From NCBI GenBank assembly GCA_016937215.1, contig JAFGWI010000210.1, positions 1 through 33,031 on the forward strand: a DNA stretch of 33,031 nt, read 5' to 3'. Below, piece by piece: positions 1 to 33,031 of the stretch. Each line of letters starts with the position of its first letter. The stretch's first letter is position 1. The notes below the pieces were generated by a model. That model was not told the origin of the DNA and searched no databases. It was given only the letters and a program-made list of their open reading frames with translations. The stretch comes from Spirochaetales bacterium (lineage in GTDB: Bacteria; Spirochaetota; Spirochaetia; SZUA-6; JAFGRV01). The translations under genes were made by a program, and so were the position numbers.

Positions 1-18
1 GAGGAGAAGAATCCCTAT

Positions 19-134
19 GTCATCCTGAGGAGGAACGACGAAGGATCTCCTTTGGTTTGAAGGCTTGTGTTGCAAAAACAGTTGCAACCAACCAACCGGG
101 ATTCTTCACTCCGCTTCGCTCTGTTCAGAATGAC
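19..134 (+). repeat. 116-bp dispersed repeat, copy 1
   Basis: The element opens with GTCATCCTGAGGAGGAACGA and closes with CTGTTCAGAATGAC, so its ends form an imperfect inverted repeat (GTCATYCTGA / TCAGAATGAC). The core contains GTTGCAACCAACCAAC. An equally long copy lies at 2341-2456, a diverged reverse-oriented one at 11337-11469, and a half element at 22877. Short echoes of the right end (CTCAGAATGAAGG) follow at 155-168. No coding sequence is visible. Similar 'GTCATTCTGA…GAATCTC' motifs are dispersed in many bacterial genomes, but I know of no established function. Confidence 0.8.
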
Positions 135-222
135 GGATTAATGAATTTCGCGGTGCTCAGAATGAAGGATTAGTCGAGTTCGCAGTGTGCGGAATGGCGG
201 CGAAGTAAAACTCCTTTGCCCC

Positions 223-1458
223 TTAATCCTTGTCAGGATACTTGCTTTGGATGGATTCAAGAATATCAATGCTCTCGAAAAAAACATCCACCAGATCGGG
301 GTCAAATTTTTTGCCATTGAGCTTTCTAATTTCATTATGAACATCATCCCTTGTCCAGGCATTTTTGTAAACCCGGTTGGAGGATAGGGCGTCGTACACA
401 TCAGCGATGGCCACCAGCCGCCCGGCCAGGGGAATGTCTTTGCCTTTCATGGGCTGGGGATTGCCTTTGGAATCAGGGTTTAGGGGCTTTCCGGTTTCAA
501 TATTGATATAACCAGGATAACCAGTCCCGTCCCAGTTTTCGTGGTGAGTCAAGGCTGTCTGAAAAGCAATTTCGTCAAACTGGGACTGGCTGTCCTTGAA
601 CAACATGGCACCCTTAAAGGTATGGGTTTTCATGATGTTGTATTCTTCTTCGCTAAAGCGCGCCGGCTTTTTAAGAATAAGGTCGCTGATGGCCACCTTT
701 CCCACATCATGAAGCATGGCTGCCATGCGCAGAATATCCTTGAAATGCTCCATTTCGCCTTTGGGAATTTTTTTATGATGGGCCCATTTTTCGTACAATT
801 CGATGGCAAAGGCTGCCACGCGGTTAACATGGGCCCCGGTTTCCTTGGGGTCGCGAAGTTCTGCCATGGAAATCATGCGAAGCAAAATGGCCCGGGTGAG
901 TTTGGCCCTTTCCAGAACATTGGAAGCAGTGTTGGAAAAGTGCAGAATAAAAGGCTCGTCATCGCCGCGGAAAGTCGTGATATTCCCTGATTTGTCCAGG
1001 GCATTGATTACCTGCAAAACCCCCATGATCTCGTCCTGATTGGAAATCAGGGGAACTGTCAGGGTGGAAACAGTCTTGTAATTGGTTCTCTCGTCATAAC
1101 TGGGATCGAATTTGAAAGGCTGGTCCGATGAAATATGATACATATCAGCTATGTTCAGGATCTGTCCCGTTTCCGCCACATAGCCGGAAATCGACTTTTT
1201 GTTCACAGGAACATGAAAGGCCTTAAAAGGCAACTTTTTCCCCTTGGGTAATTTTTTAAGCAAGGTATCGTTTTGAGTGTGGTTGAATAAAAGACAGTCA
1301 CCCTGTTTGATGTAAATGGTACCAGCATCGGCATGGACCATTTCCCGGGCCTCGGTCAGAATTTTTTCCAGAAGAAGATCCAGGTCCTTTATATTATTCA
1401 ACTCAGCCCCGAGTTTGAGGATCTCCTCTAATCGATGTTCATCCTGATATTTATCCAT
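223..1458 (-). CDS. GAF-HD-GYP cyclic-di-GMP phosphodiesterase
   Basis: Predicted cytoplasmic signalling enzyme of 411 aa. An N-terminal GAF-type sensor region (about residues 25-185) is followed by an HD-GYP hydrolase domain (about 190-400). The metal-binding HD pair is in HDVGK at residues 250-254, and the diagnostic HHENWDGTGYP stretch is at 305-315, so the catalytic signature is intact. Proteins of this family hydrolyse cyclic-di-GMP to GMP or pGpG and thereby affect motility or biofilm state. No transmembrane segment or receiver domain is visible, so the input is probably a small ligand bound by the GAF region; that is inference. The gene begins 15 nt after the stop of a small membrane-protein gene on the same strand, which suggests co-transcription. 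The ribosome-binding site is weak (GAGAGCTGAG). Confidence 0.93.
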   Translation of the reverse strand: MDKYQDEHRLEEILKLGAELNNIKDLDLLLEKILTEAREMVHADAGTIYIKQGDCLLFNHTQNDTLLKKLPKGKKLPFKAFHVPVNKKSISGYVAETGQILNIADMYHISSDQPFKFDPSYDERTNYKTVSTLTVPLISNQDEIMGVLQVINALDKSGNITTFRGDDEPFILHFSNTASNVLERAKLTRAILLRMISMAELRDPKETGAHVNRVAAFAIELYEKWAHHKKIPKGEMEHFKDILRMAAMLHDVGKVAISDLILKKPARFSEEEYNIMKTHTFKGAMLFKDSQSQFDEIAFQTALTHHENWDGTGYPGYINIETGKPLNPDSKGNPQPMKGKDIPLAGRLVAIADVYDALSSNRVYKNAWTRDDVHNEIRKLNGKKFDPDLVDVFFESIDILESIQSKYPDKD

Positions 1459-1473
1459 TAATACGCTCAGCTC

Positions 1474-1662
1474 TCATAGAAGATACCAGTTAATCAGAAT
1501 ATACCCGCCATGGATCAAAGCCAACAGCACCGTGGTCAAGGCGCATATCTTGTGAACACGCAAGCGTGTTTTAGCCTTGAAAAAATTGGTTCTTAAACCC
1601 AAAAAAGCAGTGATGAGCAGAAAAATTAAAGTTGATATCCCCAGAACAACGCCAATATTCAT
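1474..1662 (-). CDS. small two-helix membrane protein
   Basis: A 62-aa protein beginning MNIGVVLGIST. I chose this ATG over the one 22 codons upstream because GGGAGA sits 6 nt before it, whereas the longer form adds a charged leader without a ribosome-binding site. It has two hydrophobic helices (about residues 4-21 and 40-60) joined by a basic linker (RTNFFKAKTRLRVHK). Histidines at the start and middle of helix 2 (VHKICALTTVLLALIHGG) resemble heme-ligating helices of small cytochrome-b or ferric-reductase-like proteins, but two helices are too few to claim that function. It sits directly upstream of the HD-GYP gene and probably shares its transcript. Possible -10 elements (TATAAT, TATACA) lie upstream without a well-spaced -35. 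Confidence 0.72.
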   Translation of the reverse strand: MNIGVVLGISTLIFLLITAFLGLRTNFFKAKTRLRVHKICALTTVLLALIHGGYILINWYLL

Positions 1663-1792
1663 GTGTTTCTCCCAAAATCTTTCAAATATGTATACTTTAA
1701 TCTTATTATATTTTGACAAATCTGGCAATAAAGCTTGATGGAAATAAGTAAATTCTAGCTAAAATGATCAGGTTTTTCTGTTAATCCTTTCA

Positions 1793-1953
1793 GGGCGTTT
1801 CCCGTCAGCCCTCCGGGACTGCCGGGCCGGGCTTTCCGCGGCTTTGCTTCGCTTCGGCCTCCTCGGCGCTGAAAACGCGCCTGCGGGGTCCGGGACAAGG
1901 TTTTTGAAAAAACCTTGTCCCGCCGCTTCAATCCCTAACGCGGAAAACACGCG
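1793..1953 (-). repeat. GGGCGTT hairpin repeat, copy A
   Basis: A GC-rich block of about 161 bp in an AT-rich surround. On the plus strand it starts GGGCGTTTCCCG and ends CCCTAACGCGGAAAACACGC. It contains a perfect 14-bp stem with a 2-nt loop at 1892-1921 (GGGACAAGGTTTTT, GA, then the complement). Between them lies a GGCTTTGCTTCGCTTCGG segment. Read on the minus strand, the order (CGTTAGGGAT, hairpin, GC-rich tail, AACGCCC) matches the element at 21050-21212. A 70-codon ORF runs through it but is Arg/Pro/Ala-rich and looks like a by-product of composition. Confidence 0.72.
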
Positions 1954-2255
1954 TAAAGTTGCCACTAGGGCCAGGACCACATAAAATCAAAGCCAGTTAT
2001 GGGCATTGGGCCAAATTGTCATCTGGAGTAAAAACTTCTTGCGAATAAATGGATTTATGCCTGGAACTTTGCTATTATATAAATTATAGGCCTTTCCAAA
2101 GGTAAAACATTTCTTTGTAAAAATTGAGTTAATGGCTTTAAATTACCTTGATTATGCTTCATATTTGGAATAGCTTTAATGCGGTTTAAATGAGATGGCA
2201 CAAAGCCTTGAAATTGTGCTTAAAATCAGAATCACGGCTGGCTCAGGCGAATCTA

Positions 2256-2345
2256 TGTCATCCTGAGGAAGCAGCTAAAACCCTGTCATCCTGAGGAAGC
2301 AGTCAAAACCCTGTCATCCTGAGGAGGCAGTCAAAACCCTGTCAT
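2256..2345 (+). repeat. 28-bp tandem repeat derived from the 116-bp element
   Basis: The unit TGTCATCCTGAGGAAGCAG plus TCAAAACCC recurs at 2256, 2284 and 2312. A fourth start at 2340 runs into the full 116-bp copy. Each unit carries the left end of the dispersed element joined to a short CAAAACCC linker, so the array looks like tandem amplification of one repeat end. A second, shorter tract with the same unit spans about 2505-2590 and also ends in a partial element at 2566-2612. Confidence 0.82.
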
Positions 2346-2456
2346 CCTGAGGAGGAACGACGAAGGATCTCCTTGGGTTTAAAAGCTTGATAGGCAAAAA
2401 CAGTTGCAACCAACCAACTGGGATTCTTCACTCCGCTTCGCTCTGTTCAGAATGAC
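2341..2456 (+). repeat. 116-bp dispersed repeat, copy 2
   Basis: Same length and orientation as the copy at 19-134, and nearly identical over the left end, the GTTGCAACCAACCAAC core and the right end ATTCTTCACTCCGCTTCG…CAGAATGAC. The main differences lie in the segment after GGATCTCC. Preservation of exact length in two copies supports a discrete element rather than random low-complexity sequence. Confidence 0.83.
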
Positions 2457-2640
2457 AGATTAGTGGGGTTCGCAGTGTGCAGAATCACGGCTGGCTCAGG
2501 CGAATCTATGTCATCCTGAGGAGGCAGTCAAAACCCTGTCAACCTGAGGAAACAGCTAAAACCCTGTCATCCTGAGGAGGAACGACGAAGGATCTCCTTG
2601 GGTTTAAAAGCCTGGTTTATAATAAAGAGAGAAAAACATT

Positions 2641-4401
2641 ATGGTAAGAAGAAAAACAAAAATCATCTGCACCCTTGGCCCTGCTGTTAAGGATGTGGAA
2701 ATCCTGAAACAACTTTTGATAAATGGCATGAATCTGGCCCGTTTCAATTTTTCCCATGGAACTCATCAATACCATGGTGAGCTAATGGAAATGGTGCGTG
2801 AGGCCTCAAGACAGACCTCGATTCCTGTGGCCATCTTGCTGGATACAAAGGGCCCTGAAATCCGTACTGGTCCGACAAAAAACGATTTACCCATTACCCT
2901 TGAACGGGGCAAAGAAATCATTTTAACAACCGAAGAGGTTCCGGGTGATTCAAAAATCCTTTCCATATCTCATAAAACCCTTCCAAAGGAGATCTCCCCT
3001 GGAAAGCATATTTTTATTGCCGACGGTGTGGTTGATCTTGAGGTGACCGGAATTTGCGGTAATGAAATTCATTGTCAGATTCAGTCAGGAGCTGTGATCG
3101 GCAGCCACAAGAATGTGAATGTAACCGGTATAAAATCATCCTTACCGGCCATAACTGATAGGGATATCAAGGACATTATGTTCGGCATTGAAAATCACAT
3201 CGATTTTATCGCGGCCAGTTTTATCCGCAAGCCCGACGATGTTAAGCAAATCCGCAGTATCATTGATATCAGCGACGCTAAAATCGACATTATCGCTAAA
3301 ATCGAGGACCAGGAAGGGCTGGATAACCTTGATGAGATCATACGCGTTTCCAACGGCATTATGGTAGCCCGGGGTGATCTGGGTGTACAGATTGATGCTT
3401 CGGAAATCCCCTTGGTTCAGAAACGGACCATTAAAAAATGCAATTTGGCCAATAAGCCGGTCATCACCGCCACCCAGATGCTCGATTCCATGATTCACAA
3501 TCCATTGCCAACCCGGGCTGAAACAAACGATGTGGCCAATGCCATTTTTGACGGAACCGACGCGGTCATGTTGAGCGGTGAGACGGCCAATGGCAAGTAT
3601 CCGGTTAAAGCAGTCGCCATGATGCACAAAATCGCACTTGAAATCGAGAATTCCCCCGAGTATAAGGAAAAAATCCATTCCCTCTCAGCGCCCCAGGCCA
3701 AACTCAACATGGCTGAAAGCATAGCTCACTCTGGTTTTATGGCCTCCCGTGACATGCAGGCCTCCATATTGACACCGACTTTGCGTGGAAATACACCCCG
3801 CCTTATCAGCAAGTATAGACCGGCTAATTGCATTATCGCGGTCACACCCCATGGTTCTGTGCTGCGAAATCTTCTATTATATTGGGGGGTTTATCCTTTG
3901 CTTTCCAAGATGGTCGAGAATTCCGATTTAATGATAGAGGACTCCATCCATAAAGCCTTGAAAGCCGGGCTTCTGAAACCCTTTGACAAGGTTGTGATCA
4001 TGGCAGGTATTCCGATTAATTCTCCCATCATGCTCAATACCATTCGTTTGCATATGATAGGCAAGGTTATTGGAAAAAGCGCCCGGGGTTACGGTAAAAC
4101 AGCCAGCGGCCGTATTGTCAAGGTAGCTAACCTTGAGGAAGCCCAGGCCAGAATCAAAGGTGATGGAACCGAGATTTTACTGACCCGCTTTATTGATGAA
4201 AGCTTTAAACCTGTGCTTGCCAAAACAGCGGGTTATATTCTGGAAAGTTTTTCGTCCATTAGTTGGGAAGAGATTGTGGTGGTGAATCCTGAGCTTGTGG
4301 GTCTGGCCACAACGCCCGATGCCATGAAAAACCTAAAGGATGGCCAATTGGTCACCATCGATGGCAAGGAAAAAATAATTTTTGAAGGGCTTAAACCCTG
4401 A
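2641..4401 (+). CDS. pyk: pyruvate kinase with C-terminal extension
   Basis: Transfers phosphate from PEP to ADP, the final ATP-yielding step of glycolysis. The 586-aa protein begins MVRRKTKIICTLGPA and carries RFNFSHG (34-40), the LDTKGPEIRTG substrate loop, the signature IIAKIEDQEGL with the catalytic Lys, MVARGDLG, and ATQMLDSM followed by AVMLSGETANGKYP. The core of about 470 aa is followed by a domain of about 110 aa resembling the PEP-utilising mobile domain attached to some bacterial pyruvate kinases. In that tail the usual TSHAA-type histidine motif is replaced (GYILESFSSISWEE), so it is unlikely to be a phosphoryl acceptor. Start ATG is preceded by AAAGAGAG. A PTS EIIA-type gene follows after 42 nt, probably in the same operon. 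Confidence 0.96.
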   Translation: MVRRKTKIICTLGPAVKDVEILKQLLINGMNLARFNFSHGTHQYHGELMEMVREASRQTSIPVAILLDTKGPEIRTGPTKNDLPITLERGKEIILTTEEVPGDSKILSISHKTLPKEISPGKHIFIADGVVDLEVTGICGNEIHCQIQSGAVIGSHKNVNVTGIKSSLPAITDRDIKDIMFGIENHIDFIAASFIRKPDDVKQIRSIIDISDAKIDIIAKIEDQEGLDNLDEIIRVSNGIMVARGDLGVQIDASEIPLVQKRTIKKCNLANKPVITATQMLDSMIHNPLPTRAETNDVANAIFDGTDAVMLSGETANGKYPVKAVAMMHKIALEIENSPEYKEKIHSLSAPQAKLNMAESIAHSGFMASRDMQASILTPTLRGNTPRLISKYRPANCIIAVTPHGSVLRNLLLYWGVYPLLSKMVENSDLMIEDSIHKALKAGLLKPFDKVVIMAGIPINSPIMLNTIRLHMIGKVIGKSARGYGKTASGRIVKVANLEEAQARIKGDGTEILLTRFIDESFKPVLAKTAGYILESFSSISWEEIVVVNPELVGLATTPDAMKNLKDGQLVTIDGKEKIIFEGLKP

Positions 4402-4443
4402 CAAGCCTTTTTTTCGTTCACTATGAAAATCGGGGGGAGAAAC

Positions 4444-4893
4444 ATGAATATTCTGGATTATATTAACAAGGACACTGTCCTGTTTTTGAAGGAAACCAAC
4501 AAAGGTGTTTGCCTGGAAAAATTGATTGCCCGCTCCTACGAACTGGGCTTGATCAGTGATCTCCAAGGCTTTTCAAGGGCCATCGAAGAGCGTGAAGCCT
4601 TGATCAGCACAGGGATAGGTTTGGGTGTGGCTGTTCCTCATGCCAAGATAGCCAGTGTCCCTGATTTTTTTGTCATCACGGCTGTCATATCCCAGGCTAT
4701 TTCCTGGGACGCGATTGATCAGAAACCTGTTAGTCTGGTTTTCTTGATTGGGGGCCCTGATAAGCGGCAGACCGACTATCTCAAGCTTCTTTCGCGAATT
4801 GTGCTTCTGGTAAAAAATGACGCCAAACGGGAAGCGCTGTTTATCGCGAATAAGGCGCAAGATGTGATAGATCAGTTTTCAAGTTTAATGTGA
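4444..4893 (+). CDS. PTS EIIA type-2 domain protein (PtsN/FruA-like)
   Basis: A 149-aa stand-alone EIIA domain of the mannitol/fructose/nitrogen type. The expected phosphorylation histidine is His66 in GVAVPHAKI. I start it at MNILDYI because GGGGGGAGA lies 4 nt upstream; an ATG 21 nt earlier lacks such a site. Such proteins either pass phosphate to sugar permeases or act in regulation (PtsN/EIIA-Ntr), where phosphorylation state reports on PEP and nitrogen status. No EIIB, EIIC, HPr or sigma-54 gene lies nearby, and a regulatory role seems likelier. Placement after pyruvate kinase puts two PEP-linked proteins in one unit. The unit ends in a terminator at 5026-5061. Confidence 0.9.
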   Translation: MNILDYINKDTVLFLKETNKGVCLEKLIARSYELGLISDLQGFSRAIEEREALISTGIGLGVAVPHAKIASVPDFFVITAVISQAISWDAIDQKPVSLVFLIGGPDKRQTDYLKLLSRIVLLVKNDAKREALFIANKAQDVIDQFSSLM

Positions 4894-5025
4894 TGCTTTA
4901 GGGGTGTGGCGCATGGGCTTTTTTAGGTCCAATTGTAATTGTTCAGCGATTTGACCGCTTGAGTGCCACAGGCCGGGGAAAAAGCCCGGACTGGTGATGC
5001 ATGTTCAATAAAAGGCCGATAAAGC

Positions 5026-5061
5026 AGCCCCGCGTTTCTTACCAGGACGCAGGGCTTTTTT
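5026..5061 (+). terminator. rho-independent terminator after the pyk operon
   Basis: AGCCC/GGGCT and GCGT/ACGC arms, separated by one C·A mismatch, enclose a loop of 11 nt (5036-5046) and run directly into six T residues. It lies 133 nt past the EIIA stop. Another short GC stem (CCGGG…CCCGG, around 4973-4990) precedes it in the same transcript. Just downstream is the 3' end of the convergent GH8 remnant. Confidence 0.75.
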
Positions 5062-5069
5062 GGGGGACA

Positions 5070-6440
5070 TTAATAGTGGTAAAGATCGGGAAAATTACCG
5101 CTTGTGACCAGGAGAGCGAAGATGCGCACGCTGTCTTCATAATAATGATTGGATTTGTTTTTCTTCATTTCGGAAAAACAACTTCGCGCGAAGTCTAAGT
5201 TGCCGCCACCCATGGCTCCCGCGGCTGCTGCTGCCACGAAAGCAGTATCGTGCCAGGAGCCGATAGTGTTCAAGCCATACAATGTGTATCCTGCTTTGAT
5301 GTTGGCCGCTCCAATGGAATTAAAAAAGCTGGTCATGCCCGTTAGCTGCTCCTTTGCCCTCTTGTCGCCAAACCAGAGATAGTCCCATGACAAACGAATA
5401 GGGCATCTGAGGGCTTCGTAATAATAGTAATCCACTGTCGAACCCTGGCTTGTTTCCGCTTCATAGGAATGGGTGCCCTGGGCTGTGCACCAGTCGGGAA
5501 CCAGGTAGGTGCCTTTGTTTCGAGCGGCCGCGATTATTTCATAGCATTTGTCTGCCACTTTGAGCCAGTTTTTGTCGCCGCTGAATTCGGCAAAGATTTT
5601 ATAGGCAGCCGGTGAAAAATAGGAAATATCAGTACAAGCTGAACCGCCCCAGGCATCGCCGGGTTTGAGAACAAAGGTGTCGGCTTCCACCTCGTGGAGC
5701 ATGATGTTCCTGCAAAGCGCCAGGGCATCTTCATGATAGTTCTTTCCGCCCCATTTTGTGTCAGCAAAGATCAGGGCCATGGCCATGTCTTCATCAGCGT
5801 CTGTGGCAGCGCTTGTTCCCTTCAGGTTTCCCTGCTCATCGTAGTTCCAGTTCATTAGTCCATTTGAATCCAGGCGCTCCTTGGCATAGGCCCAGAAGCT
5901 GTCAAAACTTTGCTGTTCATCCATATACAAAGCAAATAGCATGCCCTAGGCTATGCTCTCCGAGGCTGTGTCGTTGTTGCCGTCTGTTCTGAGTACGCGG
6001 AGGTGTCCGCCTGCGCCGCTTGCAGTGACAAACTGGGATTTCCAGTTTTCCCATTCCTGCTTTACAAACAGGTTGTCCTTTTCCTGATCAACCGAAGCTG
6101 AGGCAAAACCATGGCTGTAGCTTTTCGCGGAGTAGGGGAATTCCGCTTGTACAAGGGCGGGTATGGCTGTGTTCTCAGGCGATGCTTCGCAGGGGAATTC
6201 CTTGGTGAGCCCCACATAATACCTTACGACTAATAAAGCATCGGCGATGTCAATTTTGTCGGAACAATTTACATCAGCGAGTTCTTCGAGGGAAGTGGGG
6301 TTTCTTAATGGCAGGGCCGAGGAGTTGAAGCGGAGAGCCCGGCGGTGGCCCTTTTCCTGAAATGGGCCAGAGCAACGCCCTTCATTTTTTAAAACCAATC
6401 TGAAAAGGTTAATCTCCTGGTTGTTGTCAGCATGGCGCAA
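5070..6440 (-). pseudogene. GH8 glycosidase with dockerin-like repeat, interrupted by one amber codon
   Basis: Two ORFs in the same frame (6440-5946 and 5942-5070) read as one protein apart from TAG at 5948-5946. Joined, they give the GH8 segment ASESIA-stop-GMLFALYMD, where the family has a Tyr (SEGxxYGM). The stop therefore falls four codons after the predicted catalytic Glu. The second GH8 block, ATDADEDMAMALIFADTKW, is intact, as is the C-terminal all-alpha region. The N-terminal part contains one dockerin-like calcium loop, DVNCSDKIDIADALL…YYVGL. No signal peptide is visible, so the 5' end is probably also lost. GH8 enzymes cleave beta-1,4-glucans, xylans or chitosan outside the cell. 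TAG is used as the ordinary stop by at least two other genes here (13458, 21244), which argues against recoding. Confidence 0.85.
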
Positions 6441-6501
6441 ATAATTGTTGTTTTTGACTTGCTTTGCTTGTCAAATAATTCTAAAAGCAGTAAAATGGAT
6501 A

Positions 6502-6530
6502 TTGACAGGGCTTTGTTTTAGCAGGATAAT
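6502..6530 (+). promoter_or_regulatory. sigma-70 promoter of the peptide-ligase operon
   Basis: TTGACA at 6502-6507 and GATAAT at 6525-6530 are separated by exactly 17 nt, which is close to the housekeeping consensus. Transcription would start near 6537, giving a leader of about 40 nt before the ATG at 6577. It is the only strong promoter seen for the five co-directional genes that follow. Confidence 0.75.
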
Positions 6531-6576
6531 CCTCAGCATTATTTGTTTGCTAATCGAGGTATGAAAATAAACTTGC

Positions 6577-7281
6577 ATGAAAATTAAATTGCCGATTGAA
6601 ATGGCAGCCCAGCCTGATGATGTTACCTGTGGGCCTACTTCTTTATACGCGGTTTACCGGTTTTTCAATTATCCCTGTACGCTTGAACAGGTGATTAAAG
6701 GAGTAAAATTACTGAAAGAGGGGGGTACTCTGGCAGTTTATTTGGGGCTCGATGCCTTAAAAAAGGGTTTTAAGGCGGAATTATATACTTACAATTTGCA
6801 TATTTTCGATCCTACCTGGATGGAGCTTCAGCCTTCTGAACTGGTTGTGAAGTTAAGACAGCAGCTTGAATTTAAAAAGGGTAAAAAGTTCAAACTGGCT
6901 ACTGAAGCTTATATTCAATACTTGAATGCCGGGGGGCGTATTTGTTTTGAAAATTTGACACGGAAATTGCTGGTTTCTTATTTTGAAAAGGGGCTTCCCA
7001 TTCTGGCGGGTTTGAGTTCAACCTATTTGTATCAATCCATGCGGGAATATTCCATTCATGGGCCCAAAACCCATTATGATGATTTAAGAGGGAATCCTAC
7101 GGGTCATTTTGTTGTGTTGGCCGGGATTAATCTGGATGATGTTTATGTTTCTGATCCTTTTCATGAGAACCCCTATTCGCGTGATCATTTTTATTCCATG
7201 GAGGTTGAATATCTTATTAATTCAATTCTTCTGGGAATCATGACATACGATGGAAATATGCTGATTATTTCGAGGGACTGA
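6577..7281 (+). CDS. C39-like (papain-fold) cysteine peptidase
   Basis: A 234-aa protein with a peptidase C39-like triad: Cys18 in QPDDVTCGPTS, His177 in GHFVVLAGI and Asp193 in VSDPF. Gln12 would form the oxyanion hole. It has no signal peptide, transmembrane domain or ABC domain, so it should act in the cytoplasm, unlike bacteriocin exporters that carry C39 domains. The start is not clear-cut: GAGG at 6556-6559 lies about 17 nt upstream, and another ATG at 6561 in a different frame would read only eight codons. The stop overlaps the next gene's ATG (ATGA-type overlap). Together with the ligase genes downstream, it may trim or cyclise a peptide-like product or act as an amidase or transpeptidase; this is inference. 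Confidence 0.85.
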   Translation: MKIKLPIEMAAQPDDVTCGPTSLYAVYRFFNYPCTLEQVIKGVKLLKEGGTLAVYLGLDALKKGFKAELYTYNLHIFDPTWMELQPSELVVKLRQQLEFKKGKKFKLATEAYIQYLNAGGRICFENLTRKLLVSYFEKGLPILAGLSSTYLYQSMREYSIHGPKTHYDDLRGNPTGHFVVLAGINLDDVYVSDPFHENPYSRDHFYSMEVEYLINSILLGIMTYDGNMLIISRD

Positions 7282-8741
7282 TGAAAAAAATTATTGTAGT
7301 AAATGATCCCAAGGCTTTTTCGCTGGATATTCCCGACGCGAAGCTGATTTCATCCAAAGAGTATCTTTCCAACCGGGACTATTTTAAAATGAAGAATATT
7401 CGTTTGTTTAATCTTTCCGGTTCCTACGCTTATCAGAGCAAGGGTTACTATGTTTCCCTGTTGGCCGAGGCCAGAGGACATAAGCCCATTCCCAGCGTGA
7501 AAAACATCCGTGATGTTAAAAATCCTTCCTTTGCTAAATTTATTTCCGAGGAACTGGATGATATGATCCAGAGGAATCTTGCCAAGATCAAGTCAAAGGA
7601 ATTCGTGCTGAGTGTTTATTTCGGAAAGAATCTCGCCAAACAGTACGATAATTTGTGCCATGAGCTTTATAATTTGTTTCCCTTTCCTTTTTTTCAGATG
7701 AAATTTGTTTATTCGAAAAAATGGTCAATCACATCCATGAAGCTTTTGAATTACAAGGATATTGCCGAAAAGCATTTGTACTATGTTAATGAATTTGCCC
7801 TGCAGTATTTCGGCAAAAAACGATATACCACCAAAAAGGTGAATCCGACCTATTATGATTTTGCCATGCTTTGGGATCCTCATGAAAAGTATCCGCCTTC
7901 CTCTGAACCGGCTTTGAAAAAATTCGAGGAAGCGGCTCAGTCCCTTCATATTTATGTGGACAGAATCACCCGCTCCGATTTGTCACGGCTTTCCGAGTAT
8001 GATGCTCTTTTTATTCGCGAAACCACGGCTGTTAATAATCATACCTATCAGTTCGCGAGAAAGGCCCAGCTCGAAAATATTCCCTGTTTTGATGATGTTG
8101 ACTCCATTTTAAAATGCTGCAACAAGGTTTATTTGCAGGAGGTCCTGGAAAATGCGAGGATCAGAACGCCTCAGACCTTTATTCTCAGCGGCCGAAGCGA
8201 TATTCGAAAGCTGGAAAACATGGCTTTTCCTATTGTTTTAAAGCTGCCCGATTCTTCATTTTCAAAAGGTGTTTTGCTGGTGAACAATGAGGATGAGTTG
8301 CGCGAGGAATTGAACACCATGTTTAATCAATCGGAGCTGGTTCTGGCCCAGGAATTCATTCCCAGTGAATTTGACTGGAGAATCGGTATTCTCGATAATC
8401 AGCCTCTTTTTGCCTGCAAGTATTTCATGGCCAAGGACCACTGGCAGATTTATAACTGGAGCTGCGAGAGCGATCAGGACAAGGAGGGCTTGTATGAAAG
8501 TATTCCTATTGGAGCTGTTGATGAGGCTGTTATTAAAACCGCTTGCAAGGCAGCCAATTTGATCGGTAATGGCTTGTATGGTGTTGATTTGAAGCAGATC
8601 AAGGACCAGGTTTATGTTATCGAGATAAACGATAATCCCAATCTTGATTCCGGGGTGGAGGATGGGATTATTGGCGATGATTTGTATTTACAAATTCTTC
8701 TTAAGCTGAAATTCAAAATCGAGAACAAGTTGGTTAATTAA
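7281..8741 (+). CDS. RimK-like ATP-grasp ligase with N-terminal RLAN-type domain
   Basis: A 486-aa ATP-dependent carboxylate-amine ligase. The N-terminal part of about 200 residues resembles the domain found before RimK-like ATP-grasp modules (RLAN). The C-terminal half is the ATP-grasp fold, with FPIVLKLPDSSFSKGVLLV (nucleotide-binding Lys and flexible loop), LAQEFIPSEFDWRIGIL, and the metal-binding end GVDLKQIKDQVYVIEINDNPN. The family activates a carboxylate as acyl phosphate and joins it to an amine, usually adding an amino acid to a protein or small molecule. It overlaps the peptidase gene and is followed 1 nt later by the GCS2 gene, so the two ligases are probably made together. The substrate cannot be read from the sequence. 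Confidence 0.9.
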   Translation: MKKIIVVNDPKAFSLDIPDAKLISSKEYLSNRDYFKMKNIRLFNLSGSYAYQSKGYYVSLLAEARGHKPIPSVKNIRDVKNPSFAKFISEELDDMIQRNLAKIKSKEFVLSVYFGKNLAKQYDNLCHELYNLFPFPFFQMKFVYSKKWSITSMKLLNYKDIAEKHLYYVNEFALQYFGKKRYTTKKVNPTYYDFAMLWDPHEKYPPSSEPALKKFEEAAQSLHIYVDRITRSDLSRLSEYDALFIRETTAVNNHTYQFARKAQLENIPCFDDVDSILKCCNKVYLQEVLENARIRTPQTFILSGRSDIRKLENMAFPIVLKLPDSSFSKGVLLVNNEDELREELNTMFNQSELVLAQEFIPSEFDWRIGILDNQPLFACKYFMAKDHWQIYNWSCESDQDKEGLYESIPIGAVDEAVIKTACKAANLIGNGLYGVDLKQIKDQVYVIEINDNPNLDSGVEDGIIGDDLYLQILLKLKFKIENKLVN

Positions 8742-8742
8742 T

Positions 8743-9957
8743 ATGAGTAAAAAGTATTCTTTGTTTGAGGTTTATGGAATTGAACTGGAATATATGATTG
8801 TGGATTCACACAGTCTCAAGGTTAAGAGTCTGGCTGACAAGCTGCTGGCTGAGGTGAATGGAAAGTATGCCAATAATTATGTAAATGCTTCGGTGGAATG
8901 GTCTAACGAATTGGTTAATCATGTGATTGAATTGAAAACCCATGTTCCTGTGGCAGAGCCTTTTTCCATGAATTCCGCTTTTGCGGAGAATATTCGTTTT
9001 ATTAACCAATTGTTAACCAAAGACCAGGCCATGCTTTTATCAACAGCCGCTCATCCGACCATGGACCCCTTTACTGAAACCTGTTTATGGGAACATGATG
9101 ACAGGGAAATTTACGATTTATATAATTCCATTTTTGATTGCCGCGGCCATGGGTGGTCGAATCTTCAAAGTACCCATATTAATCTGCCTTTTAAAAATGA
9201 TAAGGAATTCGGCCGCCTTCACGCGGCTGTTCGTTTGGTGCTGCCTCTTATTCCGGCTTTATGCGCTTCTTCGCCTGTGCTGGATTCCAAACCCACCGGT
9301 TTTTTGGACAGTCGCCTGGAGGTTTACAAGCATAATCAGGAGAGTATCCCTGAAATCGCGGGGTTGATAATACCGGAAGCTCTGTTCACTCACCATGATT
9401 ATATTGATGGAATTTTCAAGCCCATTAAAAAGGCGATAAAGGCTTTTGATAAAGAGGCTTTGCTGGATGAGCATTTTTTAAATTCACGGGGTGCCATCGC
9501 GCGTTTTGACCGTGGTTCTATTGAGATTCGTTTGGTGGATATCCAGGAATGTGTAAAAGCCGATCTGGCGATCGTGGCCTTGATGGTTGAATTAATTAAG
9601 GCTCTGGTTTCTGAAGGTTTTGCTTCATATGAAGAACAAAAAAAAATGTCCCATGTTCCCTTGGCTGATATTCTTAATCGTATGATTGTTTCGGGTGAAA
9701 ACACGGTGATTGATAACCGGGATTATTTAAAAATTTTTAATATTGATAAGGGTGATATGACCGCGAGCTGTGTCTGGAAATATTTATTTACCGGGCTTAA
9801 GGATTCTCTGCCGCGTGAGGTTGTTCCTGTGATTGAAGATATTCTTGATCGGGGTTCCTTGGCTTCCCGGATTTTAAAGGCCCTTGATAAAAATAGATCG
9901 CTGACTGAAATTTACCAGACTATGGCTGGCTGCCTTGTTAAAAACGAGCTTTTCTAA
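8743..9957 (+). CDS. glutamate-cysteine ligase-like (GCS2) carboxylate-amine ligase
   Basis: A 404-aa member of the GCS2 branch of the glutamine-synthetase-like superfamily. The N-terminal YGIELEYMIVD matches the family's metal/ATP-binding strand. GWSNLQSTHINLPF, SRGAIARFDRGSIEIRLVD and the helical C-terminus follow the usual order. Members make gamma-glutamyl or similar amide bonds using ATP. In this neighbourhood it is more likely part of a specialised conjugate pathway than of glutathione synthesis, since no glutathione synthetase of the GshB type is adjacent. Its start follows the RimK-like stop by one nucleotide and its stop abuts the next ATG, so translation is probably coupled. Confidence 0.9.
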   Translation: MSKKYSLFEVYGIELEYMIVDSHSLKVKSLADKLLAEVNGKYANNYVNASVEWSNELVNHVIELKTHVPVAEPFSMNSAFAENIRFINQLLTKDQAMLLSTAAHPTMDPFTETCLWEHDDREIYDLYNSIFDCRGHGWSNLQSTHINLPFKNDKEFGRLHAAVRLVLPLIPALCASSPVLDSKPTGFLDSRLEVYKHNQESIPEIAGLIIPEALFTHHDYIDGIFKPIKKAIKAFDKEALLDEHFLNSRGAIARFDRGSIEIRLVDIQECVKADLAIVALMVELIKALVSEGFASYEEQKKMSHVPLADILNRMIVSGENTVIDNRDYLKIFNIDKGDMTASCVWKYLFTGLKDSLPREVVPVIEDILDRGSLASRILKALDKNRSLTEIYQTMAGCLVKNELF

Positions 9958-10659
9958 ATGACAAAATGGTTGCTCAGTTGTGAGCATGGCGGGAATGAAA
10001 TTCCTTCTGAGTTTGATTCTGCCTTTTTGCCTTACAGCGATTTATTAAAGAGCCATCGTGGTTTTGATATTGGCGTGGCCGATCTGTTTGAGGTGTTGAA
10101 AAACTCATCGCTTTTTGATTTTACAATCATTAATGTTTACAGCCGTCTATTGATCGATTTTAACCGGAGTTTATCCAGTAAAAATCTTTTTTCCGATATT
10201 TCCCGGCTATTTACTTCTGAAACAAAAAAAAAGCTGATTGATCAATTTTATCTTCCCTACCGGCAGGAAGTATCAAGGGTTTTGAATCAGTGGCTAAAAC
10301 AGGGTTTCAAACTTGTTCATATTTCTCTTCATTCCTTTACCCCTGAACTTAATGGAATAAATAGAAACTGTGAAGCGGGAATCCTCTATGATCCCAAAAA
10401 TTCATTTGAAAAGGAATTTTCAGGCTTATTGAAGGATAAAATGAAGCCTTTGCTTCCTGATTGGAAAGTGCGATTTAACTATCCTTATCAAGGAATAGAT
10501 GACGGCCATACGGAATTTTGCCGCAGGAATATTGAAAACAGCCAATTTCAGTATATTGGTGTTGAAGTGGAAGTGAATCAGAATTTGTTTGCTCGCCAAG
10601 TCCTCTGGGAAAAGCACTTTGTCGAGGCTTTTGTAACTTTAAAAGGAGAATTAAAATAA
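9958..10659 (+). CDS. N-formylglutamate amidohydrolase-like enzyme
   Basis: A 233-aa protein with the family's ordered metal-binding and catalytic motifs: SCEHGGNEIP at the N-terminus, SRLLIDFNRS, HISLHSFTP, and YQGIDDGHT. Characterised relatives remove formyl or acyl groups from glutamate (HutG) or act on related N-acyl amino acids. There are no histidine-degradation genes here. A role in hydrolysing an amide made by the two preceding ligases, or in releasing an amino group from a precursor, is therefore more plausible. The gene starts immediately after the GCS2 stop. Its own stop overlaps the MgtC-like ATG (TAATG). Confidence 0.9.
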   Translation: MTKWLLSCEHGGNEIPSEFDSAFLPYSDLLKSHRGFDIGVADLFEVLKNSSLFDFTIINVYSRLLIDFNRSLSSKNLFSDISRLFTSETKKKLIDQFYLPYRQEVSRVLNQWLKQGFKLVHISLHSFTPELNGINRNCEAGILYDPKNSFEKEFSGLLKDKMKPLLPDWKVRFNYPYQGIDDGHTEFCRRNIENSQFQYIGVEVEVNQNLFARQVLWEKHFVEAFVTLKGELK

Positions 10660-11285
10660 TGGTGTTTGAGCACTTGATTTTTCGATTTGCCATTGTCTTA
10701 ATAGCGACCCTGATTTTTGGTCTGGAACGACAATTCACCCATAAACCAATTGGTTTTGGCACTTATATTTTCGTCGCCCTGGGGGCCTGCGCCTTGGCCA
10801 TAACAAGCAAATTTCTTGAAACCGATAATACAGTAGCCCTTTTAAGCGCCATTGTTACGGGTATAGGTTTTCTGGGCGCAGGGGCCTTGATAAAGACAAA
10901 CGATAAAATATTCGGCTTTACCAGCGCTGCCAGTATCTGGCTTTTTGCCATATTTGGTTTAGTGACAGGTTTGGGGTTTTGGTCAATTTCCGTTATTTTA
11001 TACTTGAGTGTCTGGTTTATTGTGCTTGTTGATCGTATCCTTGAAAAAATGCACATTGGCAATTACCAGCGGAGAATCGTTTTAAAATCTAAAGAACGTT
11101 TAAGCAAACAGGAATTGCATGTTTGTCTGGGAATTGAAAAAAGCAGATCTATTTGCACATCCTACGATGATTCTACCAAAATATTCACTTATACTTTTTT
11201 AGCCAGAAGCAAGAAAAGAAACCTGAGCCTGCTCCATGAAAAACTTCTGGAAGTAAAGGGTGTAACCTATTTTTCAGTTGAGTAA
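10659..11285 (+). CDS. MgtC/SapB-family membrane protein
   Basis: A 208-aa inner-membrane protein. Four to five hydrophobic segments occupy residues 1-125 and include the family motifs GLERQ and TGIGFLGAGALIK. A soluble C-terminal domain of about 80 aa ends in VKGVTYFSVE and resembles the ACT-like tail seen in many MgtC relatives. The family is linked to magnesium homeostasis and, in pathogens, to ATP synthase inhibition; the biochemical activity of most members is not known. It is the last gene of the operon, overlapping the amidohydrolase stop by one base. It may serve the membrane or transport side of the pathway, or may simply be co-transcribed. Confidence 0.88.
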   Translation: MVFEHLIFRFAIVLIATLIFGLERQFTHKPIGFGTYIFVALGACALAITSKFLETDNTVALLSAIVTGIGFLGAGALIKTNDKIFGFTSAASIWLFAIFGLVTGLGFWSISVILYLSVWFIVLVDRILEKMHIGNYQRRIVLKSKERLSKQELHVCLGIEKSRSICTSYDDSTKIFTYTFLARSKKRNLSLLHEKLLEVKGVTYFSVE

Positions 11286-11288
11286 TGC

Positions 11289-11311
11289 ATGGCAAAAAAC
11301 CATTTTTTTTT
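11289..11311 (+). terminator. weak terminator after the MgtC-like gene
   Basis: ATGG (11289-11292) can pair with CCAT (11300-11303) across a CAAAAAA loop, followed by a run of eight further Ts. The stem is only four base pairs, so the U-tract is the stronger part of the signal. It starts four bases after the stop of the operon's last gene. Confidence 0.45.
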
Positions 11312-11336
11312 GTAATTATTAAGCTAGTGAGTCCTG

Positions 11337-11469
11337 GTCATTCTGAACGGAGTGAAGAATCCCAGTTAATTGTAAGTTTATCGTTCCGCTCATAAAGTGT
11401 TTGCCTGGATACGAGAATAGCTATCATGCAAGAAGGAGTAGATTCTTCGTCGTTCCTCCTCAGAATGAG
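11337..11469 (-). repeat. 116-bp-family repeat, reverse copy
   Basis: On the plus strand it runs from GTCATTCTGAACGGAGTGAA to TCGTCGTTCCTCCTCAGAAT, i.e. the same two ends as the copies at 19 and 2341 but in reverse order. The interior is unrelated to the GTTGCAACC core and the element is longer (133 bp), so the ends are conserved while the centre is not. It fills most of the 364-bp gap between the MgtC-like gene and the acyl carrier protein gene. The rest of that gap (11470-11649) is AT-rich with no visible gene. Confidence 0.7.
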
Positions 11470-11649
11470 AACTAATAGCATTTTGCGTTAGCGCTGAGTC
11501 GTTACCTTTTTTTAACATCAGACAAATAAAATCCGCTTTTTCAATTATGCTTTATGCCCTAATTGGTAAAACCCATTTTAGTGGATTTTTAGACTTGCCG
11601 TTTATGTTCATAAAATACGCATAAAGATGGTTTTTTCCTGAAACCGGTT

Positions 11650-11898
11650 TTATTCATTTGCTTCGTGTGTTTTCAGGGCCTGGTAAAGGTCGCCCAGGGT
11701 CTGGATGGTGGCCACAATAGAGAGCGGCAGTTTGATATCGTAAATTTTGATCAGTTTCATGCCAAGACTGAAAAGGCCCAGTGAATCAAGCCCGATTTCA
11801 TTATAAAGATGCGTTTCTTCCTTTAGTTCATCCTGCTCTAGCCCCAATGATGCTATGAGTGTTTGTTGAAAGAGTTCCCAGCTCAGTTTTTCTGCCAT
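11650..11898 (-). CDS. acyl carrier protein
   Basis: An 82-aa free-standing carrier protein with the phosphopantetheine attachment site at Ser39 in NEIGLDSLG, surrounded by the usual acidic helices. After modification by a phosphopantetheinyl transferase it would hold an acyl or aminoacyl thioester. It is not next to fatty-acid genes. It is the last gene of an operon with two AMP-forming ligases, so it is probably their acceptor rather than the housekeeping AcpP. AAGGAG spans the end of the upstream gene, and only one base separates that gene's stop from this ATG, so translation is coupled. Confidence 0.9.
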   Translation of the reverse strand: MAEKLSWELFQQTLIASLGLEQDELKEETHLYNEIGLDSLGLFSLGMKLIKIYDIKLPLSIVATIQTLGDLYQALKTHEANE

Positions 11899-11899
11899 A

Positions 11900-13480
11900 T
11901 TATTCTCCTTGCAATATTCTAAGTTCCTCTTTAGCCTGATCTATCAAGGCTTCATAATTGACCTTGCCCACACCCGGGTTTTTGGGTATTTTGTCAATAA
12001 AAATTATATGATCTGGTATCATGTAATTTGATAAGTTTTTACGGCAATGCTTCATAATGGCTTTTTCAGATTCCTGATTGCTTTCTTTGCTCACCACAAA
12101 AGCCCAAACCATTTGACCGTATAAATTGTGCGGAACGCCGACAACAGCGGAATCGATTATTCCTTTAACTTCATTTATGGTGTTCTGGACAAGGATGGGC
12201 GAAACCGATTTTCCGCCGCGTTTGATTAAGTACTTATTTCTTCCTAAAAGGCTGACGCGATCGGGAGCGCTTTGTTTGGCAATGTCTCCGGTTTTAAACC
12301 ATCCGTCGCAAAAAGCCTGGGCTGTGGCTTCAGGATTCCCCAAATAGCCTTTAATGACACTTGGGCCCTTTACCCATAATTCCCCTTCAAGGCCTGGCTC
12401 AAGTTCTTTACCTTTGTTATCGCGTATACTAATCATGTTTCCTGTGTCAGGGGCGATTCGCAGATTGTTAGTCGGCCCTGAAAGTTCTTCGCCCTGGAGT
12501 AAGCCCACCATGAAAACATTGCTGGTTTCGATTAATCCGTAACCATTTCCAAAGGAATCAAGCCTGGGGAATTTGGCCCGCAGGCGTTCCATTAAGCCCG
12601 GTGAAAAAAAGTCCATACCGGTCATGATGTTCCGGATGGTGGAACGCTCAAAGCTGTCAATATGGGGAAGACCGATGATGGCTTCAAAATAGGATGGAGG
12701 GGCGGACATGGATTCCGCTTTCCAGTGTCTGATCATTTCCAGAAAGCTTAGAGGTGACATGTCATCGGAGAAAACGCATCTTAAGCCTGCCATCATGACG
12801 CCGGATACAACCAGAACACCTGCTGTTGAAAGTGGAAAAGCCATTACCGTAGAAAAACCATTGTTTCCGTAGCGTTTTGGGTCACCGGCCAAAGCGATGG
12901 ATGCTTTGATGACAGCCGCGATGTTCCTCTGATTCATCATGACTGGTTTTGGAATACCGGTTGTCCCTGAGCTTGTTGCCATCAAGGCTGGTAATTCCGG
13001 ATCAAGATCAGAGACTTCATTATTCTGCTCCAAAGGAGCAGGTGCAGCCAGAGAATAAATGCCTTCGGCTTGGTCGATAAGGGCAAAGCGCAAAAAGGTC
13101 TTCTCCTTGGCAGCTGTTTCGGCTAATGAAGCATAAAGCCTGGAGTTGCTTATTACAAGAGCCGCGCGAGCCTGGCGAAGAATATTCAGTTTTGTCTGGT
13201 CTGGTGTCATGTGAAAAATCGGAATGGCAAAGGCACCCAATCGGCAAATCGCGAAAAACAAAGCCAAGACCTCAGGGCAGTTGGGAAGGGTATAGCCCAC
13301 CCCCATTGAGGGGCCGATTCCCAAGGCCTTAAGATGCCGGATATAATGATCGATCAAATTGCTGAATTCATTTCGGCTATATTCTTTTTCATGAAAACAA
13401 ATAACTCCCTTGTTGTCAGGGATTTCAGCGATAAAGGCCTCATAAAGCTCTTTGATGCTATTTAATTTCGTTCTGTTCAT
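11900..13480 (-). CDS. AMP-forming acyl/aryl ligase (ANL superfamily) 1
   Basis: A 526-aa adenylating enzyme. In order it shows the phosphate-binding loop MATSSGTTGIPKP, GNGYGLIETSN, WFKTGDIA, LLGRNKYLIKRGGKSVSP at the hinge, and the C-terminal catalytic Lys in KNPGVGKVNY. It activates a carboxylate as acyl-AMP and transfers it to CoA or a carrier protein. I start it at MNRTKLN because CAGGAG lies 8 nt before that ATG; a longer open frame upstream merely reads through the neighbouring ligase. It overlaps the end of ligase 2 by 23 nt and is followed by the carrier-protein gene. The substrate cannot be predicted here. Confidence 0.93.
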   Translation of the reverse strand: MNRTKLNSIKELYEAFIAEIPDNKGVICFHEKEYSRNEFSNLIDHYIRHLKALGIGPSMGVGYTLPNCPEVLALFFAICRLGAFAIPIFHMTPDQTKLNILRQARAALVISNSRLYASLAETAAKEKTFLRFALIDQAEGIYSLAAPAPLEQNNEVSDLDPELPALMATSSGTTGIPKPVMMNQRNIAAVIKASIALAGDPKRYGNNGFSTVMAFPLSTAGVLVVSGVMMAGLRCVFSDDMSPLSFLEMIRHWKAESMSAPPSYFEAIIGLPHIDSFERSTIRNIMTGMDFFSPGLMERLRAKFPRLDSFGNGYGLIETSNVFMVGLLQGEELSGPTNNLRIAPDTGNMISIRDNKGKELEPGLEGELWVKGPSVIKGYLGNPEATAQAFCDGWFKTGDIAKQSAPDRVSLLGRNKYLIKRGGKSVSPILVQNTINEVKGIIDSAVVGVPHNLYGQMVWAFVVSKESNQESEKAIMKHCRKNLSNYMIPDHIIFIDKIPKNPGVGKVNYEALIDQAKEELRILQGE

Positions 13481-15032
13481 TCTTTGGCTCCTGTTGGTGG
13501 TTATGACCGATATATTTAAATTGAATTTTTCCAATATCCTTTGGAATTTCAGTGACGATTTCAAAATGATCGGGAACCTTAAAAGCCGCGATTTTTCCAC
13601 GGCAATATTTGAACAATTCTCCCTGAGTGAGGCTGGTGCCATTTATAATCTGAATATAGGCAATAATGGTTTCTCCGAAAATTTCACTGCTTCCTTTCAC
13701 AATCGCGACAGCGCTGATCTTGGGGTGGGATAGCAGAAAAGATTCAACTTCCTCGGGAAACACCAGATTGCTGCCGCGCTTTATAATGCGTTTGGCTCGA
13801 CCCGCGAAACGAAGACGGCCCTTTTCCAGTTTTTCCGCCAAGTCGCCTGTGTCAAACCAGCGTTTGTTTTCAATGTAGTGAATTCTGGCTTTTGTTTCCC
13901 GGGAGTTTCCATAATATTCCCGTAGAATGGCATCAGTATGAATGAGTATGCGGCCGGTCTCACCGATACTAACGCTTTGGCCTTTATCATCAACAATTTT
14001 GACCCTGGTAAAATCCAGGCTGCGGAATTCATTGACGCCATATTCCTGATCAAAAGCAGAGTCCCAGATAACCATGGTGGCTGTTTCCGAAGAGCCGATG
14101 ATATTGACCACCCGTATTCCCAAATCCTTATAAAAAATCCGGGCCACTTCATCGGGCAAAACTTCTCCGGTAAAATAGGCCAGTTTCAGGGAACTGATAT
14201 CAAAATCCTTCAAATTGGGAACAGTTAGAATGATCTTTGCCAAAGTCGGTGTGATTTGTATGACAGTGACCCTGTATTTTTCAATTATCTTTAAAAACAA
14301 CACAGGATCGAACTGAGGTTGATAGATCACTGAGGCCCCGGCCAACAGGGCCTGAACCCCCATTCCAAAACCGCCCTGATGATAGAGGGGCATTCCCAAA
14401 AGCATTATGTCCTTTGAGCATAAGCCCAGGTAATTCGACATATCTTTTTGAGATTGAAAAAAACCGGAATGCTCGACTGTGATTATTTTTGGATTCCCTG
14501 TTGTGCCGGATGTACAGGCATACATCAGAATGTCCTCAGGGTCCTCTGTTATTTCCAGGGTCGCCCCTTGCGCTGGATTCAAAAAAGCATTCCAGCTGAT
14601 AAAGGGATGCTTGATATCCATTTTATCAATTAAAATAACAGGGCAATGGATTTTATTTGTTTCAATCAGTTTGGAAAAGCTTTGTAAAATATGATTGGCC
14701 CTGTATTTTTCTGAAATAAAACAGGCTTTCGTATCAAGAATGCCTAAGAGCTGTTCAAGTTCCCATTCCCCTGTTTGAGGGTCCAGCGGTACGGGTCGCG
14801 CGCCAATTGAAACAACAGCCCAGAAAATGCAATACCAGTAGGTTGAATTGGCAATCACCATTGCTATTTTTTGACCAGGTGAAATTCCCAGGCTTTTAAG
14901 GGCGTGGGCGATGAGGGCTGTTTCAGTAATGAAATCTTCATAATTGAGTTGCTTTTCATTTACCTGGATCAGTGTTTTTCTTTTGTGTAAAAGTGAATGG
15001 TCGTAAATAGCCTTTAGTATGTTATGTTTCAC
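13458..15032 (-). CDS. AMP-forming acyl/aryl ligase (ANL superfamily) 2
   Basis: A 524-aa adenylating enzyme with YACTSGTTGNPK, VVNIIGSSETA, RWFDTGDLAEK, LRFAGRAKRIIKRGSNLVFP and PKDIGKIQFKY (catalytic Lys). It is clearly diverged from ligase 1 next door, so the pair probably activates two different acids, or one makes the CoA ester while the other loads the carrier protein. It follows the hydrolase gene by 6 nt and overlaps ligase 1, so both are made from one message. The stop codon is TAG, used here as a normal terminator. Confidence 0.93.
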   Translation of the reverse strand: MKHNILKAIYDHSLLHKRKTLIQVNEKQLNYEDFITETALIAHALKSLGISPGQKIAMVIANSTYWYCIFWAVVSIGARPVPLDPQTGEWELEQLLGILDTKACFISEKYRANHILQSFSKLIETNKIHCPVILIDKMDIKHPFISWNAFLNPAQGATLEITEDPEDILMYACTSGTTGNPKIITVEHSGFFQSQKDMSNYLGLCSKDIMLLGMPLYHQGGFGMGVQALLAGASVIYQPQFDPVLFLKIIEKYRVTVIQITPTLAKIILTVPNLKDFDISSLKLAYFTGEVLPDEVARIFYKDLGIRVVNIIGSSETATMVIWDSAFDQEYGVNEFRSLDFTRVKIVDDKGQSVSIGETGRILIHTDAILREYYGNSRETKARIHYIENKRWFDTGDLAEKLEKGRLRFAGRAKRIIKRGSNLVFPEEVESFLLSHPKISAVAIVKGSSEIFGETIIAYIQIINGTSLTQGELFKYCRGKIAAFKVPDHFEIVTEIPKDIGKIQFKYIGHNHQQEPKNEQNEIK

Positions 15033-15038
15033 GGTGAT

Positions 15039-16175
15039 TTATCCTAATTGATCGAGAATCCAGTCAACAAAAAGATGGCGTACCCAATGGATTTGCTCTC
15101 CAACCGGCATGGTATGAAGGACCTCTTCCTCTTTGGAAAATACCGGTTCCTGATGGATTATCAATTTTTCTTTATTCGGATTTTCGGCCAATTCGAAAAG
15201 TTCCATGGCGTTGTTCAGGGTCATCCAGTTATCATATTGACCGTGTACTAAATAAAAGGGGCAGCTCAATTTTTTTGTTGTGACCCTTCCCATGGAAGCC
15301 TGAAAGCTTTTTGCTTCAGCACCGCCGGTCTGAAAGTCGTACCAGGCTCCGCTTCGCATCCATTGGGGAGTGTGAGTTTCCGGTACCTGTGATATGAAAA
15401 GCGGAAAAAGGGTCGCGCAAAAATGATAACCCTGGTTCAGGGTCGCCGCGTTATAGGCGTAGCCGCCTCCCATGCACAAGCCGGCACTGCCAATGGGAAG
15501 GCCTTTGGTTTTACTATGGTGATTCAGAAAATCCAGAACCAGACTATAGACCTGTTTCACATTTTCGGCGCTGCAGGTAATGGACTGGCTGAAAAGGCTT
15601 TCGCCGCAGCCCGGCATATCAGGAACAAGAACAGCCAGGTCGCGTTCAACAAGGGTGCGGGCCAGGGTATTCATTTCTTCCTTGCAGGAGCCGAGCCCGG
15701 CATAAAAAACCACCGATCCTTTGATCTTTCTGCCTTCCTGGGGTAAATGCAGACAGGCGCTTAAATATTTGTTGTTTACAAAGGGTATTTGAATTTTTTC
15801 CACAGGTCGTGAAAAGAACCGGGCTGCTTTGAAATAATAATCCGATAGTTTAGCGTAAACAATGGCTTTTTGATCAATACTGGAAAGATTGATGAGGTAC
15901 ACCGCGAAATAACATTGAGCCGCGGCCATAAAAAGCTCACGCGCTGTTTCCTTTCGCCCTTTCACCAATGCCTTGTCAGCTAAATCACTATAATGAACTG
16001 CCTTTTCCTCCCACAAAGTCTGCCATTTTTTTTCAAGGGAAGGGCTGTTTAGTATCACCATGTCTTCTATTTTCGACATGATAGATTCCAGATCCATGGG
16101 ATTGATTCCGTATATCAAGAGGCGGGTAACCACAGGGTTAAGTAAGGTACGGATACTCCAGTTGGTGTGGCTCAC
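15039..16175 (-). CDS. alpha/beta hydrolase with Cys nucleophile elbow (FrsA/dienelactone-hydrolase-like)
   Basis: A 378-aa protein whose N-terminal helical cap (about residues 1-130) precedes an alpha/beta-hydrolase core. The nucleophile elbow reads GSAGLCMGGGY, so the expected Ser is Cys (residue 234), as in dienelactone hydrolases. The acid is probably Asp315 in LVHGQYDNW and the base His354 in VLHTMP. VVFYAGLGSCKEEM and PDMPGCGES fit the FrsA-like esterase group. I use the GTG start at 16175 because AGGAG sits about 8 nt upstream; the longer frame has no such site. As first gene of the ligase/carrier operon it could act as a thioesterase or acyltransferase releasing a product from the carrier protein. 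That is inference from position. Confidence 0.82.
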   Translation of the reverse strand: MSHTNWSIRTLLNPVVTRLLIYGINPMDLESIMSKIEDMVILNSPSLEKKWQTLWEEKAVHYSDLADKALVKGRKETARELFMAAAQCYFAVYLINLSSIDQKAIVYAKLSDYYFKAARFFSRPVEKIQIPFVNNKYLSACLHLPQEGRKIKGSVVFYAGLGSCKEEMNTLARTLVERDLAVLVPDMPGCGESLFSQSITCSAENVKQVYSLVLDFLNHHSKTKGLPIGSAGLCMGGGYAYNAATLNQGYHFCATLFPLFISQVPETHTPQWMRSGAWYDFQTGGAEAKSFQASMGRVTTKKLSCPFYLVHGQYDNWMTLNNAMELFELAENPNKEKLIIHQEPVFSKEEEVLHTMPVGEQIHWVRHLFVDWILDQLG

Positions 16176-16263
16176 ATTTTTTCTCCTTTTTATAGTGTGA
16201 AAAAAAACTCGGTATATAGCTGTAAAACGCATTTATTGTATTTGTTTAGCTGGTTGTTACCTT

Positions 16264-16399
16264 GGGCGTTTCCTGCTTTCATTTCATTACAGCAGGCCAG
16301 GTTTTCCATAACTTCGCTTCGCTTCGAAATCCTTGGGATGCATATGCGAGCAATAAATGCGTAGCATTTATGACCAGCATGGCGCGGAAAAAGTGCGCC
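16264..16399 (-). repeat. GGGCGTT hairpin repeat, diverged copy B
   Basis: It starts GGGCGTTTCCTG and ends GGCGCGGAAAAAGTGCGCC, resembling both ends of copy A (1793-1953) in the same orientation. The inner TTCGCTTCGCTTCG segment aligns with TTTGCTTCGCTTCGG of copy A. The interior hairpin is different: ATAAATGC, GTA, GCATTTAT. It is shorter (about 136 bp) and more AT-rich, so it looks like a decayed member of the family. Confidence 0.6.
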
Positions 16400-16740
16400 T
16401 CTGGGTTTTAGCAAGTCATTTTTGAAAAAAAGTCTTTATGAAACTCCCATTCCACAGTTTTACTATTAGTATAGTGCATTTGCTGAACAAACAGGAAAAA
16501 GGGTTTTATTTATGGTCAAAGAGCCTATGGAACCAATGGCTATGGCATATCAGAGCCACCTTTAGTGGTGCCAGGCCTTATCGCCGATTATAAAAACATA
16601 TCATTAAAAGCATTTTATCACAATAGGGGCATTTTTTGCTTTCTGACGCTTTATTTTGGTTATATCATTTCGATGGCTTATAATAAAATAATCCAGGCGA
16701 CTTTTGTCATAAAAGACTACTCATAAAAGCGATTTCCCTT

Positions 16741-16746
16741 TATACT
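16741..16746 (+). promoter_or_regulatory. -10 element suggesting a leaderless start
   Basis: TATACT ends only 8 nt before the ATG at 16755, so the transcript would begin at or within about two bases of the start codon. No Shine-Dalgarno sequence is visible before that ATG, and no good -35 lies 16-18 nt upstream. This is a suggestion only. Confidence 0.4.
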
Positions 16747-16754
16747 AAGATTTA

Positions 16755-17132
16755 ATGAAGAAAAGAATTTCATTAAAGTTGTTTGACTTTTTTTCCTTTG
16801 GATTGGCCCTTTTTGTTCTGCTTTTTTCTATAATTATTAACTTTAGTGGCAGCGGAAGTGACTTGACCCTCCTTGTAAAAACCCGCGAGGCTGATTATGT
16901 TTATGATCTGAAGGAGAACAGGGAGCTTGTTTTTGAAGGCCCACTGGGTGATACAGTTATTGAGATCAAGGACAAAATGCTCAGAGTGCTTCGTTCTCCT
17001 TGTCCTGAACAGATTTGTGTAAACAGCGGCTGGATTTCTCATCAAGGGCAATGGCTTGGTTGCCTTCCGAACCAAGTATTTTTATCACTGGAAGGAAAGG
17101 TTGAAAATGAAGTTGATGCCTACAGTTACTGA
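16755..17132 (+). CDS. NusG domain II-containing membrane-anchored protein
   Basis: A 125-aa protein with one N-terminal membrane helix (about residues 11-30) and an exported or outward domain matching the 'NusG domain II' family. That family has the conserved SPCPEQICVNSGWISHQGQW, then CLPNQVFLSLEG and a C-terminal DAYSY. It is unrelated in role to the transcription factor NusG. The paired cysteines suggest a redox or structural site. Relatives are typically encoded next to Gx transporters, as here. The stop overlaps the Gx start region by 26 nt. Confidence 0.88.
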   Translation: MKKRISLKLFDFFSFGLALFVLLFSIIINFSGSGSDLTLLVKTREADYVYDLKENRELVFEGPLGDTVIEIKDKMLRVLRSPCPEQICVNSGWISHQGQWLGCLPNQVFLSLEGKVENEVDAYSY

Positions 17133-17655
17133 AACAGGGCGATTAATTTCTATTTTAATAGGTCTTTCATTGGTGCTTTCCACTCTTGAAATGATGATTC
17201 CCAAGCCTGTGCCCTTTTTTCGTCTTGGTTTATCCAACCTGCCTCTGGTTTTGAGTTTGAGGCTGCTCAAAACCCGTGATATCTTTATTTTAGCCCTGGC
17301 CAAGGTTTTTCTGCAAGCTATGTTATATGGCACGCTTTTTTCTTATATCTTTGTTTTTTCATTCAGCGGAACTCTTCTTTCTGTTTGCTTGATGGTGTTG
17401 GCGTTACGTTTATTTAAAAACAATATTTCATTTATCGGCATTAGTCTTTTAGGTGCGCTGGCTTTTAATTCAGCCCAATTATTCGCCGCCTATTTTATTC
17501 TTCTGGGTAAGAGCGTTTTTCTTGTAGCTCCTTTTTTTTATCTGGCAGGGATAGTTTCTTCAGTGATCCTTGGATATGTGGTTGAGCGATTTTATAGGGA
17601 ATCCCAATGGCTTAGGTTATTGGAAGCACAAGGTTTTGGACAGGAGGTTCCATGA
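17107..17655 (+). CDS. Gx transporter family membrane protein (heptaprenyl diphosphate synthase component I-like)
   Basis: A 182-aa integral membrane protein with about five hydrophobic segments and the family segment STLEMMIPKPVPFFRLGLSN. I start at MKLMPTV because GGAAAGG lies just upstream; the longer frame is an N-terminal read-through of the preceding gene. Database names for this family vary (Gx transporter; heptaprenyl diphosphate synthase component I), and the transported substrate is not established. It is coupled to the NusG-domain gene upstream and overlaps the radical SAM gene downstream by 4 nt (ATGA). Confidence 0.85.
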   Translation: MKLMPTVTETGRLISILIGLSLVLSTLEMMIPKPVPFFRLGLSNLPLVLSLRLLKTRDIFILALAKVFLQAMLYGTLFSYIFVFSFSGTLLSVCLMVLALRLFKNNISFIGISLLGALAFNSAQLFAAYFILLGKSVFLVAPFFYLAGIVSSVILGYVVERFYRESQWLRLLEAQGFGQEVP

Positions 17656-18632
17656 AAGCAAAGTATTACAAAACAAAGGAAAATCGTATAATCGCTTGCA
17701 CCCTCTGTCCTCACCAGTGTGTTCTTCTGCCTGGAAAAAGCGGAATATGCCGGGTGCGCGAAAATCAGGACGGTCATATGGCTTTGCCTTTTTATGGCAA
17801 AATTTCCGCCCTGGCCCTTGATCCTATTGAAAAAAAGCCCTTGTATCATTTTTTTCCTGGCAAGATGATTCTTTCAGTCGGATTCTGGGGTTGTAATTTA
17901 CGCTGTCCCTTTTGTCAGAATTACTCTATCAGTCAGAAGACTAAGGGCCATTCTGAATTGCTTTCGCCTCAGGAGCTGGTGAAAAAAGTTTATGAGCGTG
18001 GTTCCTTTGCCTTGGCCTACACTTATTCGGAACCACTTGTTCATTGGGAATATCTTATGGAAACAGTCAAACTGGCCCGTGAAGCGGGTATCAAAAATGT
18101 TCTTGTTTCAAATGGGCACCTTGAGGAGGCGCCGGCCCGGGAATTACTTGCCTACATTGATGCCGCGAATATTGACCTTAAAGGCTTTCAGGAGGATTTT
18201 TACGCCAAGGAAATTAAGGGTAGTTTGGAAGCAGTGAAAAATTTTATTCGTCTGGCTTCGGAAATGACCTCGCTGGAGGTTACGACCCTGGTGATACCCG
18301 GCAAGAATAACAGCCCCGATGAAATTGAAGAGATCGCGGTTTTTCTGGCTTCCCTTAATCGTGAAATGGCCTACCATTTATCTGCTTACTATCCCTGTTA
18401 TGAATATGATGCTCCGCCCACGGAGCCGGCTGAACTCATGAGTTTGGGGCAAATCGCGTCAAAGCACTTGTCCTATGTTTATCTTGGCAATATTGGGGCT
18501 GATAACAACACTTACTGCCTTCATTGCGGGAATCTTCTGGTTTTGAGAAAAGGCTATTCCGTTAAAGTCCAGGGAATTGCAAATAACTGCTGCGCGCAAT
18601 GCGGCAAAAAAGTTCCTATCATTAGCGAATAA
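17652..18632 (+). CDS. amrS: AmrS-like radical SAM enzyme
   Basis: A 326-aa radical SAM protein of the AmmeMemoRadiSam type. The [4Fe-4S] cluster motif is CNLRCPFC (Cys81, 85, 88), followed by ALAYTYSEPLVHWEY and NVLVSNGHL, typical of this PflA-like branch. An N-terminal cysteine group (CTLCPHQC, GICRV) and two C-terminal CxxC pairs (CLHCGN, CAQCGKK) suggest a zinc or extra iron-sulfur site. The usual partners AmrA and AmrB are not adjacent in this window. AGGAGG precedes the ATG. The enzyme family requires anoxic, reducing conditions. Confidence 0.88.
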   Translation: MKAKYYKTKENRIIACTLCPHQCVLLPGKSGICRVRENQDGHMALPFYGKISALALDPIEKKPLYHFFPGKMILSVGFWGCNLRCPFCQNYSISQKTKGHSELLSPQELVKKVYERGSFALAYTYSEPLVHWEYLMETVKLAREAGIKNVLVSNGHLEEAPARELLAYIDAANIDLKGFQEDFYAKEIKGSLEAVKNFIRLASEMTSLEVTTLVIPGKNNSPDEIEEIAVFLASLNREMAYHLSAYYPCYEYDAPPTEPAELMSLGQIASKHLSYVYLGNIGADNNTYCLHCGNLLVLRKGYSVKVQGIANNCCAQCGKKVPIISE

Positions 18633-18644
18633 TTTTTTACTAGC

Positions 18645-18675
18645 AAAAAAAGGGGCTGTTTAAATAAACAGCCCC
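18645..18675 (-). terminator. rho-independent terminator of glnN
   Basis: GGGGCTGTTTA and its complement (18652-18675, 2-nt centre) form an 11-bp stem. On the minus strand it is followed by seven Ts, directly downstream of the glutamine synthetase stop. The plus-strand side lacks a long T-run, so it should act mainly for the minus-strand gene, though the hairpin sits between two convergent genes. Confidence 0.85.
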
Positions 18676-18698
18676 ATAAAATTAGGAAATAGCTTTGA

Positions 18699-20828
18699 TT
18701 ACAGGTTGAAAAGAAGTTCGGAATAAGAGGGAAAAGGCCAGTAGGATTTTTCAACCAGCAGTTCCAGACTGTCGGCAATTTGACGAACAGCAAGCATCTG
18801 GGCGAAAACATCGTCTCGGAAAGAAATGGCCTGTTTTTCGATGTCGGAAATACCCTGGGTGGTTGCCAAAACCTTTTCTAATTTACCAACTTCAGTATAG
18901 AGTTTGTCTACCAAGGCTGAAACCTTTGATGCCAGATCGTGTTCCGCCGCGCAAACCGCATTGATTCCTGCAGTTTTGACCGAGTTAATTGTGTCAGCCA
19001 GTTTTTTGATAAAGGATGTACAGGCAGGAAGAATTTCATTTTTGGCCATTCTGATGGCGCATCCGGCTTCAATATTAATCTGTTTGGCGTATTTTTCCAG
19101 GTAGATTTCATATCGGGAATGCAATTCTCTTTTGGTGAGAACTTTATTTTTTTCAAAAACCTTAACAACATCATCTGAAACCAGTGCTTTGAGCGCGGCT
19201 ACTGTGCTCTTGATATTGGGAAGGCCGCGTTTTTCAGCCTCGGCTACCCAATCATCTGAGTAGTTATTGCCGTTAAAGATGATTTTTTTATGTGTTTTGT
19301 ATGTATCCAGAACAATTTTCTGGATAGCTGTTTTTTTGTCGCTGGCTGATTCCAGAATCGAAGCAAAATCGTTAAGGACTTCGGCCACAATGGTGTTGAG
19401 CACAACATTAGGCCCGGAAATGGATTCGCTTGAAGGAACCATTCGGAACTCAAATTTATTTCCTGTAAAAGCAAAGGGGCTTGTTCTGTTTCTGTCAGTA
19501 AGGTCCTTGGGGAGTTTGGGCAGCATTGAGGTGCCGATTTCCATGAATGAATTTCCTGAACCTGATGAAGCTTTGCCTGCAGCCAGGTTTTCGAGGATTT
19601 CGCTTAACTGTTCGCCAAGAAACATTGAAATAATGGCAGGAGGCGCTTCATTGGCACCTAGGCGGTGATCGTTGCCGCTGTTGGCAGCTGACATTCTGAG
19701 AATGGGAGAATAGCTATCCACAGCCTTAATGACGGCTGCCAGGAAAAGAAGGAACTGAGCATTTTCCTGCGGATTTGATCCTGGTTCAAGAAGGTTGATG
19801 CCGTCGTCGGTGCTGATGGACCAGTTATTGTGTTTGCCGGAACCATTTACACCGGCAAAAGGTTTTTCATGGAGCAGACAAACAAGATCGTGTCGCGCGG
19901 CGACTTTTCTCATGGTATCCATAACCAATTGATTGTTATCAGCCGCGATATTTGAAGTCTCGTAAATAGGAGCCAGCTCAAACTGGTTAGGAGCCACTTC
20001 ATTGTGTTGAGTCTTGGCTGAAATGCCCAGTTTCCACAGTTCGTAATTGAGTTCTCTCATGAAATCGGCAACGCGTTCTTTGATGGTTCCGAAATAATGA
20101 TCTTCCAGTTCCTGACCCTTGGGAGCCATGGCGCCATAGAGTGTTCGGCCGCAAAGTTGCAGGTCCATTCTTTTGGCAAAGAGCTCTTTTTCTACCAAAA
20201 AGTATTCCTGTTCTGGCCCGACGGTTGAAATAACCCTTTTAGATGTGGTATTACCCAAGGATTTTAAGACTCTCATCGCGGCAGCGCTGACAGCATCCAT
20301 GCTGCGGAGCAGGGGAACTTTTTTATCCAGAGCTTCACCTGTGTAGGAAACAAAAGCTGTCGGAATATAGAGAGTCACACCAGAGTTGTCCTGTTTCAGG
20401 AAAGCAGGGCTGGTCACATCCCAGGCTGTGTAACCACGAGCTTCAAAGGTGTTTCTGATTCCTCCGGAAGGAAAGCTTGAAGCATCGGGTTCGCCCTTAA
20501 CCAGTTCTTTGCCGGAAAACTCAAGAATGACCTTGCCGTCTCCGGTGGGTGATATGAATGAATCGTGTTTTTCAGCTGTCAAACCTGTAAGAGGTTGAAA
20601 CCAGTGGGTGTAGTGTGTTGCCCCATTATCGATGGCCCAATCTTTCATGGCAGTAGCCACTACTTCGGCTACTTCAATGTTAAGTTCACCTTCGCCGGCT
20701 TGTACTTTTTTGATTGCTTTGTAAATTGATTTAGGCAATTTTTCTTTCATTACAGCATCAGAAAAAAGATTGCGCCCATATACTTCTGTCAGAGGATTGC
20801 TGACAAAATCAATAATTTTTTTTTCCAC
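18699..20828 (-). CDS. glnN: type III glutamine synthetase
   Basis: Makes glutamine from glutamate, ammonia and ATP. The 709-aa length and the order of motifs fit the GlnN/GSIII class rather than GlnA: LTEVYGRNLFSD at the N-terminus, GPEQEYFLV, NEVAPNQFELAPIYE, GVNGSGKHNNWS and NDHRLGANEAPPA, then a long helical C-terminal region. The initiation codon is GTG, with AAGGAG 8 nt before it. It stands alone with its own terminator; no amt or glnB gene is next to it. GSIII is common in Bacteroidetes, cyanobacteria, spirochaetes and fibrobacters, which is a weak lineage hint. Confidence 0.96.
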   Translation of the reverse strand: MEKKIIDFVSNPLTEVYGRNLFSDAVMKEKLPKSIYKAIKKVQAGEGELNIEVAEVVATAMKDWAIDNGATHYTHWFQPLTGLTAEKHDSFISPTGDGKVILEFSGKELVKGEPDASSFPSGGIRNTFEARGYTAWDVTSPAFLKQDNSGVTLYIPTAFVSYTGEALDKKVPLLRSMDAVSAAAMRVLKSLGNTTSKRVISTVGPEQEYFLVEKELFAKRMDLQLCGRTLYGAMAPKGQELEDHYFGTIKERVADFMRELNYELWKLGISAKTQHNEVAPNQFELAPIYETSNIAADNNQLVMDTMRKVAARHDLVCLLHEKPFAGVNGSGKHNNWSISTDDGINLLEPGSNPQENAQFLLFLAAVIKAVDSYSPILRMSAANSGNDHRLGANEAPPAIISMFLGEQLSEILENLAAGKASSGSGNSFMEIGTSMLPKLPKDLTDRNRTSPFAFTGNKFEFRMVPSSESISGPNVVLNTIVAEVLNDFASILESASDKKTAIQKIVLDTYKTHKKIIFNGNNYSDDWVAEAEKRGLPNIKSTVAALKALVSDDVVKVFEKNKVLTKRELHSRYEIYLEKYAKQINIEAGCAIRMAKNEILPACTSFIKKLADTINSVKTAGINAVCAAEHDLASKVSALVDKLYTEVGKLEKVLATTQGISDIEKQAISFRDDVFAQMLAVRQIADSLELLVEKSYWPFPSYSELLFNL

Positions 20829-21243
20829 AGTAGGTCTCCTTTTGAATAATCTTTGATAAAAAGGCGGAATTTAATACAAAAATGTAGCTTACCAACCTAA
20901 TACCATCATTTATGCCTGAAATATACATGAAATAACAAAAATGTTCAATTACTTACAAGAAATTCATGTGAATTTTATCAGGATATAAAGGAATAGGGGA
21001 GGGATTGCCTGGGGTGTAAAATCTATTGGAAAGCGGGCTCAAAGGCCCAGGGCGTTTTTTTAGCGTTAGGGATCGGAGCAGGAAACTGTTTTTTTTCAAA
21101 AAAACAGTTTCAACACAAGCCCCGCGTTTAAAGCGGGGCTTGTGTTCGGAGCCGATAGGCGGAGCTGCGGAGAAGCCCGACCTTGGATACCGGAGGTTCC
21201 AAGGTAACGCCCAGAACAGGATGGGTTGAATGAGGGGGCCGGG
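20829..21243. other. interval upstream of glnN with hairpin repeat
   Basis: The first part of this 415-bp gap (20829-21049) is AT-rich and should contain the glnN promoter, read leftward. I see no clean -35/-10 pair. The rest is the hairpin repeat at 21050-21212. No gene is visible. Confidence 0.55.
21050..21212 (+). repeat. GGGCGTT hairpin repeat, copy C
   Basis: A 163-bp block bounded by GGGCGTT (21050-21056) and its complement AACGCCC (21206-21212). After the left end comes AGCGTTAGGGATCGGAGCAG, then a perfect 14-bp stem with a 2-nt loop (21082-21111; GAAACTGTTTTTTT, TC). A second long hairpin follows (ACAAGCCCCGCG…CGCGGGG-type, about 21115-21144), then a GGCGGAGCTGCGGAGAAGCC tail and a CCTTGGA…TCCAAGG inverted repeat. 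Copy A has the same order and the same 14-2-14 geometry with a different stem sequence. Confidence 0.78.
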
Positions 21244-22782
21244 CTATTTTACAATAATGTGTTCGGCTTTGAACCTTGGCCAGCTCCATTGGTGCTCATA
21301 GATCTTCGGCGCCAGGCTTTGGTCTGTTGCCAGATTTTCTTTGGCAAGCAGTTCGGGAATGAGGGACTTGGTCCAGGGAGTGTAGACCATCCAATGGCTT
21401 TGGCTCGTTGATAATATATTCCTGATCTCACTGTCGGTGACATACCTCTGTGGATATAATTGTGTACCGTAACAGGGGGGGAGCCTTTTGGGTGAATAAA
21501 AATACAAATTTTCCTGATTCTCAATGTAATAGTTCAAGGTGAGAAAGGTCCCGCTGTCAAAGGTCAGGATTTTTTCATTTTGCCGGATATTGTGGTTCAG
21601 AAAATATGCCATGTTTTTGGGTGAGCCATTAAAGGTTTCACTATAGTTCAGGAATATCGCGGGGGATAGGAAAATCAGATAAATGCTTGTTATGATATAG
21701 GGCCACTTGCCCTTAAAAAAGCATGTGATCCCATAGGCGATCAGGATAAAGAAGAAGGGGGCAAATAAAACAAAATAACGGAAGTTGATAATCGATGTAA
21801 AAAGAACAGAATAGATTATCGAAAACAAGAGGGGTATGAGAAAGCTGCCAAGCAATAGGCTGGTTTTAGGGATAAAAACCCCTTTTTTTATGGAGGAATA
21901 CACAGCAAAACCTGAAAAGAAAAGAGCGAAGAAGGTGAAGATTTGATAGGGAATAAAGGGGTGAACATCGTGGGTGAATTTGCTTGAGAAAAAATAGCCG
22001 AAAATTTTGAATAAGATATCTCCTGTTATGTCTTCTGTCCATTTGGCCATGGCGATGTTTTTGATTTGATTTACCATGGAGGGTATCCAGGGAGAAAAGG
22101 CCAGCAGAAAAAAGGTGTTTATGCCTATATATAATAGAAACAACTTCATGTTGAATTTGCCCTTGTAAATGGAATCGAGAATAAAAATCATGAAGGTGAT
22201 TATGATGGTAAAAATAAAATAATATTGAGTGTATAAGCCGGCTATTCCGCTTATCGCATAAAGCACAATCCAGAGGGTTTTTGCTTTGTTCAAATAAAGG
22301 TAAAAGGCGCTTATGTTTATAAAACAGAGCAGGGCTGAGAGGGTGTACATTCTGATTTCCTGGGAAAAGCCGATGATCACAGGATTGAGACACAGCAACA
22401 GGATGCTGATAATGGCTGTTTTCCGGTCAAAGATGTTTAGTGTAAAAAGATAGAGCGACACAGCCAGCAAGCTTGAAAAGAAGGCTGAGATGAGTCGAAA
22501 GGCGGTAATGTTTTCGTTAAAAATAGCCCTTGCCCCCTTTATTATCAGATGGTAAAGGGGAGGGTTGGCTTCAGCGCCATTGTATCCAATCTGCTTTATT
22601 AGTTCGGGAAGCTCGGGTTGGGAGAAATGCAGGCTCAGAGCCTCGTCGTACCATATTTGTTCGCTTCCAATGTTGATCGAGAAAATGGCAAAAGATAAAA
22701 GAAAAATGATAATAATGGTTATTTTTTTTTCCAGAAGAAGTGGCGGAATGCTTTTCAAAAAATTTTGAACCTTGATATTCAT
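21244..22782 (-). CDS. GT-C family membrane glycosyltransferase (PMT/ArnT-like)
   Basis: A 512-aa polytopic membrane protein. After the first helix comes SEQIWYDEALSLHF, the acidic loop typical of GT-C enzymes. It is followed by NPPLYHLIIK and SQEIRMYTLSALL, both characteristic of the PMT/GT39-like dolichyl- or polyprenyl-phosphate sugar transferases, then about ten hydrophobic segments and a periplasmic C-terminal part. These enzymes move a sugar from a lipid-phosphate carrier to lipid A, protein or another glycan outside the membrane. I start at MNIKVQNF; the longer frame adds 23 residues that are not hydrophobic-signal-like. No strong ribosome-binding site is seen. Stop codon is TAG. Confidence 0.85.
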   Translation of the reverse strand: MNIKVQNFLKSIPPLLLEKKITIIIIFLLSFAIFSINIGSEQIWYDEALSLHFSQPELPELIKQIGYNGAEANPPLYHLIIKGARAIFNENITAFRLISAFFSSLLAVSLYLFTLNIFDRKTAIISILLLCLNPVIIGFSQEIRMYTLSALLCFINISAFYLYLNKAKTLWIVLYAISGIAGLYTQYYFIFTIIITFMIFILDSIYKGKFNMKLFLLYIGINTFFLLAFSPWIPSMVNQIKNIAMAKWTEDITGDILFKIFGYFFSSKFTHDVHPFIPYQIFTFFALFFSGFAVYSSIKKGVFIPKTSLLLGSFLIPLLFSIIYSVLFTSIINFRYFVLFAPFFFILIAYGITCFFKGKWPYIITSIYLIFLSPAIFLNYSETFNGSPKNMAYFLNHNIRQNEKILTFDSGTFLTLNYYIENQENLYFYSPKRLPPCYGTQLYPQRYVTDSEIRNILSTSQSHWMVYTPWTKSLIPELLAKENLATDQSLAPKIYEHQWSWPRFKAEHIIVK

Positions 22783-22876
22783 ACCGGGAATAGTAGGGTG
22801 AAAAAAGGGAATAGTCAATATTGCCGGATCATGACACTGGGGTAATCGCATTAAAAGAATAATGTTTCAACCACTT

Positions 22877-22907
22877 GTCATTCTGAGGAGGAACGACGAA
22901 GAATCTC
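22877..22907 (+). repeat. half copy of the 116-bp repeat
   Basis: GTCATTCTGAGGAGGAACGA followed by CGAAGAATCTC matches only the left end of the family. The right end is absent. It sits about 40 bp upstream of the lipoprotein promoter. Confidence 0.8.
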
Positions 22908-22945
22908 GCTTGGTTTGGGCCATATGCTGGAATTAGGGAGGGTCA

Positions 22946-22974
22946 TTGACAAATTCCACTTTACATGCTATTAT
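22946..22974 (+). promoter_or_regulatory. sigma-70 promoter of the lipoprotein gene
   Basis: TTGACA (22946-22951) and TATTAT (22969-22974) are 17 nt apart. The predicted transcript begins near 22981, giving a leader of about 29 nt with GCGGAG before the ATG at 23010. Confidence 0.75.
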
Positions 22975-23009
22975 ATTCCTTTATTAGAAATAAAAAAGCG
23001 GAGAAAACA

Positions 23010-23531
23010 ATGAAAAACAAGAATAGACTCTTACTTTCAATCATCAGTCTGATCCTTTTGATCATTATTATTGGCTGTAATCTTAATGAACCTGGCGAAA
23101 CAGTTGAAGAAAAACGTGTCACCCTGACGATCAGAGTGAATGGGCCTCTTGATAGCGCTGTTCCGGGAGGGGATATTGTCAGTGCCAGAATTGAATTCAA
23201 GAATGCCGAGGGTAATCTTGTTACATCAGCTGACATTAAAGCCCAGGATTTTGGAACGGAAAATAAGCTGAGCGTAACCCAGTCCCAGGTGGATGGCATT
23301 AAATCCGTTTCCGTTGTCAGCAGCTGGCTTGTGAACGGAAATGCCGTGGATACAATTGTCACTTCAAATGTTTCCCTTAACTCGGGTTATCATTATATAG
23401 ATGTCACCATAACTGATTTATCCAATGTTGTCGTTGTTGTGGACACAGGCGACCCCTATTCCAGACAGCTTCGAACCAGTGGGAACCCGCGAACCCTTTC
23501 CACAAACAGTTTTGCCATCAGCGAATTTTAA
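23010..23531 (+). CDS. small exported lipoprotein of unknown function
   Basis: A 173-aa protein beginning MKNKNRLLLS, with a strongly hydrophobic signal peptide and lipobox IIGC (lipidated Cys at residue 23). The mature part is rich in beta-strand-forming segments (VTLTIRVNGPL, GGDIVSARIEF, YHYIDVTITDL) and could be an Ig-like or carboxypeptidase-regulatory-like sandwich. It ends after a Ser/Thr-rich tail. I do not recognise a named family. ATG at 23010 is chosen because GGAG lies 6 nt upstream and it places the basic residues at the N-terminus. It is monocistronic, with its own promoter and a terminator at 23598-23635. Confidence 0.82.
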   Translation: MKNKNRLLLSIISLILLIIIIGCNLNEPGETVEEKRVTLTIRVNGPLDSAVPGGDIVSARIEFKNAEGNLVTSADIKAQDFGTENKLSVTQSQVDGIKSVSVVSSWLVNGNAVDTIVTSNVSLNSGYHYIDVTITDLSNVVVVVDTGDPYSRQLRTSGNPRTLSTNSFAISEF

Positions 23532-23596
23532 CACGATTGAGTTTATTCCCCGGGCGGATTTGCTTCCGGGTATTTGGTTTATGAAATAAATAAAGC

Positions 23597-25399
23597 TTAA
23601 AAAGCCATGGAAAGATTATCCATGGCTTTTTTTTTGTACACCGCGAACATGCCCAGATTGTTACAGGGAAAATCAGATACATATTCATAGCGATCGCCCA
23701 AAATAGAATGGGGCAGGCTCTCGTAAAAGATAAAGCCCTTGTCAAAAACAATATATTCCGGCGATGAGTTAATAAGATACTGGTCCCGGGGTCTGTGGCT
23801 CTCACCCTGGTTTTGGTAGAGGAATCCATGGCACATGGAATAGTAGCCTTCTTCGCCTTTGCTTTTACCCATGACTTTGTTGTTCAAGCCGCCCAGATCG
23901 ATGATGTCCACTGAATAATCAAAAAGAATGGCGAAGCCACCGGCTTCATAAAAAGCGACAGTCCCGTGAGGCGTGACCAGGCCTTTAAGATGGCTTACAA
24001 AATCGGAATAATTGACCATGCTGTGGGTGAAATTGGCATCCTTATTAAAAAAATAAAAGGAATGTTCCTCAGGAAGATAATAGTCATGACCATTGGAATA
24101 CAATATGGAGGATTCATGGGAAAGGTGTTTGTTTATCGAATCAAAGGAAAAAAGATTGAGGCTGGCAAAAAGGAACAGGGAAACATAAGTCACTCGGACT
24201 ATCTCCTTGTTTTGAATCAGAATGGATAAAAGGTTTAGCATAAGGGCTGTTGAGACCACATAGGCAGCGGGAAAAAAATGCATGACATAACGGAAGCCTG
24301 GCATCCAGTCACCGCCGACGTATATGACATAAAGGCAGCAAATCAGGGTTGAAAAAAACAGGATATACACATAGGCGCTTAAGCCTGAGTTTCCATTTTT
24401 TTGTTCTTCGTAATGTTGAAAATAGCTTGCCGGAATGGAAAGCTTTGCCAGTCTTTTCTTAAAAAACATGATTGCGGTAAAAAGGGAAAAAAACAGCAAT
24501 GGAAGGCCCATGGCAAATAACACATATCTGCTTAAAACCAGAGCATATCGTTGCCAGGCGAAAATGAATTGGCTGTCCAGAAACCAGGAGCAGATAGCAT
24601 ATATTTTTTCACTTAAACCCGAAACCTTGACATAGAAGGTGCTTGGCAAAATATCCTGAAAATAAAAAATTCTGAAAACCAGATAAGCCAAAAATGTTGT
24701 TAAAACAGGAGTGGCTATAAAAATAAAATTACGAAGCAGATGGTTAATCGCTTTTCCATGTTTTTTGAATTGGTAGAAATTAACAAAGAAAAAAAACAGG
24801 CCAAAGGCCCCCACAAAAATAAAACCATCGGTTCTTGCCAATACCGCTAATGAGGCAAAGAGAGAGGCCAGTATTTTAAAGCCAGGCTTGTCATTTTGAT
24901 TGGCCTCCGGGGATGACCGGAACATGTAAAAAATAAACAGGGTATACAGGAAAATGAACAAAGCGGTTTCAAGCCCATTACTCGCGTGGAAAATAAAATC
25001 CCGGCGCAGGACAAGAAGAAATAGTGAGATTCCGGTTACAGGAATATTCAGGTTGAAAACCTGATAAAGCAATTTAAACAGAAAAATCAGGGTAAGCATC
25101 AGGAAGATGATGGAAACAATTTTGCCTGTGAGACTCATCATGGAGGCTGTTAAAACAGTGGCATCGGTCAAATGAAATATCCTGAAAAGAAGGGACATAA
25201 GCATCACATCGAGAAAGGAAGAAAAGCCTTCCACGCGGTCGTTATGGTCATAAACAAGGCCATGGCCGTTGATAAAATTTACCGCGTATTTATAAAGCAC
25301 GAACTTATCATCTATATTTATATGGAAATAGCGAAAGGATTGAATCAACGCGGCAGCGCAGAGGATAATTAATAGAATAATAATGATCCGCTTATTCAT
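23597..25399 (-). CDS. GT-C family polytopic membrane protein (putative arabinofuranosyl/sugar transferase-like)
   Basis: A 600-aa membrane protein with about 10-12 hydrophobic segments. Near the N-terminus, INIDDKFVLYKYAVNFINGH followed by GLVYDHNDRVEGFSSFLDVML is the hallmark loop of a GT-C group often annotated as arabinofuranosyltransferase-like or simply hypothetical. The DD pair probably serves catalysis. YVGGDWMPGFRYVMHFFPA is a second family-typical segment. The start is MNKRIIII; 39 upstream codons in frame are not coding-like. Its last codons form one arm of the terminator shared with the convergent lipoprotein gene. Probably involved in cell-surface glycan assembly; the substrate is unknown. 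Confidence 0.82.
   Translation of the reverse strand: MNKRIIIILLIILCAAALIQSFRYFHINIDDKFVLYKYAVNFINGHGLVYDHNDRVEGFSSFLDVMLMSLLFRIFHLTDATVLTASMMSLTGKIVSIIFLMLTLIFLFKLLYQVFNLNIPVTGISLFLLVLRRDFIFHASNGLETALFIFLYTLFIFYMFRSSPEANQNDKPGFKILASLFASLAVLARTDGFIFVGAFGLFFFFVNFYQFKKHGKAINHLLRNFIFIATPVLTTFLAYLVFRIFYFQDILPSTFYVKVSGLSEKIYAICSWFLDSQFIFAWQRYALVLSRYVLFAMGLPLLFFSLFTAIMFFKKRLAKLSIPASYFQHYEEQKNGNSGLSAYVYILFFSTLICCLYVIYVGGDWMPGFRYVMHFFPAAYVVSTALMLNLLSILIQNKEIVRVTYVSLFLFASLNLFSFDSINKHLSHESSILYSNGHDYYLPEEHSFYFFNKDANFTHSMVNYSDFVSHLKGLVTPHGTVAFYEAGGFAILFDYSVDIIDLGGLNNKVMGKSKGEEGYYSMCHGFLYQNQGESHRPRDQYLINSSPEYIVFDKGFIFYESLPHSILGDRYEYVSDFPCNNLGMFAVYKKKAMDNLSMAF
23598..23635 (+). terminator. terminator overlapping the end of the convergent GT-C gene
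   Basis: AGCCATGGA and TCCATGGCT form the stem around AAGATTA, with nine Ts after it on the plus strand and AAAAA before it. It terminates the lipoprotein transcript. Because the GT-C gene's stop is at 23597-23599, the hairpin lies within its last twelve codons. Confidence 0.85.
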
Positions 25400-26057
25400 A
25401 GTTCTGTTTTGCATGGGAGATAATATAGCGGGTAAATTTAAACTTTTCAAGATTAAAACTTCGGCTTGCCGGGGCCTGTTTTTTTTAAATAACGACGGAT
25501 GTTCTTTGCTAAACAAAGATGCTCAATTTAGAACTTATGCCTCTGATAATAATTGGAATTTCAGTATTTGGCTGGCAGATGGCGGCATCTCGCGGCTGAG
25601 CGTTAGGGATTGGAGTTATGGTTTGTCATATTTTTTAAAATGGCAATGCAATGCAAAGCCTTTTTTACCTATATTTCTTGTGATTGTATTGACATATTAA
25701 CCTCCTGTAAAAACTATTTGGCAAAGATTCGGTGAGGCTGAATGTTTTTGTATTTTTCAGTGCTCTGTTGACATGATGGTGTGACTGCCAACGGCAGGGT
25801 GATCAGCATGTTTTTGTACGGGAAAGGATTTTCCGTTCTTTGCCGAAGCTTGAAAGCGACGCTTTCTTTTTTTTGCTTCTCATATATATAAAGAAATAGA
25901 TTCCTGAAAAACGATGTGAAAACAGCCTTTTTCAGAAAAAACATAATGGCAATGTTGTGGTATAAAAACCAAGGGGTTATTTGATTGTTTTTTTTGGAGA
26001 GGACTTTGTGTTCAGGATTGAAATCGGCTTTTTTTTATACCATTTTGCAGGAAAAAG
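25400..26057. other. gene-free border of the accessory island
   Basis: This stretch holds the upstream region of the GT-C gene, a remnant of the hairpin repeat (25598-25616), and an AT-rich tract up to the palindromic array. A 76-codon frame at 25944-25714 on the minus strand is rich in Phe and Lys and lacks family resemblance, so I do not call it. I see no promoter strong enough to report. Confidence 0.5.
25598..25616 (+). repeat. remnant of the GGGCGTT hairpin repeat
   Basis: GAGCGTTAGGGATTGGAG matches the left arm of copies A and C (GCGTTAGGGATYGRAG). Neither the 14-bp stem nor the right end follows, so only a fragment is present. Confidence 0.5.
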
Positions 26058-26227
26058 ACGGCCGTAAATTTTTTAAATTTACGGCCGTAAGTGGTGTTCA
26101 CTTACGGCCGTAACCAGGAGTAAAAGACGGCCGTAAGTGGGTTAACTTACGGCCGTAAATGGGTTGTACTTACGGCCGTAAATGAAACAAAAAGACGTCC
26201 GTAAATTCAGAGTACTTACGGCCGTAA
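26058..26227. repeat. phased array of TTACGGCCGTAA palindromes
   Basis: Eight copies of a 12-bp self-complementary word or a near form have centres at about 26061, 26084, 26107, 26130, 26152, 26175, 26198 and 26221. That is a pitch of 23, 23, 23, 22, 23, 23 and 23 bp. Copies 1, 4 and 7 replace the leading TT by AG and follow an A-tract (AAAAG), so the array is also a 69/68-bp higher-order repeat of three palindromes each, the last unit ending after two. Copy 7 is altered (ACGTCCGT). Several 11-bp spacers have complementary ends (GTG…CAC, ATTT…AAAT), extending the pairing between neighbours. No repeat of this kind occurs elsewhere in the window. Confidence 0.9.
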
Positions 26228-26285
26228 GTTAATCAAGAATGAATATGTTCAGTTCTTTCTATTATATTATTCTTTTTATTTACCT

Positions 26286-26576
26286 GTGAATTATATTAAA
26301 ACCTTCTGTGATGAAATTGACTTTGATTCTGATTTTTTAAATGAGCAAGTGCCTGAAATCAGAAATGAAGCCATTAAAAGGTCGTCAGTAAAAAAGATGG
26401 AAAACGAAAAATCCCTTTCAAAAGCGCTTTTTGCCATCATCGCTTGTCACCAGTCCCTGAATAAAATGATAATGCCCAAGAAAAACAAGCAGAACTTATC
26501 GGGCTGGAGAAATTGCATTTTGAACAAGCACGGCATGTTGAAGAATATAAATGCCTTGAGGTGTTGCCATTCATGA
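26286..26576 (+). pseudogene. frameshifted ORF upstream of hsdM
   Basis: A GTG-started frame of 96 codons (MNYIKTFCDEIDFDSDFLNE…) reads plausibly up to about LNKMIMPKK. It then switches into unlikely sequence (SGWRNCILNKHG). The +2 frame takes over with QAELIGLEKLHFEQARHVEE, running into the hsdM frame. One extra A in the A5 run near 26481-26485 would join the two. I do not recognise the protein. It may be a separate gene decayed against hsdM, or the original N-terminus of a longer fused reading frame. Confidence 0.5.
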
Positions 26577-28114
26577 AAAAAACAGCAGAACTTTGTGGCG
26601 TGACTGAGGCGCGCTTTTGTTACGGATTCAACCTTTTTGTGACCCGCTTCAGGGATTATATTGAACCGGCTTTGAGCGGTGTCGTTGATGCCGCGGAATA
26701 TAAGGATTATATCCTGGTTATGTTGTTTTTAAAATACATATCTGACGTATGGATGGAACATTACGAAATATTAAAAAAGAAATTCGGTGATGATGATGAA
26801 CGAATTCGGCGGCGGCTCGACAGGGAGCGTTTTAAACTTCCAAAGGGTTGTAGTTTTTATGACCTCCATGCACAAAGACAGGCAAATAATTTGGGAGAAC
26901 TGATCAATGTTGCTTTAGAACATATAGAAGATCAGAACAAAGAAAAACTACAAGGTGTTTTTCGAAATATGGATTTCAATTCAGAATCAGCCCTTGGGCA
27001 AACAAAGGACAGAAATGCGCGGCTTAAACATTTGCTTGAAGATTTTAATAGCCCCAAGATCGACCTTCGACCCTCAAGAATAGGGGATTTGGACATTATT
27101 GGTGATGCCTATGAATATTTAATTTCCCGATTTGCGGCAGGTGCTGGCAAAAAGGCAGGTGAATTCTACACACCTGCTCAAGTTTCACAGTTATTGGCCG
27201 AATTGCTTGATCCCCAGCCGGGTGAAAGAATATGTGATCCGGCATGTGGTTCAGGTTCTCTTTTAATCAAATGCGGAAATCAAATAAAGAATAAAGATTC
27301 AAATGATTTTGCATTATATGGCCAGGAAATTAATGGTTCAACCTGGGCCTTAGCCAAGATGAATATGTTCTTGCACGGAATGGACTCAGCCAGAATCGAA
27401 TGGGGTGATACCATCCGCAGCCCCAAATTGCTGGAAAAAGATACCACCATGAAATTTGAGGTAGTAACAGCCAATCCTCCCTTTTCATTGGATAAATGGG
27501 GCATTGAAGAAGCCGGTTCAGATACATTCAACCGCTTTCATAGAGGATTGCCCCCCAAATCAAAAGGAGATTATGCTTTCATAAGCCACATGATCGAAAC
27601 CATCACCCATGAAAACGGACGAGTCGGTGTGGTTGTTCCTCATGGCGTGTTGTATCGGGGATCAAGAGAAGGCAAAATCCGGCAACAACTTATTGATGAA
27701 AACTTGCTCGATGCGGTTATCGGATTACCGGCAAACCTGTTCTATGGAACTGGTATTCCTAGAGCTGTCTTAATATTCAAGCGAAATAGAAAAAAGAAAG
27801 CTGTTCTGTTTATAGATGCCAGCAGGGAGTTCCAGGATGGAAAGAACCAGAACAAATTATCCAATGATAATATTCAGAAAATTGTAAAAACATACCGGAA
27901 GAAAACAGTTATTGATAAATACAGTTATTTAGCAAGCCTGAATGAGATAAAAGAAAATGACTATAATCTTAACATTCCCCGCTATGTTGATACCTTTGAG
28001 GAAGAAGAGCCCGTTGATATTCCGGCTGTTCAGAAAGAAATTGTAAAACTGGAGAGCGAACTTGATGAACTTCGGGTAAAAATGAACGGATATTTGAAGG
28101 AACTGGGGTTTTAA
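26573..28114 (+). CDS. hsdM: type I restriction-modification DNA methyltransferase subunit
   Basis: A 513-aa N6-adenine methyltransferase subunit. SAM-binding motif I is DPACGSGSLL (Asp222) and the catalytic motif IV is NPPF (Asn301), with GEFYTPAQVSQLLAELLDP before them and the coiled C-terminal region KEIVKLESELDELRVKMNGY that contacts HsdS. The start at MKKTAEL has GAGG 11 nt upstream, but the open frame continues further and its first 35 residues do not look like the usual HsdM start. From GVVDAAEYKDYILVMLFLKYISD onward it follows the family. The enzyme works as an M2S complex and needs a specificity subunit; the only hsdS visible is truncated. Confidence 0.88.
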   Translation: MKKTAELCGVTEARFCYGFNLFVTRFRDYIEPALSGVVDAAEYKDYILVMLFLKYISDVWMEHYEILKKKFGDDDERIRRRLDRERFKLPKGCSFYDLHAQRQANNLGELINVALEHIEDQNKEKLQGVFRNMDFNSESALGQTKDRNARLKHLLEDFNSPKIDLRPSRIGDLDIIGDAYEYLISRFAAGAGKKAGEFYTPAQVSQLLAELLDPQPGERICDPACGSGSLLIKCGNQIKNKDSNDFALYGQEINGSTWALAKMNMFLHGMDSARIEWGDTIRSPKLLEKDTTMKFEVVTANPPFSLDKWGIEEAGSDTFNRFHRGLPPKSKGDYAFISHMIETITHENGRVGVVVPHGVLYRGSREGKIRQQLIDENLLDAVIGLPANLFYGTGIPRAVLIFKRNRKKKAVLFIDASREFQDGKNQNKLSNDNIQKIVKTYRKKTVIDKYSYLASLNEIKENDYNLNIPRYVDTFEEEEPVDIPAVQKEIVKLESELDELRVKMNGYLKELGF

Positions 28115-28638
28115 TGATTACCCACGAAAGACACGAAAAAGGGATTGCTGGATGAGCAACACTGGAAAAGGCTACACACTGTGTAGCGGGTTAATGGCTG
28201 ATGAAAGATCCTTAAGCCAAATATTAACTATAATTCAAATGGGGGGAGTCTCCCCTATATTGCATGGGCGAGCAGTGGAGCGAAGCGGAACGACCAGCCC
28301 CTTGCAGCATAGCCCAAACCAGCTTTCAGTATGGTTTGCACTATTCCGCTACCCCCTCTCCTGGGGGCTCCGCCCCCAAACCCCCGTCATGCGCTTGTGT
28401 CGAGTCACCTTTGGGATGGCTCAACTATCATTATTGACAATTGTTAGTGCCTGGATTATGCTGATATTAACAGTACCCGTTGCGCTTAGCATTCTTTGGA
28501 ATGACGCGGACCAGAACGGGTCTTTTTTTTGTTTAAATCTTTTTAAATCTATTAATACCTCTGTGTCTGAATATAAGGCAATTCCTATTGATTCCATAGG
28601 CTTTTCTAAAGGGTTATAAAATTTAACATGAGTATTTA
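28115..28638. other. insertion-like structured DNA between hsdM and hsdS
   Basis: Type I hsdM and hsdS usually touch or overlap; here they are 524 bp apart. The gap begins with ACCCACGAAAGACACGAAAAA and contains a 17-bp perfect hairpin GCTACACA-C-TGTGTAGC (28171-28187). A GC-rich block follows (GGGGGAGTCTCCCC, GAGCGAAGCGGAACGACC, and TGGGGGC-TCC-GCCCCCA at 28372-28388), and then a terminator-like nested stem at 28475-28530. A 155-codon frame crosses all of this but has no domain-like features and is built from the repeats, so I do not call it a gene. It may be a small non-coding mobile element. Confidence 0.6.
28475..28530 (+). terminator. nested-stem terminator-like structure
   Basis: ACCCGTT (28475-28481) pairs with AACGGGT (28515-28521). 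Inside it GCG pairs with CGC and CATTC with GAATG. C plus eight Ts follow at once. This is a compact branched stem with an outer closing helix, more elaborate than a plain terminator, and could be the 3' end of a small RNA. Confidence 0.55.
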
Positions 28639-29085
28639 GTGAGCAAAGTTAATGAGAATAGACCGGGATATAAAAAGACCAAGATTGGGTGGATACCGGA
28701 GGATTGGGAAATTGATAAAATAAAAGATAGTTATTTGATTTGTAATAATTTACGATATCCAATCAATGTTGAAGAAAGAAAAAAAATCCAAGGTGAATAT
28801 CCTTATTATGGCCCAACTGGAATACTTGATTATATCAATCATTATAAAGTTGGAGGAAAATATGTTTTAATAGGGGAAGATGGAGACCATTTCCTAAAAT
28901 ATTATATTAAGCCACAAACAATTTTAGTAATTGGTAAATTTAATGTCAATAATCATGCTCATATAATAAAGGGAAAGAATAAAAACAGTTCTGAATGGTT
29001 CTTTTGGTTTTTTAATCATAGGAATATAGTCCCTTATCTTTCACGGCTAGGAGCAGGTAGATACAAATTAAACAAAGAAGAATAA
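28639..29085 (+). pseudogene. hsdS: truncated type I specificity subunit (first half-TRD only)
   Basis: A 148-codon GTG-started frame that matches the N-terminal target-recognition domain of HsdS: GYKKTKIGWIPEDWEIDKIK, GEYPYYGPTGILDYIN, YVLIGEDGDHFLKY, ILVIGKFNVNNHAHI and YLSRLGAGRYKLNKEE. It stops exactly where the family continues into the PLPPLxEQ conserved helix. The spacer helix, the second recognition domain and the C-terminal conserved region are missing, against about 400 residues in full proteins. No continuation is found in the other frames downstream. With no dimerisation or HsdM-contact helices it is unlikely to work. Confidence 0.85.
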
Positions 29086-29451
29086 AAAAGGAGCTTTAAA
29101 AGGAAAATTTATTACATGCTATGTGGCTGATAATAGCATTGGAAAAATCTTGAAGTCGCCAATGTGAACAAAGGCAGCTTTTCTAAAAGAGCAAAAAAAT
29201 AGCCGCTGATGCGTTACACTGGTTCAGCGACCGAAACCTCTGTACATTCAATACCGTTTGGTATTGAATCACCTTAAAACGATATATCAGAATTCAGGTG
29301 TTCACAAGACGTTTTTATGTTTTTTTGTACTAAATATATAGGAGGCATTTTAATGTTTATATCAGAATATCATGATACATCAAACTCCAAAATTAAAATA
29401 TTTTTTCGTGCATTTAGTGCTTTTCGTGGTTAAAATAAAGGAGGATCTTCC
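29086..29451. other. interval between hsdS remnant and fic
   Basis: This 366-bp stretch contains a 9-bp hairpin TTCAATACC-GTTT-GGTATTGAA (29247-29268), a short ORF with a perfect Shine-Dalgarno (29353-29433), and TTCGTGCATTTAGTGCTTTT followed by CGTGGT (29405-29430). That last segment is roughly the reverse complement of the ACCCACGAAAGACACGAAAA motif after hsdM. No trace of the missing hsdS 3' half is recognisable. Confidence 0.55.
29353..29433 (+). CDS. short ORF with strong ribosome-binding site
   Basis: AGGAGG lies 8 nt before ATG. The 26 codons read MFISEYHDTSNSKIKIFFRA then FSAFRG, ending in the TTCGTG repeat. The first residues resemble the start of hsdR (MSISEYRED), so this may be a relic of a duplicated or recombined gene start rather than a functional peptide. 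Confidence 0.3.
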   Translation: MFISEYHDTSNSKIKIFFRAFSAFRG

Positions 29452-30192
29452 ATGAATCAATTTGACAAACTGGACCACCTAAAACAAAAACTTGACTCAT
29501 TCAGACCATTACCCGGGAGTGTTGTAAAAAACCTTCACGAAGACCTGGTTCTTCGCTGGACCTATAATTCCAATGCTATCGAAGGAAACACCTTAACTTT
29601 AAAAGAAACCAAGGTGGCCCTGGAAGGAATTACGGTTGGCGGGAAAACCATGAGGGAGCATTTCGAAGCCATCAATCATCGAGAAGCCATTTTCTTTATG
29701 GAAGGCCTGGTGAAAAAGAATGAATACTTATCAGAATGGCAGATCAAATCAATCCATCAACTGGTACTGAAAAACATCGATGATGCCAATGTCGGAGTAT
29801 ACAGAAAAACCAATGTGACGATTTCCGGCGCGGATCATGTTCCGCCCGATGCCTTGCAGGTAGAAAGTCAAATGAAAGGATTTATTGAATGGTATCAAAG
29901 CCATGCAATAAAACTACATCCTGTTGAACGGGCTGTCAGGGTTCATGCTGACTTTATTAGAATACATCCTTTTTCTGATGGTAACGGACGAACATCGCGG
30001 TTATTAATGAACCTGGAACTTATGAAAAGCGGGTTTCCGGCGGCTGTTCTTCCCATCTCGGTCCGTTTGGAATATTATGAAAGCCTGGATCATGCCCATA
30101 CCAAAAATGACTATCAGCCTTTTATCAATCTCATCATCAAAATTGTAGAAGATAGTTTCAAACCCTATTGGCATGCTTTAGGAGTTCAATAA
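29452..30192 (+). CDS. Fic domain protein with N-terminal inhibitory motif
   Basis: A 246-aa Fic enzyme. The active loop HPFSDGNGRTSR begins at His172, the catalytic base, and fits the HPFxDGNGRxxR consensus, so AMP transfer from ATP to a protein hydroxyl is expected. An inhibitory helix motif, SNAIEG (Ser40-Gly45, pattern [ST]xxxE[GN]), lies N-terminal, as in class II Fic proteins that restrain themselves. AAAGGAGG precedes the ATG. The stop overlaps the hsdR start (AATAATG). Fic genes often sit inside type I restriction loci, though their target there is not established. This is the only evidently intact gene between hsdM and the window end. Confidence 0.92.
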   Translation: MNQFDKLDHLKQKLDSFRPLPGSVVKNLHEDLVLRWTYNSNAIEGNTLTLKETKVALEGITVGGKTMREHFEAINHREAIFFMEGLVKKNEYLSEWQIKSIHQLVLKNIDDANVGVYRKTNVTISGADHVPPDALQVESQMKGFIEWYQSHAIKLHPVERAVRVHADFIRIHPFSDGNGRTSRLLMNLELMKSGFPAAVLPISVRLEYYESLDHAHTKNDYQPFINLIIKIVEDSFKPYWHALGVQ

Positions 30193-32674
30193 TGTCCATA
30201 TCAGAATACCGTGAAGATTTCATATCCCTTATTCCGGCTCTTAAACAATTTATCAACCTGGGCTATTCCTATTTGCCCTCTTCTGAAGTCATTGTTCATC
30301 GAAATTTAAAATTATCCCAAGTATTACTCGAAGATATCTTAAAATCCCAAATAAAAAAATTAACAACATTTCCTTTAAAGGAAAACAATACAATTTCTCG
30401 GAAAATAATATAGAAAAAGCAGTAGCTGCCATAAGAGATATCCCCTTTGATAATCTCATTATAACCAACGAGCAGGTCTATGATCTCATCACCCTTGGAA
30501 AAAGTTTTGAACAAACCATCGATGGTTATACCAGAAGCTTTTCTATCGATTATATCGATTGGAAGAATCCTGCTAATAATGTTTTTCATGTAAAGGACGA
30601 GTTTATTGTTGAACGTCGGTACAGTCATCAAACCAGACGGCCAGATTTAGTCTTGTTTGTTAACGGCATTCCTTTAGCTGTAATTGAAGCTAAAAGACCA
30701 GATAAGCTAAAATCAATAAAGGAAGGTATTAGCCAGCAATTACGAAACCAAGGTGTTGATGAAATACCTCATTTGTTTATTTATTCTCAATTAATGCTTT
30801 CAATTAATCAAAACACGGCAAAATACGGCACGATCGGAACTGAGGAAAAATTTTGGTCAATTTGGAAGGAGGACTATTCAAAAGCGGATATCACGAAGCT
30901 AACATCTTCCATAAACAAACCATTAAGCAATCAGGTTATTGACTCATTATTTACAGACCGGAAAGACTGGCAAAAAGAAAAAATGCAGGAAATATGGCAA
31001 AGTGGCGACAGGGTTCCATCAGAACAGGATAAGGCAATATTCAGCCTGCTCAGGCCTGCCCGTCTTTTGGAACCAACTCATAATTTTATTGTTTTTGACA
31101 ATAAAATTAAAAAAGTCCCCCGCTATCAACAATACTTTGCGGTAAAAAAAACAGTCAAAGGGCTAACCGACATTAAAGGTGACTTGCCTCGTGACGGTGG
31201 AGTAATCTGGCACACAACTGGTTCGGGTAAATCCATTACCATGGTTTTATTAGCCAAAGCCATCAGTCTCGAGCCATCCATAATTGATCCAAAGGTCATA
31301 CTTGTGACTGACCGTGTAGATTTGGATGATCAGATTTATAAAACATTTAAAAATTGTGGCAAAGATGTTGAAAAAGCAAGCAGTGGGGAAAATCTGTTTC
31401 GACTCATCGAAGAAAAGAAGGTTACAATTATTACTACGATCATAGACAAATTCGAAGCAGGATTAAGAAAAAACAAATTGAAATCTGAAAGCAGGAATAT
31501 CTTTGTACTGGTTGATGAAAGCCATAGGTCTCAATACGGAGTAGCCCATACAAGTATGAAGCGTGTCTTTCCCAACGCTTGTTACATAGGCTTTACAGGC
31601 ACACCTTTGTTGAAAAAAGAAAAGAGTACAGCTAAAAAATTTGGGGGCTTTATCCATTCATACACGATGAATCAAGCTATTTCCGATGGAGCTGTAACGC
31701 CCCTTATTTACGAAGGTAGAATGAGTGAATTAAGAGGCGACAAAGAGCAATTGGATAAATGGTTTGAAAGAATAACAAAAGACTTAATAGCCGACCAAAA
31801 AATCGATTTAAAAAAGAAATTCCGGCGAGAAGAAGAATTAGCAAAATCAGAAGAAAGATTAAAAGAGATCACCTATGATATTATTCAACACTATACAGAT
31901 AATTTTAAAGATACTGAATTAAAAGGCCAGGTGGCAGTTTCATCACGATTAGATGCCATAAGATATAAAAAATATTTTGATATGTTCGGCAATATCTCTA
32001 CAGAAATTATAATGTCCCCTCCGGACTCACGGGAAGACCATAGCGAAGTGGATGAAGCCGAAATCCCTGAGGTTCAACGATACTGGAAATCAGCTATGAA
32101 TAAATATGGAAATCCAAAAATTTATCAGGATACTATTATAGATAGGTTTAAAAAATCTGATGAACCTGAATTATTGATTGTAATAGATAAACTTCTAACC
32201 GGTTTTGATGCTCCTCGTAATACTGTTCTTTATATAGATAAGCGATTACGAGAACATAATATTCTTCAGGCCATTGCGCGAGTCAATCGTTTATTTGACG
32301 GGAAAGAATATGGCTTGATAATCGATTACCGGGGAATATTCGGTCAACTGAATGAAGCCATCGAATTATACAAACTCCTTGAAGAAGAAGGATTTGACAA
32401 AGATGATATTAATGGAACTGTCGTCAATGTTCTGGAAGAAATAAAGAAACTCCCGCAGTATCATACAGACCTGTGGGAAGTATTCAATAGTGTATCAAAT
32501 AAGAAGGATAAGGAAGCCTTTCAGCTTCATTTAGAACCAGAGAATATTAGGCAGAGGTTCTATGACAATCTTCGAAATTATGCAAATACATTGCGTTTAG
32601 CCCTTTCCAAAACCCCTTTTCAGGAAGAAACATCTGAAGCAATTATAAGGTTAAGTACGGAACAACAGAAATAA
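30192..32674 (+). pseudogene. hsdR: type I restriction subunit with A7 frameshift and lost C-terminus
   Basis: The protein starts MSISEYREDFISLIPALKQF and follows HsdR to ILKSQIKK, where an A7 run (30353-30359) breaks the frame. One extra A would give QIKKINNISFKGKQYNFSEN and restore the family. Beyond it the frame is open to 32674. It carries the nuclease strand TRRPDLVLFVNGIPLAVIEAKR, Walker A TTGSGKS, DESHRSQYG, GFTGTPLL and the late helicase motif ARVNRLF. The frame-corrected length is about 828 aa, against roughly 1000 for the family. It ends at EETSEAIIRLSTEQQK, where the C-terminal HsdM-binding part should begin. HsdR supplies ATP-driven translocation and DNA cleavage. Confidence 0.88.
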
Positions 32675-32967
32675 ACTTTGATCTTGATCGACGAAACAGG
32701 AAAACCTTAGCCATACATGTCTACCCTGACCAGCATGTTGAGGTAATCGCTCCAATGGAAGCAACTCTTGAAAAAATCTATGAGAAAGTTGAAAAAAGGT
32801 CCACATGGATCTATAAAAAACAGCTTGAATTTTCACGAATACAGCCTCAACAACCAAAACCTCAATTTATTTCAGGTGAAACCTTCAGGTATTTAGGAAA
32901 ACAGTATCGCTTATCAGTCCAGGAAGGTAATCCGGAAGTAAAACTTAAAACCCACTTTCCGCACTAA
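32638..32967 (+). pseudogene. YgjP/DUF45-type metallopeptidase fragment
   Basis: An open frame overlapping the end of hsdR in the +2 frame reads VKYGTTEINFDLDRRNRKTL, then AIHVYPDQHVEVIAPMEATL, and later SGETFRYLGKQYRLSVQEGN. That order is typical of the N-terminal half of YgjP/SprT-like zinc peptidases, a family often encoded in type I restriction loci. There is no ATG before 32755, well inside the domain. The frame stops at LKTHFPH, before the zinc-binding HExxH region. So both ends are missing, and the left breakpoint coincides with the lost hsdR C-terminus. Confidence 0.8.
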
Positions 32968-33031
32968 AATAGTAATTTCTTATATTATAGAGAAATAGAA
33001 AAGGCGATTTTGCAAATCGCAAATTCTTAAC

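Follow-up and report, generated by a model that had tools for sequence, protein, structure and literature searches.

HU-type proteins are the textbook case of proteins that bind DNA with hardly any preference for sequence; HU itself is classically regarded as non-specific, and IHF recognises a single weak consensus. The branch considered here is already known as a family by sequence (HU-DNA_bdg, PF14848; HU-HIG, PF18291; DUF4469, PF14734) and by one structure, that of the solved but uncharacterised homologue PDB 4fmr (E 1e-12), and Burroughs, Aravind and colleagues (Cell Cycle 2017) are said to have proposed that it recognises invading elements. It resembles HU and IHF in the HU fold and in the presumed bending of DNA, but differs from them in that nearly every paralogue has a motif of its own, apparently read by a fused C-terminal domain. 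The family is mentioned in passing for Treponema denticola TDE_2259 (PMC12724145), and in the open-licence literature, to which our search was confined, neither linked palindrome arrays nor a specificity loop are described for it.

Among the described systems, several come close to the arrangement reported here. In Porphyromonas gingivalis a 77-bp inverted repeat is linked to the gene of the HU protein PG0121 (PMC3969353), so that an HU gene is again found together with a palindromic region on which its product may act; however, PG0121 is a short HU-like protein with non-discriminatory binding (PMC3969353), and its single inverted repeat differs from a phased array. Plasmid iterons with Rep, as well as ParB-parS and ParR-parC, are likewise phased private site arrays adjoining the gene of the binding protein, whereas at the loci examined here the protein is HU-type, no replication initiator or partition ATPase was found, and many orthogonal units occur per chromosome. 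REP/REPIN sequences and their RAYT proteins (PMC3116915) also link a solitary gene to its own palindromes, with a motif varying between families, but REPs are dispersed genome-wide while the motifs here stay in the array, and the family protein is not a Y1 transposase. A self-addressed module of HU-type protein and DNA apparently has not been described.

The window, that is, the whole stretch of 33,031 nucleotides analysed here (Spirochaetales bacterium, assembly GCA_016937215.1, contig JAFGWI010000210.1), contains eight palindromes within 26056-26227, whose 12-mers start at 26056, 26079, 26102, 26125, 26147, 26170, 26193 and 26216 and thus follow each other in steps of 23, 23, 23, 22, 23, 23 and 23 bp; the eight-copy array with one 22-bp step that the first-pass annotation had described is borne out by these coordinates. 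Five copies are exact TTACGGCCGTAA, two are AGACGGCCGTAA and one is AGACGTCCGTAA, the palindrome core being ACGGCCGT, with ACGTCCGT in one copy. In copies 1, 4 and 7 an AAAAGAC left edge stands in place of the TTAC arm, and the 69/68-bp super-repeat that had been claimed from this variant edge is indeed present, with TRF giving periods of 68 and 23; against dinucleotide shuffles the array reaches z = 9.9. The features are as follows.

26050..26231, no strand: whole array, 8 copies at 23/22-bp pitch; 92% identical at C221 and 91% at C98
26056..26067, no strand: copy 1, variant half-site AAAAGAC-GGCC-GTAA
26079..26090, no strand: copy 2, TTACGGCCGTAA; one 23-bp unit is missing here in C98
26102..26113, no strand: copy 3, TTACGGCCGTAA
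26125..26136, no strand: copy 4, variant half-site AAAAGAC-GGCC-GTAA
26147..26158, no strand: copy 5, TTACGGCCGTAA, past the single 22-bp step
26170..26181, no strand: copy 6, TTACGGCCGTAA
26193..26204, no strand: copy 7, variant half-site and core change, AGACGTCCGTAA
26216..26227, no strand: copy 8, TTACGGCCGTAA; the three-copy genomic homology stops shortly past it
25696..26049, minus strand: leader and presumed promoter region of an HU-type gene, with ribosome-binding AGGAGG at 25701-25706; homologous to C221 and in part to C98
25669..25695, minus strand: remnant of an HU-DNA_bdg gene, ATG at 25695-25693, MSIQSQEI*; MSIQ matches the C221 paralogue

The co-variation of some spacers noticed earlier is a real pattern, but a separate cause for it is needless, because any row of palindromes at even spacing also has dyad symmetry about the midpoint between neighbouring copies, and this geometry suffices. 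At the paralogous loci C221 and C98 the super-repeat is kept as well, so that it cannot be put down to faulty assembly of a single contig. When single copies were counted across the own genome, exact TTACGGCCGTAA was found in three arrays only, all of fixed pitch, so that neither an array scattered with varied pitch nor a dispersal of the REP/REPIN kind is seen. Scattered single CCAGAGCTCTGG sites, which carry the motif of the C215 array, were also considered and set aside as isolated sites rather than arrays. An exact-pattern scan of 84,980 species genomes and IMG/VR returned unrelated isolated palindromes (Chloroflexota, Saccharopolyspora and others) or nothing, the element was not found in close genomes of the same family, and no Rfam family matches the window array.

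The surroundings of the array have features of their own. A fragment of the hsdM start region at 26478-26682 recurs with 83% identity at G000:C98:7267-7471, about 760 bp beyond the C98 array, so that two of the three array copies lie near an hsdM start. Further on in the window, HsdS-like coding is split into two short frames (28152-29085), a Fic gene (29452-30192) lies between these frames and HsdR, and HsdR itself (30653-32674) apparently has no N-terminus, its HSDR_N match starting no earlier than profile position 133; this restriction locus is possibly in decay. At 2256-2353 and 2509-2580 there are tandem 28-bp repeats TGTCATCCTGAGGAAGCAGTCAAAACCC, and short repeats related to them are found at other places of the genome (C98, C221).

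As for the gene to which the array belongs, the array lies at the outer edge of a segment some 560 bp long (25683-26243) that recurs with 89% identity at G000:C221:160-722 and partly, with 80% identity, at C98:6161-6509, a copy that lacks the end with the start codon and is short of exactly one 23-bp array unit. When the three copies are compared, 9 of 176 positions differ in the palindrome cores and 20 of 151 in the spacers, figures that are descriptive only since the comparisons are non-independent. At C221 an open frame MSIQYYLRQNPLVNGKAFFARTIF... follows on from the segment, read on the opposite strand, and runs off the contig end; this 57-residue fragment matches Pfam HU-DNA_bdg with E 2e-4 (21.9 against a cut-off of 30) and HU-HIG with E 2e-3, both below the curated cut-offs. 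The window keeps the ribosome-binding site, the start codon and the MSIQ of the C221 gene, after which the codons are unrelated and then reach a stop; therefore the window holds a broken HU-type gene plus its upstream region, and judging by the sequence the array belongs to this gene, on the opposite side from the restriction locus. It is probable, to our reading, that the array is the cognate DNA-binding-site array of the HU-type protein encoded next door (PF14848 HU-DNA_bdg / PF18291 HU-HIG with a C-terminal domain). Because the gene in the window is broken, its array could be bound only in trans; the C221 protein is one candidate, provided that its gene is intact. An apparently broken gene like that of the window is also seen in Parabacteroides distasonis NZ_OY725747.1 (L313), where HU and DUF4469 are two overlapping frames followed by a well-kept 23-bp array with z 10.0.

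The same genome carries eight further full-length HU-DNA_bdg genes (C279, C281, C148, C291, C146, C232, C215 and C208), all above the curated cut-off of PF14848 or PF18291, and has at least nine paralogue loci; these paralogues and the protein of locus L226 are members of the family above the Pfam cut-offs. Most of the paralogues have an upstream array of equal pitch and different spelling, for example AAAAGACGGTCGTCTTTT / AAACACGGCCGTGTTT at C281, AAACACTATAGTGTTT at C279 and TTCCAGAGCTCTGGAA at C215, while the upstream arrays of C148, C291 and C208 are less perfect. Since the neighbour genes are unlike from locus to locus, the common unit is the gene-array pair. At the C-terminus L226 matches DUF4469 (PF14734, E 1e-31), and C279, C281 and C291 have no Pfam DUF4469 match. 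Upstream of the HU genes of C279, C281, C146 and C148 there is also a common promoter-like CCACAA..TTTTACAA..TTTTACA with TATATATATG after it, at a distance of about 150-250 bp from the start codon.

The linkage was then surveyed on a larger scale. PF14848 genes are present in 37 of 297 genomes of the class, and relatives of an alignment led by the own-genome proteins in 69 of 393 genomes sampled from the phylum. Palindromic self-similarity was scored against shuffles for all periods between 14 and 60, this symmetrised scan replacing a pure-palindrome detector that was too weak; short tandem repeats were masked as a source of false periods, most of all a TTCACAGC microsatellite that many loci of one family carry. 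In the first set, 22 of 109 upstream regions had z >= 4, 17 of them at period 21-24, against no array at period 21-24 in 160 control chunks from the same genomes. The control of the second set unexpectedly revealed 23-bp arrays downstream of family genes. Altogether a palindrome array of 22-23 bp pitch adjoins 98 of the 153 distinct family genes in one phylum, 25 upstream and 73 downstream; arrays on both sides or inside gene bodies occur in none of the 153, and 55 have no detectable array. The upstream/downstream rule emerged after inspection of part of the data and was then checked in other records; among the upstream calls, a few weaker ones may have arisen by chance. The distance to the start codon is about 10-390 bp for 24 of the 25 upstream arrays, and the downstream class, 73 of the 98 arrays, lies mostly within 60 bp of the stop codon. 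The 98 arrays have a median of 5 copies (range 3-12), and their steps are 23 bp in 247 cases and 22 bp in 161 (408 of 433 together, with 25 others).

As a fresh check in annotated records, eight relatives were examined, and in seven of them the gene is followed by a 23-bp array (z 4.3-11.5), namely in Treponema saccharophilum pTS2 (WP_002704221.1), at four plasmid loci of Parabacteroides distasonis, of which one has a split gene, and in two phage scaffolds; no array was found at T. saccharophilum pTS1 (WP_002703358.1). The Parabacteroides relatives belong to another phylum, Bacteroidota, and the phage scaffolds (L314 and L315; MT836435.1 and MT838150.1) are unverified scaffolds from human faeces. 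Many downstream arrays, for example L094, L127, L182, L247 and L250, have a common centre like GCATAATG between gene-specific arms, which is perhaps a common contact of the HU part. Long microsatellites of the TTCACAGC type are found a few hundred bp upstream of many of these HU-type genes in one bacterial family (L128, L130, L131, L148, L149, L153 and L154) and are possibly a phase-variable tract.

The palindrome is a different one for nearly every paralogue, and even paralogues whose HU domains are almost the same often carry unrelated ones. For example in genome G168, L095 and L126 share 97% of the HU part, yet their palindromes are unrelated (cross-recognition -0.25), whereas L225, L226 and L228, from different genomes and with HU parts only 71-78% identical, have their motif in common. 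Motifs were compared by cross-recognition, since an aligned half-site comparison proved misleading because each array has two dyad axes, and it was dropped. In the best-sampled clade, with 25 non-redundant proteins, each eight-column window was set against motif sharing with identity elsewhere controlled. The peak falls on YANATKQL, residues 213-220 of L226, where the Ig-like DUF4469 domain ends, with a partial r of 0.64 against a permutation maximum over windows of 0.30 (500 permutations) and 0.15 for the best HU-domain window. Within this clade all 8 pairs with loop identity of at least 80%, which come from a few loop families, have a motif in common, against none of 18 pairs with HU identity of at least 85% but loop identity below 50%. 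In the best-sampled clade, then, motif identity goes with the hypervariable C-terminal Ig-like loop rather than with the HU domain. Among the 11 proteins of a second clade this loop again ranks first, though short of significance (p = 0.09), and the association is not seen in the MLEY and YYL clades, where pairs sharing a motif are few.

Where the array lies downstream, the codons for the loop are close to it, so that recombination could exchange both together; in the upstream class about a kilobase separates the loop from the array, and such linkage is much less of a concern. The 16 columns from the loop to the stop codon, which are nearest to the array, add nothing (r 0.07), and this argues against mere recombination linkage, though the linkage is not abolished; the loop codons within motif-sharing pairs show some synonymous changes. 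The motif of the YANATKQL proteins, TTACYNYATARGGTAA, has its exact sites inside the array in 5 of 5 cases in G168, 2 of 2 in G193, 2 of 2 in G525 and 3 of 4 in G068, with one exact site and none in two genomes where a YANATKQL-type loop was not seen. The near-confinement of TTACGGCCGTAA and TTACYNYATARGGTAA to arrays suggests that the own locus is the main evident specific target of the protein.

The best explanation of these patterns seems to be that each family protein binds the array adjoining its own gene. Selection for protein-binding geometry, which had been suggested from the regular pitch in the window, is supported by the 22-23 bp pitch at 98 of 153 loci, by half-site-like deviations and by the tracking of the loop. 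The protein would bind its own array as dimers, one dimer per palindrome, the HU part bending or wrapping the DNA and the C-terminal loops reading the palindrome arms; a pitch of about two helical turns would put the dimers nearly on one face, giving a compact nucleoprotein complex at the own locus, and the diversified loops would stop paralogues from binding one another's arrays. The use of such a complex is most likely local: the protein would either control its own expression or nucleate a private segment of wrapped DNA.

That the protein binds its array merely to repress or activate its own promoter, as a simple autoregulatory operator, we regard as possible, if somewhat doubtful. Autoregulation fits the upstream arrays with their short distances to the start codon, and the genes are solitary, with unlike neighbours and motifs confined to the array. 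However, several arrays of the own genome lie as far as 320-390 bp upstream of the start codon, and the downstream arrays, which make up the majority, are unlike ordinary operators, a place after the stop codon being unusual for an operator of the same gene; that the array is more often past the stop codon therefore suggests a local role independent of the promoter. Alternatively, a wrapped complex on the array might organise or segregate the replicon as a private nucleoid, anchoring or partition site, like ParB at parS. An array on either gene side that tracks protein specificity, members on large plasmids and the number of paralogue loci in the own genome would agree with this, but several orthogonal modules per chromosome (eight detected in G168) are hard to reconcile with it and no partner ATPase was noticed beside the own-genome loci examined, which makes it unlikely.

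It is rather improbable that the gene together with its array makes up a small selfish or mobile unit with the array as the end recognised for copying. The C84, C221 and C98 copies do lie in different contexts with homology ending just beyond the array, gene-less copies exist (C98, and the window with a remnant only), and a relative occurs in two phage scaffolds; yet the array is always one-sided, no recombinase domain was found in the members scanned, and two queries of IMG/VR gave no match. The earlier candidate of a recombination or transposition end is not supported, two-sided arrays being absent from the 153 genes, and no transposase domain is present in the scanned members. Nor does the iteron-like origin that had been considered find a replication gene: there is no initiator gene among the 10 window proteins scanned or beside the arrays examined.

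A multi-site operator of the adjacent type I restriction-modification genes, another early candidate, is very improbable: hsdM (N6_Mtase) starts about 300 bp right of the window array, and past the C98 array, too, there is a fragment with homology to the 5' part of this gene, but the array goes with the HU-type gene on the other side, being conserved together with the leader and the start of that gene, the C221 array, which sits on another contig among other genes, is followed by neither hsdM nor this restriction locus, and restriction genes stand beside the array in none of the own-genome relatives examined. That the arrays are RNA hairpins in the transcript is hardly credible, although perfect palindromes could pair and the downstream arrays are probably within the 3' untranslated region: selection on stems would yield compensation, while at well-defined mirrored positions in the 98 arrays 613 deviations affect a single arm and only 13 are compensatory, against about 12 expected by chance, and no Rfam family is found. 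Deviations left uncompensated in the opposite arm therefore indicate DNA half-sites rather than RNA hairpins; mixed half-sites such as AAAAGAC-GGCC-GTAA and AAACAC-TATA-GACTTTT would break a stem, whereas a dimer able to accept two types of half-site would be expected to show such mixtures, of which copies 1, 4 and 7 of the window are examples.

Returning to binding of each array by the product of the gene beside it, we incline, with some reserve, to the broader view that this HU-type family, found in at least two bacterial phyla, consists of mutually insulated, self-addressed modules, in which each product would bind only the adjoining array, and loop and arms would be rewritten together as a readable protein-loop-to-DNA code in an otherwise sequence-blind fold. 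A widespread and unexplained branch of HU-type proteins thus appears to be highly individual in its sequence specificity. As the target arrays stand beside the genes, the protein-to-DNA code could be read from genomes and tested by loop swaps, so that a family annotated as 'DNA-binding domain-containing' or 'DUF4469' gains a concrete testable target and becomes a potential source of orthogonal protein-site pairs.
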